Positions 1 through 64,000 of a stretch of DNA of 64,000 nucleotides are shown in pieces. Position 1 is the stretch's first letter. The number at the start of each line of letters is the position of its first letter. This DNA is from Candidatus Rokuibacteriota bacterium. Its GTDB lineage: Bacteria; Methylomirabilota; Methylomirabilia; Rokubacteriales; CSP1-6. Location: NCBI GenBank assembly GCA_003220435.1, contig QHSL01000092.1, positions 1 to 64,000 of the forward strand. The letters run 5' to 3'. The notes below the pieces were generated by a model. That model saw only the letters and a program-made list of their open reading frames with translations, was not told where the DNA came from and did not search any database. A program made the translations under genes and the position numbers.

Positions 1-1683
1 CAGCGCGCGCAGGCGGAATGACGGGAGCGGAGCGGACTGGGCGTTCGGGAGCTTTCCCCCGGAGATCGATTCGATATATATGAGCACCCGCTCCGCCTGG
101 CCGGTTGTCTTCCCACTGGCGATATCGACCGTGGCCCCCGGCCCTTGTCGATCCTTCAGAATCAGTACCGGATCGGCGTCGGAATCGATCTTGACCGAGA
201 ACCTCGCGTTGTCGGCGTGAGGGGAATATCTTCCGATCTTCGTCGCGTGAGCGGCCACGTCGGGACTGGCGGCCCGCTCGACCGAGAACCGACTGACGAC
301 GGCGTTATCGTTCGCCGTACGCACTTCGAATGAGAGCTCGGAGGCGGAGCTGTACGCCCAGCCCTTGACGAAGAGAGGGCCGTACCCTTGCCGGCACGGA
401 TAAATGTCATCCCGTAACGGGAGCGGGCGGCCGAGAGTGTCATGAGCGACGCACTGGCTCCGCATTTGCGGCGCCTGCAACGGCTCCGGCAGGTCGTCGA
501 GGTTGATCACGTAGCGCACGGCGCGCTCGACCGAGTCGACGATCGGCGACACGTATTCACTGCGCATCGGCGGGGACAGACTGCTTCGCGGCGGCACACA
601 ATTCACCGCCCCGCTGTCACACGCCCGATCGATCTCGCTCGCCAGCCTCCAGTAGTAGGCACGCGCTGCCGGCGCCGAACGGTAGTAGCCCGCGTGGGCC
701 ACCGCGTCGCGGAAGACCCACAGATACCAGCCACCGAAATACTCCTTGCCGCAGAGAGGGTGGTTGGGGATGCAGTGAGCCAGCCAATGTCGCCCGCTCC
801 CTTCGAGGTAAGGGCGCAGCTCGGCAAAGGCCGGGCTTACCCGGTAGAGCCGCTCGCGAGTCTCGGCCGGCATCGGCACGTACGGCTGCCAGTGCTGATG
901 CTCGACACGGGACGTAGCGCCGTAGGCGGCGAGGAACGCCCGGTCGGACAACTCGGTGGTCATGAAGACCCCGTAGCGATGCTGGTTGAGGCCCGCAATG
1001 GCTAACCCCGCCAGGATGGGCAGCAGCGGCGCGGCCGCAATGAGCGCCAGCCGCCGCCACCGATCGCTCCGACAGCCGTAAACGATGTCGACGCAGGTGA
1101 AGATTGCGATCACCAGCAATGCGGGAAGGATCCAGATGCCCTCGTCCCGCGTGTGCCAAAACGCGGCCAGCGCCATTCCCAGCCCCGCTGCCCACACGGC
1201 CAACTTCCCCAGCCCCTCCCGGCGATACGCGAGCGTGCCGACGGCGCCGGCCAGCACCAGTAACGTAAGCGACGCGTAAACGTGATCGCGGACGACCCGC
1301 TGAACCGCCCACGGAGCCGGGTTGAAGAGCAGCACGAGGAACATGGCCGCCAAGGCCCACCGCCCGCCGATCAATCGACGCAACGCCAGACACAGGACCG
1401 CGACGGACATCGCGTAGAGCAGGTTCTGGGAAAGAAGAAGCGGCAGGCCGAGTGTGTACGTGAGCGCGACGAACGCCGGGTAGCCGACTGCTTTGGCGAG
1501 CGTCAGGTTGTCGAACCATCCCAGCCATTTCCCCGCGGCTAAATTGCCGGCGAGCCGTAAATAGAGTCCGTCGTCGTGGGGGGCCCAGAGCCAGGCCTCC
1601 ACCCGGAACACCCCCGCGAGCCAGAGGAAGAGTGACGCGCCAACCACGTAGACCAGAAGGTGGCGGTGACGGGAGAAAGGCAT
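1..1683 (-). CDS. GT-C-like polytopic membrane glycosyltransferase, 3' end outside the window
   Basis: The frame stays open for 561 codons from an ATG to the window edge, so the C-terminus is missing. The first membrane helix is at about residues 8-25. It is followed by an Asp-Asp pair (APHDDGLY, residues 37-38) in the first outer loop, where GT-C/GT39 enzymes carry their catalytic acid. More helices lie at about 68-100, 108-120, 135-175 and 183-232, and from about residue 250 the protein is soluble. Such enzymes transfer sugars from polyprenyl-linked donors outside the inner membrane. It lies 20 nt after the methyltransferase at the distal end of the polysaccharide locus. The family is inferred from topology and the DD motif; a non-catalytic membrane protein of the same fold is possible. 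Confidence 0.72.
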   Translation of the reverse strand, partial: MPFSRHRHLLVYVVGASLFLWLAGVFRVEAWLWAPHDDGLYLRLAGNLAAGKWLGWFDNLTLAKAVGYPAFVALTYTLGLPLLLSQNLLYAMSVAVLCLALRRLIGGRWALAAMFLVLLFNPAPWAVQRVVRDHVYASLTLLVLAGAVGTLAYRREGLGKLAVWAAGLGMALAAFWHTRDEGIWILPALLVIAIFTCVDIVYGCRSDRWRRLALIAAAPLLPILAGLAIAGLNQHRYGVFMTTELSDRAFLAAYGATSRVEHQHWQPYVPMPAETRERLYRVSPAFAELRPYLEGSGRHWLAHCIPNHPLCGKEYFGGWYLWVFRDAVAHAGYYRSAPAARAYYWRLASEIDRACDSGAVNCVPPRSSLSPPMRSEYVSPIVDSVERAVRYVINLDDLPEPLQAPQMRSQCVAHDTLGRPLPLRDDIYPCRQGYGPLFVKGWAYSSASELSFEVRTANDNAVVSRFSVERAASPDVAAHATKIGRYSPHADNARFSVKIDSDADPVLILKDRQGPGATVDIASGKTTGQAERVLIYIESISGGKLPNAQSAPLPSFRLRAL

Positions 1684-1703
1684 CGAGGATGTCGCCTGGG
1701 GAC

Positions 1704-2546
1704 CTACCGCGGCTTCCGAAACACCACCACGAAGTCTCTGCGGTTGATCTCGGTGTCGATCGCGACGATTTCGAATCCGAGCTCCATCAAAAACTTCTCG
1801 GCGATCTGCGGCGTGATGAAGCCGAACCTCCCCGCCTGCTTGAACTGGGCTCTGTTGAGGTCCGCTTCCGCGACGAACTTCTGCCAACCGCCTGTGCTCA
1901 AGAGGCTTGCCAGATGAATGACCGAGACACAGCCCGGCTTCAGGACCCTCCAGATTTCTCTCAGGTAGCAGAAGATGTCCTCGATATCCAGATGGACGAA
2001 GACATCGAACGAGAAGACGAAGTCGAAGAAGTCCTTCTCGAACTGATGAAGATCGAATCCATCGACCTTGACGAAGGCGACGTGACCATGTTCCTTCAAT
2101 CGCTCGGCCGTCCTCTTCAGCATCTCCTCGGCCACGTCGGCGCAATACAGCTCACGGCACTTGGGAGCCAGCATCGCGCTGTATTTTCCGCCACCCGGCC
2201 CGATCTCCAACACGACGGCGTGATTCTCCAGGTACGGCGAGCAGAACCGCGTGAATATCCCCTTCTCGAATTCCCGGGTGCCCCACTCGTCGCCTAAGTG
2301 TCCCCCCTCCTGATGACACGGCCCCTGCTCCCAGCCCCGGGCGTACGCATTCCACGCGGTCTGATACCTCGTCACTCTCTCCAACTCATCGACCGCCTTG
2401 GGGGCCTCTCTCGACGAGTGCTGGAGATGATGATCCAGGCTCTCGTTCATCCTCTCCACCAAGGAGCGTGTCCGCTCGGCGTGAAGTGGCATCTCGCGGA
2501 GGCGGAACAGGTACTGTCGTATTGGCTTGAACATCATGGATCCCAT
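1704..2546 (-). CDS. SAM-dependent class I methyltransferase
   Basis: A 280-residue cytosolic protein. SAM-binding motif I, VLEIGPGGG, is at about residues 112-120, followed by the acidic end of strand 2 (CADVAEEM) and a DVFVHLDIED segment at the usual motif IV position. A methyltransferase in a polysaccharide locus usually methylates a sugar hydroxyl or caps the chain; the acceptor here is unknown. I chose the ATG preceded by GGAGGAG at a good distance. The frame is open for another 107 codons upstream, but that stretch has no domain and runs into the next gene. It lies 14 nt after the preceding glycosyltransferase. Confidence 0.9.
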   Translation of the reverse strand: MGSMMFKPIRQYLFRLREMPLHAERTRSLVERMNESLDHHLQHSSREAPKAVDELERVTRYQTAWNAYARGWEQGPCHQEGGHLGDEWGTREFEKGIFTRFCSPYLENHAVVLEIGPGGGKYSAMLAPKCRELYCADVAEEMLKRTAERLKEHGHVAFVKVDGFDLHQFEKDFFDFVFSFDVFVHLDIEDIFCYLREIWRVLKPGCVSVIHLASLLSTGGWQKFVAEADLNRAQFKQAGRFGFITPQIAEKFLMELGFEIVAIDTEINRRDFVVVFRKPR

Positions 2547-2560
2547 CGTCTTTCTCCTCC

Positions 2561-3535
2561 TCAGACGCCTCGGCCCAGAAGCCGATCGATGCCCCGGTAG
2601 ACCTTCCGTTCGTTCGCGAGTCCCGCGACGGATCGCGCTCCGAGGAACTGGGCGAGATTCTGGGTGAAGCTGTAGGGGATCGCGCGCATCCACCAGCGGA
2701 GACGCGAGCCGGTTCCGAGTGATTGATCCCGGGCGACGACCCGGAACAGATGGCGTCCGCCCCCCGTCGTGCAGCGCGCGAGATCTCTCCAGCGGGGAAT
2801 CGTGTGCACGCCGAAGAGGCGATGCAGGTTCTGGTGATCGAGGTAGATGCGCTTGAACTCGTACCACATCGAGTGGTTGTGGGAGTGGATCACGCGCGAG
2901 CGGGGCTCGTAGACGATCGAGTATCCGGCGAGCAGCGTTCGGTGGGCCCAGTCGAGGTCCTCCCCGAAGCGGCGCTCGCGAAACGGGATCTCGAGAGCGA
3001 TCTGCCGGCGCACGCTCGAGCTCACGTTGTCGAAGGCGACCCGCGCGAGCTTCTCGAGCGGTGGCAGGGCGTCGAACTCGACGCGATTCGCGACCGACTG
3101 GACCCGCGGCGCCGCGGCGGTGGCCACCCAGCCGTTGAGCCGGTCACGGATGAACGGGTTCGCGTCCGGCCGGGGAATCTGTCGGCTGTAGGCTCCGGCC
3201 ACCCGCGGGTCCGCGAAGCAGTCGACGAGTCGCTGCATCCACTGCCCGTCGGCGGGCCGCGCGTCCTGGGTCGCCAGGACCACCACCTCGCCGCGGGCCT
3301 CACGAATCCCGAGATTGCGGGTGAGTCCGTGATTGAACTCCGAGTTCGGGATCTCGATCAGCCGCACCGGCTGGCGGCGCAGAAACTCGACCGTACCATC
3401 CCTGGAGCCCGAATCGATGATGAGGATCTCGAAGCTGCGCTCGAGCTGCTGATCCCGCATGCGTCCGAGGATCTCGGGGAATTCGGGACCCGCGTTCCAG
3501 GTCGGGATGAGCAGGGTCACCGCCGGTGCGGTCAT
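2561..3535 (-). CDS. Family 2 glycosyltransferase (rhamnosyltransferase-like)
   Basis: A 324-residue GT-A enzyme. The N-terminus VTLLIPTWNAG is followed by DSGSRDGT (nucleotide-sugar binding, about residues 41-48) and TQDARP (DXD-like metal site, about residue 90). The later ERRFGEDLDWAHR segment is the usual ED acid region of GT2 enzymes. Its overall pattern resembles rhamnosyltransferases of O-antigen loci. Its start overlaps the stop of the preceding GT4 gene by ATGA, so translation is probably coupled. The sugar and acceptor cannot be read from the sequence. Confidence 0.9.
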   Translation of the reverse strand: MTAPAVTLLIPTWNAGPEFPEILGRMRDQQLERSFEILIIDSGSRDGTVEFLRRQPVRLIEIPNSEFNHGLTRNLGIREARGEVVVLATQDARPADGQWMQRLVDCFADPRVAGAYSRQIPRPDANPFIRDRLNGWVATAAAPRVQSVANRVEFDALPPLEKLARVAFDNVSSSVRRQIALEIPFRERRFGEDLDWAHRTLLAGYSIVYEPRSRVIHSHNHSMWYEFKRIYLDHQNLHRLFGVHTIPRWRDLARCTTGGGRHLFRVVARDQSLGTGSRLRWWMRAIPYSFTQNLAQFLGARSVAGLANERKVYRGIDRLLGRGV

Positions 3536-4872
3536 GCGCGGAGCGGCGCCATCACGAGGGCCGGTCGAGCGGCCGCCTCGCCGCGTGCGGATCGCACTGC
3601 GAAATCGTAGATCTCCTCGAAGCGGGCGGCGCTGCGCACGAGGTCGCAGACCAGGCCGGCCTTGCGACTCATCTCGGCCCTCAGCTCCCCGTCGGACAGG
3701 ACCCGCGTGAGCACCCGCGCGAGATCTTCGGGGTCGCCGGGCCGGAAACCGATCGCCAACCCTTCCTGGACCACCTCTCCGAGCCCGCCGAGCTGGCTGA
3801 CGACAACGGAAAGACCGGCGAGCGCTCCCTCCCGGGGAGTCAGGGGGGAGTTCTCCCACCAGAGCGACGGCACGACCAGCACGTCGAGGCCGGCCAGGAG
3901 GGCCGGCAGATCGCGATGCTCGTAGCGGCCGTGAAATCGCACGTCGAGCTCCGGCCGGACGAGGCGCCGTAAACGATCGAGGTAGCCCGTGTCGCCGTGA
4001 AAGCTCGGTGCCTCGCCGTGAACGTGGAGTACGAGGTCGCGCCGCCCGAGCCGGTTGAAGGCCTCGCACAGAACGTGCACCCCCTTGCTCGGAATGACCC
4101 CGCCGATGAAACCGATGTGACGCACGGGCTTCCGCCCGCGCGGCTCGCCGCCGAGCTCGGCGCAGGCGAAGCCGTTGGGCGCGTGGAACAACCGCTCGGC
4201 CTCGACACCCCAGTCGATGAATCGATCGCGATGGAACCGTGCCGGAGCGGTCAGGGCCTGACACGAAGCGACCATCCGGCGAATGTGAGCCTCCCACGCC
4301 GCCAGCTTCCTCAGCGATGGCGGCCGGCCGAGCAGGCGCTCGAGCAGCGATCGCGGTCCACCCAGCGGAAGCAGATGGGGCCAGAGCCGATTCAGGCACG
4401 AGAGGCACCGCGTCCGGTCGAGCGTCTCGCAGACACCGAGATCCTCAGGGCGGATACGCTGCCCGCGCAGACAGACCATCCAGTAGTCGTGGAACGTCAT
4501 GAGCACGGCAACGCCGCGACGGCGCGCCACCTCGATCATCGAAGTCGACAGGCAGCTGAGATGATGGACGTGGACAAGGTCCGGCCGCGCCTCCGCCAGA
4601 AACTCGTCGAACCGGGCATCGATGGCGGGATGCGTATAGAGGAGCTCGAAGCGATCGACGTCGGCGAAGTTGTTCGTGATCCGCGTGACGCGAACACCTT
4701 CCCATTCATCGCGGCTGATCTCGAATTCGCCGTGCTCGTCGCCCGCCAGCCGGGTGAAGACCTCGACGCGGTGCCCCCGGTCGCGCAATCCCTCGCACAG
4801 GTCACGGACATGGATCTGCGTTCCACTGGTCTCGTGCGGCAGGTACCCGCTGATGACGTGGGCGATGCGCAA
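3532..4872 (-). CDS. Family 4 glycosyltransferase
   Basis: A 446-residue GT-B enzyme. The Rossmann-like N-terminus MRIAHVISGYLP is followed by HXXG-type SGTQIHV, and the C-terminal donor domain carries FIGGVIPSKG and the E-X7-E region SLWWENSPLTPREG. In the middle it has an HDYWMVC motif and a CX7CX2C cluster, shared with the two neighbouring GT4 proteins. The start codon is TTG, placed 1 nt after the stop of the preceding gene. It is one of three tandem GT4 genes that probably add successive sugars to the lipid-linked chain on the cytoplasmic side. Confidence 0.9.
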   Translation of the reverse strand: MRIAHVISGYLPHETSGTQIHVRDLCEGLRDRGHRVEVFTRLAGDEHGEFEISRDEWEGVRVTRITNNFADVDRFELLYTHPAIDARFDEFLAEARPDLVHVHHLSCLSTSMIEVARRRGVAVLMTFHDYWMVCLRGQRIRPEDLGVCETLDRTRCLSCLNRLWPHLLPLGGPRSLLERLLGRPPSLRKLAAWEAHIRRMVASCQALTAPARFHRDRFIDWGVEAERLFHAPNGFACAELGGEPRGRKPVRHIGFIGGVIPSKGVHVLCEAFNRLGRRDLVLHVHGEAPSFHGDTGYLDRLRRLVRPELDVRFHGRYEHRDLPALLAGLDVLVVPSLWWENSPLTPREGALAGLSVVVSQLGGLGEVVQEGLAIGFRPGDPEDLARVLTRVLSDGELRAEMSRKAGLVCDLVRSAARFEEIYDFAVRSARGEAAARPALVMAPLRA

Positions 4873-4873
4873 T

Positions 4874-6256
4874 TCAGCTCACCGGCATTCTGCCCTGCAG
4901 GAGAAGGCGGTAGCGATGCTCCATGTGGGCCGCGTCCTCCTCGATGGTCTTCACCGCCGGCAGCTGGCAGCGCAGGGACCCCAGCAGGCCCGGATCGTGG
5001 AGGACTCGCAGAAGCTGACGCCGCAGGTCGGCCGAATCGCCGAGCCGGAAGTGAAGCCCGGTCTTACCGTCTTCCACCAGCTCCGCCATCCCGCCCCGGT
5101 CCGAGGTCAGCACCGGGATGCCCGCGAGATAGGCTTCGTGGATCGTGAGCGGCGAGTTCTCGAACCAGATGGACGGCACGATGAGGAGATCGAGCTCGGC
5201 CAACGCCTCGTTGACCTTCGAGTTCTCGAGGCGGCCCATGAAGCGAACGGCTGGCGGCGTGCCGCGTGCGAGAAGGCGATTCTTGTAGTCGGGGAACGTG
5301 TCGAGGTCTCCGTAGATCCGGCACTCGATCCCGGACTCCGGGATCTCGCGAAACGCGTCGAGGATCAGGTGCACGCCCTTGTGTTCCGCGATCGTGCCGA
5401 CGTAACCGACCCGAAGAATCGACGACGGGCCGTGCCGGGTCCTCCGGAGAGGGTCGATGACGAGGCCGTTGTCGGAATACAAGATGCGATCAGGCGGCGC
5501 CAGCCCTTCGTCGACAAAGCGCCGTCGCAGGAATCGCGACGGCGCGAGGAACAGATTCACCTTCTCGAGCTCCTCCCGGATCTCGATCTGCCGCCGGCGC
5601 ACCGCATCGAGGTAGGCGCCGTGATCCCCGTTCGCGCCGAGCCACCGGGCCCTCCGCGAGCCGATCGACGCCCGGAGCTTCGCGGTGATCCCGCGAAGCG
5701 CGAGGGGGAGCCGCCAGGAGGTTGTCGAGCTGGTATCCGAGAACGACGACTCCGCGAACGGGAACGGTGACATGCCCGCCGCGCAGCGTGCACACTCCAC
5801 GGGCTCGGGCCCATCGCAGAGGACCCCACCCGGTCGCAGGAGCAGTCCGCTGTTGAGGCACATGAGCATGTACTCGTGAAGGGTGTAGACGATCGGAAGC
5901 CCTCGTCGTCGAGCGATGTCGATGTATCCGATGCTGTGCAAATAGAGATGCTGCAGGTGGACGAGGTCGGGGGCGCTCTTGTCGAGGATCGTCCGAAACA
6001 GGTCTTCCATCTGCGGGTCGCGGTAGCTCTGCCGGAACGACGCGAAGTAGCGGTTGTGAACCGCCTCGAAGTAGGGGATCCCGAAGAATTCGCCTTCGCT
6101 GAGCTCGTACTGTGGGCGCTCGGGCCGGATCTCGGTGAAGAACAGCTCGACCCGGTGGCCCCGGACCCGCAGTGCCTGGGCGAGGCGGTAGGTGTAGACC
6201 TCGCTCCCGGCGAGGTGCCGCGGCAGGAACTGATGAACGACCATCAGGACCTTCAT
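4874..6256 (-). CDS. Family 4 glycosyltransferase
   Basis: A 460-residue GT-B enzyme starting MKVLMVVHQFLP with LAGSEVYTYRLAQAL as acceptor-side motif. The donor domain has VGYVGTIAEHKGVHLIL and the E-X7-E segment IWFENSPLTIHEAYLAG. The central HEYMLMC motif plus CX7CX2C (C-DGPEPVE-C-AR-C) matches the preceding GT4. Its ATG overlaps the stop of the upstream GT4 by ATGA; the longer open frame upstream is only a shadow of that gene. It is probably a recent relative of both flanking GT4 genes. Sugar specificity is unknown. Confidence 0.91.
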   Translation of the reverse strand: MKVLMVVHQFLPRHLAGSEVYTYRLAQALRVRGHRVELFFTEIRPERPQYELSEGEFFGIPYFEAVHNRYFASFRQSYRDPQMEDLFRTILDKSAPDLVHLQHLYLHSIGYIDIARRRGLPIVYTLHEYMLMCLNSGLLLRPGGVLCDGPEPVECARCAAGMSPFPFAESSFSDTSSTTSWRLPLALRGITAKLRASIGSRRARWLGANGDHGAYLDAVRRRQIEIREELEKVNLFLAPSRFLRRRFVDEGLAPPDRILYSDNGLVIDPLRRTRHGPSSILRVGYVGTIAEHKGVHLILDAFREIPESGIECRIYGDLDTFPDYKNRLLARGTPPAVRFMGRLENSKVNEALAELDLLIVPSIWFENSPLTIHEAYLAGIPVLTSDRGGMAELVEDGKTGLHFRLGDSADLRRQLLRVLHDPGLLGSLRCQLPAVKTIEEDAAHMEHRYRLLLQGRMPVS

Positions 6257-7623
6257 ATCCGACGGTCTCGGAGGTCCCGGTATCGGGCGAGCATCGCCGC
6301 CGCGTGCTCCTCGATCTCGGGGACAGGCGGGATGCCGCGCCTCAGCCGCTCGAGGATCTCGGGGTGCTCGGCCACCTGACGCAGCTTCGCGCGCAGGTCC
6401 GCCGCATCGCCGAGCCGGAAATGCAAGCCGTCGACTCCGTCTCGGACGAGCTCGGCCATCCCACCGGCGTTCGCGGTGATGACCGGAACGCGCGCGACGA
6501 AGGCTTCCTGGATCGTGAGCGGGGAGTTCTCGTACCAGACACTCGGCACGACGACGACGTCGAGCCCCGCCAGGATCTGGCTGATCCGTTCGTTTTCGTA
6601 CGCGCCGTGAAGAACGACGTTCGAGGTCGCTCGGTCTTTGATTCGTCGCCAGAACTTCTCGGAGATCGGACTGCCGAAGACCGAGCCGAAGACGTGCAGG
6701 CTCGCCCCGTTGTCGACCTCTCGAAAGGCCTCGAGAAGCAGCTCCACGCCCTTCTGTGGATGCAGAGCCCCGATGTATCCGAAACAGACACCCGGGTGGT
6801 CGGTCTTGCGGACACTGGAGAAGTGCCGGAACCCGTACCTCAGAAACTCCAGCTTGTGGCGCGGAAACCCGCAGCCCGCATGACGCTGCAGCAGAAACTC
6901 GCTCGGCGCCAGGAAGCGATCGACATCGCGAACGATGCGCCGGGTGTGGGTCAAAAAGAATTCGCGCTTGTGCTCGAGGTTGGCGCGCCGTGGATCGCCC
7001 AGCCATCGGGCCGCCCGATCAGTGGCGACAAGGAGCAGGGCTCGGAGCGCCGGGCGCGGGTGCTGCCGGGCATAGCGCTGCCAGCGGGCGATCGAGGGCA
7101 ACCGTGCGCTCCACGGTGGCGCGGACGCGCGACCGCGCGACCGGATCAGGACAGGACAGCAATCCTGAAAGAAGTCGGGGTGCTGCTTGCCGCACAGGAC
7201 CCCATCGTCGCGCAGCAGCAAGGCGTTGGGGCAGATCAGACCGTAGTCGTGAAGTGTGTAGACGACCACCGCGCCACTCACACGGGCCAGGGGGACGAGA
7301 TCGTCGCCCAGGCTCAGGAAATTGTGGAAATGGACGACGTCGGGACGAACGTCGTCGAGGACCGCCCGGAAACTCCGACGAAGGAAATGGTTCGGCCAGT
7401 CGGCCAGCCGGGCGTATTGGGCGCCGTCGATGCAATGATAGGTTGCGAGGCCCCTGATGGTCTCGCGTCGCATTCGTCGCGGCCAGACGCGGGAGACGTT
7501 GGAGATGTGGAAGACCCCCACGTCTTCGGTCCTGGCGAGCGCGCGCGCGAGGTTATCGCAATACACCTCCGACCCCTGGGAGGAGTACGGAGGGAACTGG
7601 TGGATCACCTGGAGGACACGCAC
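6253..7623 (-). CDS. Family 4 glycosyltransferase
   Basis: A 456-residue GT-B enzyme starting at GTG (MRVLQVIHQFPP) with SQGSEVYCDNLARAL. The donor domain shows CFGYIGALHPQKGVELLL and VWYENSPLTIQEAF (E-X7-E). It shares the HDYGLIC motif and a downstream Cys group with the other two tandem GT4 genes, although here the Cys pattern is C-X10-CC. It is the first of the three genes in transcription order and is divergent from the lipoprotein gene, only 51 nt away. Its promoter may therefore lie in that short gap or be read through from the exporter genes. Confidence 0.91.
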   Translation of the reverse strand: MRVLQVIHQFPPYSSQGSEVYCDNLARALARTEDVGVFHISNVSRVWPRRMRRETIRGLATYHCIDGAQYARLADWPNHFLRRSFRAVLDDVRPDVVHFHNFLSLGDDLVPLARVSGAVVVYTLHDYGLICPNALLLRDDGVLCGKQHPDFFQDCCPVLIRSRGRASAPPWSARLPSIARWQRYARQHPRPALRALLLVATDRAARWLGDPRRANLEHKREFFLTHTRRIVRDVDRFLAPSEFLLQRHAGCGFPRHKLEFLRYGFRHFSSVRKTDHPGVCFGYIGALHPQKGVELLLEAFREVDNGASLHVFGSVFGSPISEKFWRRIKDRATSNVVLHGAYENERISQILAGLDVVVVPSVWYENSPLTIQEAFVARVPVITANAGGMAELVRDGVDGLHFRLGDAADLRAKLRQVAEHPEILERLRRGIPPVPEIEEHAAAMLARYRDLRDRRI

Positions 7624-7674
7624 TTGACAGGTCCTTTACCGTGCCCGTACGGTCCCTTTCGGGACGGTGCGCTG

Positions 7675-8907
7675 ATGCGAGATGCGCTTCTCCTGGCAGT
7701 CGCGGCCTGGCTGATCGCGGGGTGCAGCATCACGACCCGAGAGCCCGCGGACGACACCAGCGCGGCGCTCGACGACTTCACGTCGGTGAAGATCGCGCTC
7801 GGCGCCGAAGAGATCGTCTTCCGCTGGAAGACTGACCGTTGCGAAGACGTGGATATCCCGGACGTCATGGCGCGCGCGGTTCGCCGGCGGGGCGAGATCG
7901 TCCTGTTCTCGGGCACCGCCCCCAGGAACTACTACTCTTACGGCCCCGACTTCGATCGCCTCAAGCGATCATGCGCGCCGGCCCTGATCTCGCCGGACGA
8001 GTGGACCGCCGACTCGTTCCGTAATCACTGGTGGATCACGTCCGTGTACTCCGATGACGGCGACACGATCCACGCGCTCGTGCACAACGAGTACCACGAT
8101 CCGGTCGCCGCGAACTGCAAGCCCGCCGACACGTCGTCGCGCAATCGGTGCTGGTACAACGCCATCATCTACGCCGTCTCGCACGACGGCGGGCGCTCCT
8201 TCGACGCGCCGCCCCCGCCAGACCATCTCGTGGCGGCGCCCCCCCAGAAGTGGGATCCGACCGCGGGTCACCAGGGTCGCGGTCGCCCGTCAACGGCGCC
8301 CCCCATACACGGCTACCTCGAGCCCAGCAATATCATCCGTGGTCCGGATGGGGCGTTCTACAGCGCGTTCTTCGCGGCCGTCCAGCTGGGGACGGAGGCG
8401 CGGGGCGGCACCTGCCTCATGCGAGCCAGCGATGTGTCGGTTCCGTCGAGCTGGCGCCTCTGGGATGGACAGGGGTTCAACATCGTCGCGTCGAACCCGT
8501 ACGTCAGCCCGGAGGCGCCCCCGTGCGCCTTCCTCAGCCCCGAGGCGCTTGGAGGCCTGCGCGGCAGCCTGACCTATAACACCTACCTCCGCCGCTACAT
8601 GCTCGTCGGCATCAGTGAGGTGCGTCCGGCCGGCGGCACGCGCGTCTGCGGAATCTTCTATTCGCTTTCGCAGGATCTGATCACCTGGAGTACCAGGCAG
8701 CTGATGAAACCGGGCCCGTTGCCCTGGTGCCCAGGCCGATACCGACAACGCGCCGACTGGTTTCCCTCGATCATCGACCATGAGGACACCAGCGTGACCT
8801 TCGAGAACGCCGGGCAGACGCCTCATCTCTATTTCACACGGTGGAACGCCGAGCTGTTCGACCGCGATCTTCTTCGGATCCCGCTCAAGATCAGAAAGAG
8901 CCGTTGA
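7675..8907 (+). CDS. Lipoprotein with Asp-box (sialidase-like beta-propeller) repeat
   Basis: A 410-residue protein with a signal peptide ending in the lipobox LIAGC (Cys about residue 17), so it should be lipid-anchored. A SHDGGRSF segment matches the Asp-box signature found in sialidases and other propeller glycosidases or glycan-binding proteins, and the protein is rich in Trp and Tyr. It is the only plus-strand gene inside the minus-strand polysaccharide locus, divergent from a GT4 and convergent with the exporter ATPase gene. A role in trimming or binding the surface glycan is plausible but unproven; I do not recognise catalytic residues. A small hairpin (GTCCC-TTTC-GGGAC) lies just before its start. 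Confidence 0.8.
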   Translation: MRDALLLAVAAWLIAGCSITTREPADDTSAALDDFTSVKIALGAEEIVFRWKTDRCEDVDIPDVMARAVRRRGEIVLFSGTAPRNYYSYGPDFDRLKRSCAPALISPDEWTADSFRNHWWITSVYSDDGDTIHALVHNEYHDPVAANCKPADTSSRNRCWYNAIIYAVSHDGGRSFDAPPPPDHLVAAPPQKWDPTAGHQGRGRPSTAPPIHGYLEPSNIIRGPDGAFYSAFFAAVQLGTEARGGTCLMRASDVSVPSSWRLWDGQGFNIVASNPYVSPEAPPCAFLSPEALGGLRGSLTYNTYLRRYMLVGISEVRPAGGTRVCGIFYSLSQDLITWSTRQLMKPGPLPWCPGRYRQRADWFPSIIDHEDTSVTFENAGQTPHLYFTRWNAELFDRDLLRIPLKIRKSR

Positions 8908-8926
8908 CCCGCCTCGGGTGAGTCGC

Positions 8927-9691
8927 TCATCCAAACGCCCCGTCCTCGGCAGCGTGGGAAGAGACGCTGAGGTAGGTCTTGGCCACATCCTCGGCGGTGT
9001 CGTTCATGACGATTTGTCCGCCCTCCAGGAGCAGGGCCCGATCGCAGAACGTCGAGATCAGTGTCGGGTCATGGCTCACGAGGATCACGGTGTGTCCAGC
9101 CGCGCTCAGGGCCCGGTATCGCTCCTCACAGCGCGCCTTGAAACCGGCGTCGCCCACCGCGAAGATCTCGTCGAGCACGAGCACGTCCCGCACGGCCGTG
9201 AACGCCACCGCGTAGGCGAGGCGGGCGGACATCCCGCTCGAGAAATACTTCAGCTCCAGGTTCGCGAACTTCTCCAGACCGGCGAAGGCGAAGATCTCCT
9301 CGATGGACGCCCTGGCCTCCCTGAGCGTCATACCCATGATCGTCGCCAGGATCATCACGTTGTCCACGGCGTGGAGCTCGGGATTCCATCCGACGCCAAG
9401 CTCGAGAAGCGGAGTGACCGGCGCGCGGACCACGACGGACCCGGCGTCCGCCTGGTAGATGCCGCAGAGGATCTTGAGCAGCGTGCTCTTGCCCGATCCG
9501 TTGCGCCCCATGATCCCGACCGTCTCGCCGCGATGGACCTCCAGGCTCACCTGTCGGAGCACCTCCAGCGTCTCGACCCGTGGAGGTCGAAAGAATCCGA
9601 GGACGTGCTCGCGCACCGTTTCCCGCCGGACGCTGGGAATCCGGAAGCTCTTGACGATGTCTCGGGCTTCGATGACCAGAGGCTCGGCCAT
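8927..9691 (-). CDS. wzt: Polysaccharide ABC exporter, ATP-binding subunit (Wzt/KpsT type)
   Basis: A 254-residue ATPase that powers export of the finished lipid-linked polysaccharide across the inner membrane. Walker A is GRNGSGKST, the signature region is YFSSGMSARLAYA, Walker B is VLVLDEIFAVGD and the switch His is VSHD. SSGMSARL is typical of the Wzt/TagH group. At 254 residues it lacks the C-terminal carbohydrate-binding domain that longer Wzt proteins use to recognise a chain terminator. I start it at MAEPLVIEARD, 2 nt after the permease stop; the upstream open frame is a shadow of the permease. Confidence 0.94.
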   Translation of the reverse strand: MAEPLVIEARDIVKSFRIPSVRRETVREHVLGFFRPPRVETLEVLRQVSLEVHRGETVGIMGRNGSGKSTLLKILCGIYQADAGSVVVRAPVTPLLELGVGWNPELHAVDNVMILATIMGMTLREARASIEEIFAFAGLEKFANLELKYFSSGMSARLAYAVAFTAVRDVLVLDEIFAVGDAGFKARCEERYRALSAAGHTVILVSHDPTLISTFCDRALLLEGGQIVMNDTAEDVAKTYLSVSSHAAEDGAFG

Positions 9692-9693
9692 CG

Positions 9694-10548
9694 CTACACG
9701 TGCTCGACCGCCCGGGGGGCGTGGCGCTTGAAGACGCCGATGCCGATCGCCAGGATCGACAGCGTCGCGACCAGGAGTAGCAGGTTCGCCTCCAGGGTCG
9801 GGACCGTTCCCTGGATCAGGACCTGTCTGGCGAACTCGATCACGGGCGTCGGAGGCCACAGATAGAGGTAGGGGTGCACGCTGCTCGGCAGGATCAGGAT
9901 GGGGAAGACGATCGGGGCGACGAAGAATCCGGCCTGGCTGATCGCGTCCCAGAGATGATTGAGGTCGCGGTAACGAGGGTAGAGGACGCTCGTGGCGAGA
10001 GAAAAGCCGAGGATGATCATCCACATCTCGACCGCGTAGACGATGAAGAGCAGCAGTCTCGAGGGACTGGGAAACTGCCCCGCCCACCCGAGGTAGAGCA
10101 GGAAGGCGGTCGTGCAGACCAGCAGGGTGATGAGTGCATTGGAGGTGGAGGCCGCCACGATGATCCAGCGCGGGAAGCGGGTCTTGGTGAGGAGATATCC
10201 TTTCGCGAAGAGGGAAACCAGCCCCACCTTCGTTCCCTCGGCGAAGAATTCCCACAGGAACAGGCCGAGGATGAGGTTGAGTCGGTAGTGGGGGTCGGTC
10301 GAGGCGAAGATGAAGGAGAAGACGGCCAGCAGGACGGCGAACATGCTGACGGGCTTGAGGAGGGCCCAGACGAAGCCCCCGATCGTTCCGTGATAACGGA
10401 CCTTGAAGTCGGTCCGAACCAGCGTCCAGAGCGGACCGGCGATATGTGCGCGGCTCCCCCGGCTACCTCCCGCGGCCGAAAGAGGGTACGTCACGACCGA
10501 CGCCACGCGGTCGTGTGGGTGTCGCGCGACAGTATCATGCGGCATCAT
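9694..10548 (-). CDS. wzm: Polysaccharide ABC exporter, permease subunit (Wzm/KpsM type)
   Basis: A 284-residue ABC-2 type membrane protein with six likely helices. The conserved cytoplasmic segment DFKVRYHGTIGGFVWALLKP precedes helix 1 and is a hallmark of Wzm/KpsM/TagG. SVLYPRYRDLNHLWDAI is the typical coupling region. It pairs with the ATPase gene that follows 2 nt later. The first codons overlap the end of the upstream GT2 gene by 14 nt, and two ATG codons stand in tandem. It shows that the locus exports its glycan by the ABC-transporter route rather than by Wzx/Wzy. Confidence 0.95.
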   Translation of the reverse strand: MMPHDTVARHPHDRVASVVTYPLSAAGGSRGSRAHIAGPLWTLVRTDFKVRYHGTIGGFVWALLKPVSMFAVLLAVFSFIFASTDPHYRLNLILGLFLWEFFAEGTKVGLVSLFAKGYLLTKTRFPRWIIVAASTSNALITLLVCTTAFLLYLGWAGQFPSPSRLLLFIVYAVEMWMIILGFSLATSVLYPRYRDLNHLWDAISQAGFFVAPIVFPILILPSSVHPYLYLWPPTPVIEFARQVLIQGTVPTLEANLLLLVATLSILAIGIGVFKRHAPRAVEHV

Positions 10549-11518
10549 GCGGACCCATCAGCACGGCCTTCCACGCGTCGACTTCCTGAGTCAGCACCAT
10601 GCGCGTACGCTCGTCCGATCCCACCCGGTGGCGCACGATCTCCGTCGCGAGCAGCATGGCGATCTTGAGCCTCCTGAGGGCTATCCAGAACCCGGCCCGG
10701 CGCCGAGAGTAGTGCCGCCGGTGGAATCGCTTGAAGCTACGGAAGTGGGCAATCCGCATCGCCGTCCGGGATTGAGAGGTACTCGCCCCGCGAACGTGGA
10801 GCACCGTGGCCGTCGGCGTGAAGTGGACCTCGGACTGGACGGCGCAGAGCCTCAGGCAGAGATCGACTTCCTCGAAGTACATGAAGTACGCCTCGTCGAA
10901 CCCGCCGACCGCCTCGAACGCCGTCCGCTGGAGCAGCAGCGCGGCCCCGAGCACCCACGGCACGACGCGGTCCACGATGGGACGTGTGAGGCACAGGAAG
11001 CGCTCGCGCCCGAAGGGCAGGCAGCGCAGCAGCCACACCACCGGTTTGTTCTCGAGAAACCACGCGAGCGTGCCCGGAAAGGGAAAGTACGATCGCTCCA
11101 GCGAGCCGTCCGGATGCCGCAGCAGGGGCCCGACCACGGCAGCTTCGGGATGCCGATCCATGTAGGCGCTCAGGGCGCTGATCGCGCCGGGCGTCACCCT
11201 GGCATCCCCATTCAGGAGGAGTACGTAGCCCCCACGGCAGCTCTTGATCCCCTGGTTGGCTGCCGCGCCGTAGCCGTAGTTGTCGTTGTTCGCCAGCAAC
11301 TTGACCTGGCGATACTCGCTCCGCACCATGTCGGCGGTGCCATCGGTCGAGGCGTTGTCGACCACCACGATCTCGCCCGGCGCCTCGGCGAGCACGGAGT
11401 CGAGGCATGCCCTGAGATGGTCGCGCGTGTTGAAGCTCACGACGACGACGGAAACCGCTCGGGCCCCACCCGGAGCATTGGGCTCACGACGCACGGCGCG
11501 GACACCCCGCGAGGTCAC
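10535..11518 (-). CDS. Family 2 glycosyltransferase (WbbL-like)
   Basis: A 327-residue GT-A enzyme. VSVVVVSFNTRDHL begins the domain at about residue 22; VVDNASTDGT and LLLNGDARV (DXD-type) follow, then FDEAYFMYFEEVDLCLRL, the ED acid motif of rhamnosyl/dTDP-sugar GT2 enzymes. It probably transfers a deoxyhexose in chain assembly. The likely start is GTG inside the end of the preceding membrane-protein gene (35-nt overlap). The first 20 residues are outside the domain, so a slightly later start is possible. Confidence 0.9.
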   Translation of the reverse strand: MTSRGVRAVRREPNAPGGARAVSVVVVSFNTRDHLRACLDSVLAEAPGEIVVVDNASTDGTADMVRSEYRQVKLLANNDNYGYGAAANQGIKSCRGGYVLLLNGDARVTPGAISALSAYMDRHPEAAVVGPLLRHPDGSLERSYFPFPGTLAWFLENKPVVWLLRCLPFGRERFLCLTRPIVDRVVPWVLGAALLLQRTAFEAVGGFDEAYFMYFEEVDLCLRLCAVQSEVHFTPTATVLHVRGASTSQSRTAMRIAHFRSFKRFHRRHYSRRRAGFWIALRRLKIAMLLATEIVRHRVGSDERTRMVLTQEVDAWKAVLMGPHDAA

Positions 11519-13460
11519 GCCGGTACACGCGCGCGCTCACCGCGTCACGACTCGAGTCGAGCTGGGGATGCGAGCGAAAGAACTCCGGGGACACGTAGAG
11601 CGGATAGCGTTGGACGAGACAGTACTCCCGCTCGATGATTCCCTCACTGTCGCGGGAGTAGAAGACGGTCACGAGGACTTCGGGTCGGATCACGCGCCAG
11701 TCGGGCTCGCCAACGATCGTGACGTAGCGGAGCTTGTTCTCGTTGAAGAGCCCATCGGCATAGAAAGCCGAAACCACGCCGCCGTACCCGGAGAGCAGCT
11801 CGCCCAGGTGCCGGGACGCTTCCCGGATGGAATAGTGCGGATTGACATAGCCCGGGGCGGCGCTGGCGATCGACAGCGCGATGCACGCCATCGCGCCGGC
11901 GGCGACCAGTCGGGTGTCGCTCAGCGCGCCCGCGCGACCGACGCTCCTGTTCGTGAGGCCGGTGACCACGCCCGTGGCCAGCAAGAATGCGGCCCACCAG
12001 CCGGCGTGGGTCAAGAAGGAAGTGCTCGGCCAGAACGGGTACGCGCTGAGCGGGGTCCATCGCAACGTCCACCACGCGATCACCGCAATCACCGGGAACG
12101 TCACGAAGAAGACGTTCGACCGCCCCCGGCGCCGCCGCCAGTCCAGGATCCACATGGTCAGAGCGAGCGACGCTGCGACACAGAGGAGCCTGAGCCGCAA
12201 GCGTGAAGGGAATGCCAACGCCCACCCGACGCCGGCCGCCACCAGGGGCGCCAGGAAGACCGCGGTGGGGAGAGCGATCAGTCCGAGACGGAGCGCCCCG
12301 GCAAGCCCTCGGCCGCGGGCGAGGCCGGCGCCCACGCCAGCCAGTCCCACCTTCTGGAAGAGGGTCAGGCCGGCCGCGATGCTGATGGCCACGGGGACGA
12401 ACACGTGGACCTTGTAGCGATTCGGGAAGTACGGGAGCCCCAGCATCATGACGCTGTACGCCACCCACCAGACGGTGGCGGTCCTCAGGAGTCGACGCAA
12501 TCGCGGGTCGCCGTCGTCGCTCGACATCCAGCCGACGATCGCGAGCCACAAGGCCACCGCCCAGGTGTTGATGGTCGGCGCCAGAGAATCGATGAAGAAG
12601 AACTCGATCGCGTTGTAAGCGCTCGGCGGACCAACGAAGGTCAGGATGGTCCGGAGGGTCGCGAGATCGATGCCCCGTGGATAACAGCACAGCGACCATG
12701 CCAGCGCCGCGATGGCGAACGGCACGGCGAAGCCGGCGCTGAACACCGCCAGGGACCTCGCGCGGCCTCGATCGCCGGGCGCCGACGGCTGTGCGAGGAC
12801 GATGAGCGAGAAGATCGCGAAGGTCGGCAACGCCGTCGCCTTCATGCCGACGGCGGTCGCTTGCAGGAAGCCGGCGAGCGCCAGGCGCCCCGAAGCGCCC
12901 GGGGTGGCGACGATCATCGCATAGACGAGAAGATGGAGGGCCATGACGGCGATTTCGGGGATGGCGAGCCGGCTGAGCACGAGCAGGTCTATTTCCAGCG
13001 CCAGCAGCGTCAGTCCGACGAGCATCGCCGGCGGGCTGGCCACCCGGCGCATGAGCAGCCAAAACGCGACGAGAAGCGTGCTGCCGGCCACGGCGCTCAC
13101 CAGGCGCGACGTCGTCACGCTGACCGTCGAGAGGGAGAAGATCAGGTAGTTCGAGAGTTGGTAGAGCGGCGCCAGGTACAGATGCAGCGACCAGTTGGCT
13201 TCGAATGTGGGGCCGAACAGCGCAAACCCCCGCGCGTGGGTGGTCCAGCGACCCTCGTCCGTGATGTACCCGGTCCACTCGGAGTAGTCGGGGTCAGCGT
13301 CCAGATAGAGGAACCTGAGCAGGATGCCGAGAAGGAGGAGCGCGACAGCCAGGCAGCGACTCAGCGAGACGATCAAGGAGGGGGATTCCGCCTTCGCTAT
13401 CACAACCCCCGCCGTGAGCGGAGGCGCGGTGACGGTTGTCTCGGCCCTCACCGCGTCCAC
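11484..13460 (-). CDS. GT39/ArnT-like membrane glycosyltransferase
   Basis: A 658-residue polytopic membrane protein with about 12 hydrophobic segments. After the first helix comes YITDEGRWTTHARG, whose Asp-Glu pair sits where GT-C enzymes (ArnT, PMT) have their catalytic acid. The C-terminal 120 residues are soluble and end in CPRRAS. It probably moves a sugar from a polyprenyl-phosphate donor on the periplasmic face. The start is GTG, overlapping the stop of the small membrane-protein gene by 13 nt. Acceptor and donor are unknown. Confidence 0.87.
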   Translation of the reverse strand: MDAVRAETTVTAPPLTAGVVIAKAESPSLIVSLSRCLAVALLLLGILLRFLYLDADPDYSEWTGYITDEGRWTTHARGFALFGPTFEANWSLHLYLAPLYQLSNYLIFSLSTVSVTTSRLVSAVAGSTLLVAFWLLMRRVASPPAMLVGLTLLALEIDLLVLSRLAIPEIAVMALHLLVYAMIVATPGASGRLALAGFLQATAVGMKATALPTFAIFSLIVLAQPSAPGDRGRARSLAVFSAGFAVPFAIAALAWSLCCYPRGIDLATLRTILTFVGPPSAYNAIEFFFIDSLAPTINTWAVALWLAIVGWMSSDDGDPRLRRLLRTATVWWVAYSVMMLGLPYFPNRYKVHVFVPVAISIAAGLTLFQKVGLAGVGAGLARGRGLAGALRLGLIALPTAVFLAPLVAAGVGWALAFPSRLRLRLLCVAASLALTMWILDWRRRRGRSNVFFVTFPVIAVIAWWTLRWTPLSAYPFWPSTSFLTHAGWWAAFLLATGVVTGLTNRSVGRAGALSDTRLVAAGAMACIALSIASAAPGYVNPHYSIREASRHLGELLSGYGGVVSAFYADGLFNENKLRYVTIVGEPDWRVIRPEVLVTVFYSRDSEGIIEREYCLVQRYPLYVSPEFFRSHPQLDSSRDAVSARVYRRDLAGCPRRAS

Positions 13461-13774
13461 CCGTGGCGTTGGCGGAGGTCCGCGAGCCAGTTGTACGCCC
13501 TGGCGACGCCGTAGCCCACGCAGAAGCCGAGGACGAAGCCGTAGGCGAACCCGATGAGACTACCGACGAACGTGACCCGGTAGCCGATGAAGAACTGGCC
13601 CAGGAGCGCCAGATGGGGACCTACGACCGGCCCGCCCTTGATGATCAGCCAGTTCGTGGCGATGAAGATCCCGAGGCCGGCAATGAGCCCCACGACGACT
13701 CCCTGGACAGTGGCGTTCAGCCGCATGAGCCGGACCGACACCAGGCTCTCGAGCGTCCGCTTCGTCTCCGCCAT
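13448..13774 (-). CDS. Small membrane protein, paralogue of the C-terminal domain of the neighbouring FAD enzyme
   Basis: A 108-residue protein with two or three hydrophobic segments: VVVGLIAGLGIFIATNWLII at about residues 25-45 and GSLIGFAYGFVLGFCVGYGV at about 70-92, separated by PHLALLGQFFIGYRVTF. The same order of motifs occurs in the last 110 residues of the FAD enzyme just upstream (PALSLLGQYFPGYEVT, then GTLVGLAYGFVAGF). The two are clearly related and probably arose by local duplication. Function unknown; the shared domain may anchor the assembly machinery in the membrane. I start it at MAETKRTLESL, 11 nt after the FAD gene. Confidence 0.8.
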   Translation of the reverse strand: MAETKRTLESLVSVRLMRLNATVQGVVVGLIAGLGIFIATNWLIIKGGPVVGPHLALLGQFFIGYRVTFVGSLIGFAYGFVLGFCVGYGVARAYNWLADLRQRHGWTR

Positions 13775-13785
13775 TCCGCAGGCCG

Positions 13786-15585
13786 CTAGATGAATTCGAG
13801 GAATCTCCGGAGGAGCTGGAAGTTGGCCCGGCGATGCAGCGCCGCCATCCACAGGAAGAGGCAGGTGTTCCTCAAGAAGGCGAAGCTCCAACCCCCCATG
13901 AAGCCGGCGACGAAGCCGTAGGCGAGCCCCACGAGGGTGCCGGATGCGGTCACCTCGTAGCCTGGGAAATACTGGCCGAGCAGGCTCAGGGCGGGGCGGA
14001 CGAGGGGGCCGCCCCCCAGCACGACGAAGAGCGTCGCCAGGAAGAGCGCAAGGCCACCGACCGCTCCGACCGAGAGCCCCAAGGCGACGCGATCGAGCTT
14101 GACGAAGATCCTGGTGAGCCCGGCCTCGAGGATCCGCGCGAGCTCCTCGGGCGCGACCTCGGCCTCCTCAGAGAGCTGCTCGTGGTAGTCCTGGTCGGTG
14201 TTGATGCTCCAGAGATCGTTCTGCTGACCGAGCAGGAGGTTCCGGACGGCCAGCAGGCCCGTCAGCATCGCGTGGTCCTGGTTGTTGTAGCGATGCAGCC
14301 CGTTGCGGCCGATGGTCTGGAGGTTCTCGAGCCCGTCGACGAACACCCGAACGGTATCCAGGCATTCGCGGTAGCCGGCATCGTAGACCGGGTACGCTTT
14401 ATCGGTCCGGAACACGCATCCGTCGGCGACGTCGGCGGCGCGCGCCAGACCGATCCGCTCGAGCTCGCGCTTGCCCAACTCGACGAGCTCGGCGTCCGGC
14501 ATGTTCCACAGCGAGTCGTTCTCGGTGCAGAAGTATTCCAGGCCGAGGCTGGTCTTGCCGGCGTCCGGCACCATGTCCGGGCTCCAGTTCTTGAAGTTCT
14601 GGATTCGGCCCACCCGGACCTCGGGGGAGTGGACGTAGATCCAATTGTCCGGGAAAAGGTGGGGCGTGTTCACGATCAGACACACGGTGAGAAAGTCCCG
14701 GTAGACGAGCTTCGCCGCGGCATCGCGGACCTCCGCCGGCGCCGGGGGGGAGAGCTTCGCGACGAGCTCGGTGACCGGCATGCTCGAGATGAAGTGCGAG
14801 CCCTCGAGCAGCTCCTCCTGCCCGTCGGAGCGGATGACGACGCCGTCGATCCTGCAGCCGGTTCGCCGCACGCTCACGACGTCGCTGTTGAGCCGGAGCA
14901 CTCCCTGGTCCAGCTGGATTTCATCGGCGACCGCCTGCCACATCATCCCCGGACCGAGCCGGGGATACTCGAACTCCTCGATGAGGGTCCTGATCGTCGT
15001 CCGCGGCCGCACGAGCATGTTGAGGAGGGCCGTCTTCAGCGACAGGTCCTTGATGCGCTGCGCCGCCCACTCGGCCCTCAGCTCCGAGCACGGGATCCCC
15101 CAGACCTTCTCGGTGTAGGTCTTGAAGAAGATCCGGAAGAGACGCCGGCCGAACCGATTGGTCACCCACTGCTCGAAGGTGTCCTCGCGCGGATGCGGGA
15201 AGACCTGCCAGCGGAGATAGCTCAGCACGATCGTGGCCGCCAGCCAGGGGCCGAGCTTCAGCAGCGTGTCGAGAAGCCGGAGGGGGTAGTAGAAGAAGCG
15301 ACGGTTGTAGTAGATGCGGGAGAGCCGGGGCCGCTGGAGAAAGTCTTGCCCGAGCACCTCGCGCCAGATCTTCTTCACCTCCTCGACCTTCGTGAAGAAG
15401 CGGTGTCCTCCCATGTCGAAGCGGAAGCCCTTGAAAACCTCGGTGCGCGCGAGACCCCCGACGCTGGCGCGCTTCTCGACCACGAGCGGGCGGAGGCCGG
15501 CCTTCGTCAGCTCGCGGGCGGCCGTCAACCCCGCCGGCCCGGCGCCGATCACCACCACCCGGTCCGCGGGGATCAGAGGGTTCAC
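13786..15585 (-). CDS. FAD-dependent oxidoreductase (GLF/amine-oxidase fold) with C-terminal membrane domain
   Basis: A 599-residue protein. The N-terminal dinucleotide fold VVVIGAGPAGLTAAREL continues into VVEKRASVGGLARTEVFKG and FDMGGHRFFTKV, the arrangement of UDP-galactopyranose mutase-like and protoporphyrinogen-oxidase-like flavoproteins. The C-terminal FAD-contact region is LQTIGRNGLHRYNNQDHAM. The last 110 residues are an added membrane domain also found alone in the next gene. In polysaccharide loci such enzymes are thought to isomerise or oxidise an activated sugar; the substrate is not visible. The start is GTG, overlapping the upstream stop as GTGA; the long frame upstream is a shadow of the GT2 gene. 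Confidence 0.88.
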   Translation of the reverse strand: MNPLIPADRVVVIGAGPAGLTAARELTKAGLRPLVVEKRASVGGLARTEVFKGFRFDMGGHRFFTKVEEVKKIWREVLGQDFLQRPRLSRIYYNRRFFYYPLRLLDTLLKLGPWLAATIVLSYLRWQVFPHPREDTFEQWVTNRFGRRLFRIFFKTYTEKVWGIPCSELRAEWAAQRIKDLSLKTALLNMLVRPRTTIRTLIEEFEYPRLGPGMMWQAVADEIQLDQGVLRLNSDVVSVRRTGCRIDGVVIRSDGQEELLEGSHFISSMPVTELVAKLSPPAPAEVRDAAAKLVYRDFLTVCLIVNTPHLFPDNWIYVHSPEVRVGRIQNFKNWSPDMVPDAGKTSLGLEYFCTENDSLWNMPDAELVELGKRELERIGLARAADVADGCVFRTDKAYPVYDAGYRECLDTVRVFVDGLENLQTIGRNGLHRYNNQDHAMLTGLLAVRNLLLGQQNDLWSINTDQDYHEQLSEEAEVAPEELARILEAGLTRIFVKLDRVALGLSVGAVGGLALFLATLFVVLGGGPLVRPALSLLGQYFPGYEVTASGTLVGLAYGFVAGFMGGWSFAFLRNTCLFLWMAALHRRANFQLLRRFLEFI

Positions 15586-16613
15586 CGTGTACCGACCCCG
15601 GGACGTTTTTGCACGGCGAGCGCGGCGCCGCGGGTCCCGTGCTCGAGCCGCACATAGAGGTAGGTCAGGCCGCTGTAGAGGTAATAGAGGAAATGGAGTG
15701 CAATGCAGAGGGCGGCGAAGCGATTCCCGCCGTGGCGCCGAAAGAAGGCGTAGAGCGCGCGATTGACGACGGCCGCGGCAAGCAGCGCTGCCGCCGGCAG
15801 AGCGAGGCACTCGAGGCGCAACAGGCCCAGGGGCGCGCTCGCGGCGGCGAGGCCCACCAGTGCCGCGCTCACGCGCTGCTCTGAGGTGAGGTTGAGGTCG
15901 TTGGGCGCATGTCCCGACTCGAGGATGAGGCGCGACCAGGGCAAGGCCCGGCGGGCGATGTCGGTGCGGACGATGGATCCGAGAGTCCACCTCTTGAGGT
16001 GTGTGCCCTGGAGTCCGGGGTCCAGTCGTATCCGATAGCCGGCTGCCCGCAGTCGATACCCGAGCTCGATGTCCTCGATCGATGGTCGAGGAAATCGTCC
16101 GGCGTCGAATCCACCGACCGCCTCGAACACCGAGCGGCGGATCGCTCCGCACCCGGACCAGAACGTCGACGCGTCGCGGTTGCCCCGCTGGTGCACGAAA
16201 TGATGCAGGAGGTTCCGGTAGCGGGAGACCATGCCGCCGGCACCCGGCCGCGTGTCGTACGAGCCGAAGACGGCCGCATACCTGGGATGGTCGGCGAAGA
16301 ATCGCCGAACGCGCTTGATCCCGATCGGGGCGATCACGACGTCGGCGTCGACGAAGAAGAGAATGGCGCCGCCGGCGCGACGGGCGCCCTCATTCCGGGC
16401 CGCGGCGGGTCCCGAGTTCTCCGCGAGCGCGACGACCGGCACGTTCATGCGGGCGGCCACGGACGCCGTGTCGTCCGTGGAGCCGTCGTCGACCACGATG
16501 ATCTCGCAATCGGCCGTGATCGCCGCCCGAAGGGCGCCGAGACAGAGACGAAGATCGCCAGGATTGTTGTGGACCGGAACGATGACCGAGAGGCCGATCT
16601 CGGCAGGGCGCAT
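15582..16613 (-). CDS. Family 2 glycosyltransferase with C-terminal membrane helices
   Basis: A 343-residue enzyme. LSVIVPVHNNPGDL, VVDDGSTDDT and FFVDADVV (DXD) form the GT-A domain. GGFDAGRFPRPSIEDIELGYRL is the acceptor-side ED region. Two or three hydrophobic helices follow from about residue 245. Membrane-attached GT2 proteins of this type act on polyprenyl-linked substrates or make polyprenyl-phosphate sugars. It overlaps the FAD enzyme gene by 4 nt (GTGA) and follows the UDP-sugar dehydrogenase by 18 nt, so it belongs to the same transcript. Confidence 0.89.
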   Translation of the reverse strand: MRPAEIGLSVIVPVHNNPGDLRLCLGALRAAITADCEIIVVDDGSTDDTASVAARMNVPVVALAENSGPAAARNEGARRAGGAILFFVDADVVIAPIGIKRVRRFFADHPRYAAVFGSYDTRPGAGGMVSRYRNLLHHFVHQRGNRDASTFWSGCGAIRRSVFEAVGGFDAGRFPRPSIEDIELGYRLRAAGYRIRLDPGLQGTHLKRWTLGSIVRTDIARRALPWSRLILESGHAPNDLNLTSEQRVSAALVGLAAASAPLGLLRLECLALPAAALLAAAVVNRALYAFFRRHGGNRFAALCIALHFLYYLYSGLTYLYVRLEHGTRGAALAVQKRPGVGTR

Positions 16614-16631
16614 GGGTCACACTCGGGGCAG

Positions 16632-17957
16632 CTACAGTCTGACAACCCGGCCGGGTTGGGTCGCGATCCCGCAGGTGGCGTTTCGCGTATCGACCACCAG
16701 CTCAGCGACCTCCACGACCCGCCGGTAGTCGAACTCTGGATGGTCGGTCAGGATCAGCACGCAGTCCGCGGACGAGAGATCCTCTTCTCTGAGCTCGATG
16801 GCCTTCAGCACGACCGCGTCGACGACGATCCAGGGGACGTAAGGATCCGCGTACGAGACCTCCGCTCCCCGTGCCCGCAGTTTCGCGATGATCTCCAGAG
16901 CGGGCGACTCTCGCGTATCGCCGACGCCCCGCTTGTAGGCGACGCCGAGCGCCAGGATCCTGGCGCCGTTCAGACAGCGCCGCTGTTGGTTCAACGCCTC
17001 TGTCACCAGCTCCAGCACGTAATCCGGCATGGATCGGTTGATCTCGTCGGCCAGGTGGATGAACCGGGCCTCGTACCCGTTCAAGCGCATCTTCCAGGCG
17101 AGGTAGGTGGGGTCGACGGGGATGCAATGACCGCCGATCCCCGGACCGGGAAAGAAGGGAAGGAAGCCGAAGGGCTTGGTGGCAGCGGCGTCGATCACTT
17201 CGCGCGCAGCCACGCCCAGGCGGCGGCACATGAGGGCGAATTCGTTGGCGAGGGCGATATTGACGTTCCGGAACACGTTTTCGTAGAGCTTGGCCAGCTC
17301 CGCGACCTTCGGGCTGGAGACCTCGATGACGCGATCGACGATCTGCCGGTAGACGAGGGCGGTGAGGCGCGAGCATTCGGCCGTCACGCCTCCCACGATC
17401 TTGGGGATGTCCCTCACCGTGTAGGTGGCATTGCCCGGGTCGATCCGCTCCGGAGAGAAGGCCAGGAAAAAGTTCACTCCCACCTCTGCTCCCCGGCCCG
17501 CGAACATCGGCAGGAGCAGCTCCTCGGTGGTCCCCGGGTAGGTCGTCGATTCGAGAACGACCAGCTGGCCGGGCTTGAACCGGTCGGCCACCTGTTCAGC
17601 GGCAGCGATGACGAACGAGATGTCAGGATCCTTCGACTTCCGCAGCGGCGTGGGCACACAGATGAGGACGACATCGGCCCGCCCGAGCGCGGAAGAGTCC
17701 GTGGTGGCCTCATACCGGCCTTCGGCCAGCACCGTGGTCAGGTCCTCGCTCCGGACGTCCGGGCTGTGCGAGCGGCCGGCGTTGAGCGCGGAGACGCGAT
17801 CCGGGTCCGTGTCGATGCCGGTCACCGAGAATCCCGCGCGCGCAAACTCGACGGCGAGGGGCAGTCCGACGTAGCCCTGACCGATGACGCCGACATGCGC
17901 GGTACGCTCGATGATGCGACGCCTGAGCTCGGTCGCGAAGACCTCAACCGTTTCCAT
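16632..17957 (-). CDS. Nucleotide-sugar (UDP-glucose / UDP-N-acetylhexosamine) dehydrogenase
   Basis: A 441-residue enzyme that oxidises C6 of a UDP-sugar to a uronic acid using two NAD+. The NAD fold is VGVIGQGYVGLPLAVEFA (about residues 22-39), then CVPTPLRKSKDPDIS. The catalytic Cys lies in GIGGHCIPVDPTYL, and LALGVAYKRGVGDTRESPA is the C-terminal UDP-binding segment. The ESTTYPGT loop and GHCIPVDP suggest the WbpA/WecC group (UDP-GlcNAc or UDP-ManNAc) rather than plain Ugd. It implies an acidic sugar in the exported glycan. Confidence 0.93.
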   Translation of the reverse strand: METVEVFATELRRRIIERTAHVGVIGQGYVGLPLAVEFARAGFSVTGIDTDPDRVSALNAGRSHSPDVRSEDLTTVLAEGRYEATTDSSALGRADVVLICVPTPLRKSKDPDISFVIAAAEQVADRFKPGQLVVLESTTYPGTTEELLLPMFAGRGAEVGVNFFLAFSPERIDPGNATYTVRDIPKIVGGVTAECSRLTALVYRQIVDRVIEVSSPKVAELAKLYENVFRNVNIALANEFALMCRRLGVAAREVIDAAATKPFGFLPFFPGPGIGGHCIPVDPTYLAWKMRLNGYEARFIHLADEINRSMPDYVLELVTEALNQQRRCLNGARILALGVAYKRGVGDTRESPALEIIAKLRARGAEVSYADPYVPWIVVDAVVLKAIELREEDLSSADCVLILTDHPEFDYRRVVEVAELVVDTRNATCGIATQPGRVVRL

Positions 17958-18008
17958 GCCCGTGATGGATCCCCTCGCCTCGATGCCGTCGCGGCGTGTG
18001 CGCGCGGG

Positions 18009-19160
18009 TCAGACCGCGCGGCCGACGCGCGTTTCTAAACGACGCGCTCGCCGACGCGACCAACGGACCGGAGCGCCGGCCGAGTCACGCCAAGCGAACA
18101 TGATCTTGACCGTCTCGAGCATGATCTTGAGATCGAGCCACAACGACATGTGCTTGAGGTAGTAGAAGTCGTAGCGGATCTTCTCCATCTCCTCCTCGAG
18201 CGTGTTCGCGTACCCATAGCGGACCTGCGCCCAGCCGGTGATCCCCGGCTGGACCGAGCACCGGAGCGAGTAGTACGGGATCGCATCACCCGACACCTCG
18301 CTCAGGTTTCGGACAGCCAGGATCATGAGCTCGAAGTTTGTCACCGGGTGGGGTCGCGGGCCCACGAGGTTCATATCGCCCCGGAGGACGTTGAGGAGCT
18401 GAGGCACCTCATCCAGCCGGAACCGCCTGAGCCACCGGCCGACGCGCGTGATCCGGTCGCCGTTGTCCTGCTCCCACTCGGACTTCGGCCGGTGGGTCGG
18501 GTGCATCGTGCGGAACTTGAGCAGCCGGAAGGATCTCCCGCGCTTCCCTACCCGCGCCTGGACGAAGAACGCCGGGCCCCGCGAGTCCAGCTTGATGAGG
18601 AGCACGATCAGACCGAGGAGGGGTGCCAGCACGACCAACCCGATGACCGATCCGACCAGGCTGAGCGTCCGCGAGAGTGTCTGCTGCAGCCGCGACGTCT
18701 TGAACTGGCCGGAGAAAACGACGCTACTGGGCGAGAGCGCCTCCAGAGCGAGCTTCCCGGTCAAGCGCTCGTAGGTCTCGACGACGTCCTCGACCACGAT
18801 GCCGCGCGCCAGCGATTCAATAAGCGGATGGAGCGGCAGTCGGCCGCGTCGCTCGGCGAGCGCGACGACAATGCGATCGGGCCGGGTCTCTTGAATGACG
18901 CGACCGAGGTTCTCGGCGTCATTCACCACGCCGACGATGACGTATCGGAGAGCCGGTTGCCGCTCGATCTCCTCGATGACCGAGCGCCCCAGAGCGCTCT
19001 GCCCGAGGACCAGCACCCGTTCGCGGACGTGACGGAGGCGTCGGACTCGGCGACGCACGCCGCCCAGCCCGAGCAGGAAGCCGATGACGACGAGGAGGCC
19101 CGCCACGAGCGAGCCACCGCCAAACGCCGCCTCGGGGACAAGGCTGTAACTGAAGCTCAT
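18009..19160 (-). CDS. Initiating polyprenyl-phosphate sugar-1-phosphate transferase
   Basis: A 383-residue protein that starts chain assembly by moving a sugar-1-phosphate to undecaprenyl phosphate. It has one N-terminal helix (about 14-32), a Rossmann-like domain (VLVLGQSALGRSVIEEIE) and a second helix (about 185-208). The catalytic PglC-like domain follows with RVGKRGRSFRLLKFRTMH, RRFRLDEVPQLLNVLRGDMNLVGPRP in two adjoining blocks, and PGITGWAQVRYGY. Unlike WcaJ, which has several N-terminal helices, it has only one. This resembles the EpsB/exosortase-associated type. Confidence 0.93.
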   Translation of the reverse strand: MSFSYSLVPEAAFGGGSLVAGLLVVIGFLLGLGGVRRRVRRLRHVRERVLVLGQSALGRSVIEEIERQPALRYVIVGVVNDAENLGRVIQETRPDRIVVALAERRGRLPLHPLIESLARGIVVEDVVETYERLTGKLALEALSPSSVVFSGQFKTSRLQQTLSRTLSLVGSVIGLVVLAPLLGLIVLLIKLDSRGPAFFVQARVGKRGRSFRLLKFRTMHPTHRPKSEWEQDNGDRITRVGRWLRRFRLDEVPQLLNVLRGDMNLVGPRPHPVTNFELMILAVRNLSEVSGDAIPYYSLRCSVQPGITGWAQVRYGYANTLEEEMEKIRYDFYYLKHMSLWLDLKIMLETVKIMFAWRDSAGAPVRWSRRRARRLETRVGRAV

Positions 19161-19178
19161 CGGACTCGCGAAGGAGTG

Positions 19179-20153
19179 TTAGCTGCCGTGCCCGTTCCGC
19201 GCCCACACCATCCGTACGGCCGCCAGATTGCAGAGGAGCGGGCCCAGCTTGTCGGGGGCGTGCCGTACCACCGGACCCGGCTCGAGAAAATCGGCGCGGA
19301 TGATCGTCGGCGACCCGCCGGGAAGCTCGAAGTCGGGGTTCACAGGGCGCGCACCTTCGGCAGCGTATCGGGCACGGATCTTGGGCGGGATCGGGGTCGT
19401 GTTGACGAGGATGTAGTCGAGCGCCTCAGGCGCCAGGCCATGAGCGGCGAGAGCCTGGAGGTGCTCGGCGACACCGTACCCGTCGGTCTCGCCGGGCTCG
19501 GTCATCGCGTTGCACACGAAGATCCGGATAGCCCGCGAGCTCGCCACCGCCTCGGCCATGCCCGGGACGACCAGCGTGGCGAGGAGGCTCGTGTAGAGAC
19601 TTCCGGGGCCCAGAACGATCGCATCCGCGTCGTGCAACGCCTCCAGCACTCCGGGTGCAGCGGCGGCATCGGGAGGATCGATCCAGACACGCTTGATCGG
19701 AGTGCCACTCCGCCGGATCTCGGACTCGCCGTGAACCGAGCGGCCATCCAGGAGGTCGGCGACCAGGTGCACCCGGCACGCAGTCGACGGCAGGATGAGA
19801 TCGCCCACCCCGAGGAGCTCGGCCGCCAGCCGGATCGCCGTCACCTCATCAGCCGCGACCATGTCGAGCGCCGCCAGAAGAAGGTTCCCGACCGGATGTT
19901 GAGCCGCGCCCACATCGAATCGACACTGGAGCGCCGCGGACACCTCCGGCGCCACCCGCGCGAGCGCGATCAGGCAGTTGCGGATGTCCCCGGGCGGAAG
20001 GACGTCGTACTCCTTTCGCAGGGCTCCCGAGCTTCCACCATCGTCCGCGGCCGTCACGATCGCGGCGATCCGGCCGCTCGGTGGAAGGTAGCGGCGCAGT
20101 CCCATGAGGACTGTCGGCAGGCCGGTGCCGCCGCCCAGGGCGACGACCATCAC
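19179..20153 (-). CDS. yvcK: YvcK/CofD-like family protein
   Basis: A 324-residue cytosolic protein. VALGGGTGLPTVLMGLR at the N-terminus and AADDGGSSGALR, then PPGDIRNCL, are the signature motifs of the YvcK family. Members bind UDP-sugars and link carbon metabolism with cell-wall precursor supply. Related CofD proteins use the same fold for F420 synthesis, but the DDGGSSG and GDIRNCL motifs fit YvcK. Usually the gene sits near rapZ and whiA. Here it is inside the polysaccharide locus, which suggests control of nucleotide-sugar flow. Confidence 0.88.
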   Translation of the reverse strand: MMVVALGGGTGLPTVLMGLRRYLPPSGRIAAIVTAADDGGSSGALRKEYDVLPPGDIRNCLIALARVAPEVSAALQCRFDVGAAQHPVGNLLLAALDMVAADEVTAIRLAAELLGVGDLILPSTACRVHLVADLLDGRSVHGESEIRRSGTPIKRVWIDPPDAAAAPGVLEALHDADAIVLGPGSLYTSLLATLVVPGMAEAVASSRAIRIFVCNAMTEPGETDGYGVAEHLQALAAHGLAPEALDYILVNTTPIPPKIRARYAAEGARPVNPDFELPGGSPTIIRADFLEPGPVVRHAPDKLGPLLCNLAAVRMVWARNGHGS

Positions 20154-20193
20154 GTTCTTTTCTCCACGGTCAGCGCAGCGGAATCTTGAACGA

Positions 20194-21051
20194 CTATGCC
20201 GCGGGCACGCCCTGGTAGCTGTTGTACTCGGTACGCCGTGCGTCGTCGCCGTTGAACACGATCCCCTTTGTCTTCGCCGGGTCGATCAGGCCCAGCGTCT
20301 CTGCCAGCATGCTCTGTGGTGTTCGATGTGCCTTGACCACCACAAGAAATCCGTCGACCCACTTCGCGATGAGTCGACAGTCGGGGACCGGAACGAACGG
20401 CGGCGTGTCGACCACGATGTAGTCGTAGCGCCGCCGGGCTTCCCCCAGCAGCGCCTCGAGCCTCGGTGATCTGAGCAGTTCGTAGGGCGCGGCGGCGGTC
20501 TCGCCCGCCGGCAGCACCGAAAGGTTGAAACGGGGCAGGTGTTCCACGATTTCCTCGAGCTTGAGACCAGGTTTCACGAGCGCATCCACGAGCGAGCGGC
20601 GCGCCCGGCCGAGCCCGAGCTGGCGCGCCAGGGCCGGCCGCCGAAGGTCGAGCTCCACCAGGAGAACACTGGGCTCCGCGGATTGCGCGAGCGCCCCCGC
20701 GAGGTTGATGGCAATCGTGGTCTTGCCGTCTCCGACGCCCGGGCTCGTGACCGCGACGACCTGCAGATTGGCGCTCCTCCGCAGCGTCTCCACGACGTGG
20801 CGGAGCATGCGGTAGCGCTCGGCCTCGAACGAGGTCGGCGCAAGCAGGCTCACGAGGTGCTCCTCGACACGAGTGGTGCGATCGAGCGCGGGCGCCGTCG
20901 GTGGATCGAAGACCGGAAGCTCCACGCGCGGTGGCGCGGCCGCCGGCGGCTCGGCGGGCGGCGCCACGGGCAGCTCGGCGGGCGGCGCCGCCGGCATCTT
21001 GGGAGCCTGCTCCCGCTCGGCTCGCTCGAGCGCCTCGAAGAATTTACTCAT
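20194..21051 (-). CDS. CpsD/Wzc-type P-loop tyrosine kinase-like protein
   Basis: A 285-residue ATPase. After a Pro/Ala-rich linker (about residues 20-60) come Walker A (GVGDGKTTIAINLAG), Walker A' (LLVELDLRRP) and Walker B (YIVVDTPPFVPVPD). This is the BY-kinase/CpsD layout used to regulate chain length and export. The C-terminus has only one Tyr (EYNSYQG region gives two close together), not a long Tyr cluster. Its N-terminal start MSKFFEALERAE matches exosortase/EPS-associated kinases. The ATG overlaps the previous stop as ATGA, coupling it to the ExeA-like ATPase. Confidence 0.9.
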   Translation of the reverse strand: MSKFFEALERAEREQAPKMPAAPPAELPVAPPAEPPAAAPPRVELPVFDPPTAPALDRTTRVEEHLVSLLAPTSFEAERYRMLRHVVETLRRSANLQVVAVTSPGVGDGKTTIAINLAGALAQSAEPSVLLVELDLRRPALARQLGLGRARRSLVDALVKPGLKLEEIVEHLPRFNLSVLPAGETAAAPYELLRSPRLEALLGEARRRYDYIVVDTPPFVPVPDCRLIAKWVDGFLVVVKAHRTPQSMLAETLGLIDPAKTKGIVFNGDDARRTEYNSYQGVPAA

Positions 21052-22025
21052 CGCAGGAAGAGATCCGGCACCTGGCGCGCGAGCGTCAGGAGATGGGTCG
21101 CTTCGAGTCGCGCGGGCCAGAAGGCGATCCCGGCGAGCACCGCGCCGGCGACCCTGCCCAAGAACCAGCGTTCCCAAATCGTTCGGGCCCGCGAAGTAGG
21201 CCGAAGTGCCGGACGCCGGGCCCGACCCCTGAGCGCCTCGATAGCCTGGCCGACGATATCGGCGTCGATCCGCCGCCGCTGGTCGGCGTAGCCGATGACG
21301 AGACAATGGTCACACAGGATGTTGATGCGGCGCGGGATCCCCTGCGCGTAGGCGGCAATCCGATCCTGAGCCTCGTCGGTGAAGAGCTCGAGGCCGCTCG
21401 CGCCCGCAACACGGAGACGGGTCTGGATATAGTCACGGATCTGCTCGCGCGACAACGGGAGGAGGCTACACTGCAGCTCGATCCGCTGCTGGAGCTGCCG
21501 GAGCTCTCGGCGCTCGAGCTTCGCCCGCAACTCTGGCTGGCCCACGAGCAGGATCTGCAAGAGCTTCTCCTTCGGCGTCTCGAAGTTGGAGAGCAAGCGG
21601 ATCTTTTCGAGCGTTCCCGCGCTCAGATTCTGTGCTTCGTCGAGAATGAGCACGGTGCTCTGGCCGGCGCTTCGCCGATCGAGCATGAAGCGCCGGAGGG
21701 CGAAGAATCGCTGAACCGGTGAGCTCGCGGGTGTCGGCACTCCCAGCTCTTCGAGCACACACTCGAGCAACGCGTCGAAGCGGAGCGTCGAGTTGAACAC
21801 GAAGGCGACCGCGGCCCTGCCGTCGAGTCGCTGGCGGAGTGCGTTGAGGAGGGTCGTCTTGCCGGTTCCGACCTCGCCGGTCAACACGAAAACACCGCGA
21901 TTTTCCCGCACGCTGTACACGAGCTGGGCCAAGGCCTCGCGGTGTCCCGGCGTGAGATAGAGAAACCTCGGATCGGGTGTCGCGTTGAACGGCCTTTCTT
22001 TGAGCCCGTAAAAGTCCAGATACAT
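21048..22025 (-). CDS. ExeA-like AAA ATPase of the EPS/exosortase-associated type
   Basis: A 325-residue protein starting MYLDFYGLKERPF, the usual opening of this family. Walker A is LTGEVGTGKTTLL and Walker B is VLILDEAQNLS; LLSNFETPKEKLLQILLVGQPEL and IPRRINILCDHCL are also typical. A single hydrophobic segment near the C-terminus (about residues 288-305) may anchor it. Family members energise secretion or EPS assembly next to a CpsD-like kinase, as here. It is shorter than forms with a periplasmic peptidoglycan-binding tail. Confidence 0.9.
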   Translation of the reverse strand: MYLDFYGLKERPFNATPDPRFLYLTPGHREALAQLVYSVRENRGVFVLTGEVGTGKTTLLNALRQRLDGRAAVAFVFNSTLRFDALLECVLEELGVPTPASSPVQRFFALRRFMLDRRSAGQSTVLILDEAQNLSAGTLEKIRLLSNFETPKEKLLQILLVGQPELRAKLERRELRQLQQRIELQCSLLPLSREQIRDYIQTRLRVAGASGLELFTDEAQDRIAAYAQGIPRRINILCDHCLVIGYADQRRRIDADIVGQAIEALRGRARRPALRPTSRARTIWERWFLGRVAGAVLAGIAFWPARLEATHLLTLARQVPDLFLR

Positions 22026-22120
22026 CGGTCAGGCCCTCGCCGCAGGCCCAGGGCAGCGGCCAGGCCATGCGCGGAGACTCGCGACGCGTCCCGCGTCATT
22101 GTGCTTCTCCTCGTGTGGAC

Positions 22121-22699
22121 TCACGCCGGTACCACCCAGGTGCAGTCCACGTGCACCGCCACGCTGCGCCGCAAGAGGTCGACCGACACCACCAGCAGGC
22201 CCCGGTTCGGCTTGGTGCGAACGAGAATGCCTTCCATGTCTGTCATCGGCCCGCAGGTGATCCGCACCCGCTGGCCCTCTCGCAAATAGGCGTGCGCCAG
22301 CGCGGGCACCCTGGCATCGACGATCCGCCGGATCGCCGCGATCTCCCCTTCAGGGATCGTCGCCAGCCGGTCCCAGCGCTCGCCGAGGATCCGCACCAGC
22401 GCCCGCGCTTTCACGACCTCGAGGTAGGTCGGTTTGTCCATCGCGCTGTGGAGGAAGACGTAGCCGGGAAACATCGGCGTGCGGATCAAGTGCCGGAGAC
22501 CGCCGCGCCGCGACCACTGGTCGATCGTCGGCAGGAACAGGTCGAATCCCTTCGCGGCCAGCTGATCGTGGACCAGCTGCTCGCAGTGGCTCCGCGTCCA
22601 CAGCGCGTGCCACGTCGGTGACGTAGACACGGCGGCGGCGCGCACAACGGCAGGAGCTTGAGCGGGGGAAACCAACTCGACCATCGTCGCCGCGTTCAT
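22121..22699 (-). CDS. NusG/RfaH-like transcription antiterminator
   Basis: A 192-residue protein with an N-terminal NGN domain (WHALWTRSHCEQLVHDQL, LPTIDQWSRR, MFPGYVF) and a C-terminal KOW-like region (LREGQRVRITCGPMTDMEGIL). Operon-specific NusG paralogues such as RfaH bind RNA polymerase and let it read through long, high-cost operons. It is the first gene of the long minus-strand polysaccharide locus, as expected for such a factor. I see no match to the E. coli ops element in the leader. Two close ATGs are possible starts. Confidence 0.88.
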   Translation of the reverse strand: MNAATMVELVSPAQAPAVVRAAAVSTSPTWHALWTRSHCEQLVHDQLAAKGFDLFLPTIDQWSRRGGLRHLIRTPMFPGYVFLHSAMDKPTYLEVVKARALVRILGERWDRLATIPEGEIAAIRRIVDARVPALAHAYLREGQRVRITCGPMTDMEGILVRTKPNRGLLVVSVDLLRRSVAVHVDCTWVVPA

Positions 22700-23105
22700 T
22701 GGATGGGCTTCGCCCCCTTCCGTTCATGTCGTCAGGGCCGAACCACACAGCCCCGTGCGTGTCATCCCCACCGTCAGGGTCGCCGAGCGAACCAGCCCGA
22801 CCGCTTAGTTCACCGTGACGCTCTTCGCGAGACTCCTGGGCTGGTCCACATCGCACACGATCCTTGCGTTCCCTTCTCTGCGTTTTCGGCCCGATGCGCC
22901 CTTGCTTGACGTGCTCAATGCTGCCGTTCACCGTATGGCGGCCCTGGACGAGGCTCAATTCAGCGAACCCCTGAATGGCCATCGGGAACTTCCCGTAGGG
23001 GCCGACCCGGTTTCTACCACCGGTCAAGCTCGGGCACGTTGCCGTCAGGCAAGGCTCGGGAGGCGTCGAACTCGAGGTGGTGCCGGCGTGAGTGGAGGTG
23101 GGGAA
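22700..23105. other. Leader region of the polysaccharide locus without an intact gene
   Basis: The stretch between the antiterminator and the small Arg-rich gene holds the glmS 3' remnant. It also holds several hairpin-forming segments on the minus strand, including GGGC-GAA-GCCC just before the antiterminator start and TTCAG-GGGTTCG-CTGAA further upstream. The sequence GACCAGCCC inside the remnant can pair with GGGCTGGTT about 25 nt downstream. I see no convincing -35/-10 pair and no gene in the right half (about 22,870-23,105). Confidence 0.5.
22805..22855 (-). pseudogene. glmS: 3'-terminal remnant of glmS
   Basis: Sixteen codons followed by TAA read CDVDQPRSLAKSVTVN. GlmS (glucosamine-6-phosphate synthase) ends almost invariantly in DVDQPRNLAKSVTVE, so all but two residues agree and the stop is in the right place. 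Upstream of the Cys codon the similarity stops at once, and another stop follows 20-odd codons earlier, so no functional enzyme is encoded. The fragment lies 105 nt upstream of the antiterminator gene. It may be the displaced 3' end left by an element that integrated at glmS, or the stump of a deletion. Confidence 0.75.
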
Positions 23106-23345
23106 CTATCTCTGCGCGGTAGTCCGAAACATCGTGAGCGGATCGCCTTCGATTACGACCTCCAGAATCTCTTCCGTGGTTTTCCGTCGCGCGTCCCGCC
23201 GCCGTTCGTCCCGAGGCGCTCGGTCGCGGACGCGCCGCTCTCCACGGCGCCGATCGAGGATGACCTCGACGTCGTCGTGCCCGGCGAACGCCTGACGTAT
23301 GCGATTCTCGAGATAGGTATAGGGCCTGCGGACGATGAGGCGCAT
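23106..23345 (-). CDS. Small Arg-rich protein with an ILDRR-GERR motif
   Basis: A 79-residue protein: a short alpha/beta start (MRLIVRRPYTYLENRIRQAF), then VEVILDRRRGERR followed by a run of basic residues with ERRRDARR, ending in a hydrophobic strand (ILEVVIEGD). It is similar in plan to the 74-residue protein at about 51.8 kb. I do not know a function; the plan (beta strand, Arg-rich middle, beta strand) suggests a small regulator. It lies downstream of the ANTAR regulator. An earlier in-frame ATG would add about 25 residues and cannot be excluded. Confidence 0.65.
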   Translation of the reverse strand: MRLIVRRPYTYLENRIRQAFAGHDDVEVILDRRRGERRVRDRAPRDERRRDARRKTTEEILEVVIEGDPLTMFRTTAQR

Positions 23346-23419
23346 TTTGCCTGGATTGTGTCGTTCCCCCTCCCTCAGGCCGAGAACAGTCATGAGGAAT
23401 GTGGGGATGAACTCCGCCA

Positions 23420-24124
23420 TCATCGGCTTCGAGCAGGGGACTTGTCGTTCTCGGCGGATCGACCCCGCCTGCGGCCCCCGCTGACGGCCTGCGATACCAG
23501 CTGAAGGCCGCCTGCGAAGTCGAACCTCGCCAGTACCCTCTCCGCCTCGACGATGGTCCATGCAGTCTCGGGAAGACTCCGATGTGTGCTCAGCCTGCGT
23601 TCCAGAATGTGCCTGAAAGCCTCAGCCTCGGAGAGCCCGAGCCGCCTGATCAGCACCTTCTTGGCGTGGGACACGAGCCTTTGCATCGCCAATGCCTCAC
23701 TCAGGTCACGCCCCTCCCTCCGGATGATCTCGAACTCTGCGAGGCGTTCCCGTGCGATCGCGAGCGCCTCGAGGAGACGCCTCTGGTCCAGGGACGTCAG
23801 GTACGCGACGACACCCGCCTCCCTGCCCCGTCGGACGAGCTCGGCGCCGGCGTAGCCAGTGAGGAGGATCACGGCCACCGGCTGGCCGCTGACGATTGCC
23901 CGGGCCGTGTCGATGCCGTCGAGCCCGGGGAGGCTGGTCTCCATGAGGATGAGGTTCGGGCGGAGCTTCTTGGCCGCCGCGACCGCCTCCCACCCGTCTC
24001 GCGCCAGTCCGAGCACGTGATGACCCAACCTCTCCAGTTGTGCCTTCAGGCGATCCGCCACCGAGGGTCTGTGCTCGACGACGAGAACCCCGAGCGGTTC
24101 AGCGTTTTGGTAGGCGAAAGGCAT
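23420..24124 (-). CDS. ANTAR-domain response regulator with a degenerate receiver
   Basis: A 234-residue protein. Residues 1-130 look like a receiver domain and about 140-205 like an ANTAR RNA-binding domain (QRLVSHAKKVLIRRLGLSEA, then ETAWTIVEAERVL). ANTAR proteins bind two-hairpin RNAs to stop transcription termination. In the receiver the acidic pair normally DD is EH (VLVVEHRP), the phospho-acceptor Asp is Glu (LILMETSLPGLDG) and the conserved Lys is missing (AYLTSL). It is therefore unlikely to be phosphorylated and may be always active or controlled another way. No ANTAR target hairpins are obvious nearby. Confidence 0.86.
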   Translation of the reverse strand: MPFAYQNAEPLGVLVVEHRPSVADRLKAQLERLGHHVLGLARDGWEAVAAAKKLRPNLILMETSLPGLDGIDTARAIVSGQPVAVILLTGYAGAELVRRGREAGVVAYLTSLDQRRLLEALAIARERLAEFEIIRREGRDLSEALAMQRLVSHAKKVLIRRLGLSEAEAFRHILERRLSTHRSLPETAWTIVEAERVLARFDFAGGLQLVSQAVSGGRRRGRSAENDKSPARSR

Positions 24125-24184
24125 CGTTGGAGGCAGTAGACCGTGCCGCGGTTGGGGTTACAATGCGTAGTTTTCCGGAAACGG

Positions 24185-24214
24185 AGAAAGAAGAATCCCG
24201 CAAGGAGCTGCGGG
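24185..24214 (-). terminator. Rho-independent terminator after the NarL-type regulator
   Basis: On the minus strand a perfect 6-bp stem (CCCGCA, loop of 6, TGCGGG) is followed by the T-rich run ATTCTTCTTTCT. It stands 28 nt after the stop of the upstream response regulator and before the ANTAR gene. It would end the stressosome/two-component transcript here. Confidence 0.65.
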
Positions 24215-24241
24215 CCAGGAGGGTCCCCGACTACAGCTGTC

Positions 24242-24874
24242 TCAGACCTCGATCAGGCCCCGGCGGATCGCGTACCGGACGATGCCCGCGGTATTCGGCG
24301 TGTCCAGCTTCTTCATGATCCGTGTCCGGTGAGACTCCGCGGTCTTGACGCTGATCCCGAGGAGATGGGCGACCTCCTTCGTGGTCTTTCCCTCCGCGAC
24401 GAGCTGCAGCACCTCGCGTTCCCGCGGCGTCAGCGGATCGGGTGGCAGCTCCGACTTCACCAGGTAGGCGTCGACCAAGGCGCGCGAGACGCGCGGGCTC
24501 AGGTACACCATGCCGCGCATGACTTCGTGGATTGCCAGGGTCAGATCCGTCGCCGACTGGCTCTTGACGACGTAACCCTTGACGCCGGTCCGCAGCGCTT
24601 CCAGCACGTACCGGTCGTCGGCATGCATCGTGAGAAGGATCACCTTCGTTTGCGGGCACGCCTGCATGATCTCTCGTGCCGCGCCGAGGCCGTTCAGGAG
24701 CGGCATCGAATAATCCAGCACGGCGACGTCCGGACAATGGGCGCGCGCGAGCCGGACGGCCTCCTGACCGTCCCCCGCCTCATCGACGACCTCGAATCCT
24801 TCCCGGAGCATGAGCAGCTTCACACCCTGCCGGACGATCGCGTGGTCGTCAGCGACCAAGATTCGCGCTGGCAT
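24242..24874 (-). CDS. NarL/FixJ-family response regulator
   Basis: A 210-residue regulator. The receiver has ADDHAIVRQG (acid pocket), AVLDYSMPLLNG (phospho-Asp), LLTMH (Thr) and VVKSQ (Lys). The LuxR-type helix-turn-helix has LTPREREVLQLVAEGKTTKEVA and SVKTAESHRTRIMKKL. It is very similar over its whole length to the regulator at about 26.3 kb, so one is a duplicate of the other. It has no own kinase next to it and probably shares the kinase of the stressosome operon. The ATG at MPARILVADD was chosen over an upstream start that lies in non-conserved sequence. Confidence 0.93.
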   Translation of the reverse strand: MPARILVADDHAIVRQGVKLLMLREGFEVVDEAGDGQEAVRLARAHCPDVAVLDYSMPLLNGLGAAREIMQACPQTKVILLTMHADDRYVLEALRTGVKGYVVKSQSATDLTLAIHEVMRGMVYLSPRVSRALVDAYLVKSELPPDPLTPREREVLQLVAEGKTTKEVAHLLGISVKTAESHRTRIMKKLDTPNTAGIVRYAIRRGLIEV

Positions 24875-24978
24875 CGTACGCAGTCTAGCCACGGTGGAGA
24901 CGGGGGAAATCCGGGAAGCCACGCAAAGTGGCCCAGGGAAAGCCCCGGGGGCTGGGCAGCGCATGTGCGGGGACATCC

Positions 24979-25800
24979 TTACCCGATAGACGGGGTTGCC
25001 GGCACCTTGGCAGCGCGTTCCTCCGACTCGTGCGCTTCGAGGCCAGCGATCGCGCCTCCGCCGTGACTTTCCCAGTCACGGCGCTGCACCCGCCCGGCGG
25101 GAGCCCACCGGGCGCACGCTCGCCTGGCGGATTCGTGCGCGGTGGCCAGTCCCAGGCGGGTGGCGATGGCCACGAACTCCCACAGCGCCAGCGGGCGGGT
25201 CACGATGCGCACCTGCCCGGCGCGGATGGCCGACAACACCGACGCGACGGTCGGTTGCGCCTCGATGAGCGAATAGGTCGTCCCGAGCTGTTCGGAGAGA
25301 TGGGCGTCCGAGCTCCCCAGCAAGGGGCGCCTAGCGTCGCGGGCGAGCCGGATGGCCGGGCGGTTGAAGTCGATCCGCCGCGTGTAGAAGTGGCTGAGCT
25401 CGACCGCATCGAACAGGTCGATCTCCCGCAGCAGGCGTCGTCCCAGGCAGATGGAGCCGGGGTAAAACGGATGCGGCGCAACGACGAGCCAGTCCGGCCG
25501 GCGATAGCGCCGCAGGGCGGCGAAACTCCGAATCTGCCCGGGGTGAACGTCCGGGTTATAGATCAGAACGTGCCTACCTTCGACCGTCGCCTCCACCCCC
25601 GGGATCAGGAGGATCCCTCGCTCCCGCGCGTAGTCGGCTAATTCACGGTCGAAGGTCAGGGTGTCGTGGTTCGTGATGCTCAGGACATCGAACCCCTGCT
25701 CGGCTGCGCGGTCGATGAGCTCCCTCGCACCGTAGGCGATGAAAGCCTCGCCTTCCCGCGTATGAAGGTGCAGATCGGCCTTGAGGGTCAAGCCCTGCAC
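24979..25800 (-). CDS. PHP-domain metal-dependent phosphoesterase-like protein
   Basis: About 273 residues. It begins close to the first metal motif KADLHLHT; ITNHDTL, GVEATVEG, VVAPHPFYPG and SSDAH complete the PHP metal sites. PHP proteins hydrolyse phosphoesters such as nucleotides or histidinol phosphate. It lies between two paralogous response regulators on the same strand. The substrate is unknown; a role in degrading a nucleotide signal is only a guess. The frame is open for 37 more codons up to a TTG, but that part is basic and not domain-like, so I chose the GTG just before the motif. Confidence 0.82.
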   Translation of the reverse strand: MQGLTLKADLHLHTREGEAFIAYGARELIDRAAEQGFDVLSITNHDTLTFDRELADYARERGILLIPGVEATVEGRHVLIYNPDVHPGQIRSFAALRRYRRPDWLVVAPHPFYPGSICLGRRLLREIDLFDAVELSHFYTRRIDFNRPAIRLARDARRPLLGSSDAHLSEQLGTTYSLIEAQPTVASVLSAIRAGQVRIVTRPLALWEFVAIATRLGLATAHESARRACARWAPAGRVQRRDWESHGGGAIAGLEAHESEERAAKVPATPSIG

Positions 25801-26005
25801 TCGCTTCGTCGAGCGGTGGCCATCACGTCTCACCTCGTGTCGCGATATGCGCGCGTTGCTCCAGGCTCGCGCGGCGCGACCCTGCCACAGCCTCGTCTCG
25901 ACGGTGAACAATCAACATCGGGTGGATCAGGGAGGCACCGCACGAGATACACCTGAAAAGCGGCTACGTTCGGGAGGCGAGCCGGCCCCGGGGCGGGCCT
26001 ACGGA

Positions 26006-26638
26006 TCAGGGTTGGATCAGACCACGGCGGACGGCGTACCGGACGAGCCCGGCGGTCTCGTGGATGTCGGTCTTCTTCATGATCCGTGTCCGGTGGGATT
26101 CCGCGGTCTTGAAGCTGATGCCCAGGAGGCCGGCGATCTCCTTCGTCGACTTGCCCTCCGCGACGAGTTGCAGGACCTCGCGCTCTCGGGACGTCAACGG
26201 GTCGCGCGGTATATCCGACTTGGACAGGTAGGCTTCGACGACCGCCTGCGAGATGCCGGGGCTCAAGTACATCATGCCTTTCAGCACTTCGTGGATCGCA
26301 CGCACCAGGTCGGCCGAGGCCTGGGTCTTGACGACATACCCCTTGATGCCCGCCCGGACCGCCTCCAGGACGTAATGGTCGTCCGTGTGCATCGTGAGGA
26401 GAATCGCCTTGGCCCGCGGGCAGGCGTGAAGGATCTCCCGGGCGGCGTCCAGTCCATTCAGCAGCGGCATGGAGAAATCCAGGACCGCCACGTCCGGGCA
26501 GCGCGCGCGCGCCTGACGGAGCGCCTCCTGGCCGTCGCCGGCTTCCGCGACAACGGCGAAACCTTCCCGCTCCAGCAGGGCTTTCAGGCCCTGCCGGACG
26601 ATCGCGTGGTCATCCGCGAGGAGAATCCGATTCGGCAC
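26006..26638 (-). CDS. NarL/FixJ-family response regulator, partner of the stressosome-linked kinase
   Basis: A 210-residue regulator with LLADDHAIVRQG, AVLDFSMPLLNG (phospho-Asp), LLTMH and VVKTQ in the receiver. The HTH domain is LTSREREVLQLVAEGKSTKEIA and SFKTAESHRTRIMKK. Its start overlaps the end of the kinase gene by 29 nt, so the two are made together and are the likely kinase-regulator pair. A palindrome upstream of the operon could be its binding site. Closely related to the regulator at about 24.5 kb. Confidence 0.94.
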   Translation of the reverse strand: MPNRILLADDHAIVRQGLKALLEREGFAVVAEAGDGQEALRQARARCPDVAVLDFSMPLLNGLDAAREILHACPRAKAILLTMHTDDHYVLEAVRAGIKGYVVKTQASADLVRAIHEVLKGMMYLSPGISQAVVEAYLSKSDIPRDPLTSREREVLQLVAEGKSTKEIAGLLGISFKTAESHRTRIMKKTDIHETAGLVRYAVRRGLIQP

Positions 26639-27944
26639 TGTCCGCCTCCACCGGTACGTTGATGATCAGCTCGGTGCCGTTCCGCGGCGCGGCGACGATG
26701 TCCAGCGTCCCGCCGATCGCGTGCAACCGCTCCTGGATCCCCGTGAGCCCAAGGCCACGCGCCCCGCGCCGCGCGCTCACGGCCGACACGTCGAACCCCA
26801 CGCCGTTGTCCTGGACGACACAGCGGAGGAGGCGACGGCTGCGCGTGAATCGGATGGACACGCCGGTCGCCTGGGCGTGCTTCGTCACGTTCGTCAGCGC
26901 TTCCTGGACGATGCGATAGAGGGCGGTCTCGGTCGGCGCGGGCAGCCGTTTGCCGGGAGCGCCCTCGACCGCGATCTTGAGTCCGGTCCGCCTGGAGACA
27001 CCGTCGGCGAGGAACTCGAGAGCGGGCCGGAGACCGAGATCGTCGAGGATCGTCGGGCGTAGCTCATGGGACAGGTGTCGCAGCTGCTCTTCGATCTTGT
27101 CCAGGAGCCCTCGCACGTCCTCCAGGCGCTGCGCGGTATGGGACGGCAGATCGCGCGCGATCTCCGCCAGCCCGATGTGGACGGAGGCGAGCAGCTGTCC
27201 CGCCTCGTCGTGGAGCGCGTGGGCGATCCGCTTGACCTCCTCCTCCAGCCCTTCGTTCAGGTGGCGCAGCGCCTCCGCGGCGCGCTTGCGGTCGGTGATG
27301 TCGCGCGCCACGCCGAGCACGCCCACGACCCGCGCATCCTGCACGAGGGGCGTCGCGACGAACTCCCCGGGAATCCAGGCGCCGGACTTGGTGAGGATGC
27401 CCAACTCGAACTTGGGGGGCACCTGGCCCTCGAGGACGGCGCGGTGGAGCTCGGCTGCGCGCGGGAGGTCATCGGGATGCACGAGCGGGGAGAAGCGCTT
27501 GCCGATCCACTCCGTGCGGGACCACCCGGTGATCGTCTCGAAGGCCGGGTTCAAGGACTTGATCGTTCCGTCGGTCGAGAGCGTGTAGATGACGTCGCGC
27601 GCGGTGTCGACCAGGCCCCGGTAACGCTGCTCGGATTCGCGGAGGGCGGCGTTGACCTCCTGGCTGCGGCGATGGGACATCTCGAACGCCAGCAGGCTCT
27701 CGACGAAGAACTTGCTGGCCCCCCGAATCGTGCGTGAGGCTTCCTTCCGCGTCCTCGCGGTCAGGAGGGCCTTCAGCAGGGCGCGGTGCTGGATCGTCGC
27801 CAGGTCGTGCACGCCCAGACCCTGGCCGAGCGCCTTCCGGCCCAGGTCGTAAGCTTCCTGCAGGGCGGCCTCACCTCGCCCGACCAGGTAGTCGTGGAGC
27901 GCGCCCGCGTAGCGCTGCGCCAGCTCGCGGAGCTCCGGGTTCAC
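26610..27944 (-). CDS. Histidine kinase with RsbU_N-like, PAS and HisKA_3/HATPase domains
   Basis: A 444-residue cytosolic kinase. Residues 1-85 (AQRYAGALHDYLVG, LGRKALGQGLGVHDLATIQH) resemble the N-terminal domain of RsbU, which binds RsbT. A PAS domain follows (about 108-225, YRGLVDTARDVIYTL, ITDRKRAAEAL), then a HisKA_3 phospho-His site (IAHALHDEAGQLLASVH). The ATPase domain has ALTNVTKHA (N box), NGVGFD and RGLGLTGIQERL. GTG start, overlapping the phosphatase stop as GTGA. Because RsbT is encoded two genes upstream, released RsbT probably switches this kinase on; this is inference from domain and context. Confidence 0.92.
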   Translation of the reverse strand: MNPELRELAQRYAGALHDYLVGRGEAALQEAYDLGRKALGQGLGVHDLATIQHRALLKALLTARTRKEASRTIRGASKFFVESLLAFEMSHRRSQEVNAALRESEQRYRGLVDTARDVIYTLSTDGTIKSLNPAFETITGWSRTEWIGKRFSPLVHPDDLPRAAELHRAVLEGQVPPKFELGILTKSGAWIPGEFVATPLVQDARVVGVLGVARDITDRKRAAEALRHLNEGLEEEVKRIAHALHDEAGQLLASVHIGLAEIARDLPSHTAQRLEDVRGLLDKIEEQLRHLSHELRPTILDDLGLRPALEFLADGVSRRTGLKIAVEGAPGKRLPAPTETALYRIVQEALTNVTKHAQATGVSIRFTRSRRLLRCVVQDNGVGFDVSAVSARRGARGLGLTGIQERLHAIGGTLDIVAAPRNGTELIINVPVEADSAESDSPRG

Positions 27945-28561
27945 GTCGTGGTCCCGAGGTAACGGACGACCATGACGAGCGCGTCATCGGTCTGCGTGCC
28001 CCAGCGGGCGAGGATGTAGTCGGCCAGCACCTGAGGTGGATCCCGCAAGGGGAGCGCCTCGTTGACGAAGTCGCTTCGGACGCCGTCGGTCGCAAAGACC
28101 AGCGTGTCGCCCCCCGTGACCGGCACGATCGACGCGGCGAGCGCGGGCAGATGCACGCCGACGACACCGCCCCGCACCAGGAGCACCTCCCGGCGCGGGC
28201 TGAGCGTCGTCTGCGTGCGCAGCAGCACGCCTTCCACGTTGCCCACGCCGAGCCAAGTCATCGTCTCGTCGCGCGCCGTGAACGCGGCCACGCTGACGAC
28301 GGCGCCGCGCGTGCCGACCAGAGAGCGGTGGCAGGCCCGGACGAGCGCGATCACCGGCTGCAGCGCGTGGCGTTCGAGCGACCCCACGGCGATCTTGGCC
28401 GCATCGGCGGCCGCGGCGCCGTGGCCCAGCCCGTCCACGACCGCGACGAGCCCACTGTCCGGGGTCGCCATCGCCAGGTACCGGTCGCCGGACTCGGACT
28501 GGCCGGCCCGGCTCCGCTCGGCGACAGCCCACTCGATCAGTCCGGCTCTCAGCGTTTCCAT
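27941..28561 (-). CDS. rsbX: RsbX-like PP2C/SpoIIE-type phosphatase
   Basis: A 206-residue short PP2C-type domain. SESGDRYLAM and AVVDGLGHG hold the metal-binding Asp residues (D...DGxGHG), and GGDTLVFATDGV with TDDALVMVV hold the C-terminal Asp residues. RsbX of the Bacillus stressosome dephosphorylates RsbR and RsbS and resets the complex; length and neighbours match. The ATG at METLRAGLIEW overlaps the end of the rsbT-like gene by 13 nt. The long frame further upstream is a shadow. Confidence 0.89.
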   Translation of the reverse strand: METLRAGLIEWAVAERSRAGQSESGDRYLAMATPDSGLVAVVDGLGHGAAAADAAKIAVGSLERHALQPVIALVRACHRSLVGTRGAVVSVAAFTARDETMTWLGVGNVEGVLLRTQTTLSPRREVLLVRGGVVGVHLPALAASIVPVTGGDTLVFATDGVRSDFVNEALPLRDPPQVLADYILARWGTQTDDALVMVVRYLGTTT

Positions 28562-28965
28562 CGACGGACCGTCACCGTCGTGCCCTTGCCGAAGTCGGAG
28601 ACGATCTCGAACTCGTCCATCAGTCGCCGGGTGCCCGGCAGGCCCAGACCGAGGCCTCCGGAGGTGGAGTACCCGTCCTGCATCGCCAGCGCGAGGTCGG
28701 GGATGCCCGGGCCCTCGTCGACGGCCACGACCTCGACCCCTCGCTTGCCGTTGTCGTCGAGCAGTCGGAGGATGATCTCGCCATGCACCGCGTAGCGGAC
28801 GATGTTCCTCGCCAGCTCGGAGATCGCGGTGGCGATGACCGCCAGATCGGTGGACGGAAAGCCGCATTGTGACGCCAGCGCCCGCCCCTTCTGGCGAGCG
28901 GTGACGATGGCGGCATCGCAGTCTATGGACACCCGGATTTCATCGCCGATGAGCGCGGACCCCAT
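28549..28965 (-). CDS. rsbT: RsbT-like serine/threonine switch kinase
   Basis: A 138-residue GHKL-fold kinase. ATAISELARNIVRYA holds the N-box Asn, VDEGPGIPD the G1 box and GLGLGLPGTRRLMDEF the G2 box, as in RsbT/SpoIIAB. In Bacillus, RsbT is held in the stressosome, phosphorylates RsbS and RsbR under stress, and then leaves to activate its partner through the RsbU N-domain. It lies between the rsbS-like and rsbX-like genes, the canonical R-S-T order. Confidence 0.93.
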   Translation of the reverse strand: MGSALIGDEIRVSIDCDAAIVTARQKGRALASQCGFPSTDLAVIATAISELARNIVRYAVHGEIILRLLDDNGKRGVEVVAVDEGPGIPDLALAMQDGYSTSGGLGLGLPGTRRLMDEFEIVSDFGKGTTVTVRRWKR

Positions 28966-28977
28966 GCCCGGGACTTT

Positions 28978-29328
28978 TCATCCTTTGCGGTTAAGGTACG
29001 CGAGGCCTTCCTCAAGGTCCAGCGAGGTCGACACGCCCGCCAGCGTGAGCCCCAGCTTGACCATCGAGAAGGCCACCTCCGGCTGGATCCCCACGATGAC
29101 CGTCTCCGCCCCGCGCAACCTGATCATGTGGGCGACGTCGCGCAGGGTTCGGGTTGCGAACGAATCGATCACGTCGAGCGCCGTCACGTCCACGATGACC
29201 CCCCGGGCCCGGACCTTGCTGACCTGCCCGACGAGCGCATCGCGCAGCTGCTTCAGGTCCTCGTCCGTGAGCGCAGACTGAACAGTCGCGATCAGATACG
29301 CGCCCTGCTTGAGGATCGGAACCTGCAT
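28978..29328 (-). CDS. rsbS: RsbS-like STAS-domain stressosome scaffold
   Basis: A 116-residue single STAS domain. VIVDVTALDVIDSFATRTL contains the Ser that RsbT phosphorylates in RsbS (D-SF context), and VIVGIQPEVAFSMVKLG is the typical C-terminal STAS helix region. RsbS and RsbR build the 1.8-MDa stressosome core in Bacillus. The ATG has a clear GAGAGG ribosome site. It follows the rsbR-like gene by 18 nt. Confidence 0.94.
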   Translation of the reverse strand: MQVPILKQGAYLIATVQSALTDEDLKQLRDALVGQVSKVRARGVIVDVTALDVIDSFATRTLRDVAHMIRLRGAETVIVGIQPEVAFSMVKLGLTLAGVSTSLDLEEGLAYLNRKG

Positions 29329-29346
29329 GGTCCTCTCCCCCCGCCG

Positions 29347-30246
29347 CTACGCGGGTTGTGCGGCTGTCTCCGAGACCGGGACGACCTTGTAGCCCAGCAG
29401 GCGCTCGGCCTCTTCGATACCGCCCTGGAGGTCACCGACCGTGTTCATTTTCCCTAGATCCACTCCGATGTTGACAAGGGTCTGGGCGATCTCGGGCGAC
29501 AGCCCGGTGACGATCACGATCGCGCCGAGGAGCCGCGCGGCCTCGACGGTCTGGACAAGGTGGTTCGCCACGGGCGAGTCGATGTAGGGGACGCCCGTGA
29601 TGTCCAGCACGACGACCTTGGCGCGGTTGGTCCGGATGCCGCGGAGCAGCTGCTCGGTCAGCTGACGGGCACGCTGGGGGTCGATGACGCCGATGATGGG
29701 CAGGATGAGGAGACGCTCGCGGACCTGGAGCACTGGAGTCGACAGCTCGCGGATCGCCTCCTGCTGCTCGCGGATGATGCGTTCGCGCTCCTGGACGAAG
29801 CCGACGGCGACCGTGGCCGCGATTCGGTTGGCGGCGGGTTCGTACGCGTCGAGGATACGGTTCAGTTTGTTGAAGTCCTCGCGATACTTCGCGAACAGGG
29901 ACCGGGCGAGAACGTCGCGAAGCAGGAGCACGATCCCGACGACCTCGTGCGTCTCGACGCCTCTCGGAATGACGCGTTCCGAGAGGTTCCGCGCGTAGGC
30001 TTGCAGGGCTTCGTACGTTCCCGTCTCGAGGGCCTCGACGTAGTTATCGTACACGGACGTCGCCTCGGCGAAGATCTCTTCCTTTGTCATCGCCGTCAGC
30101 AGCTTGGCCTCGGTGATGAGCCGAGCCCACTCTTCACGGAGTTGGGCGCGTTGCTGCCGGAGGTGCGACACCAGCTCGCGTAGTCGTGAGGCGGTGGTCT
30201 CCAGACGGGCTTCCGTTGCGGTCGCGAGCTCCTGGGTGTTGCTCAT
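29347..30246 (-). CDS. rsbR: RsbR-like stressosome sensor with C-terminal STAS domain
   Basis: A 299-residue protein. The N-terminal about 165 residues are a helical sensor part (LITEAKLLTAMTKEE, DFNKLNRILDAYEP). The STAS domain at about 170-285 has LPIIGVIDPQRARQL, VVLDITGVPYIDSPVANHL and GLSPEIAQTLVNIGVDL, the RsbR signatures. At the two Bacillus phospho-Thr positions it has Val (GVID where GTID is usual) and Ser (DSPVA where DT is usual). The ATG has AGGAGG upstream. It is the first gene of the stressosome operon; what it senses is not visible. Confidence 0.94.
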   Translation of the reverse strand: MSNTQELATATEARLETTASRLRELVSHLRQQRAQLREEWARLITEAKLLTAMTKEEIFAEATSVYDNYVEALETGTYEALQAYARNLSERVIPRGVETHEVVGIVLLLRDVLARSLFAKYREDFNKLNRILDAYEPAANRIAATVAVGFVQERERIIREQQEAIRELSTPVLQVRERLLILPIIGVIDPQRARQLTEQLLRGIRTNRAKVVVLDITGVPYIDSPVANHLVQTVEAARLLGAIVIVTGLSPEIAQTLVNIGVDLGKMNTVGDLQGGIEEAERLLGYKVVPVSETAAQPA

Positions 30247-30304
30247 CAGGTCCTCCTGTCCAACTCAGTGGAAATCGCCGCGGCTGCGGCGGCTCGACAG
30301 GACG

Positions 30305-30349
30305 ACTCTAGGGGTCAGTGCCCGATGATCCCATCAGGTATTTACCTGA
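30305..30349 (-). promoter_or_regulatory. Candidate promoter with palindromic activator site for the stressosome operon
   Basis: A perfect palindrome TCAGGTA-TT-TACCTGA (30334-30349) stands upstream of a TAGAGT -10-like hexamer on the minus strand (30305-30310). The palindrome centre is about 34 nt upstream of the hexamer, a usual place for an activator near -44. The rsbR-like start is about 60 nt further on. NarL-type regulators bind such dyads, so the operon's own regulator is a candidate. No good -35 box is present, in keeping with an activated promoter. Confidence 0.5.
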
Positions 30350-30409
30350 GATGGTGCGCGGAGATTCCCCGAGGCGTCGGCGGTGAGAAAATCGCGAAGA
30401 CCGAGGGAG

Positions 30410-30589
30410 TTACGGAGCGCGGGAGTCGACGGCTCTCACGGGAATCTCCAGCCGTCGAGCCTCGGCGAGCACCACGAGGGCATGCTCATCGCAGATGCCA
30501 TGCGTGATGACGGCCTGGTCCAGAGGTTCCTTCTCTCCGAGCACCGCGGCGCGTCCCAGGCGTTGACACCATGCGCACACGACCGTCAT
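30410..30589 (-). CDS. Small protein with two Cys pairs, possible zinc ribbon
   Basis: A 59-residue protein starting MTVVCAWCQRLG with a strong AGAGGAGG site 7 nt upstream. The CAWC pair and the later GICDEH (Cys, His) could bind one metal ion. It stands upstream of the stressosome operon on the same strand, 160 nt before the rsbR-like gene. Function unknown; small CxxC proteins like this are often annotated only as hypothetical. Confidence 0.7.
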   Translation of the reverse strand: MTVVCAWCQRLGRAAVLGEKEPLDQAVITHGICDEHALVVLAEARRLEIPVRAVDSRAP

Positions 30590-30763
30590 GGCAGGCCTCC
30601 TCTGATCACTCCGGTTACGGTACGGGCCGTGAAGATCTACGGCCATCGGGGCTTTGCCTGAATCGGTTCCAGGAAATGCCCCCGTTCGAGGGGCCCTTCG
30701 AAACACGGCTTGCGCCGGGAGGCGCGCGGCGGTATTGATTGGCGAGCGATATCAGCGATATCG

Positions 30764-31615
30764 ATGAAAAGACTCGACGGCAAGGTGGTGGTGGTGACCG
30801 GCGCCTCCCGCGGCATCGGCGCCGAGATCGCGCGGCTCTTCGCGGCCGAGGGCGGGCGGGTGATCTGTGCCGCGCGCACGCTCCGGGAGGGCGAGCACCC
30901 GCTGGCGGGCTCGCTCGACACGACGGTGGCGGCGATTCGCGCCGCCGGCGGCGAGGCGCAGGCCCTCACCGCCAACATCGCCGAGCCCGCCGAGTGCGAG
31001 AAGCTGATGCGCGCCGCGCGCGAGACCTACGGCCCCGTCGACGTCCTCGTCAACAACGCGGCGCTGACGTACTACCTTCCGACCAAGGAATTCCCGCTGA
31101 ACAAGTGGATGCGCTCGTGGTCGGTGAATTTCCACGCGCCCTTCGTCCTGAGCCAGCTGGCGCTCGCCGACATGATCTCGCGGCGCTCGGGCGCGATCGT
31201 CAACATCTCGTCGGGCGCGGCGATCGGCCCCGGACGTGGGCCGTATCGCGATCCGACCGTCGGCGCGCGGGGCGGGACGTGCTATGGCGCCGAGAAGGCG
31301 GCGCTCGAGCGGTTCACCCAGGGCCTCGCCGCCGAGGTCTACCAGCACGGCGTCTCGGTGACGTGCGTATCCCCGTCGCAGATCGTCCCGACCCCGGGCA
31401 CCGTCCACCACCGCCTCGTGAAGAGTCTGGACGACCCGCGCGGCGAGCCGCCCGCGCTGATGGCGAAGGCGGCGCTCCTGCTGGCGACCGAACCGTTCGA
31501 GAAGATCAGCGGCCGCGTGACGTACAGCCAGCAGATCCTCAAGGAGTTCGGCTGGATCACCGAGGCGCGGGGCCGGGGCGTCGAGACGCGGGGTAGCGGC
31601 TACTCGGAGACGTAG
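30764..31615 (+). CDS. Short-chain dehydrogenase/reductase
   Basis: A 283-residue NAD(P)-dependent oxidoreductase. VVVTGASRGIGAEIA is the glycine-rich cofactor site, DVLVNNAA follows, ISSGAA holds the catalytic Ser and CYGAEKAALE the Tyr-x3-Lys pair. The start MKRLDGKVVVV fits the family; an earlier GTG/ATG would add 18 unrelated residues. It precedes the acyl-CoA carboxyltransferase gene by 134 nt. Its substrate, perhaps a hydroxyacyl-CoA, is not visible. Confidence 0.92.
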   Translation: MKRLDGKVVVVTGASRGIGAEIARLFAAEGGRVICAARTLREGEHPLAGSLDTTVAAIRAAGGEAQALTANIAEPAECEKLMRAARETYGPVDVLVNNAALTYYLPTKEFPLNKWMRSWSVNFHAPFVLSQLALADMISRRSGAIVNISSGAAIGPGRGPYRDPTVGARGGTCYGAEKAALERFTQGLAAEVYQHGVSVTCVSPSQIVPTPGTVHHRLVKSLDDPRGEPPALMAKAALLLATEPFEKISGRVTYSQQILKEFGWITEARGRGVETRGSGYSET

Positions 31616-31749
31616 ATCCAGCCTAAGCAGCTCGTCCCCTGGTTCCGCCGCCAGCGCCGCCTTCATGTCGCCGGCCGGTTCATTGACCGCGCGTCGGCCC
31701 TCGGACTACTCTCGTCTCACACCGCGGGCCGTTTCACCGCCGCGCGGGA

Positions 31750-33315
31750 ATGTCGGACGGAGGGCGCATGGACTGGCAGAAGGAGCTGGATGAGCTGAGG
31801 CGCCGCGAGGAGCTCGCGGAGCAGCTCGGCGGGCCCGAGCGGGTCAAGCGGCAGCATGACGGCGGGCGTCTCACGATCCTCGAGCGGATCGCCAGGCTCC
31901 TGGACAAGGACAGCTTCCACGAGGTCGGCAAGATCGCCGGGCGCGCGCAATACGACGCCAACAACGACCTCGTCGCCTTCACGCCCTCGAACTTCGTCTT
32001 CGGCCGGGGCGAGGTCGACGGCCGTCCGGTCGTGGTCGGCGGCGACGACTTCACCGTGCGCGGGGGCTCGGCCGATGCGACGATCCGTGGCAAGCACAAC
32101 CAGTGCGAGCGCATGGCGCACGACCTCCGGCTGCCGCTCGTCCGGCTGGTCGAGGGTTCGGGCGGTGGCGGCTCGGTCAAGACGATCGAGACGACCGGCC
32201 GGGCCAACGTGCCGGGCGTCGACGGCTGGGAGTGGGTCGTCAACAACATGGGCACGATCCCACGCGTAGCGCTGGGCTTGGGCTCAGTCGCCGGCCTCGG
32301 CGCGGCGCATCTCGCTGCGGCGCACTACTCGATCATGGTGAAGAACCTCTCCGCGCTCTTCGTCGCCGGGCCGCCGGTCGTCGAGCGCCTCGGCCAGAAG
32401 CTCACCAAGAACGAGCTCGGGGGCTGGGAGATCCAGCTCAGGGCCGGCGCCGTCGACGACGCGGTGGACACGGAGGACGAAGCGTTCGCGCGCGCCCGGC
32501 GGTTCCTCTCTTACATGCCGTCGTCGATCGACGACCTGCCGCCGCGCGGCCCGCGCGACGACGACCCGCGGCGCCGCGACCCTTGGCTCTTCGAGGCCAT
32601 CCCGCACGACCCGCGCAAGCCGTACAAGATGCGCCGCATCGTCGAGTCGGTCGTCGACCAGGGATCGTTCTTCGAGGTCGCGGCGCTCTACGGCCGCTCG
32701 GTGATCACCGGGTACGCCCGCCTCGACGGCTGGCCGGTGGCGCTGATGGCGAGCGATCCGTACTTCTACGGCGGCGCCTGGCCGGCCGACACCTGCCAGA
32801 AGGTCGAGCGGTTCATCGACATCGCCCAGACCTTCCACCTGCCGGTCGTCTACTTGGTCGACTGCCCCGGCTTCCTCATCGGCCTCGAAGCGGAGAAGAC
32901 CGGGACGATCAAGCAGGGTGTGCGCGCGATGTCGGCGATGTGGCAGACGACGATCCCCTGGTGCGCGGTGATCATCCGCAACTCGTTCGGGGTCGCCGGC
33001 GCCGCCCATCGCAACCAGAGCCGCTACTGCATGCGCTACGCGTGGCCGTCCGGCCGCTGGGGCTCACTGCCGCTCGAGGGTGGGATCGAGGCCGCGTATC
33101 GCGCCGATCTCGATGCCGCCCCGGACCGGAAGGCGAAGATGGCGGAGATCGAGGAGCGCCTCAACAAGCTGCGCTCTCCGTTCCGCTCCGCCGAGACGTT
33201 CTGGATCGAGGAGATCGTCGACCCGCGCGACACCCGGCCGCTCCTCTGCGAGTTCGCGAACCTGACGGCGCCGCTGCGGCGGCCCGGGCCGTCGACGCAC
33301 CAGATGCGGCCGTAG
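31750..33315 (+). CDS. Acyl-CoA carboxylase, carboxyltransferase subunit
   Basis: A 521-residue crotonase-fold protein (family usually 510-540). It moves the carboxyl group from carboxybiotin to an acyl-CoA such as propionyl-CoA. GRLTILERIARLLDKDSF, FGRGEVDGRPVVV, GGDDFTVRGGSAD and EGSGGGGSVKTIE mark the N-domain. YGRSVITGYARLDGWPVALMASDP (in two blocks) and VDCPGFLIGLEAEKTGTIKQG mark the C-domain. No biotin carboxylase gene is next to it, so the partner is elsewhere. A second ATG six codons later has GGAGGG only 3 nt upstream. Confidence 0.91.
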   Translation: MSDGGRMDWQKELDELRRREELAEQLGGPERVKRQHDGGRLTILERIARLLDKDSFHEVGKIAGRAQYDANNDLVAFTPSNFVFGRGEVDGRPVVVGGDDFTVRGGSADATIRGKHNQCERMAHDLRLPLVRLVEGSGGGGSVKTIETTGRANVPGVDGWEWVVNNMGTIPRVALGLGSVAGLGAAHLAAAHYSIMVKNLSALFVAGPPVVERLGQKLTKNELGGWEIQLRAGAVDDAVDTEDEAFARARRFLSYMPSSIDDLPPRGPRDDDPRRRDPWLFEAIPHDPRKPYKMRRIVESVVDQGSFFEVAALYGRSVITGYARLDGWPVALMASDPYFYGGAWPADTCQKVERFIDIAQTFHLPVVYLVDCPGFLIGLEAEKTGTIKQGVRAMSAMWQTTIPWCAVIIRNSFGVAGAAHRNQSRYCMRYAWPSGRWGSLPLEGGIEAAYRADLDAAPDRKAKMAEIEERLNKLRSPFRSAETFWIEEIVDPRDTRPLLCEFANLTAPLRRPGPSTHQMRP

Positions 33316-33326
33316 GCGCGCCGTCG

Positions 33327-34073
33327 ATGGCGGACCAGGCGCCCCGACCGCACGTGCTCGACCCCGCGTTCAGGCGGATCCTCTGCATCTCGGCGCACCC
33401 CGACGACAACGAGTTCACGATCGGCGGAGCCGTCGCCGGGTGGGCACGCGAGGGACGCGAGGTCGTCTTCTGCCTGGTCACCACCGGCGGCGCCGGGACC
33501 AACGAGCACACCAAGGACAACACAGGCCTCGTACCCATCCGCGAGCGCGAGTCGTGGGATGCCGCCAAGATCCTCGGCGTGAAGGACGTGGTGTTCCTCG
33601 GCTATCAGGACGGCGTGGTCGAGCCCACGATCGGACTGCGACGCGATCTGACCCGCGTGATCCGCCGGTCCCGGCCCGACGTCGTGGTGTGCGGCGACCC
33701 GACGGTGCGCTACTACGGCAACGAGTACCTCAACCACCCGGACCATCGCGCGGTGGCCAGCGCGGCGCTCGACGCCGTCTTTCCGTCGGCGGAGACGCGC
33801 GTCATCTTCCCGGAGCTCTTGGCCGAGGGTCTCGGGCCCCACAAGGTGAAGGAAGTCTTCATCACCGGTGCTCAGCCGCCCGACACGTGGATCGATATCA
33901 CCGACACGCTCGAGCTGAAGTGCGCCGCGCTGCGTGCTCACGTCTCTCAGGTGGGTCCGGGCGAATGGGTCGACGGGCTGCTGCGCGGCTGGGCCCTGCG
34001 CGACGGCCGGAGCGCCGGGGTCACGCACGCCGAGTCCTATCGCCGCATGGTCCTCTGGCGCGCGGACGTCTAG
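33327..34073 (+). CDS. PIG-L family N-acetylglucosaminyl deacetylase-like protein
   Basis: A 248-residue zinc hydrolase. ISAHPDDNEFTIGG near the N-terminus holds the HPDDE-like zinc ligands (here HPDDNE), and NHPDHRAVASAALD holds the second His pair. The family removes acetyl groups from GlcNAc moieties and related amides. It starts 11 nt after the carboxyltransferase stop and may be in the same transcript. The insertion of Asn in HPDDNE is a known variant; the true substrate is unknown. Confidence 0.88.
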   Translation: MADQAPRPHVLDPAFRRILCISAHPDDNEFTIGGAVAGWAREGREVVFCLVTTGGAGTNEHTKDNTGLVPIRERESWDAAKILGVKDVVFLGYQDGVVEPTIGLRRDLTRVIRRSRPDVVVCGDPTVRYYGNEYLNHPDHRAVASAALDAVFPSAETRVIFPELLAEGLGPHKVKEVFITGAQPPDTWIDITDTLELKCAALRAHVSQVGPGEWVDGLLRGWALRDGRSAGVTHAESYRRMVLWRADV

Positions 34074-34104
34074 TCAGCGGGCCATTCGGGACCCTGCCCG
34101 TTCC

Positions 34105-34641
34105 TCACGTTCGCGGATCGGCCCCGGCGCGCGCGATCCCGTCGGAGGTGAGTCGTCGGGCTCCGAACCAGCGGGTCCGGAACCAGGAGTCTTCCAGCCG
34201 CGAGACGGCGACGTTGCCGCCGGTCTTGCCGGCGTGCACGAACCGGCCGTCGCCGATGTAGATGCCGTTGTGACGGAGCTGATCGAAGAACACCAGATCG
34301 CCTGGCCTCAGCTCGTCCCGCGAGACTGGAACTCCGTACTTGTATTGCAGGGCCACGTTGTGAGGCATCGCGATGCCGGCGAGGGCGTACACGCGCTTGA
34401 CCAGCCCCGAGCAATCGAAGCCGTCCGCGCTCTCGCCGCCCCAGAGGTAGGGGACTCCGATGAACCGCTTCGCGATGCTCGCCGTCGTGTGACGTCGGCG
34501 CTCCAAGTCGGCGCTGCGATCCCGATCGTCAGGACCGTGCGGCTCAGCCGCGACGGGCCCGGTCCAGCAGGCCGCGGCCACGAGCGCGAGCCCCAGAACC
34601 CAGGCTCGGGTATGTCCATGACGGCGTTCTGCAATCGACAT
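34105..34641 (-). CDS. NlpC/P60 family cell-wall peptidase, secreted
   Basis: A 178-residue protein with a signal peptide (ALVAAACWTGPVAAEP) and a NlpC/P60 domain. The catalytic Cys is in DGFDCSGLVKRVY, the His in GRFVHAGKTGG. LRPGDLVFFD is also typical. It cleaves peptide cross-bridges in peptidoglycan. A Cys in the signal peptide is not in a good lipobox. I chose the ATG at MSIAERRHG; a TTG six codons earlier is possible. Convergent with the PIG-L gene. Confidence 0.88.
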   Translation of the reverse strand: MSIAERRHGHTRAWVLGLALVAAACWTGPVAAEPHGPDDRDRSADLERRRHTTASIAKRFIGVPYLWGGESADGFDCSGLVKRVYALAGIAMPHNVALQYKYGVPVSRDELRPGDLVFFDQLRHNGIYIGDGRFVHAGKTGGNVAVSRLEDSWFRTRWFGARRLTSDGIARAGADPRT

Positions 34642-34777
34642 TGCCGACGCGTCGAGCAAGACGCGCGCCAGGCGCTCGTGCGCGCGAACTACGCGATTCG
34701 ACGCCGCTCGAGCGGGCGCTCAGTGGAAACCCTTGCGATCGGAGGCTGACAGAACGACGGGGGCTCGACGGCAGATT

Positions 34778-35623
34778 TTACCTGGCCTCGACAATCTTGT
34801 GCCGCTGGGTGCCGAGCCCGGTGATCCCCATCTCGACGACGTCGCCCGGCCGCAGGTAGCGCGGGGGCTTCGCCCCGTGTCCCACGCCGGCGGGGGTGCC
34901 GGTGGAGATCACGTCGCCGGCGCGCAGCGACATGAAGCGGCTCACGTAGGCGATCAGGAACGCGACCGAGAAGATCATCTTCCCGGTATTGCCGTCCTGC
35001 CTCCGTTCGCCGTTGACCGTGGTCCACAACGCCAGGGTCTGCGGGTCGCCCGCCTCGTCCGGCGTGACCAGCCACGGACCCGTCGGGCCGAAGGTGTCGG
35101 CGCTCTTGCCCTTGGTCGTGGTGCCGCCGTGCTCCATCTGGAACTCGCGCTCCGAGACGTCGTTGATCAGACAGTAGCCGGCGACGTAGCGGAGCGCGTC
35201 GGCCTCGCCGACGTAGCGCGCGTCGCGCCCGATCACGACGCCCAGCTCCACCTCGTAGTCGAGCTTCACCGAGCCGCGGGGGCGCACGATGGGATCGTCA
35301 GGTCCGCACAGAGCACTCGGGGGCTTGATGAAGACGGTCGGCTCCTTCGGCAACGCCATGCCGACCTCGGCCGCGTGGTCGGTGTAGTTGAGGCCGATGC
35401 AGACCATCTTGCCGATGCCGGCCAGCGGGCAGCCGAGCCGCGGGCGCCCGCGCACAAGCGGCGAACGTGACAGGTCGCGGCGGCGGAGCTGCTGGAGCCG
35501 GGCCGGCGCCAGCACCTCCGGCGTCACGTCCTTGATGACACGGGAGAGATCGCGGAGCTTTCCGTCCGCGTCGATCGCGCCGGGGCGCTCGACGCCGGGT
35601 CGTCCGTACCGTACGAACTTCAT
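34778..35623 (-). CDS. Fumarylacetoacetate hydrolase family protein
   Basis: A 281-residue enzyme that hydrolyses or decarboxylates acylpyruvate-type compounds. CIGLNYTDHAAE (catalytic His), DYEVELGVVIGRDAR (acid metal ligands E and E), NDVSERE and ISTGTPAGVG are family motifs. The ATG follows AAGGAG. It lies downstream of LeuC, LeuD and MaoC genes on the same strand, which suggests a catabolic route of a branched or unsaturated diacid. The exact reaction cannot be read. Confidence 0.92.
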   Translation of the reverse strand: MKFVRYGRPGVERPGAIDADGKLRDLSRVIKDVTPEVLAPARLQQLRRRDLSRSPLVRGRPRLGCPLAGIGKMVCIGLNYTDHAAEVGMALPKEPTVFIKPPSALCGPDDPIVRPRGSVKLDYEVELGVVIGRDARYVGEADALRYVAGYCLINDVSEREFQMEHGGTTTKGKSADTFGPTGPWLVTPDEAGDPQTLALWTTVNGERRQDGNTGKMIFSVAFLIAYVSRFMSLRAGDVISTGTPAGVGHGAKPPRYLRPGDVVEMGITGLGTQRHKIVEAR

Positions 35624-35645
35624 GGGATGCTCCTTTTTTGTAGCG

Positions 35646-35694
35646 GCGCCTCGGCCGGCGGGGCCCCAGCCCCGCGACGGCCTGCGGCGCGCAC
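35646..35694 (+). repeat. GC-rich interspersed repeat, copy 1
   Basis: A 49-bp element beginning GCGCCTCGG, with GGCGGGGCCCCAGCCCCGCG in the middle and ending GCGGCGCGCAC. It lies between the MaoC and FAA genes. Three more copies are near 44.3, 52.9 and 55.4 kb. The middle is self-complementary (GGGGC-CCCA-GCCCC). Confidence 0.8.
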
Positions 35695-35704
35695 CGCCAC
35701 GCTG

Positions 35705-36169
35705 CTAGGCATACCGCACGCCGATGATCTCGCCGACCAGCGCGGGCTTCTCCTGCCCCTCGACCTCGACCGACATCTCCGATGTCACGCGCACGCCGTT
35801 GCCGGACACTTCCTCGGCGCCGACGATCCGCTGCCGCACGCGAATGCGGGCGCCCGCCTGCACCGGGCTGATGAAGCGGACCTTGTTCGAGCCGTAGTTG
35901 ATCCCGCGGCTCCGATGGGTCACCTCCAGCAGCGTGGACGCCATCCGGGGCACGAGCGAGAGCGTGAGGTAGCCGTGGGCGATCGTCCTGCCCCCCGGCA
36001 TCTCGCGCTTTGCGCGCTCGACGTCCACGTGGATCCACTGGTGGTCGCCGGTGGCGTCGGCGAACTTGTCGATCATCGCCTGATCCACCGTGACCCACTC
36101 CGAGGGGCCGAGCTCCTTGCCGACGAGCTTGAGCAGATCTTTCGGGTACTCCACCTTGAGCGTGGCCAT
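35705..36169 (-). CDS. MaoC-like hot-dog dehydratase
   Basis: A 154-residue hot-dog protein. The hydratase motif is ATGDHQWIHVD with GRTIAHGYLTLSL (the Asp and His of the MaoC active site), followed by NYGSNKVRFISPVQAG. It adds water to enoyl-CoA or a related double bond. A strong AGGAGGGAG ribosome site precedes the ATG. It follows the LeuD-like gene by 15 nt. Confidence 0.92.
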   Translation of the reverse strand: MATLKVEYPKDLLKLVGKELGPSEWVTVDQAMIDKFADATGDHQWIHVDVERAKREMPGGRTIAHGYLTLSLVPRMASTLLEVTHRSRGINYGSNKVRFISPVQAGARIRVRQRIVGAEEVSGNGVRVTSEMSVEVEGQEKPALVGEIIGVRYA

Positions 36170-36184
36170 GTCTCCCTCCTGAAT

Positions 36185-36814
36185 TTAGGCGCCGGCGCGT
36201 GGGGGCACGACCCACGCCATCTCGCGCGCGTGGCGCGCCTCGAACTCGCGAATCTTCGTCTCGAAGCCGAGCGTCAGCCCGATCTCGTCACGGCCGGCGA
36301 GGAGCATCTCCTTGCGAAACGGATCGACCTCGAAGCGGTGGGACGCGCCGCCGGGCGCCGCCACCGTCTGGGACTGGAGATCGACCGTGAGCGACGCGCC
36401 CGGCTGGGCGTGGAGCTGCGCCCGGAGCCCGGCGACGACGTCGGCCCGCAGGATCACTGGCAGCACGCCGTTCTTGAAGCAATTCTGATGGAAGATGTCG
36501 CCCAGGCTCGGCGCGATCACCGCGCGGACGCCGTAGGCCGCCAGCACCCACACCGCCGCTTCGCGCGAGGAGCCGCAGCCGAAATTCTCGGCGGCGACGA
36601 CGATCCGCGCGCCGCGATACGGGCGCTGGTTGAGGACGAACTCGGCCTTCTCCGAGCCGTCGGCGTTGAACCGCACGTCGTGGAAGAGGAAGCTGGCGTA
36701 CTCGGGCACGTCCTTGTCACGGCGCAGGAAGCGCGCCGGAATGATCCGGTCGGTGTCCACGTTCGGCAGGTCGATGGGCACCGCGATGGCGGTGAGGCGC
36801 GTGAAGGGTTGCAT
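36185..36814 (-). CDS. leuD: Isopropylmalate isomerase-like hydratase, small subunit
   Basis: A 209-residue swivel-domain protein of the aconitase superfamily. NVDTDRIIPARFL, ENFGCGSSREAAVWVL and APSLGDIFHQNCFKNGVLPV are LeuD signatures. With LeuC it interconverts 2- and 3-isopropylmalate. Because leuA and leuB are absent and FAA and MaoC genes follow, a related hydratase role (citraconate or dimethylmaleate type) is also possible. It starts 1 nt after the LeuC stop. Confidence 0.91.
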   Translation of the reverse strand: MQPFTRLTAIAVPIDLPNVDTDRIIPARFLRRDKDVPEYASFLFHDVRFNADGSEKAEFVLNQRPYRGARIVVAAENFGCGSSREAAVWVLAAYGVRAVIAPSLGDIFHQNCFKNGVLPVILRADVVAGLRAQLHAQPGASLTVDLQSQTVAAPGGASHRFEVDPFRKEMLLAGRDEIGLTLGFETKIREFEARHAREMAWVVPPRAGA

Positions 36815-36815
36815 C

Positions 36816-38195
36816 TCAGGCGTGGAGCGTGCGGACGTCGGTGAGACGGCCCGTGACGGCCGCCGCCGCGGCCATCGCGGGCGACATGAGATGCGTGCGG
36901 GCGCCCTTGCCCTGGCGCCCCTCGAAATTTCGGTTCGAGGTCGACGCGACACGCTCGCTCTCGCGCGCGGTCTCGCCGTTCATCCCGACGCACATCGAGC
37001 AGCCCGCCTCCCGCCACTCGAAGCCGGCCTCGAGAAAAATCCGATCGAGACCCTCCTGCTCGGCGGCGCGCTTGATGAGCCCCGAGCCCGGCACCACCCA
37101 CGCCGGCACGACCGCGCGTCGCCCCTTGACCACACGCGCGGCGGCGCGCAGGTCGTCGAGGCGGCTGTTGGTGCAGGACCCGATGAACACGCGATTCACC
37201 GGAATCTCGCTGAGCGGCGTACCCGAGCGCAGGCCCATGTACGCGAGCGCGCGCGCCATGCTCTCGCGCCGTCCCGCGTCGCCGACCGTCGCCGGATCCG
37301 GCACACGCGCGGTGATGGGCAGCGCGTCCTGCGGGCTCGTGCCCCAGGTGACGGTCGGGGCGATCTCGTCCGCGGCCAGCTGGACCTCGCGATCGAAGAC
37401 GGCGGCGGGATCGCTCGGCAGCGTCTTCCAGTAGGCGAGCGCCTGCTGCCGCGCCCGGCCGCGGGGCGCAAAGGGCCGGCCCTCGATGTACGCGAAGGTC
37501 GTGTCGTCCGGCGCGATCATGCCGGCACGCGCGCCACCCTCGATTGACATGTTGCAGACGGTCATGCGCTCGTCCATCGACATGGCGCGGATGGCCGCGC
37601 CGGCGTACTCGATGGCGTGTCCCACGCCGCCGCCGGCGCCGATCGTCGCGATGATCGCGAGGATGACGTCCTTGGCCTCGACGCCGGGCGCCAGGCGACC
37701 GTCGACGGTGATCCGCATCGTCCGCGGGCGCTTCTGCCAGAGCGTCTGCGTGGCCATCACGTGCTCGACCTCGCTCGAGCCGATCCCGAACGCGAGCGCG
37801 CCGAAGGCTCCGTGCGTCGCAGTGTGCGAGTCGCCGCACACGAGCGTGATACCCGGGACGGTCAGCCCCTGCTCCGGCCCGATCACGTGCACGATTCCTC
37901 GCCGGGCGTCGCCCACGCCGAAGTAGACGACCCCCTGAAGCGCCGTGTGCCGCGCGAGCGACTCGACCATGTTCCGGATCTCGTCGTCGGGCGTCGGCGA
38001 TCCGGGCGCGGTCCGCACGTAGTGGTCCGCGGTCGCGAAGCTGAGGTCGGGGCGACGGACGCGCCGGCCGCTCCGGGCCAGGCGCGTGAAGGCGGCGGTC
38101 GTGCCCTCGTGCAGGAGATGACGGTCGACGTAGAGCAGGACGTGCCCGCCCGGGCCTTCGGCCACCACGTGCCGGGCCCAGATCTTCTCGAACAT
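36816..38195 (-). CDS. leuC: Isopropylmalate isomerase-like hydratase, large subunit
   Basis: A 459-residue 4Fe-4S enzyme of the aconitase superfamily. The cluster Cys residues lie in LVCGDSHTATHGAFG, FIGSCTNSRLDDLR and GCSMCVGMN; NRNFEGRQGKG is the substrate-binding end motif. Length fits LeuC (about 465). It forms a heterodimer with the next gene. The first gene of a minus-strand row LeuC-LeuD-MaoC-FAA. The ATG has only a weak ribosome site. Confidence 0.93.
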   Translation of the reverse strand: MFEKIWARHVVAEGPGGHVLLYVDRHLLHEGTTAAFTRLARSGRRVRRPDLSFATADHYVRTAPGSPTPDDEIRNMVESLARHTALQGVVYFGVGDARRGIVHVIGPEQGLTVPGITLVCGDSHTATHGAFGALAFGIGSSEVEHVMATQTLWQKRPRTMRITVDGRLAPGVEAKDVILAIIATIGAGGGVGHAIEYAGAAIRAMSMDERMTVCNMSIEGGARAGMIAPDDTTFAYIEGRPFAPRGRARQQALAYWKTLPSDPAAVFDREVQLAADEIAPTVTWGTSPQDALPITARVPDPATVGDAGRRESMARALAYMGLRSGTPLSEIPVNRVFIGSCTNSRLDDLRAAARVVKGRRAVVPAWVVPGSGLIKRAAEQEGLDRIFLEAGFEWREAGCSMCVGMNGETARESERVASTSNRNFEGRQGKGARTHLMSPAMAAAAAVTGRLTDVRTLHA

Positions 38196-38353
38196 GGTCT
38201 GCGGCGTGGACAGGGCGGCACTCTCCTCAGCGCCGCATTATCGCAGAGACGGTCTTCCTTCTGGAGACGATGGTGAGGCCGCCAACGACCCGGTCTACCT
38301 CAACTGCCGGGCCGGGCGAGAGAGCGCGAGCCTCCCCCACCCGGCCGCCGACG

Positions 38354-38569
38354 TCACCCGCGCGTCGACTGCGCGGGACCGCGCGGGGCCTGGATCTCGT
38401 CCTGGTGGTCGCCGCGCGGCGCCTGGATCTCGTCCGTCCGGTCACGGGGCGCCTGCACGTCCTGGCCACGGGGCGCCTGAATGTCGTCGCGCGGAGTCCA
38501 CTCGGCACTCGCGGCGGTGGCGATCAGCGCGGTCGCCAGAGCGATTGCGAATGTGGATACGAGCTTCAT
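38354..38569 (-). CDS. Small secreted protein of tandem IQAPRG repeats
   Basis: A 71-residue protein. MKLVSTFAIALATALIATAASA is a clean signal peptide with cleavage after ASA, given here in two halves: MKLVSTFAIA and LATALIATAASA. The mature part holds four close repeats: DDIQAPRG, QDVQAPRD, DEIQAPRG and DEIQAPRG. Only about 49 residues remain after cleavage. The ATG follows AAGGAG. A sigma-54-type promoter stands about 83 nt upstream, and the gene is divergent from the sensor kinase operon. Function unknown; the repeats could be a secreted peptide, metal or surface binder. Confidence 0.8.
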   Translation of the reverse strand: MKLVSTFAIALATALIATAASAEWTPRDDIQAPRGQDVQAPRDRTDEIQAPRGDHQDEIQAPRGPAQSTRG

Positions 38570-38651
38570 GTCGTCATTCTCCTTGTTGACGTTGTCGATC
38601 GCGCCGGCGGTCGAAGTCCCGATGATCTCGCCGCCAGCCGATGTCTGCACA

Positions 38652-38666
38652 GCAGCGCGCGTGCCA
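38652..38666 (-). promoter_or_regulatory. Sigma-54 promoter of the IQAPRG-repeat protein gene
   Basis: On the minus strand TGGCACG-CGCG-CTGCT, with GG and GC separated by exactly 10 nt, matches the -24/-12 consensus at all but one core base. Its predicted start site is about 70 nt before the ATG of the small secreted protein. It requires an NtrC-type activator, which is encoded divergently. Confidence 0.7.
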
Positions 38667-38719
38667 AATTCCAATTCACCGAAATCGTTGAGGAAGCGCT
38701 CGTGGCCAGCGCCGCAGTC

Positions 38720-38820
38720 GGTTTCAAGCCGAAACCTCGGAGTTCAGGCTGAAACCACACGAGCGACCGTCGCGGTTCCCCGTCGACGTTCCGCATTGGA
38801 ACGGCGTTCCGAAGTGGAAC
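38720..38820. promoter_or_regulatory. Cluster of activator-binding dyads between two sigma-54 promoters
   Basis: Two perfect dyads GTTCC-GCATT-GGAAC (38788-38802) and GTTCC-GAAGT-GGAAC (38806-38820) lie 18 bp apart, about 75-93 bp upstream of the rightward start site. A related pair, GGTTTC-AAGCC-GAAACC (38720-38736) and its near copy ending GAAACC (38740-38756), is spaced 20 bp and lies about 88-108 bp upstream of the leftward start site. Such spacing is usual for NtrC-type enhancer sites; the activator encoded here is the likely ligand. Confidence 0.65.
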
Positions 38821-38861
38821 GCGCGCTCGGGAATTTGCGTCGATTCCACGCGGCCTTCGCG

Positions 38862-38877
38862 TGGCACGCGACTTGCC
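38862..38877 (+). promoter_or_regulatory. Sigma-54 promoter of the sensor kinase operon
   Basis: TGGCACG-CGAC-TTGCC matches the -24/-12 consensus with GG and GC 10 nt apart. The predicted start site is about 25 nt before the GTG of the kinase gene, with GGGAGGA as ribosome site in between. It suggests that the two-component system activates itself. Confidence 0.75.
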
Positions 38878-38912
38878 CCCGAGCGTAGACTGAATTCGAC
38901 GGGAGGATTCTG

Positions 38913-40235
38913 GTGCCGGCGCCGCTGATCCTGACGTTCGTCTCGACAGTCGCCTTCGCGATCCAGCTGCTGATCTTCGCGTACCTCTACTCCTCGCACC
39001 GCGTGCGCTTCTTCCAGTACCTGCTGGTGGCGTGGGGCGCGTACACGCTGTCGAAGGGCCTCAAGCTGATGGACGTGTTCCTCCTGGACATCGACCATCC
39101 GAGCTTCGCCACCGAAGTGGTCACCGTCGCCGCCGTCGCCTTCACGCTGGCGGCGGCGTTCGCGCACCGGTGGGACTATCGGCTCCGTGCGCGGGACATC
39201 CTGCTGGGCACCGGCGCCGCCGTGCTGCTGGCGCTCGCGAGCGCCGAAGGCAGCGACCCGAGCGGGCACGCCGTCGGCGTGGCGCTCGGCGTCGTCCAGA
39301 TGGCGGCCGGCGTCCTGTTCTGGCCGTCCCGTGTCGGCGTCACCCGGTGTCGAGGCGAGCGGCTTCTGGCCGGGCTCCTGACGCTCTGGGGCGTCCATCG
39401 CATCGGGACGCAGTTCGTGACGATCGTGCCCGGGTCGACGAGCTACATGGCGGTGCACGGCGTGTTCATCACGCTCTATTTCCTCTCGACCTTCGCGGTG
39501 ATCATCATGGTGCTCGAGCGGGCGCGCAGCCAGAGCGAGCGGCTCCACGAGCGGTTGCGCGAGGCCGAGCGGCTGGCGACCGCGGGCGAGCTCGCGGCCG
39601 GCATGGCCCACGAGATCCGCAATCCGCTGGCGGCCATCGTCAACGCGACCGCGCTGCTCACCGACGAGGCCGGGCTCACCGCCGACGAGCGCGCGTCGAC
39701 GCTGGCGGCGCTCCGCACCGAGGCGCGGCGGCTCAACCGGATCCTCTCCGACTTCCTGCGCCTCGCGCGGCCCCAGCAGGCGCAGCGCGCCACCGGCGAC
39801 ATCCGCGAGGTGGTCCAGCATGTGAGCGCGCTGATCCGCGACGACCGCTCTCGCGCGCCCCGGGTGGACGTGAGGGTGGCGGTCGACCCGACGGTGCCGC
39901 GCTTCGCGTTCGACCGCGACCAGGTCACTCAGGTGCTGTGGAACGTCGCGCTCAACGGCGTCGAGGCGATGAACGGGCGCGGTCGCCTGTCGCTCGAGGT
40001 CGCCCGCCAGAACGACGACGTCGCGCTCGCGGTCAGCGACACCGGGCCCGGCATCCCACGCGAGCGTCTCGCGCGGGTCTTCGAGCCGTTCTACACGGGC
40101 AAGCCGAACGGCAGCGGGCTCGGGCTCACGATCGCCGAGCGCATCGTGGTCGCCCACGGGGGCCGCATCGAGATCGACTCCGAGCCCGGCCGCGGCACGC
40201 GCGTGACGCTCCTGTTCCCGCTCGCGGCGACCTGA
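38913..40235 (+). CDS. Membrane sensor histidine kinase (NtrB-like)
   Basis: A 440-residue kinase. About six hydrophobic helices fill residues 1-200 with no large periplasmic domain, so it may sense a membrane-embedded signal. The phospho-His is in AAGMAHEIRNPLAAIVN. The ATPase domain has LWNVALNGVEAM (N box), VSDTGPGIP (G1), FEPFYTGKPNGSGLGLTIA (F/G2 boxes). GTG start with GGGAGGA 7 nt upstream. It is followed 2 nt later by its regulator gene and is preceded by a sigma-54 promoter. Confidence 0.94.
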   Translation: MPAPLILTFVSTVAFAIQLLIFAYLYSSHRVRFFQYLLVAWGAYTLSKGLKLMDVFLLDIDHPSFATEVVTVAAVAFTLAAAFAHRWDYRLRARDILLGTGAAVLLALASAEGSDPSGHAVGVALGVVQMAAGVLFWPSRVGVTRCRGERLLAGLLTLWGVHRIGTQFVTIVPGSTSYMAVHGVFITLYFLSTFAVIIMVLERARSQSERLHERLREAERLATAGELAAGMAHEIRNPLAAIVNATALLTDEAGLTADERASTLAALRTEARRLNRILSDFLRLARPQQAQRATGDIREVVQHVSALIRDDRSRAPRVDVRVAVDPTVPRFAFDRDQVTQVLWNVALNGVEAMNGRGRLSLEVARQNDDVALAVSDTGPGIPRERLARVFEPFYTGKPNGSGLGLTIAERIVVAHGGRIEIDSEPGRGTRVTLLFPLAAT

Positions 40236-40237
40236 CG

Positions 40238-41596
40238 ATGGCCCACCTCCTGGTCGTCGACGACGAGCTCTCGGCGCGGACCACGCTGGCCCTGCTGCTG
40301 CGCAAGCGCGGCCACCGCGTGCTCGAGGCTGACGGCGTAACGGCGGCGACCAAGCGCCTCGCCGAGGAAGTCTTCGACCTCGTCGTCACCGACCTGAGAA
40401 TGCCGGACGGCGACGGGCTCGACGTGCTGCGAGCGGCCAAGGCCCACGCGCCTGCGACCGAGGTAATCCTCCTCACCGCCTACGCCGAGTGGAAGTCGGC
40501 CAAGGAGGCGATCCGACTCGGCGCCCTCGACTACTTCGAGAAGGGACAGGAGCCCGAGGAGCTGTTTCGCCGCATCGACATCGCGCTGGCCGGGCGCGCG
40601 CTGCGCCGCGAGAACGAGAACCTGCGCGCCCAGCTCCGCGAGCGCTACGGCTTGCCCGGCCTGATCGCACAATCGCCGGCCATGTACGCCGTCCTCGACC
40701 TGGTGGAGCGCGTGGCGCCGACCGACGCCACGCTCTTGATCCAGGGTGAATCGGGGACCGGCAAGGAGGTCATCGCCAAGGCGGTGCATCACGCCAGCGC
40801 GCGGGCGGCCCGCCCGTTCGTGGCGGTGAATTGCGGCGCGGTACCGGAGACGCTGCTCGAGTCCGAGCTCTTCGGCTACATGCGGGGCGCCTTCACCGGC
40901 GCCACCGTCAACAAGCTCGGCCTCTTCGAGGAGGCCGACGGCGGCACGCTGTTCCTGGACGAGATCGCCGAGATGCCACCGGCGCTCCAGGTGAAGCTGC
41001 TCCGCACGCTACAGAGCGGCGAGGTGCGCCGGCTCGGCGCGACCCAGCCCGCGACCATCGACGTGCGGGTGATCGCGGCCACCCACGGCGACCTCGCCGC
41101 GCTGATCGGCCAGGGGACCTTCCGCGAAGATCTCTTCTATCGCCTCAACGTCATCCAGATCCTGCTCCCGCCCCTGCGGGACCGTCGCGAGGACATTCCC
41201 GCGCTGGCCGAGCACATCCTGGCACGGGCGGCGGGCAAACTCGGCCGGCGGCTGCGTCTGTCACCGGAGGGGCTCGAGCGGCTCCTGCGCTACCCGTGGC
41301 CGGGCAACGTGCGCGAGCTCGAGAACGCGATCGAGCGCGCCGCGATCCTGGCCCGGGGCGACGCGGTCGAGCCCGACGATCTGCCGCCGCACGTGTCGGC
41401 GGGTATCCAGCTGGGTCCCTCGCCGGCGCTACCCCGCCAGATCAGCCTCGCCGAGGCCGAGCGCGCCCACATTCTCCAGACGCTGGAGCGCTTCGGCCGC
41501 AACCACTCCGGCGCCGCCGAGGCGCTCGGCATCGGCCGCACCACGCTGTGGCGCAAGCTCAAGGAGTACGGGATCGACCGCGAGGCGCCGCGCTGA
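40238..41596 (+). CDS. NtrC-family sigma-54 activator
   Basis: A 452-residue regulator: receiver (VVDDELSA, LVVTDLRMPDGDG with the phospho-Asp, LLTAYA, FEKGQ), AAA+ domain (IQGESGTGKEVIAKA Walker A, ELFGYMRGAFTGA with the sigma-54 contact loop, GGTLFLDEIAEM Walker B, RLNVIQILLPPLRDRREDI) and a C-terminal Fis-type HTH (NHSGAAEALGIGRTTLWRKL). It activates promoters of the -24/-12 type. Three such promoters are found within 4 kb around it. The Walker B core has DEIAEM instead of DEIGEM, a tolerated variant. Confidence 0.95.
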   Translation: MAHLLVVDDELSARTTLALLLRKRGHRVLEADGVTAATKRLAEEVFDLVVTDLRMPDGDGLDVLRAAKAHAPATEVILLTAYAEWKSAKEAIRLGALDYFEKGQEPEELFRRIDIALAGRALRRENENLRAQLRERYGLPGLIAQSPAMYAVLDLVERVAPTDATLLIQGESGTGKEVIAKAVHHASARAARPFVAVNCGAVPETLLESELFGYMRGAFTGATVNKLGLFEEADGGTLFLDEIAEMPPALQVKLLRTLQSGEVRRLGATQPATIDVRVIAATHGDLAALIGQGTFREDLFYRLNVIQILLPPLRDRREDIPALAEHILARAAGKLGRRLRLSPEGLERLLRYPWPGNVRELENAIERAAILARGDAVEPDDLPPHVSAGIQLGPSPALPRQISLAEAERAHILQTLERFGRNHSGAAEALGIGRTTLWRKLKEYGIDREAPR

Positions 41597-41831
41597 CGAC
41601 GCCTGTGCGGCGTCGCGCGTAATCTCTCTCTCCGGACCTCTCCGTTCTTCAAAGAGGTCGCGTCATTTGGGGAATCCCCGTGTTCCCCAGCGAAACGCTC
41701 GTTCTCTTTTGAAACGCGATCGGCGCCCGGCCGCGCACAACCAGCCGCAAACTCACGCTTCTGTCGCGGCACAGAAGTTGAGTCTCCACGGGCGGGCGGC
41801 AGGACATTCACCGGGTGGAAGGGGAATCACG
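41597..41831. other. Intergenic stretch after the NtrC-type gene with operator-like dyads
   Basis: No intact gene is visible. It holds a GGGGA-A-TCCCC palindrome and a CGTTCT-CTTTT-GAAACG dyad that resembles the activator sites at 38.7 kb. A near sigma-54 motif (CGGCACA-GAAG-TTGAG) follows, in which the essential GC is GA. These would fit a weakened promoter for the short reading frame that starts at GTG 41832. Confidence 0.35.
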
Positions 41832-42047
41832 GTGACTCAACCAGTGCTCACGAAGCGGGACTCGAGGCGACGCATCGACCACGTCATCGACTATTTCGGC
41901 GAGGTGCGGACAGCCGCGGCCGGCCCCAGACTGTGGCTCGTGACGTCGCCGTTCGGCCCGTACGCCGCGGCGCGGAGCGGTCAGCTCAGAAGGCGGACCG
42001 GGAGCGGCGTCTCGACGACCGTTTCGCCCTCGGCGCCCACCCGGTAG
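41832..42047 (+). pseudogene. Short reading frame, possible 5' fragment of a lost gene
   Basis: A 71-codon frame from GTG with GGAAGGGGA as ribosome site. It begins MTQPVLTKRDSRRRIDHV and continues IDYFGEVRTAAAG; the last 20-odd codons overlap the end of the opposite peptidase gene and look like its shadow. I do not recognise it. The good ribosome site and normal first 50 residues suggest a truncated gene rather than chance, but this is weak. Confidence 0.3.
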
Positions 42048-42727
42048 ACGCGGGCCGTCGGCCGAGCGGCGATGCACGCCTCCAGCGCGGTGCCGACGAA
42101 GTGCAAGGCGGCGCCGTCGTCCGCGGCGTAGCCGGCGGGAAAGCCCGCGCGGACCAGCCGCTGGTAGGTCGGACGGCGGTCCGTCTCGCCGTCGTAGTGC
42201 GGGCACGCGCTGCCGGAGAGAAGGCCGAGGCCGTCGCGCAGCGCCGCGAGTGGTCCGAACGAATCGGTGACGCCGGCCTCGAACCAGCAGATCATGCCGG
42301 CGCTGACCCCGGTGAGGATCACGCCGCGCTCCCACGCCTCGCGCAGCATCCGATCGACACCGTGCACGCGCCACACCGCCAGCATGTTCGCCGTGTTGCC
42401 GCCTCCCACGTAGACGATGTCCTGGCTCGTGAGGACCGCCGCGATGTCCGTCCGCGGCCGGCCGAACAGGCAGACGTGGATCGCCTCGGCGCGCTCGCCG
42501 AACGCCTCGTAGAACTTCGTGATGTAGACCGCCGCGTCACCGCTCGCGGTCGGGAGGAAGCAGATCTTGGGCCGCGGCTTGCCGGACAGCTCGAGCACGT
42601 ACGCGTCGAGACGAGAGCCGTTCGCCTCCACGCTGAAGCTGCCGCCGCCCATCGCGACGATCTGCCTCCGTACCGGCACCGCCGTCACGTCCGGTGACTC
42701 CGTGGGCCCGGCACCGACGTGGTCCAT
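41981..42727 (-). CDS. Peptidase S51 (dipeptidase E-like) protein
   Basis: A 248-residue alpha/beta hydrolase of the S51 group. VYVGGGNTANML forms the substrate loop and ILTGVSAGMICWFE holds the nucleophile Ser in the GxSAG elbow; CPHYDGETDRR and YAADDGAALHF hold likely other active-site residues. The family cleaves Asp-X dipeptides or cyanophycin products. I start it at MDHVGAGPTESP; a later ATG at MGGGSFSVEANG is also possible. It is divergent from the secreted-protein gene. Confidence 0.85.
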   Translation of the reverse strand: MDHVGAGPTESPDVTAVPVRRQIVAMGGGSFSVEANGSRLDAYVLELSGKPRPKICFLPTASGDAAVYITKFYEAFGERAEAIHVCLFGRPRTDIAAVLTSQDIVYVGGGNTANMLAVWRVHGVDRMLREAWERGVILTGVSAGMICWFEAGVTDSFGPLAALRDGLGLLSGSACPHYDGETDRRPTYQRLVRAGFPAGYAADDGAALHFVGTALEACIAARPTARVYRVGAEGETVVETPLPVRLLS

Positions 42728-42813
42728 GTCGACACCTCGACAGCGGGTCGCAGGGATGACACGTCGTACATCACGGGTCTGCGCACTGCTTGGATATTCC
42801 TGACCTTTGCGCC

Positions 42814-42829
42814 TGGCACACGTTGTGCT
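42814..42829 (+). promoter_or_regulatory. Sigma-54 promoter of the secreted protein gene at 42.9 kb
   Basis: TGGCACA-CGTT-GTGCT matches the -24/-12 consensus except one T, with GG and GC 10 nt apart. The predicted start site is about 30 nt before the ATG, with GGGGGGA in between as ribosome site. No GTTCC-N5-GGAAC dyad is seen just upstream. Confidence 0.65.
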
Positions 42830-42870
42830 ATCGTTCCCCGCGCGGCGCACACGCCATACCGGGGGGACCG

Positions 42871-43376
42871 ATGAAGTCCTTGGCGTTCATCATCGCGGTG
42901 CTGAGTGGCTTGCTGCTCTCCTCGGAACCTGCTGCCGCAACTGCCGTAGAGTTTTCGCGCGGCCAGACCACCGTGACCGTCGGGTCCAACACGATCACGG
43001 CCGACAACAACGTGAAATATGTCCTCTACACGACGGGCGAGACCATCACGGTCACGCTGCACTATTCGGCCTCCTGCAACATCATCTTCAGCGGCCTCAC
43101 CTTGCGATCGCCCAACCCGTTCACGCCCCGGGGGGTCGCCGGCGCCATCGCCAACGTCAGCGGCACGCCTCCGTCGGGCGGAGCGACCACGACTGGAAGC
43201 GTCACTTTCGACATTCAGTTCAGCGCCTTGAAGCAAGCGGCAATGAAGAGCTTCGGCGTCGCCCACCTCAACCTGGTGCTCGGGGTGGATGACGATTGCA
43301 GTCCCGTGACCGGAGACGCCGACGGCGTGGACGGGCAGGTCACGATCGGCGTGCAGATCTCGGTGTCGACCGTGGT
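42871..43376 (+). CDS. Secreted beta-rich protein of unknown function, without its own stop
   Basis: The start is MKSLAFIIAVLSGLLLSSEP, a signal peptide with cleavage near AAATA. The mature part is rich in Thr, Val, Gly and Ser (TVTVGSNTITADN, ETITVTLHYSASC), with two Cys, and looks like a beta-sandwich. The recognisable part ends near ITIGVQ-like VTIGVQISVSTVV. After that the frame stays open to 44322 but only as antisense of the next gene, so the natural end is missing and the boundary given is approximate. It has a sigma-54 promoter. No known domain recognised. Confidence 0.7.
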
Positions 43377-44292
43377 GACCGACCGAGTCCGCGTACTTGT
43401 CGAGCTCCTCGGGCGGCAGGTACTGCGCCTCCCACTCGCGAATGCGATCGAAGCCGGCGAACGTGTGCAGGTCGCCCAGCGGGTGGCGCTGGAAGCGGTC
43501 GGCGAACCGCTCCTCGGCCAGCGGACCTTCGTCGCGCAACGCGACGGCGAGGTCGTACACCGCCTCGATCGCCGCGCGAAAGGTGGCGCCCGGGAGGATC
43601 GTCACCGCGATGCCGAGCTCCTGCATCTGGGCGAGGTTGAAGCGGGGCGAGACGCCGGTCTGGTTGTAGAAGATCGGCCCCTTCACCTCCTGACAGACGC
43701 GCCGGACCTCGTCGACGCTCGTCGGGCCCTCGACGAACGCGAGGTCGGCACCGGCGGCCAGGTAGGCGTTGGCCCGGCGGATGGCCTCGTCGAGCGAGCC
43801 GCCGTGCGCGCCGCGAGCGTCGGTGCGGGCGATGAGGACGAAGTCGGGATCGAGCTCGCGGCGGACCGCGTCGGCGGCGCGGTACTTGCCGACCGCCTCC
43901 TCGAGCGGGATCACCCGACGCCCGGCCACGTGGCCGCACCGCTTGGGGATCGCCTGATCCTCGATGTGGATACCGGCCACCCCTGTCCCGATGTACTCGC
44001 GCACCGCGCGCATCACGTTGATGGCGTTGCCGTACCCGTTGTCGGCGTCGGCGATCACCGGGGCCCGGACCGCGCCGGCGATGTAGCGCGCGTTCAGGTG
44101 CATCTCGGTCATCGTCGCCAGACCAGCGTCGGGCAGCCCGAGCAGCGCGAGCGACGTCCCGTAGCCCGTCATGTACAGCAGGGGAAAGCCGACCGTTTCG
44201 AGAATTCGCGCGCTGAGCGCATCGTAGCAGCCGGGTACGAGCAGAGGCTTGCCCGACGTCAGGAGCTGGCGGAGCCGCGTTGTCGCTCGCAT
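43377..44292 (-). CDS. Isocitrate lyase/PEP mutase family protein
   Basis: About 305 recognisable residues of a TIM-barrel lyase. LVPGCYDALSARI, VIADADNGYGNAINV (metal Asp residues), GIHIEDQAIPKRCGH, IARTDARGAHG and ADLAFVEGP are family motifs. GHVAGRRV replaces the KKCGH...G(K/R) region with Cys kept in RCGH, as in 2-methylisocitrate or dimethylmalate lyases. Members cleave or form C-C or C-P bonds next to pyruvate. The frame does not stop at the expected end and runs through the antisense of the secreted protein to 42685, so the end is approximate. AGGAGGAC precedes the ATG. Confidence 0.88.
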
Positions 44293-44324
44293 GGTGTCCT
44301 CCTCAATGTATCGCCGTTATAGCC

Positions 44325-44374
44325 GCGCCTCCCGCCGGCGGGGCCCCGGCCCCGCGACGGCCTGCGGCGCGCAC
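44325..44374 (+). repeat. GC-rich interspersed repeat, copy 2
   Basis: A 50-bp copy of the element at 35.6 kb, with CCCGCC in place of CGGCC near its start and CCCCGG for CCCCAG in the middle. It stands in the divergent gap between the lyase gene and the ABC importer operon. Confidence 0.8.
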
Positions 44375-44432
44375 GACTGGGGCCGGATCGCCGGTCGGTA
44401 CGACGGGTGTGATACGCGCGAGCCCTGCCGCG

Positions 44433-44480
44433 TGTCAAGGCCGCCGGGCCTTGACAGACCTCGGCCGGCGCGCCTACTGT
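44433..44480 (+). promoter_or_regulatory. Sigma-70-type promoter with palindromic operator for the ABC importer operon
   Basis: TTGACA (44451-44456) and TACTGT (44475-44480) are 18 nt apart. A perfect 10-bp inverted repeat TGTCAAGGCC-GCCG-GGCCTTGACA (44433-44456) covers the -35 box, so a repressor bound there would block the polymerase. The ATG of the binding protein is 49 nt after the -10 box. Confidence 0.6.
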
Positions 44481-44528
44481 CCCGAAATCGCGCTCCGCTG
44501 CACACTCGTTCGGGACCCGGAGGACGCC

Positions 44529-45803
44529 ATGAGGACTCGTCGCGAATTCCTGACCCTGACCGCCGGTGCCGTCGCTACCACGGCCCTCGGCTCCCGCCAG
44601 GTCGCCGCCGCCCCCAAGGCGTTGACGACCGTTCGCGAAAGCTCCTTCATCAAGGCGTTCGACGACTACTTCGCCAAGACGCTGCTGCCGGAGTACGAGA
44701 AGCTCACCGGGATCAAGATGAGCTACGAGGCGGTGAGCGTCGGCGGCATGCTCACCCGGCTGACCACCATCGCCGAGACCAAGTCGGGCCCCGAGGTCGC
44801 GATGACCGCGATCAACTGGCCCCACCTCTTCGACGCGAGCCTGGTCGACGTCACCGACCTGGCGACCGAGATCGGCAAGAAGCTCGGGCCCTGGCACGAC
44901 AACGTCCTCGACGCAGTCGTCGTGAACAAGAAGTGGAAGGCGCTGCCGTGGGGCAACATCGGCCAACTCGAGGTCTATCGCACCGACTGGTTCGCCGAGG
45001 TCGGCGTGAAGAAGTTCCCCGAGACGTGGGAAGACTTGTTGTCGGCCGGCCGCCTGCTCAAGAAGAAGGGCCATCCGTTCGGCTTCGAGCTGGGCCACGG
45101 CTTCGGCGACAACCACGGCTGGCTCTATCCGTTGCTGTGGTCGTACGGCGGCCGCGAGGTCGACAAGGACGGCAAGACCGTGCTGATCGACTCGAGTGAG
45201 ACGGCGAAGGCCGTCGATTTCTGCCGCAAGTTCTACCAGGAGACGATGCTGGAGGACGTGCTCGGCTGGACCGACGTCAACAACAACAAGGCGTACCTGG
45301 GCGAGCAGATTTCCTGCACCAACAACGCCTCGTCCATCCTCGTCGTGGCCAAGCGTGATTTCCCCGAGATCGCCAGGGTCACCGACCACGGCCTCAATCC
45401 CCAGGGGCCGAAGGGCCGCTACCACATCATCAACGCGGTCTCCCACGCGATCATGAGCCACGCCCCCGACCAGCCCGCGACCAAGGCGTTCGTGCGCTGG
45501 CTCTACGACGACAAGCAGATGTCGCGCTGGCTCGCGTCCGGCGACGCCTACTACGCGCCGTTCCTCGCCGGCTACGACAACCACCCGATGTGGAACTCCG
45601 AGCCGCGATACCTGCCCTACAAGGAGTCGCTCAAGACGTCGCGGCTCCACGGGTGGCCCGGACCGGCCGGCCACGCGCTGGCGGAGAGCGTCGCCAAGTA
45701 CGTGCTGGTCGACATGTTCGCGAAGGCGTGCCGGGGCGACGCGACCAAGGACGTCATCGCCACCGCCGCGTCGCAGTTGAAGCAGATCTACAAAGCGAAG
45801 TAG
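44529..45803 (+). CDS. ABC importer substrate-binding protein (family 1), Tat-exported
   Basis: A 424-residue periplasmic binding protein. MRTRREFLTLTAGAV carries the twin-Arg motif T-R-R-E-F-L, so it is probably exported folded. LPEYEKLTGIKMSYE, VGGMLTRLTT, ALPWGNIGQLEVYRTDWF and ETWEDLLSAG are typical of sugar- or polyol-binding family 1 proteins. It is followed by two permease genes and an amidohydrolase, but no ATPase, so it must borrow one. The ligand is not visible. Confidence 0.92.
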   Translation: MRTRREFLTLTAGAVATTALGSRQVAAAPKALTTVRESSFIKAFDDYFAKTLLPEYEKLTGIKMSYEAVSVGGMLTRLTTIAETKSGPEVAMTAINWPHLFDASLVDVTDLATEIGKKLGPWHDNVLDAVVVNKKWKALPWGNIGQLEVYRTDWFAEVGVKKFPETWEDLLSAGRLLKKKGHPFGFELGHGFGDNHGWLYPLLWSYGGREVDKDGKTVLIDSSETAKAVDFCRKFYQETMLEDVLGWTDVNNNKAYLGEQISCTNNASSILVVAKRDFPEIARVTDHGLNPQGPKGRYHIINAVSHAIMSHAPDQPATKAFVRWLYDDKQMSRWLASGDAYYAPFLAGYDNHPMWNSEPRYLPYKESLKTSRLHGWPGPAGHALAESVAKYVLVDMFAKACRGDATKDVIATAASQLKQIYKAK

Positions 45804-45807
45804 CGCG

Positions 45808-46734
45808 ATGGCGGTCGGGCCGGCATCGCTGGCGCACCCCGTCGCCGGCCGACCGTTCACGCTCAAGGGCGTCCTCGAGCGGGAAGGGGTCTTCAGCTGG
45901 CTCATGCTGAGCCCCGGCGTCCTCTTCCTGCTCGCGTTCATCGCGTACCCGTTCTTCTACGGCATCTTCCTGAGCCTCGAGGACCGCCGGGTCGCGAGCC
46001 CGGGCGTCTTCGTCGGCCTCGCCAACTTCCAGACGCTGATGGGCGACGCGGTGTTCTGGCAGGTCACGCGCAACACGTTCGTCTACGTCGCCGCCACCAC
46101 CGTGCTCAAGCTGGCCGGCGGCCTGGGAATGGCGTTGGTGATGAACCAGCGCTTCCGCGGCCGGAACCTGGCTCGCGCGTTCCTGCTGCTGCCGTTCATC
46201 GTCCCGACCGCGCTGTCGACGGTCGCGTGGATGTGGATCCTCGATCCCACCTTCAGCGTCGTCAACTGGCTGCTGGTGCACACGGGCGTCGTCGCCAAGG
46301 GCTACTCGTTCCTGGGCAACGCCACGCTCGCGATGGGATCGCTGATCGTCGTGAACACGTGGCGCGGCATGCCGTTCTACGGCATCACGCTGCTGGCCGG
46401 GCTGCAGACGATCTCGCCCGATCTCTACGAAGCGGCCTCCATCGACGGCGCGACGACCACCCAGCGCTTCCGCTACGTGACGCTGCCGATCATCAAGCCG
46501 GTCCTGATCATCGTGACGATGTTCTCGGTGATCTTCACCTTCGGCGACTTCCAGCTGATCTACGCGCTGACCCACGGCGGGCCGGCCAACGCGACCCACG
46601 TCTTCTCGACCTGGGCGTTCGACATCGGCATGTCGGCGGGCCTGCTCGGGATGGGCGCCGCCGTCGCGCTGGCTATCCTGCCGGCGCTGGCCGCCCTCAT
46701 CGTCGCGCTCACGATCTACCTGAGACGAGAATGA
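45808..46734 (+). CDS. ABC importer permease, MalF type
   Basis: A 308-residue inner-membrane protein with six likely helices. The ATPase-coupling EAA loop is YEAASIDGATTTQRFRYVTL. WLMLSPGVLFLLAFIAYP at the N-terminus and the PFIVPTALSTVAWMWI helix are typical of carbohydrate CUT1 permeases. It begins 4 nt after the binding-protein gene and pairs with the next permease. Confidence 0.93.
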   Translation: MAVGPASLAHPVAGRPFTLKGVLEREGVFSWLMLSPGVLFLLAFIAYPFFYGIFLSLEDRRVASPGVFVGLANFQTLMGDAVFWQVTRNTFVYVAATTVLKLAGGLGMALVMNQRFRGRNLARAFLLLPFIVPTALSTVAWMWILDPTFSVVNWLLVHTGVVAKGYSFLGNATLAMGSLIVVNTWRGMPFYGITLLAGLQTISPDLYEAASIDGATTTQRFRYVTLPIIKPVLIIVTMFSVIFTFGDFQLIYALTHGGPANATHVFSTWAFDIGMSAGLLGMGAAVALAILPALAALIVALTIYLRRE

Positions 46735-46813
46735 CGGTGACAATCCGGCAACGCAAATCTCGCCGAACGTCGGGCGTCGGAGGCTCTGCGCAGGCGCCCC
46801 GACGGCAAACATA

Positions 46814-47659
46814 ATGGTCGACGGGCGAGACTTCCTCGGGCGGCTGCGGCGGCTATACCTGCCGCTGGCGGTCTTCCTCGTGCTGATGCTGTTCCCGTTC
46901 TACTGGATGCTGATCACCTCGATCAAGCCCAACCGCGAGCTCTACAACGCCCGGATCATGCCGCTGATCGTCCACCAGCCCACGCTGAAGCACTACATCG
47001 ATCTGCTCTACGAGACGAACTTCCTCACGTGGACCTACAACACGCTGCTGGTCGCGGTCGTGACGACCCTCGTCTCGGTGGTGCTCGGCACGATGATGGC
47101 GTACCCGCTGGCGCGGATGCGGTTTCCTGGCGCGGCGGTCGTGGCGATCGGCGTCGCCGCGACCTATCTGGTCCCGCAGCCGCTCTTGTTCATCCCGATG
47201 TCGGACATCATCAACCGGCTGGATCTCGGCAACACGCTGACGGCCGTCATGCTGACGTACCCGACCCTGCTGATCCCGTTCTCGGCGTGGCTGCTCATGG
47301 GCTACTTCAAGAGCGTGCCGCGCGAGCTCGAGGAGGCGGCGCGTATCGACGGCGCCAGCCGCCTCCAGGCGATGACGCGGATCGTGCTGCCGCTCTGCAC
47401 GCCGGGCCTGCTGTCGGCCGGGATCTTCTCGTTCACGCTCGCCCAGAACGAGTTCCTCTACGCGCTGATCTTCCTGGCCAAGAGCGAGGTGCGAACAGTG
47501 CCGGTCGGCGCCATCACCGAGCTGATCCGCGGCGACGTCTTCTACTGGGGCCAGCTCATGGCGGCCGCGCTGCTCGGTTCGGTGCCGGTCGCCATCATCT
47601 ATTCGTTCTTCGTGGAATATTACGTCGCCGGGCTCACCGCGGGCTCGGTGAAGAACTAA
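46814..47659 (+). CDS. ABC importer permease, MalG type
   Basis: A 281-residue inner-membrane protein with six likely helices. The EAA loop is LEEAARIDGASRLQAMTRIV. FPFYWMLITSIKPNREL is the usual N-terminal signature and the C-terminus VAGLTAGSVKN is the GxxGxVKx end of CUT1 permeases. It forms a heterodimer with the preceding MalF-type protein. The gap of 79 nt before it holds no gene. Confidence 0.93.
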   Translation: MVDGRDFLGRLRRLYLPLAVFLVLMLFPFYWMLITSIKPNRELYNARIMPLIVHQPTLKHYIDLLYETNFLTWTYNTLLVAVVTTLVSVVLGTMMAYPLARMRFPGAAVVAIGVAATYLVPQPLLFIPMSDIINRLDLGNTLTAVMLTYPTLLIPFSAWLLMGYFKSVPRELEEAARIDGASRLQAMTRIVLPLCTPGLLSAGIFSFTLAQNEFLYALIFLAKSEVRTVPVGAITELIRGDVFYWGQLMAAALLGSVPVAIIYSFFVEYYVAGLTAGSVKN

Positions 47660-47674
47660 ATTAGGAGGCACTCC

Positions 47675-48916
47675 ATGCAGGTCATCCGAGTCGGCACACT
47701 GATCGACGGCAGCGGCGCGCCACCCGTTCGCGACGCGAGCGTGCTGATCGACAATGGACGGATCGAGGCGGTCACGACGGCCGACCCGAGCGGCCGCCGG
47801 TCGGCGGGCGCCGAGAGCGGAGCGGATGTGATCGACGCCTCCCGCCTCACCGCGCTGCCCGGGCTCATCGATTGCCACGACCATCTGTCCTTCCACGGCT
47901 ACGAGCTGGCGAAGCGCTGGGGCCTCGACGAGCCGCAGAGCACGTGGCACCTGCGAACCGCCACGATCGCGCGCCAGATCCTCGAGTCGGGCTACACCGC
48001 GGTGCGCGACGCCGGCGGTCTGGACGCCGGCTTCGGGCTCGCGATCCGCGACGGGCTCATCAAGGGACCTCGCCTGGTCGTGTCGCTCGCGATCATCTCG
48101 CCGACCGGCGGCCTCGGCGACCGCGTCAGCCCGTCCGGCCACACGCCGCCGGGCAGCCATGATCCGAGCCTACCGCCGAGCGTCGCTGACGGCGTCGCGG
48201 CGGTGCGCACGACGGTACGGACCATCGTCCGGGCGGGCGCGGACGTGATCAAGTGCGCCACGACCGGCGGCGCCAGCTCGCGCGCCGGCCACGGCCCGCG
48301 GGACCGCGCGTTCACGCTCGAAGAGATGAAGGCGCTCGTCGACGAGGCCCACCTGCTGGGACGCCGCGTCATGTGCCATGCGGTCGGCGGGCCCGGGCTG
48401 CGCGTGGCCATTGAGGCCGGCGTCGATTCGATCGAGCACGGCTGCTACCTCGACGAGGACCGGGAGCTGATCCCGATGATGGCCGAGCGCGGGATCGCCT
48501 TCGTCCCGACCCTGACGGTCTACGAGTACCACCGCGAGTCGCAGGCGCCCCACGTGCGCGAGCGCGCCCGCGCGTTGCGCACCCACCACCTCGAGAGCGT
48601 CGGCCGGGCACTGGCGGCTGGCGTCAACGTCGTCGCCGGGACCGACGCCGGCGGCCACGGCCACCCGAACAACGCCCTCGAGCTCGAGCACCTGGTGGCG
48701 GCGGGCCTGACGCCGATGCAGGCGCTCCAGGCGGCGACGAGCCGGGCCGCGGCGTGCCTCGGGCTCGAACACGAGATCGGCACGATCGAGAAGGGCAAGC
48801 GGGCCGACCTCATCCTGGTCGACGGCGATCCGCTCAAGGACATTCGCTTGCTTCAGGATCCTCGGCGGATCAAGCACGTCGTCAAAGGGGGGGTCACCGT
48901 CATCTCGCGTTCGTAG
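47675..48916 (+). CDS. Amidohydrolase (imidazolonepropionase/prolidase-like)
   Basis: A 413-residue metal-dependent hydrolase. GLIDCHDHLSF holds the HxH metal pair, DVIKCATTGG the bridging Lys, VMCHAVGG and SIEHGCY two His, and VAGTDAGG the Asp. These are the metal ligands of the binuclear amidohydrolase group that includes Sgx9260-type prolidases. AGGAGG precedes the ATG. It follows the permease gene by 15 nt, so it probably acts on the imported compound, such as an N-acyl or dipeptide-like substrate. Confidence 0.91.
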   Translation: MQVIRVGTLIDGSGAPPVRDASVLIDNGRIEAVTTADPSGRRSAGAESGADVIDASRLTALPGLIDCHDHLSFHGYELAKRWGLDEPQSTWHLRTATIARQILESGYTAVRDAGGLDAGFGLAIRDGLIKGPRLVVSLAIISPTGGLGDRVSPSGHTPPGSHDPSLPPSVADGVAAVRTTVRTIVRAGADVIKCATTGGASSRAGHGPRDRAFTLEEMKALVDEAHLLGRRVMCHAVGGPGLRVAIEAGVDSIEHGCYLDEDRELIPMMAERGIAFVPTLTVYEYHRESQAPHVRERARALRTHHLESVGRALAAGVNVVAGTDAGGHGHPNNALELEHLVAAGLTPMQALQAATSRAAACLGLEHEIGTIEKGKRADLILVDGDPLKDIRLLQDPRRIKHVVKGGVTVISRS

Positions 48917-48928
48917 CTCCGTCGCGGG

Positions 48929-49098
48929 AGGCGGAGGAGCGACGTGGCGATGGGCTCCAGGGATCGCGGGACCACGCGGCACGCGTCCGCTATCCCGCGG
49001 CGGCTGGGCTCCATCTGGTCGCGCGTCGTCCGCTGACGCTTGTCGGGAACGGGTCCCGCTGACCCCTCGAGCCCACCGCCACGCCGCCCCTCCGATCC
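48929..49098. repeat. Long-hairpin repeat element, copy 1
   Basis: The arms CGTGGCGATGGGCTC (48943-48957) and GAGCCCACCGCCACG (49069-49083) pair at 14 of 15 positions, and pairing extends outward with few breaks. An inner stem GCGGGACC/GGTCCCGC (48966-48973 with 49052-49059) closes a loop. The core shares about 100 nt, including GGCTGGGCTCCATCTGG, with the copy at 59.4 kb, whose arms are different in sequence. Intergenic, after the amidohydrolase gene. Confidence 0.7.
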
Positions 49099-49174
49099 AC
49101 CGTTGTGGGCTCAGCGACAACTCGCCGCCGCACCGCCTCACGGCCGCGCCTGGGCGACGAGGATCCACTGCGGG

Positions 49175-49567
49175 CTAGACGACGGCGAGGGCTTCGACTT
49201 CGATCATGTAGTCGGGATGCGAGAGCGAGGCGACCTGCACCATCGTCGAGGCCGGGCCCTTGGCGCCGAACACTTCGTCGCGAACGGCCCGGAAGTCGAG
49301 GCGGTAGCGGACGTCGGTGACGTAGGTCGTGATCTTGACGACGTTCGCGAGGGTGCCACCGCCCGCCTCCACGAGCGCCTTGACCGCCGCGAACACCGCG
49401 CGCGCCTGGCCTCGGAAGTCACCCCGGTGCTTGACGGTCCCGTCCATCTCATAGGGCACCTGCCCGGCGAGGAAGAGGATCGTCTGGACGCCCGTCACCT
49501 TGATGGCCTGGCTGTACCCCGGCGGGTCGTAGACGCCGGCCGCGCAGTACTTCTCGATCTTCGCCAT
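49175..49567 (-). CDS. RidA/YjgF family enamine/imine deaminase
   Basis: A 130-residue protein. ILFLAGQVPYEMDG, ARAVFAAVKALVEAGGG, VVKITTYVTDV, and EVEALAVV at the end follow the RidA plan; the catalytic Arg is usually in the segment R-x-x-x-x-x at about 105, here the VFGAKGPASTMVQV stretch lacks it, so activity on simple imines is uncertain. It follows the DAO-type oxidase gene on the same strand, which would release imines. GAGGAGA precedes the ATG. Confidence 0.9.
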   Translation of the reverse strand: MAKIEKYCAAGVYDPPGYSQAIKVTGVQTILFLAGQVPYEMDGTVKHRGDFRGQARAVFAAVKALVEAGGGTLANVVKITTYVTDVRYRLDFRAVRDEVFGAKGPASTMVQVASLSHPDYMIEVEALAVV

Positions 49568-49610
49568 GATCGGTCTCCTCTCGATCGGGTCGGGGTGAGT
49601 GGCTCGAGGC

Positions 49611-50987
49611 TCAGAGCTGCCCGGAATCGCCCCAGTGCTCGAGCTGCTCACGGTACTGAGGATCGTCGTAGCGGGAGAGCGCGAAGGCCGGGGCATAGGG
49701 CGGCAGGGGCTTACCGGCGATGTGGTCGGCCAACAGGTCCGCGGCGCCGTTCGAGGACATGAGCCCGTAGCCTGAAAGCGCGCCCAGCAAGTAGGCGCCC
49801 TCGACGGGCAGCGGGCACGCCAGGAGCCGGTTCTCGCGCGTCTTCGTGTAGTAACCGCCGTCGACGAAAACTCTCGGCAGTCGGGGCAGGTACGCCCCGA
49901 GCGCCGGAATCATCCGCGACATCCCACGCAGGCAGATCTCGCCGTACGCCGAATCGAACTCGATCGGGAATCTCGGCTCCACCGGCTCGACGTCGTAGGT
50001 CCAGATCATCAGCACGACCGGGCTCTCACCCGCGCCCTCGGGGCGGCCGTGTATGCCCGCTGGGAACTCCTCGACGAGACGCCGATGGGGCGGCGACGCC
50101 GCCAGCTCGTCACGCTCCTCGTCGGACCAGGGCAGCGTGACCGGGTCGGTCCAGATGGTCAGCGGCGCCGAGCGGGGCACCGCGCGCAGGACGTCGTTGA
50201 AGGCGACCTTCGCGTGACGCTCGCAGAACACCGGGACGTCCACGCCTAGCAGACGCCCCACGCGCGCCACGTACGGACCGGCCGCGGCCACGAAGCGCCC
50301 GGTGTCGATGGCCAGCGCCTGGCCGCGGGCGCTCACCCGGACGGAGCGGACGCGCCCGCCGGTCGTGTCGACCTGCTCCACGCGCCCCTCGACCAGGCGC
50401 ACGCCCCGCTCGCGGGCGCGCTCGAGCATGTACATGCCGAGCTGCTGGCCGCTGAACCATCCGCAGCGGCGCGCGTGCAGCACGGCGAGCGTATCCTCCG
50501 CGAGGTATGGGAAGTGGCGCTGGACCAGCGCCGGATCCGTGATGACGTCCACGCCGGTCGGCTGATCCTCGAAGCCGTCGGCGGGCGCCAGGCGGTAGCC
50601 GCCGGGCCCGCCGCTGTGGATGCGAGCCGGACCGATGCCGCGCGTCGCCGCCTCCTGCGCCCGCTCGACGAAGACCGGCACCTGCGCGGGATCGGCCGTC
50701 GCGAAGAGGTAGCCGCGCCGATTGAGCCTGAACACGTTGCCGCTCTCCCGCGCCAGCTCCTCGAGCAGGTCGATGGACCGGTTCATGAGCGCGACCATCT
50801 GGTCGCCGGGGCCGGGCCACCAGTTCCGGTAGCACTCGGCCGACTTGTCGCTGGTCAGCGAGAGCGGCGACCCCTCATCGACCAGGACGACGCCGGAGAC
50901 GCCGCGGCGGACCGCCAGGTGATACGCGGCCGCGACGCCGGCGATGCCCGCGCCGCAGATCACGACCTCCGCGGTCCGCACGCTCAT
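49611..50987 (-). CDS. FAD-dependent amino-acid/amine oxidase (DAO family)
   Basis: A 458-residue flavoenzyme. VVICGAGIAGVAAAYHLA is the FAD dinucleotide fold at about residues 8-25, VVLVDEGSPLSLTSDKSAECYRNW (two blocks) the usual second part, and YLLGALSGYGLMSSNGAADLLADHI (two blocks) the C-terminal FAD contact. The group oxidises N-methyl or alpha amino groups (sarcosine, glycine or D-amino acids). I start it at MSVRTAEVV because GGAGG lies 6 nt before that ATG. It is 43 nt upstream of RidA, a sensible partner. Confidence 0.9.
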   Translation of the reverse strand: MSVRTAEVVICGAGIAGVAAAYHLAVRRGVSGVVLVDEGSPLSLTSDKSAECYRNWWPGPGDQMVALMNRSIDLLEELARESGNVFRLNRRGYLFATADPAQVPVFVERAQEAATRGIGPARIHSGGPGGYRLAPADGFEDQPTGVDVITDPALVQRHFPYLAEDTLAVLHARRCGWFSGQQLGMYMLERARERGVRLVEGRVEQVDTTGGRVRSVRVSARGQALAIDTGRFVAAAGPYVARVGRLLGVDVPVFCERHAKVAFNDVLRAVPRSAPLTIWTDPVTLPWSDEERDELAASPPHRRLVEEFPAGIHGRPEGAGESPVVLMIWTYDVEPVEPRFPIEFDSAYGEICLRGMSRMIPALGAYLPRLPRVFVDGGYYTKTRENRLLACPLPVEGAYLLGALSGYGLMSSNGAADLLADHIAGKPLPPYAPAFALSRYDDPQYREQLEHWGDSGQL

Positions 50988-51170
50988 TCGCATCCTCCAT
51001 CCCCTGGAATTCTGCGCCGCGCAGCTTCGAGGCGAGCATAACCCACGACGGCGGTGGAGCGAGCGAGTCAGCGAACCGCTCGGGTGACCGCGCGACCTTC
51101 ATCGCCGCGCCCCGATGGAGGGATCGATGCCGAGCGCGCGCGCCAGGCACAGCGCGAGGGACGGGCGGAA

Positions 51171-51614
51171 CTACCTCGGGGCTGTGATCCCCGTGCTCAA
51201 CCGCTCGCAGAGCTGCCCGAGGTCCTCTCGCTCCGCGCCGCTGAGGACGGACATCATCTCCGTCAGCCGCTGGGTATAGGCGTCGTAAGCACTCTGGATC
51301 AGACGCCGGCCGCTATCCGTGGTCGACACCACCACGCTGCGGTGATCGTCGTCGCTCCGCTGCCGGCGGAGCAGCCCGCGCTCTTCCAGCGTGGCGAGCG
51401 CCGCGGCCTCGACCTCGCGCTCGCCGACGGGCTCACGCTCCAGGACGCCGCTGAGCTCGTAGAGCTGCGCCGGACTGAGTCCCGTCTCGCTGATGCTCCG
51501 CTGAAGCTCGGCGCCGAGATCTTCGGTCGCCCGGCTCATCTTGACGAAGGACTCGAGCGCTCTGATCTCATCTTCCGTCACGCCGTATCGAGAGCCGATG
51601 AGGCTGCTTGCCAT
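51171..51614 (-). CDS. MarR-family transcriptional regulator
   Basis: A 147-residue winged-helix protein. ETGLSPAQLYELSGVLE forms the HTH region, LEERGLLRRQRSDDDHRSVVVSTTDSGRRL (two blocks) the wing, as in MarR. GGAGGAG precedes the ATG at MASSLIGS. It lies upstream of the DAO/RidA pair on the same strand and could control it. The inducer is unknown. Confidence 0.88.
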   Translation of the reverse strand: MASSLIGSRYGVTEDEIRALESFVKMSRATEDLGAELQRSISETGLSPAQLYELSGVLEREPVGEREVEAAALATLEERGLLRRQRSDDDHRSVVVSTTDSGRRLIQSAYDAYTQRLTEMMSVLSGAEREDLGQLCERLSTGITAPR

Positions 51615-51702
51615 GTGTCGCTCCTCCGGTGCCGTGTCTCGCACCACCGATGTTAGAAGGGAAACGGCGGTGGTCGACTCCCCCGTGGCTACGGCCCCCT
51701 GT

Positions 51703-51927
51703 CTAGCGGTGCACGAGCGCCCAGCCGTGGGTTTGGAGATCCTTGCTGACGTCCCGGACGCGCCGATCTGCGCGGCGCTTGTCCCCCGCCGAGGGCACCC
51801 GGCGCTGACGCCGTTCCTCCAGCCGACGGTCGAGCATCACTTCCATGGTCTCGCTGGCGAACACGTGCTTGAGGTACGGGTACCGATGGGGTTCCTTCTG
51901 CGACACAATGATGACGAGCCTGGCCAC
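51703..51927 (-). CDS. Small Arg-rich protein with an MLDRR-EERR motif
   Basis: A 74-residue protein. It begins MARLVIIVSQKE (beta strand), has EVMLDRRLEERRQRR and KRRADRRVRD in the middle, and ends LQTHGWALVHR. The order matches the small protein at 23.2 kb (strand, DRR-ERR, basic run, strand). GTG start with GGAGG 7 nt upstream. Function unknown. Confidence 0.7.
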   Translation of the reverse strand: MARLVIIVSQKEPHRYPYLKHVFASETMEVMLDRRLEERRQRRVPSAGDKRRADRRVRDVSKDLQTHGWALVHR

Positions 51928-52138
51928 AACTGCCTCCGCTACGGTTGCCGTCTCCGAGCCCTGGCTTCAACGTAAGGCCCGGGCGCCACGCCGGCGCGTC
52001 CCTGCGCCGAAGGTTCGACCACCTGAGCCCGCGACCGCAGACAAGTGCCCACATAGCCTATGCTCCCCAGCACTTTCCGGAAACAAGGTCAATACCGTAA
52101 CCGAGCGAGGAGAATACCTGGCGCTATGGCCGGGGGGG

Positions 52139-52840
52139 CTACCGGGTCGGCTGGATCGTCAGCTCGCCTGTCGAGCGGAGCGTGATGGCGTAGGCGCGGT
52201 CTTTCCCGAGCCGGGTCGAGACCGCCTCGCCGTGCAGGGCCCGAATCCCGCGCCGCCGCGCCTCCTCGGGATCGTTGGCCAGCTCCCAGAACCGCGCCCA
52301 CAGCTCCCGCTCGAACGCCGTCGGCGCTCGCTCCGCCGCGTAGCTCTGCGGTATCTGTCCCTCGCGGTCCAGCACGTCGCCTTCGGCGGGCCGCCGGCGA
52401 TCGGTGAAGATCCGCCGGAAGAGCAGCAACGCCTTGCCCTTGAGCGCGTCGCCCGCGGTCACGAAGTTGTCCTCGAACTTGATCACGAGCGCGTCGACGT
52501 ACACCTCGTCGCCCTCGAGCGTGAGCTCGCGCGGCTCGCCGACGATGTCGCCCTGGGGGTCGATCTCGGTGAACCGGACGCGGGTCCGCACGTGGCCCTC
52601 GGGGCCGCGCGCCTGGTCGAGTACGACGAGTCGCGCCCGCCGCTCGGTGTGCCGGAGGAGTCGCACCGCCGCCTCGAGGGCCTGGTTGCGCTCGGTCAGC
52701 GCGCGGATCTGCGCGTCGCGCTCCGCGATCTGTCGCTGGTGCTCGCGCCCTGGCGCCAGGACGAGCCGGTCCGCCAGATAGACGCCCCCCGCGCCCGCGG
52801 CGACGAGGAGCAGAGCCCAGATGAATCCGGGGCGCAGCAC
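52139..52840 (-). CDS. Membrane-anchored coiled-coil protein of unknown function
   Basis: A 233-residue protein. One N-terminal helix (IWALLLVAAGAGGVYLA) is followed by a coiled coil at about residues 33-65 (RQIAERDAQIRALTERNQAL). A soluble domain follows with VYVDALVIKFEDNFVTAGDAL and GKALLLFRRIF, probably outside the membrane. GTG start. I recognise no known domain. It stands alone and divergent from phnD, with a repeat copy between them. Confidence 0.75.
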   Translation of the reverse strand: MLRPGFIWALLLVAAGAGGVYLADRLVLAPGREHQRQIAERDAQIRALTERNQALEAAVRLLRHTERRARLVVLDQARGPEGHVRTRVRFTEIDPQGDIVGEPRELTLEGDEVYVDALVIKFEDNFVTAGDALKGKALLLFRRIFTDRRRPAEGDVLDREGQIPQSYAAERAPTAFERELWARFWELANDPEEARRRGIRALHGEAVSTRLGKDRAYAITLRSTGELTIQPTR

Positions 52841-52869
52841 GCTCTATGACCTCCACTGTTCATAGCCGC

Positions 52870-52918
52870 GCGCCTCGGCCGGCGGGGCCCCAGCCCCGCG
52901 ACGACCGGCGGCGCGCAC
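52870..52918 (+). repeat. GC-rich interspersed repeat, copy 3
   Basis: A 49-bp copy with GACCGG in place of GGCCTG near its end. It ends only 8 nt before the phnD ATG, in the divergent gap with the coiled-coil protein gene. Confidence 0.8.
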
Positions 52919-52926
52919 TACGGCCG

Positions 52927-53820
52927 ATGGTACACTCACCGCCGGTGATCCCACGTATTCTCGGGCTCGTCGCGCTGTGCGCGCTCGCGTCGATCGGCGG
53001 AGCAGCGCGCCCGGCGCGCGGCGCCGACGGACTGCACCTCGTCCTGACGCCCTCGCAGAAGCCGACCGATCTCATGGCGACCGGCGAGGAGTTCGGCAAG
53101 GTCATCGCCCAGCTCACCGGCATCCCCGTGCGGGTGACGGTCGCGTCGGACTACGCCGCGGTGATCGAGGCGCTGCGGAACCGCACCGCGGATCTGGCGT
53201 TCGTGCACCCCGGCGGCTACGTGCTGGCGAGCCGCGAGGCGAAGGCGAGGATCGTGGTGAGGAATCTCTGGCACGGCAAGAGCTCGTTCACCTCGCGCAT
53301 CTACGTGCGCCGCGAGGCCGGGCTCAAGACGCTGGAGGCCCTGCGCGGCAAGACGATCGCGTTCATCGATCCGGCGAGCTCGTCCGGTTACATCTACCCG
53401 ATGGTGCTCCTGATCCAGCGCGGGCTCGTGAAGAACCGCGACCCCAAGACGTTCTTCCGCGAGGTCGTCTTCGCCGGCGCCCACGACGCGGGCATGCGCG
53501 CGCTCCTCAACGGCCACGTCGACGCGCTGGCCTCGTTCGACATGGCCCGCGAGCAGTACCTCAGCGATCCGGCCGAGCGCGAGCGGATCGTCTTCGTCGC
53601 AGAGACGCCGGAGATCCCGGAGGCCGGCATCGCCGCGCGCGACGGCCTCGACGCGGCGACCTTCGCGAAGGTGCGGGCGGCCCTCCTGCAGATTCGCGCG
53701 CCCGCCTATGCCGCGCTGCTCAAGCGCCTCTACGAGATCGACGGGTTCGCGCCAGCCGAAGACCGTGACTACGATCCGGTGCGCGCAGCGATCGAGCTGC
53801 TCGGCGTCCGACCCCGCTGA
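52927..53820 (+). CDS. phnD: Phosphate/phosphonate ABC importer binding protein
   Basis: A 297-residue periplasmic protein. A signal peptide (ILGLVALCALASIGGAARPA) ends near residue 32. TPSQKPTDLMATGEEFGKVI, ADLAFVHPGGYVLA, and FIDPASSSGYIYP are typical of PhnD-type proteins; the Ser residues of the last block bind the phosphonate oxygens. It is followed by PhnC and PhnE. A later GTG (VIPRILG) could be the true start. Confidence 0.91.
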   Translation: MVHSPPVIPRILGLVALCALASIGGAARPARGADGLHLVLTPSQKPTDLMATGEEFGKVIAQLTGIPVRVTVASDYAAVIEALRNRTADLAFVHPGGYVLASREAKARIVVRNLWHGKSSFTSRIYVRREAGLKTLEALRGKTIAFIDPASSSGYIYPMVLLIQRGLVKNRDPKTFFREVVFAGAHDAGMRALLNGHVDALASFDMAREQYLSDPAERERIVFVAETPEIPEAGIAARDGLDAATFAKVRAALLQIRAPAYAALLKRLYEIDGFAPAEDRDYDPVRAAIELLGVRPR

Positions 53821-53840
53821 GTCCTTCCGACTCTCGGGCG

Positions 53841-54581
53841 ATGATCGAGGTCGCGGGGCTGCGAGTCGTCCTGCCGCCGGCGACCGCGGCGATCGACGGA
53901 ATCGACCTGGTGGTGAGCCGCGGCGAATTCGTCGCGGTGCTCGGCCGGAGCGGTGCCGGCAAGACGACGTTCCTCCGCTCGCTCAACCGCCTCGTCGAGC
54001 CCACCGCCGGGACGATCCGCGTCGCCGGCCGCGCCGTCACCGGCGCGGGTGCGGCGGAGCTGCGCGAGATCCGGCGGCAGATCGGCATGGTCTTCCAGCA
54101 GTTCAACCTGGTGCGCCGCGCCTCGGTGCTGGAGAACGTCCTGGCCGGACGGCTCGGCTACGTGCCGGCGGTCCCGAGCGTGCTCGGACGCTTTCCGGCC
54201 GCCGATCGTGAGCAGGCGCTCGCGTGCCTGGCCCAGGTCGGGCTCGCGCACTTCGCCGATCGCCGCGCCGACACGCTGTCGGGCGGCGAGCAGCAGCGGG
54301 TCGCGATCGCGCGCGCGCTCGCGCAGCGGCCGGCGGTCGTCCTGGCCGACGAGCCCACCGCGAGCCTGGATCCCTCGCTGACCAGCAGCATCATGGACAT
54401 CCTCAAGGCGATCAACGTCGAGCACGGCCTCACGCTGGTGGTGAGCCAGCACCAGCTCGAGACCGCGCTGGCCTACGCCACGCGCATCGTCGGCTTCCGC
54501 CAGGGCCGCGTGACCTTCGACGGCCCGCCGTCCGGTGTCACGCCAAGTGTTGCGCGCATGATCTACGGAGATGGCTCATAA
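53841..54581 (+). CDS. phnC: Phosphonate ABC importer ATPase
   Basis: A 246-residue ABC ATPase. Walker A is LGRSGAGKTTFLRSL, the Q loop is GMVFQQFNLVRR, the signature is TLSGGEQQRVAIARAL and Walker B is VVLADEPTASLDP; QFNLVRRASVLENVL is characteristic of PhnC. It powers the PhnD-PhnE importer. Its stop TAA lies inside an ATAA tetramer with the apparent start of phnE. Confidence 0.93.
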   Translation: MIEVAGLRVVLPPATAAIDGIDLVVSRGEFVAVLGRSGAGKTTFLRSLNRLVEPTAGTIRVAGRAVTGAGAAELREIRRQIGMVFQQFNLVRRASVLENVLAGRLGYVPAVPSVLGRFPAADREQALACLAQVGLAHFADRRADTLSGGEQQRVAIARALAQRPAVVLADEPTASLDPSLTSSIMDILKAINVEHGLTLVVSQHQLETALAYATRIVGFRQGRVTFDGPPSGVTPSVARMIYGDGS

Positions 54582-55318
54582 CCCGCGCAATCGTCTTCAC
54601 CGCGCTCGTCGTCTTAGCGTGGCTGGTCTGGGACACCGGCGCCGACCCGGTGAGGCTGGCCCGCGGCGTTCCGTGGATCCTCGACTTCCTCCGGCGCATG
54701 ATGCCGCCGGATCTGCGTGTGCTGCCGGCGGCGCTCGCCGGCGCGCTCAAGACCGTCGAGATCGCGCTGCTCGGCACCGCGGTCGCCGCCCTCCTGGCGC
54801 TGCCGCTCGGTTTCCTCTCCGCGCGCAACGTGGCGCCCGGGGCCGTCTTCTATCCCGCGCGCGCCGTGCTCAATTTCCTGAGGAGCGTGGACACGCTCGT
54901 CTACGCGCTGATCTTCGTGGCGGCGGTCGGCCTCGGCCCCTTCCCCGGCGTGCTCGCGGTCGTGGCGTACACGACGACCTCGCTCGCCAAGCTCTACTCC
55001 GAGGCGGTCGAGGGCATCGATCCCGGCCCCGTCGACGCCGTCACCGCCACCGGCGCCACGCGTCTTCAAATACTAAGATACGCGGTGATCCCGCAGGTGC
55101 TGCCGCTCTTTCTGTCGTACGTCCTCTATCGCCTCGAGTCCAACATCCGCGCCGCCACCGTCCTCGGCTTCGTGGGCGCCGGCGGTATCGGCTTTTATCT
55201 TCAAACCTATCTCCGGCTGATCGACTATCCCGCGGCGTCCACGGTGCTGCTGGTCACGGTCGCGATGGTGATGGTCGTCGACGCGATCAGCTCGCGGCTG
55301 CGGGATCGCCTGGTGTGA
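54578..55318 (+). CDS. phnE: Phosphonate ABC importer permease, with an apparent ATA start
   Basis: A 246-residue membrane protein. The first helix RAIVFTALVVLAWLVWD is followed by a periplasmic helix and three or four more helices. The coupling loop is VDAVTATGATRLQILRYAVIPQ, and GFVGAGGIGFYLQT is typical of PhnE. No ATG, GTG or TTG stands in this frame near the first helix. The only codon with a ribosome site is ATA: GGAG lies 7 nt upstream and ATA overlaps the phnC stop as ATAA, the form expected if an ATGA overlap changed by one base. Confidence 0.87.
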   Translation: MTRAIVFTALVVLAWLVWDTGADPVRLARGVPWILDFLRRMMPPDLRVLPAALAGALKTVEIALLGTAVAALLALPLGFLSARNVAPGAVFYPARAVLNFLRSVDTLVYALIFVAAVGLGPFPGVLAVVAYTTTSLAKLYSEAVEGIDPGPVDAVTATGATRLQILRYAVIPQVLPLFLSYVLYRLESNIRAATVLGFVGAGGIGFYLQTYLRLIDYPAASTVLLVTVAMVMVVDAISSRLRDRLV

Positions 55319-55334
55319 CGGTTCGGTTGCGGCC

Positions 55335-55364
55335 CTGACAAAGCCCAGGCGTCTGGGCTAGAAT
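55335..55364 (+). promoter_or_regulatory. Promoter with internal dyad for the second phosphonate importer
   Basis: CTGACA (55335-55340) and TAGAAT (55359-55364) are 18 nt apart. A perfect dyad AGCCCAG-GCGT-CTGGGCT (55342-55359) fills the spacer, a good repressor site. The ATG of the binding protein is about 90 nt downstream, past a repeat copy. Confidence 0.5.
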
Positions 55365-55385
55365 CGCGTCCACCTCGCGGTGGTC

Positions 55386-55433
55386 GTGCGCGCCGCAGGT
55401 CGTCGCGGGGCTGGGACCCCGCCCCCGAGGCGC
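55386..55433 (-). repeat. GC-rich interspersed repeat, copy 4 (inverted)
   Basis: A 48-bp copy in the opposite orientation to the other three, with GGGTCCC in place of GGGCCCC. It lies in the leader between the promoter and the start of the binding protein gene. Confidence 0.78.
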
Positions 55434-55453
55434 GCGTATATAGGGAGGGCCTC

Positions 55454-56502
55454 ATGGCTCACGGGACACTCGTAAGGCTCGGCTCCGTTCTCTTGTGCGT
55501 CGCGATCGTCGTGGCGGCGATCGGCCTCGCCTCCACCACCGTCCGCGCGGCGAAGGCGACGCTCAACGTCTACACGGCCGTCGAGGCGGACGATCTCAAG
55601 AAGTACGCGGCCCGCTTCAACGAGGACCATCCGGACATCGAGATCAAGTGGGTCCGTGACTCGACCGGCGTCATCACCGCCAAGCTCCTCGCCGAGAAAG
55701 CCAACCCGCAGGCCGACGTCATCTGGGGCCTGGCCGCGACGAGCCTCCTGGTGCTGAAGCCCGAGGGCCTGCTGCTGCCGTACGCCCCGAAGGGGCTCGA
55801 GCGCCTCGACGCCCAGTTCCGCGACAAGGACAACCCGCCGGCGTGGGTCGGCATGGACGCCTGGGTCGCCGCGCTCTGCTTCAACACGGTGGAAGCGCAG
55901 AAGAAGAACCTGCCCAAGCCCGCCTCGTGGAAGGATCTGACCAAGCCGGTCTACAAGGGCACGCTCGTGATGCCGAACCCGGCGTCATCCGGCACCGGGT
56001 TCCTCGACGTCACCAGCTGGCTCCAGCTCTTCGGCGAGGCGGAGGGCTGGAAGTATATGGACGCGCTCCACCAGAACATCGGCGTCTACACGCACTCGGG
56101 CTCGAAGCCGTGCACGATGGCCGGCGCCGGCGAGTATCCGATCGGGGTGTCCTTCGAGTTCCGTGCGGCGCGGCAGAAGCGGCAGGGCGCGCCGATCGAC
56201 ATCGTGTTCCCGTCGGAGGGCTCGGGCTGGGACATGGAGGCGACGGCGATCGTGAAGGGCACGAAGAACCTGGAGGCCGCCAAGACACTGCTCGACTGGT
56301 CGGTCAGCGACAAGGCCATGAAGCTCTACAACGAGGGCTACGCGGTGGTGGCGATCTCGAAAATGTCCAAGCCGATCGAGTTCCTCCCCGACAACATGCT
56401 GCAGCACATGATCAAGAACGACTTCCAGTGGGCGGCGGTGAACCGCGCCAAGATTCTGGCCGAGTGGGAAAAGCGCTACGGCGCGAAGTCGGAGCCCAAG
56501 AA

Positions 56503-56506
<4 letters not shown>
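55454..56506 (+). CDS. 2-aminoethylphosphonate-type ABC importer binding protein
   Basis: A 350-residue periplasmic protein with a signal peptide ([20 protein letters not shown]). [38 protein letters not shown], and [17 protein letters not shown] are typical of the AfuA/PhnS group of family 1 binding proteins, many of which carry 2-aminoethylphosphonate; iron binding is the main alternative in this fold. GGGAGGG precedes the ATG. The ATPase and fused permease genes follow directly. Confidence 0.9.
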
Positions 56507-57591
<1,085 letters not shown>

Positions 57592-57661
57592 CGCCGCCCT
57601 CGCGCGCGGGGCCGAGGTCGCCGCCGCCGTTCGGCCCGAGTCGAGCCGCGACGACCGGCTC

Positions 57662-59296
57662 ATGCGCGCGTTCATCGGGGTCATCGGTCTCTACCTCGTC
57701 GTCGCGCTCGCGCTGCCGCTCGGACTCATGCTCGGCAAGAGCCTCCAGGGCTCGAAGGACGAGTTCGTCGGACTCGCGAACTACGTCCGGTACTTCTCGA
57801 CGCCCGCTCTATTCCAATCGATCGGCAACAGCCTGTGGGTCTCGATCCTCAGCACCGCGATCACGGTGCCGTCGGCGTTCGCCTACGCCTACGCGCTCAC
57901 CCGCACCCGCATGCCGCTCCGCGGGCTCTTCAAGACCATCGCGCTGGTTCCGATCCTGGTGCCGTCGCTCCTGCCCGGCCTCGCGCTCGTCTACCTCTTC
58001 GGTAACCAGGGACTGATCAAGGGGCTCCTGCTCGGGCACAGCATCTACGGACCGATCGGCATCGTGATGGCGGAGGTCTTCACGACCTTCCCGCACGCCC
58101 TGCTGATCATCCTGGCGGCGCTGGCGCTCGCCGACGCGCGGCTCTACGAGGCGGCGGTGGCGCTCCGCGCGTCACCGGCCCGCATCTTCTGGACCGTCAC
58201 ACTGCCGGGGGCGCGCTACGGCCTCATCAGCGCGACCTTCGTGGTGTTCACGACGGTCATCACCGACTTCGGCGCGCCGAAGGTGATCGGCGGCCAGTAC
58301 AACGTGCTGGCCACCGACGTCTACAAGCAGGTGATCGGGCAGCAGAACTTCCAAATGGGCGCGGTCGTCAGCGTCATCTTGCTCATGCCGGCGATCTTCG
58401 CCTTCCTGGTCGATCGCGCGGTCCGCCGCCGGCAAGTAGCGCTGCTGTCGGCGCGGGCGGTGGTGTACGAGCCCACGCCGAAGCGCGTCCTCGACCTCGC
58501 GATGCTCGCCTATTGCACCCTGATCGGCATGGCCATCCTCAGCATCGTCGCGGTCTCGCAGTTCGCCGCCCTGGTGAAGTTCTTCCCCTACAACCTCACG
58601 CTGACCTGGGCGCACTACGACTTCGACACGAAGGGCGGCGGCGGCTGGGCGTCCTATTACAACTCGATCCGGCTGGCGTTCCTCACCGCCATGGTCGGCA
58701 CGGTCATCGTGTTCGTGGGCGCGTACCTGGTCGAGAAGACCCGCGGCTTCGCGCTGGGCCGCGCGCTGTTCCACTTCCTGGCGATGCTCCCGATGGCGGT
58801 GCCGGGCCTGGTGCTCGGGCTCGCCTACATCTTCTTCTTCAACGCGCCGGCGAACCCGCTCAACGTGCTCTACCGCACGATGACGATCCTGGTCGTCAAC
58901 ACCGTCGTCCACTTCTACACGGTCGGCCACCTCACCGCGCTCACCGCGCTCCGCCAGATGGACCCGGAGTTCGAGACGGTGTCGGCGTCGCTCAAGCAGC
59001 CCTTCTACCGGACCTTCTGGCGCGTGACGGTGCCGGTGTGCCTACCGTCCACGCTCGACATCGCGATCTACATGTTCGTCAACGCGATGACGACCGTCTC
59101 GGGTGTCGTCTTCATCTACGGTCCCAGGACCGAGCTGGCCTCGATCTCCGTGCTCAACATGGACGACACCGGCGAGATCGCCTCGGCCGCCGCGATGGCG
59201 ATGATGATCTTCTACACCAACACCGCGGCTCGCGGCCTCCACCTCCTGCTCGCTCGCTGGCTCGAGCACCGGACCCAAGCTTGGCGCCGCCGATGA
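57662..59296 (+). CDS. 2-aminoethylphosphonate-type importer permease, two fused domains
   Basis: A 544-residue membrane protein with about twelve helices in two homologous halves, the FbpB/PhnU plan. EAA loops are YEAAVALRASPARIFWTVTL (first half) and FETVSASLKQPFYRTFWRVTV (two blocks, second half). It forms the whole channel for the binding protein and ATPase encoded just upstream. The ATG has no strong ribosome site; the frame is open from the end of the ATPase gene. Confidence 0.93.
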   Translation: MRAFIGVIGLYLVVALALPLGLMLGKSLQGSKDEFVGLANYVRYFSTPALFQSIGNSLWVSILSTAITVPSAFAYAYALTRTRMPLRGLFKTIALVPILVPSLLPGLALVYLFGNQGLIKGLLLGHSIYGPIGIVMAEVFTTFPHALLIILAALALADARLYEAAVALRASPARIFWTVTLPGARYGLISATFVVFTTVITDFGAPKVIGGQYNVLATDVYKQVIGQQNFQMGAVVSVILLMPAIFAFLVDRAVRRRQVALLSARAVVYEPTPKRVLDLAMLAYCTLIGMAILSIVAVSQFAALVKFFPYNLTLTWAHYDFDTKGGGGWASYYNSIRLAFLTAMVGTVIVFVGAYLVEKTRGFALGRALFHFLAMLPMAVPGLVLGLAYIFFFNAPANPLNVLYRTMTILVVNTVVHFYTVGHLTALTALRQMDPEFETVSASLKQPFYRTFWRVTVPVCLPSTLDIAIYMFVNAMTTVSGVVFIYGPRTELASISVLNMDDTGEIASAAAMAMMIFYTNTAARGLHLLLARWLEHRTQAWRRR

Positions 59297-59319
59297 ACTT
59301 CACATTCTCCGCGACGTGC

Positions 59320-59482
59320 CGGCGGCGGCGGCGGGCGTGTGCGGGAGGGGTCGCGGCTACCACGCGGCACGCGTGCGCTGCTCCGCGGCGGCTGGGCTCC
59401 ATCTGGGCGCGCGTCGGCCCGCCGCCGGTTGGAGGGAACGGGTCCCGTCGACCCCTCCCGCACACGCCCACCACCGCCGCCT
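59320..59482. repeat. Long-hairpin repeat element, copy 2
   Basis: Two 21-nt arms (59333-59353 and 59449-59469, beginning GGGCGTGTGC and ending GCACACGCCC) pair perfectly. Outward GGCGGCGG/CCGCCGCC segments add about ten more pairs. The 95-nt loop matches copy 1 at 49.0 kb (TACCACGCGGCACGCGT, GGCTGGGCTCCATCTGG, GGGAACGGGTCCCG). The arms themselves are unlike those of copy 1. It stands after the permease gene. Confidence 0.72.
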
Positions 59483-59585
59483 CCCGTTGCGACAATCTCA
59501 AGTTGATCCTCTGCCGGAGCATGGGCGGATTCCTCGTACCTCCGCCCACCGTCGGTGGCGCCCTTTCACAGGCGCGAGCGTGAAG

Positions 59586-61989
59586 ATGAGAGATCAGGCG
59601 CGGGTGGTGATCATCGGTGGCGGGATCGCGGGGTGTAGTGTCGCGTTTCACCTGGCGGAGAAGGGGTGGACGGATGCGGTGCTGGTCGACAAGGGCGAGC
59701 TCACCAGCGGAACCACGTGGCATGCGGCGGGGATGGTCACCCACTTCCACACCTCGCCGACGCTCATGCGGATGCGGCAGTACTCGATCGCGCTCTACCG
59801 GCGCCTGCAGGCCGAGCCGGGATCGGTCGAGCACTGGCACGAGGTCGGCAGCCTGCGCGTCGCGTCGAGCCGGGACCAGATGCGTGGACACGATCTCGCC
59901 GGCCGAGTCGCTGCGCATCTTTCCCCTCATGTCCCCCGAAAATCTGTACGGCGCGATGTACCTGCCCGGCGATGGGTGGATCGATCCGAGCGGCGCCACG
60001 ATGGAGCTGGCCGCGCGGGCGCGCCGGCTGGGCGTCGAGATCGTCACTGGCGTGCGGGTCACCGGGGTCACGCGCGGAGCGCGCGGCGAGGTCACGGCGG
60101 TCGAGACCGAGGGCGGCGCCATCAGGACCGAGTGCGTGGTCAACGCCGGCGGCATGTGGGCCGCGCAGATCGCCGCGATGGTCGGCGTCAGCAGCCTGCC
60201 GATCACGCCGCTGATCCACCAGCATCTGGCCACGAAGCCGATCCCCGGGCACGAGCTCGGCCGCGCGACGCCGTGCCTGCGTGACCCGGAGAACCTCGCC
60301 TACATGCGCGAGGAAGTCGGCGGCTTCCTGATCGGCGGCTTCGAGCGGAGCCCGGTCGCGTGGTCGATCGACGGCGTGCCGTGGGACTTCACGCAGAAGC
60401 TCCTGCCCTCCGACTGGGAGCTGTTCAACGAGATCCTCGAGGGCGCCATCCGCCGGGTGCCCGTGCTCGCCCAGGCCGAGCTCGCGCACCTGGTGAACGG
60501 TCCAGAGGGCATCACGCCGGACAGCCGTCCCCTGCTCGGACCCCTGCCGGGCGTGCCGGGCTTCTGGATGGCGGCCGGCCTCTCCCACACGGGGTTCGGC
60601 GCCGGGGGGGCGATCGGCGCGATCCTCGCCGACTGGCTCGTCGAGGGCGAGCCGCCCTACGACGTGACGGAGCTGAACGTGCGGCGCTTCGGCCCCGTGT
60701 ACGCCGATCGCGCGTATGCCGCCGAGCGCGCGCGCGAGTCGTACAAGTACTACTACATGCTCCGCTACCCTCACGACGAGAACGAGTGGGCCCGCGGGCG
60801 CCGCCCGAGCCCGCTCGACGCGCGCCTCGCCGAGGCCGGCGCCGTGTTCGGCGAGAAGAACGGCTGGGAGCGGCCGAACTACTTCGTGCCGGGCGCGAGG
60901 GGGCGGCGCGCTGGCGTGGACCAGCGCGCGTGGGGCTGGGTGCGGCCGCAGTTCTTCGAGCGCGTGGGCGCCGAGCATCGAGCGGTGCGCGAGCGGGCCG
61001 GGCTCTTCGACTTCACCTCGTTCGGCAAGCTCGACGTGAGCGGGCCCGGGGCCCTGGCGTTGCTCCAGCGGCTCGCCGACAACGACGTCGACCGTCCACC
61101 CGGCACCGTCATCTACACGCAGTTCTTGAACCCGCGTGGCGGGATCGAGAGCGATCTGACCATCACCCGCTGGGCCGAGGATCACTTCCGGGTGACGACG
61201 GGCAGCAACTTCCTCGCGAGCGATCTCGGCTGGATCCGGATGCACATGCCGTCCGGGGGCGTGGAGGTGCGCGACGTCACCGACCAGCTCGCGTGCATCG
61301 GCCTCTGGGGACCCGCGGCGCGCCGCGTGCTGGCGATGGCCACGGCGGGCGACGTGTCCAACGAGGCGCTTCCTTATATGTCGGCGCGCTGGATCGACCT
61401 GGCCGGCGTCCGCGTCCAGGCCCAGCGCGTGACGTACGTGGGCGAGCTCGGCTGGGAGCTCTACGTCCAGAACGAGCGCGGCGTCGCCGTGTGGGACGCG
61501 CTGCTGAGCGCCGGCCGCCCCTTCGGCGTCGAGCCGGCCGGTTACAAGGCCGTCGACTCGCTGAGGCTCGAGAAGGGCTACCGCTACTGGAGCAGCGACC
61601 TCACGCCGGCCGAGAACCCATACGAGGCGGGCCTCGGCTTCTGCGTGCGGCTGCAGAAGTCCGACTTCATCGGGCGCGATGCGCTGCGCCGGATCAAGGC
61701 CGCGGGCGTCCAGCGGAAGCTCTGCACGATCACGCTGACCGCGGCGCTCCCGCACGACTCCGATCTCTACGGCGGCGAAGCGGTCTACGCGGACGGTCGC
61801 GTGATCGGTCGGCTCCGGAGCGGAGGCTGGGGCTACACGGTCGGCAAGCACATCGGCTTCGTCTACTTGCCGCCGGCGCTCGGCGCCGTCGGCACGCCCC
61901 TCGAGGTCGAAGCGTTCGGCGTGCGGCACGCCGCCGAGGTGGCGCCCGACGTGCTGTACGATCCGGCCGGCGCCCGCCTCCGCCTCTAG
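59586..61989 (+). pseudogene. Dimethylglycine/sarcosine dehydrogenase-like gene (DAO-GcvT fusion), frameshifted
   Basis: The first 100 codons (MRDQARVVIIGGGIAGCSVA, VDKGELTSGTTWHAAG, EHWHEVGSLRVASSRDQ) give the FAD-binding part. The frame then changes at about 59,883 and the rest (VDTISPAESLRIFPL, GDGWIDPSGATMELA, and the GcvT-like folate domain YVGELGWELYVQNERGVAVWD in two blocks) is open to the stop. Family members usually have about 15 residues between the two joined parts, so a short out-of-frame deletion is likely. The intact enzyme would remove N-methyl groups to tetrahydrofolate. An assembly error is the alternative. Confidence 0.85.
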
Positions 61990-62003
61990 ATCTCTCGCCT
62001 ATA

Positions 62004-63254
62004 ATGCTGACGATGGCGCATGTCGAAGCCCGCGCGTTGCTGGACCGGCTGATCACCGAGCACAAGGCCGGCCACGCCCTCCAGCGCGAGTTCCAGACCG
62101 ACCCCGGCATCTACCAGCTCGACGTCGATCGCATCTGGCGCCGTGGCTGGCTCTTCGCCGGCCACGCGTGTCAGGTGAAGCGTCCGGGTGACTATTTCGT
62201 CTTCGACGTCGACACCGACTCGGTCATCGTGATCCGCGGCGACGACGAGCGGATCCACGCGCTTCACAACACGTGCCGCCATCGCGGCATGAAAGTCTGC
62301 CAGAGGGAATCCGGCCACGCCGCCCGCATCGTCTGCCCGTATCACCAATGGTCGTACGCGCGGAACGGCGATCTGGTGGCGTGCGGCGGGATGGACCGGG
62401 ACGGTGATCTCGATCGGCGCGACTACGGCCTGCACCGCGTCCACGCCCGCGAGGTCGGCGGGCTCGTGTTCGTCTGCCTGGCCGCGGAGCCGATCCCGTT
62501 CGAGCCGGCCGCGCAGGCGCTCGCCCCGCTGCTGGGCCCGCAGGGATTCGAGCGCGCCAGGGTCGCCGCGGCGCGCGACTACGAGGTGCGCGCGAACTGG
62601 AAGCTCGTGTGGGAAAACAACCGCGAGTGCTGGCACTGCAACGCGAACCATCCCCAGTACGTCAAGGCCAACTACGACAACGCGCCGATCGACGACGCCG
62701 CGCTCCGGCGTGAGATCGAGGCGCAGGCCCACGCGACCTCGGCACGGCTCGAGGCCGATGGCCTCCTGATCGACTATCGGGAGGCGGGCATGGCGCCCTT
62801 CCCGGCGCCCGATTGCTGGTGGTCGATCAACCGCACGCCGCTGGTCCCGGGCTGGGTCACCGAGTCGATGGACGGCAAGCCGGTCGCGCCCCTGATGGGC
62901 AGCTACTCGACGCGTGACGTCGGCACGCTCCGCATGCGCACGATGCCGAACTTCTGGAACCATGCGAGCAGCGATCACGCGGTGTCCACCCGCCTGGCCC
63001 CGGCCGGTCCACAGACGACGCGCGTGCAGGTCCAGTGGCTCGTGCACGAGGACGCCGTCGAGGGCACGGACTACGAGCTCGACGCGCTGCTGCCCTTCTG
63101 GGAGCTGACGAGCGTCCAGGACTGGACCCTGTGCGAGAAGAACCAGGCGGGCGTGAACTCGTCCGCGTTCACGCCCGGGCCCTACTCCACGAAGCGCGAG
63201 TACAACGTGATCCGTTACACGGAGTGGTATCTGCACGAGATCGCGCGGCCGTAG
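62004..63254 (+). CDS. Rieske non-heme iron oxygenase (glycine-betaine/stachydrine demethylase-like)
   Basis: A 416-residue alpha subunit. The Rieske cluster motif is CRHRGMKVC-x-CPYHQW with CxH and CxxH pairs at about residues 91-113. The mononuclear iron site is ENNRECWHCNANHPQY, the H-x4-H pattern with the preceding acidic bridge. This type demethylates quaternary amines (GbcA, stachydrine demethylase). It follows the dehydrogenase-like gene by 14 nt, the same pairing as in glycine-betaine breakdown. No reductase gene is nearby. An ATG three codons later is possible. Confidence 0.91.
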   Translation: MLTMAHVEARALLDRLITEHKAGHALQREFQTDPGIYQLDVDRIWRRGWLFAGHACQVKRPGDYFVFDVDTDSVIVIRGDDERIHALHNTCRHRGMKVCQRESGHAARIVCPYHQWSYARNGDLVACGGMDRDGDLDRRDYGLHRVHAREVGGLVFVCLAAEPIPFEPAAQALAPLLGPQGFERARVAAARDYEVRANWKLVWENNRECWHCNANHPQYVKANYDNAPIDDAALRREIEAQAHATSARLEADGLLIDYREAGMAPFPAPDCWWSINRTPLVPGWVTESMDGKPVAPLMGSYSTRDVGTLRMRTMPNFWNHASSDHAVSTRLAPAGPQTTRVQVQWLVHEDAVEGTDYELDALLPFWELTSVQDWTLCEKNQAGVNSSAFTPGPYSTKREYNVIRYTEWYLHEIARP

Positions 63255-63291
63255 GGCCAGGAAGTGCTCCGGCTCGACGGTCCCGGCGCGT

Positions 63292-64000
63292 CTAGTCCTC
63301 GCTCGGTCGCGACTCGTCGGCGAAGCGGAGCAGCGCGATCACGAGCGCGACGATCACCGGGCCCAGGACCATCCCGATCACGCCGAACGTCGAGAGACCG
63401 CCCATGAGGCCGAGAAAGACCGGGAGCGTCGAGATCTGAGCCCGGCCCGAGACGACGAGGGGCTTCAAAAAGTTGTCGATGGTGCCGACCAGCGCCAGCG
63501 ACCACATCAGCAGGAAGACCGACGCCCCCAGCCGCTCCTGCACCAGGAGCACGGCGACGGCCGGGATCCAGACGAGCGCGGTGCCCACCATCGGCACCAG
63601 CGACACGATCGAGCTCAGCACCCCGAACACCACGGGCGAGGGCAGCCCGACCAGGGCGAAGCCGATCCCGAGGAGCGTGCCCTGGGCCACCGCGGTGAGG
63701 AGCGTGCCGAGGACGACAGCGCGCGTGACCGCGGACAGATGAGCGAGCAGCGTCGCCTTCCGCGCCGGGTCCATCGGGATCAGGCGCACGGCCCGCCGGA
63801 CCATGTCCGCGCCGTCACGCAGGAAGAAGAACAGGAGGAAGAGCACCAGGACGAAACCGACCACGACGCCGAGGGCGCCGACGACGAACGCGCCGCTCAT
63901 GCCCACCGCGGTTCGCAGAGCGCTCTGACCGCTCTGCAGCAGCCAGTCCTGGATCTGCTCCGCGCTCACCGGCAGATGGGCCAGCATGCGATCGATGACT
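63292..64000 (-). CDS. AI-2E family transporter (PerM/YhhT-like), 5' end outside the window
   Basis: At least 235 residues of a polytopic membrane protein, open to the window edge. LFLLFFFLRDGADMV, TRAVVLGTLLTAVAQGTL, and FLKPLVVSGRAQISTLPVFLGLMGGLSTFG (two blocks) with GMVLGPVIVAL are the C-terminal signatures of the AI-2E transporter superfamily. The missing start lies beyond 64,000. Such proteins export small molecules or ions; the ligand is not visible. It is convergent with the Rieske gene. Confidence 0.9.
   Translation of the reverse strand, partial: VIDRMLAHLPVSAEQIQDWLLQSGQSALRTAVGMSGAFVVGALGVVVGFVLVLFLLFFFLRDGADMVRRAVRLIPMDPARKATLLAHLSAVTRAVVLGTLLTAVAQGTLLGIGFALVGLPSPVVFGVLSSIVSLVPMVGTALVWIPAVAVLLVQERLGASVFLLMWSLALVGTIDNFLKPLVVSGRAQISTLPVFLGLMGGLSTFGVIGMVLGPVIVALVIALLRFADESRPSED

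Follow-up and report, generated by a model that had tools for sequence, protein, structure and literature searches.

Two long hairpins in a 64,000-nucleotide stretch of a Candidatus Rokuibacteriota bacterium (contig QHSL01000092.1, positions 1 to 64,000; hereafter the window) raise the question of what keeps the arms of a stem complementary when the arms of different copies have nothing in common. A sequence-only reading had described a two-copy element, near 49.0 and 59.4 kb, with a shared core and unrelated outer arms that pair within each copy. It attributed this combination to selection for structure, and listed a miniature mobile element among the possible identities. Our analysis supports the last option: both hairpins are long-standing copies of a short parasitic DNA element that lies at gene ends. 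They very probably belong to a family of IS630-derived miniature mobile elements (MITEs) that insert into CTAG, in which the pairing of the arms is largely renewed at the DNA level and the core is under constraint. The features concerned are as follows.

47675..48916, plus strand: amidohydrolase gene before copy 1 (Pfam PF01979), with its stop TAG at 48914-48916
48914..49178 (approximate), plus strand: copy 1, whole element, from the amidohydrolase TAG stop as far as the CTAG in which the convergent RidA-type gene has its stop codon
48917..48958, plus strand: copy 1 left arm, which pairs with the right arm (stem score 58)
48959..49068, plus strand: copy 1 conserved core (covariance model match 48945-49082, E 5.7e-19)
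49069..49112, plus strand: copy 1 right arm, which pairs with the left arm
49175..49178, no strand: CTAG at the right end of copy 1, the presumed target tetranucleotide, read in the sequence and from the CTAG profile of the family
49175..49567, minus strand: convergent gene after copy 1, Endoribonuclease L-PSP (RidA-type; Pfam PF01042)
57662..59296, plus strand: ABC-type transport permease gene before copy 2 (Pfam PF00528), with its stop TGA at 59294-59296
59321..59353, plus strand: copy 2 left arm, the perfect inner part, with weaker pairing from near 59297
59346..59457, plus strand: copy 2 conserved core (covariance model match 59332-59471, E 2.7e-17)
59449..59481, plus strand: copy 2 right arm, inverted-repeat partner of 59321-59353

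Much of the initial description was borne out. Both copies lie where they had been placed, share a core (82-85% identity) and have outer arms that are unrelated in sequence; both also follow plus-strand genes, encoding the amidohydrolase and the ABC-transporter permease, respectively. Each copy pairs with itself. The arms of copy 2, recovered by a repeat search of the window, are 33 nt long and 94% complementary, and the fold of this copy is much more stable than expected from shuffled sequence (z -5.6). In copy 1 the self-pairing includes mismatches, and shuffled sequence folds about as well (z -0.9). The extent proposed for copy 1, 48929-49098, was too short, as the element reaches roughly from 48914 to 49178; its exact ends are indistinct because the terminal inverted repeats have decayed, and neither window copy has recognisable IS630 terminal inverted repeats. 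No Rfam covariance model reached its gathering score in the 64-kb window, and a relaxed threshold (up to E 5) at five loci returned nothing relevant. Neither intrinsic terminators nor a sigma-70 promoter pattern were detected at the two window copies.

The element is not restricted to two copies, since about 30 exist in this genome. BLAST found at least 31 strong core matches in the 5.4-Mb genome of this Candidatus Rokubacteria (G000), and a covariance model built from 116 copies found at least 30. Searching relatives with the same model, as the sequence-only reading had proposed, revealed further copies in which pairing is kept: at least 11-51 per congener, at least 57 in G064, which belongs to another genus, and core copies in at least 29 of the 57 genomes of the family. 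The matches listed for the searched genomes from other families of the phylum included no copies, and the named contigs with the core pattern are nearly all from Candidatus Rokubacteria. One contig labelled Actinobacteria bacterium AC_69 (L146; VAYX01000025.1) carries the element, with its core near 6171-6280 and flanks 83-87% identical to a G000 locus; it is probably a Rokubacteria contig in the wrong genome bin. Some copies are clustered. Three lie in direct orientation about 182 nt apart in G007 (C60 59876, 60060 and 60241), and G000 has pairs in opposite orientation ~230-240 nt apart (C42 33293/33534, C69 114100/114329 and C92 101/336), which recall REP pairs. A literature search found no Rokubacteria MITE; the elements constitute an abundant and apparently previously undescribed repeat family of an uncultivated soil lineage.

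The ends of the element can be read in better preserved copies, found in the related genomes G001 and G007. These copies are about 240-263 nt long, have no transposase gene and consist of long arms around the ~110-nt core, with terminal inverted repeats of ~30 bp that begin at CTAG and read CTAG(T/C)GT(C/T)CCGTC...GAAGTCATGTTAA. A pattern search for this terminal repeat gave matches in 16 of the 57 family genomes, G000 not being among them, and the reversed control pattern gave none in the 57. Many of the matches face each other in pairs at a distance of about 257-263 nt, and the pairs that were read fully have the core inside. The same ends delimit a 1,145-bp insertion sequence of the IS630 family (L206; G057:C11 23450-24594), which has an intact 352-amino-acid transposase frame (NF033545, E 1.4e-73; DDE_3, E 3.5e-20); the MITE ends match both of its ends over 27 nt or more. 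The family, in its preserved copies, combines properties of IS630-derived MITEs, namely shared terminal repeats, a CTAG target, a short length, the lack of a transposase gene and many copies. Genes beside lone terminal-repeat matches (MacB/FtsX, mandelate racemase-like and glycosyltransferase genes) were considered as transposases and rejected as host genes. Transposases at least 90% alike to the matching IS630 enzyme were found only in G057 and in G018 (G018:C246). Neither of these genomes has core copies, so the copy-rich genomes appear to be without their partner. We also observed two short elements (L161 1502-1590 and L232 147-240) that have both terminal repeats and no core. The core may thus be dispensable for movement, although such elements could also arise by later deletion of the core.

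Insertion at CTAG is seen at one site in G001 (L162), where the element lies between two CTAGs and relatives have an uninterrupted CTAG stop codon. At this filled site, ~210 bp just downstream in G003 and G006 are absent from G001, and the duplicated unit can be read as either TA or CTAG. (A second candidate empty site, L014/L125, failed to align as one.) The sequence-only reading had suggested a search for duplicated targets; CTAG stands on both sides of preserved copies, and the terminal repeats are unrecognisable in the window copies. In the surroundings of 154 copies, CTAG clusters at 20-79 nt from the core, on the left as on the right, and is less frequent further out. Furthermore, CTAG stop codons are found in 45 of 122 genes near an element compared with 66 of 655 others (p = 3e-12). 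This enrichment explains the position of the element's start, which falls at the stop of the gene before it (median distance 1.5 nt), with 74 of 108 copies following a sense-strand gene. Since CTAG is rare and often contains a TAG stop, copies would come to lie directly after genes.

Comparisons of orthologous loci show the element to be present in some congeners and absent from others. The stops of the gene pair that flanks copy 1 are 258 nt apart in G000, while the same amidohydrolase/RidA-type pair has a gap of 15, 27, 39 and 28 nt in G003, G001, G008 and G004, respectively. Copy 1 is thus absent from the locus in these four congeners and, by parsimony, was gained in the lineage of G000, although the search for a close source copy found none, the best core being 87% identical. 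Copy 2 is common to G003 and G002, truncated in G005 and inverted in G007; in G001, G004, G006 and G008 the corresponding gene is not followed by a copy. Local alignment of outer flanks with permissive settings was uninformative except in a few strong cases. At one pair of loci (L057/L062), from two closely related genomes, the flanks are mostly 97% or more identical and the CTAG stop codon is the same, but the cores are only 84% identical and the arms quite different, as would be seen after replacement of the element or a second insertion at the site.

The arms are well paired within copies and poorly conserved between them. Among 145 copies the median arm-stem score is 68, compared with 22 when arms are swapped between copies, and a copy has a median of 37 Watson-Crick pairs; the left arms of different copies are 44% identical. 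A test for covariation, which the sequence-only reading had also called for, gave a clear result: with a fixed structure and 116 copies, 26 pairs of the closing helix (P1) changed on both sides, and the score for the whole structure was 0.314, compared with 0.103 in shuffles (0/500 as high) and at most 0.09 in slid versions. Across 34 orthologous pairs, which are not all independent because some loci contribute several, 104 double Watson-Crick changes were observed where about 22 would be expected if the sides were independent, along with 153 single changes where about 311 would be expected.

The kind of change is informative about its cause, since under selection on RNA a G.U pair is tolerated and an A.C pair is not. 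With symmetric scoring, the mismatches in the arms comprise 248 G.T and 243 A.C, and the single changes in the 34 orthologous pairs comprise 31 G.T and 28 A.C. The double changes are mostly transversions (64, compared with 40 transitions). In addition, about five independent orthologous loci have the core in inverted orientation, so that its direction relative to the host gene is inconsistent. In the cleanest case (L088/L128) the flanks are in order (83% and 80% identical), and the core is 89% identical when flipped, compared with 49% unflipped. Template switching between inverted repeats has been reported to homogenise arms, to invert spacers and, in bacteria, to favour transversions (PMC8604942), and it has also been put forward as a source of RNA hairpins and of their maintenance (PMC8794818). 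Mismatches that are balanced overall, double transversions and inverted cores together fit template switching better than selection on RNA, and the inference of selection for structure from different arms with kept pairing is not upheld as an argument for RNA. One locus (L136 1455-1587) has two left core halves head to head, a palindrome that either a fold-back template switch or an assembly artefact would be expected to leave.

We therefore favour an IS630-derived MITE whose history, as we reconstruct it from these sequences, would have run as follows. An IS630 transposase would have moved the element in trans into CTAG. After insertion the arms would act as a unit, a change in one being copied to the other. 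The likeliest mechanism is template switching by a polymerase within the hairpin, and the same process would occasionally flip the core. Pairing would thus be renewed largely at the DNA level, with no requirement for RNA selection, and the core would change at a rate near that of coding sequence, presumably under purifying selection. Several observations count against this explanation: the window copies are without recognisable terminal repeats, no close source was found for copy 1, and the genomes in which a close relative of the matching transposase was found have no core copies. The wobble balance also varies along the arm, with 92 A.C and 39 G.T in the inner 24 bp and the reverse bias further out. 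We do not read this as a strand signal because copies share ancestry, but it is not fully explained. A mild orientation bias is a further point against; relative to neighbouring genes, 108 copies include 48 (+,+) and 26 (-,-), a difference that may be inflated by the orthologs included.

The conserved core calls for a separate account, as the decay of a dead MITE alone does not explain it. At orthologous loci the core is 84.3% identical, compared with 72.5% at third codon positions, and is the higher of the two in 36 of 38 pairs; the arms are 69% identical, and neighbouring intergenic DNA, for which the alignment itself is uncertain, 58%. Homogenisation of cores within a genome was not found and fails to explain this conservation, because cores of G000 are no more alike (0.784) than non-orthologous cores from other genomes of the genus (0.793). 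The core is presumably kept in place by purifying selection, and it may have acquired a function. We regard it as possible, though well short of an even chance, that it has been domesticated, such that the scattered copies share a cellular role, with a single factor reading their RNA or DNA structure, and the arms serve as a renewable clamp that presents the core.

A somewhat more doubtful alternative is selection for a DNA hairpin or cruciform, in which a protein would recognise the folded or extruded core, treating both strands equally and favouring paired arms. The strand symmetry of the mismatches, the long arms of most copies, the conservation of the core and the tolerance of inversion would all be in keeping with this proposal. 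However, template switching alone yields both double transversions and inverted cores, so that the arms need not be under selection, and copies with one arm missing exist, though part of these may be assembly breaks.

We consider it unlikely that the element is a functional structured RNA, either a cis element at mRNA 3′ ends or a small RNA, with a core domain closed by the variable P1 helix; selection for the folded transcript would then maintain the pairing, and scattering by a transposon would be history only. The strong covariation, the conservation of the core in place above third codon positions and the start of the element at the stop of the sense-strand gene in most copies would agree with this, as would the excess of G.T over A.C at two internal pairs (columns 53-80 and 54-79). 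Against it stand the balance of G.T and A.C in the arms, the prevalence of transversions among double changes, cores whose direction relative to a given gene is reversed between related species, the lack of an Rfam match, and inner hairpins of the core that can be drawn but hardly covary.

That each insertion created its arms afresh, by inverted duplication of the flank and with no co-change, would suit the differences between nearly all copies and the missing source of copy 1. This is very improbable and largely contradicted: arms are common to preserved copies from a single lineage (L162-L164, L157), and where orthologous copies occupy the same locus, a difference in one arm is matched in the other, so that arms change after insertion.

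Among known elements, RUP of Streptococcus pneumoniae is linked to IS630. Like RUP and other IS630-derived MITEs, the Rokubacteria element is short, transposase-less and multi-copy, with IS630-shared ends and CTAG/TA insertion; unlike RUP, it is limited to one family, has a ~110-nt core conserved in place, and has arms that differ between copies yet match within a copy. Integron attC sites were considered and set aside; they have conserved ends around a variable middle, opposite to the arrangement here. ERIC elements of enterobacteria are likewise intergenic palindromes with tens to hundreds of copies, and copies at gene 3′ ends affect transcripts (PMC10969869). By description, the Rokubacteria arms are longer and far more variable between copies, and an insertion-sequence partner is identified. 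Correia elements of Neisseria are MITEs with inverted-repeat ends and more than 100 copies, for which element inversion has been reported (PMC10969869), but they lie mainly upstream of genes and carry promoters, whereas the Rokubacteria copies lie mainly after genes and the two in the window have no sigma-70 pattern. REP elements are extragenic palindromes, mostly downstream of genes and sometimes in inverted pairs (PMC3733652), and share these properties with the Rokubacteria copies. However, REP units measure 20-40 bp, carry GTAG or CGTC tags and are linked to tyrosine transposases, and the present unit is about 250 nt, with CTAG and IS630 repeat ends and an IS630 (DDE) transposase.

A repeat family of a soil lineage has thus been traced to a specific IS630 element, which raises the question of why the core of a transposon is conserved in place. 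The family is also a cautionary case, as its covariation would pass by the usual standards for an RNA family, yet DNA template switching is indicated. With dozens of loci that have orthologs, it provides a dense natural data set for measuring template switching.
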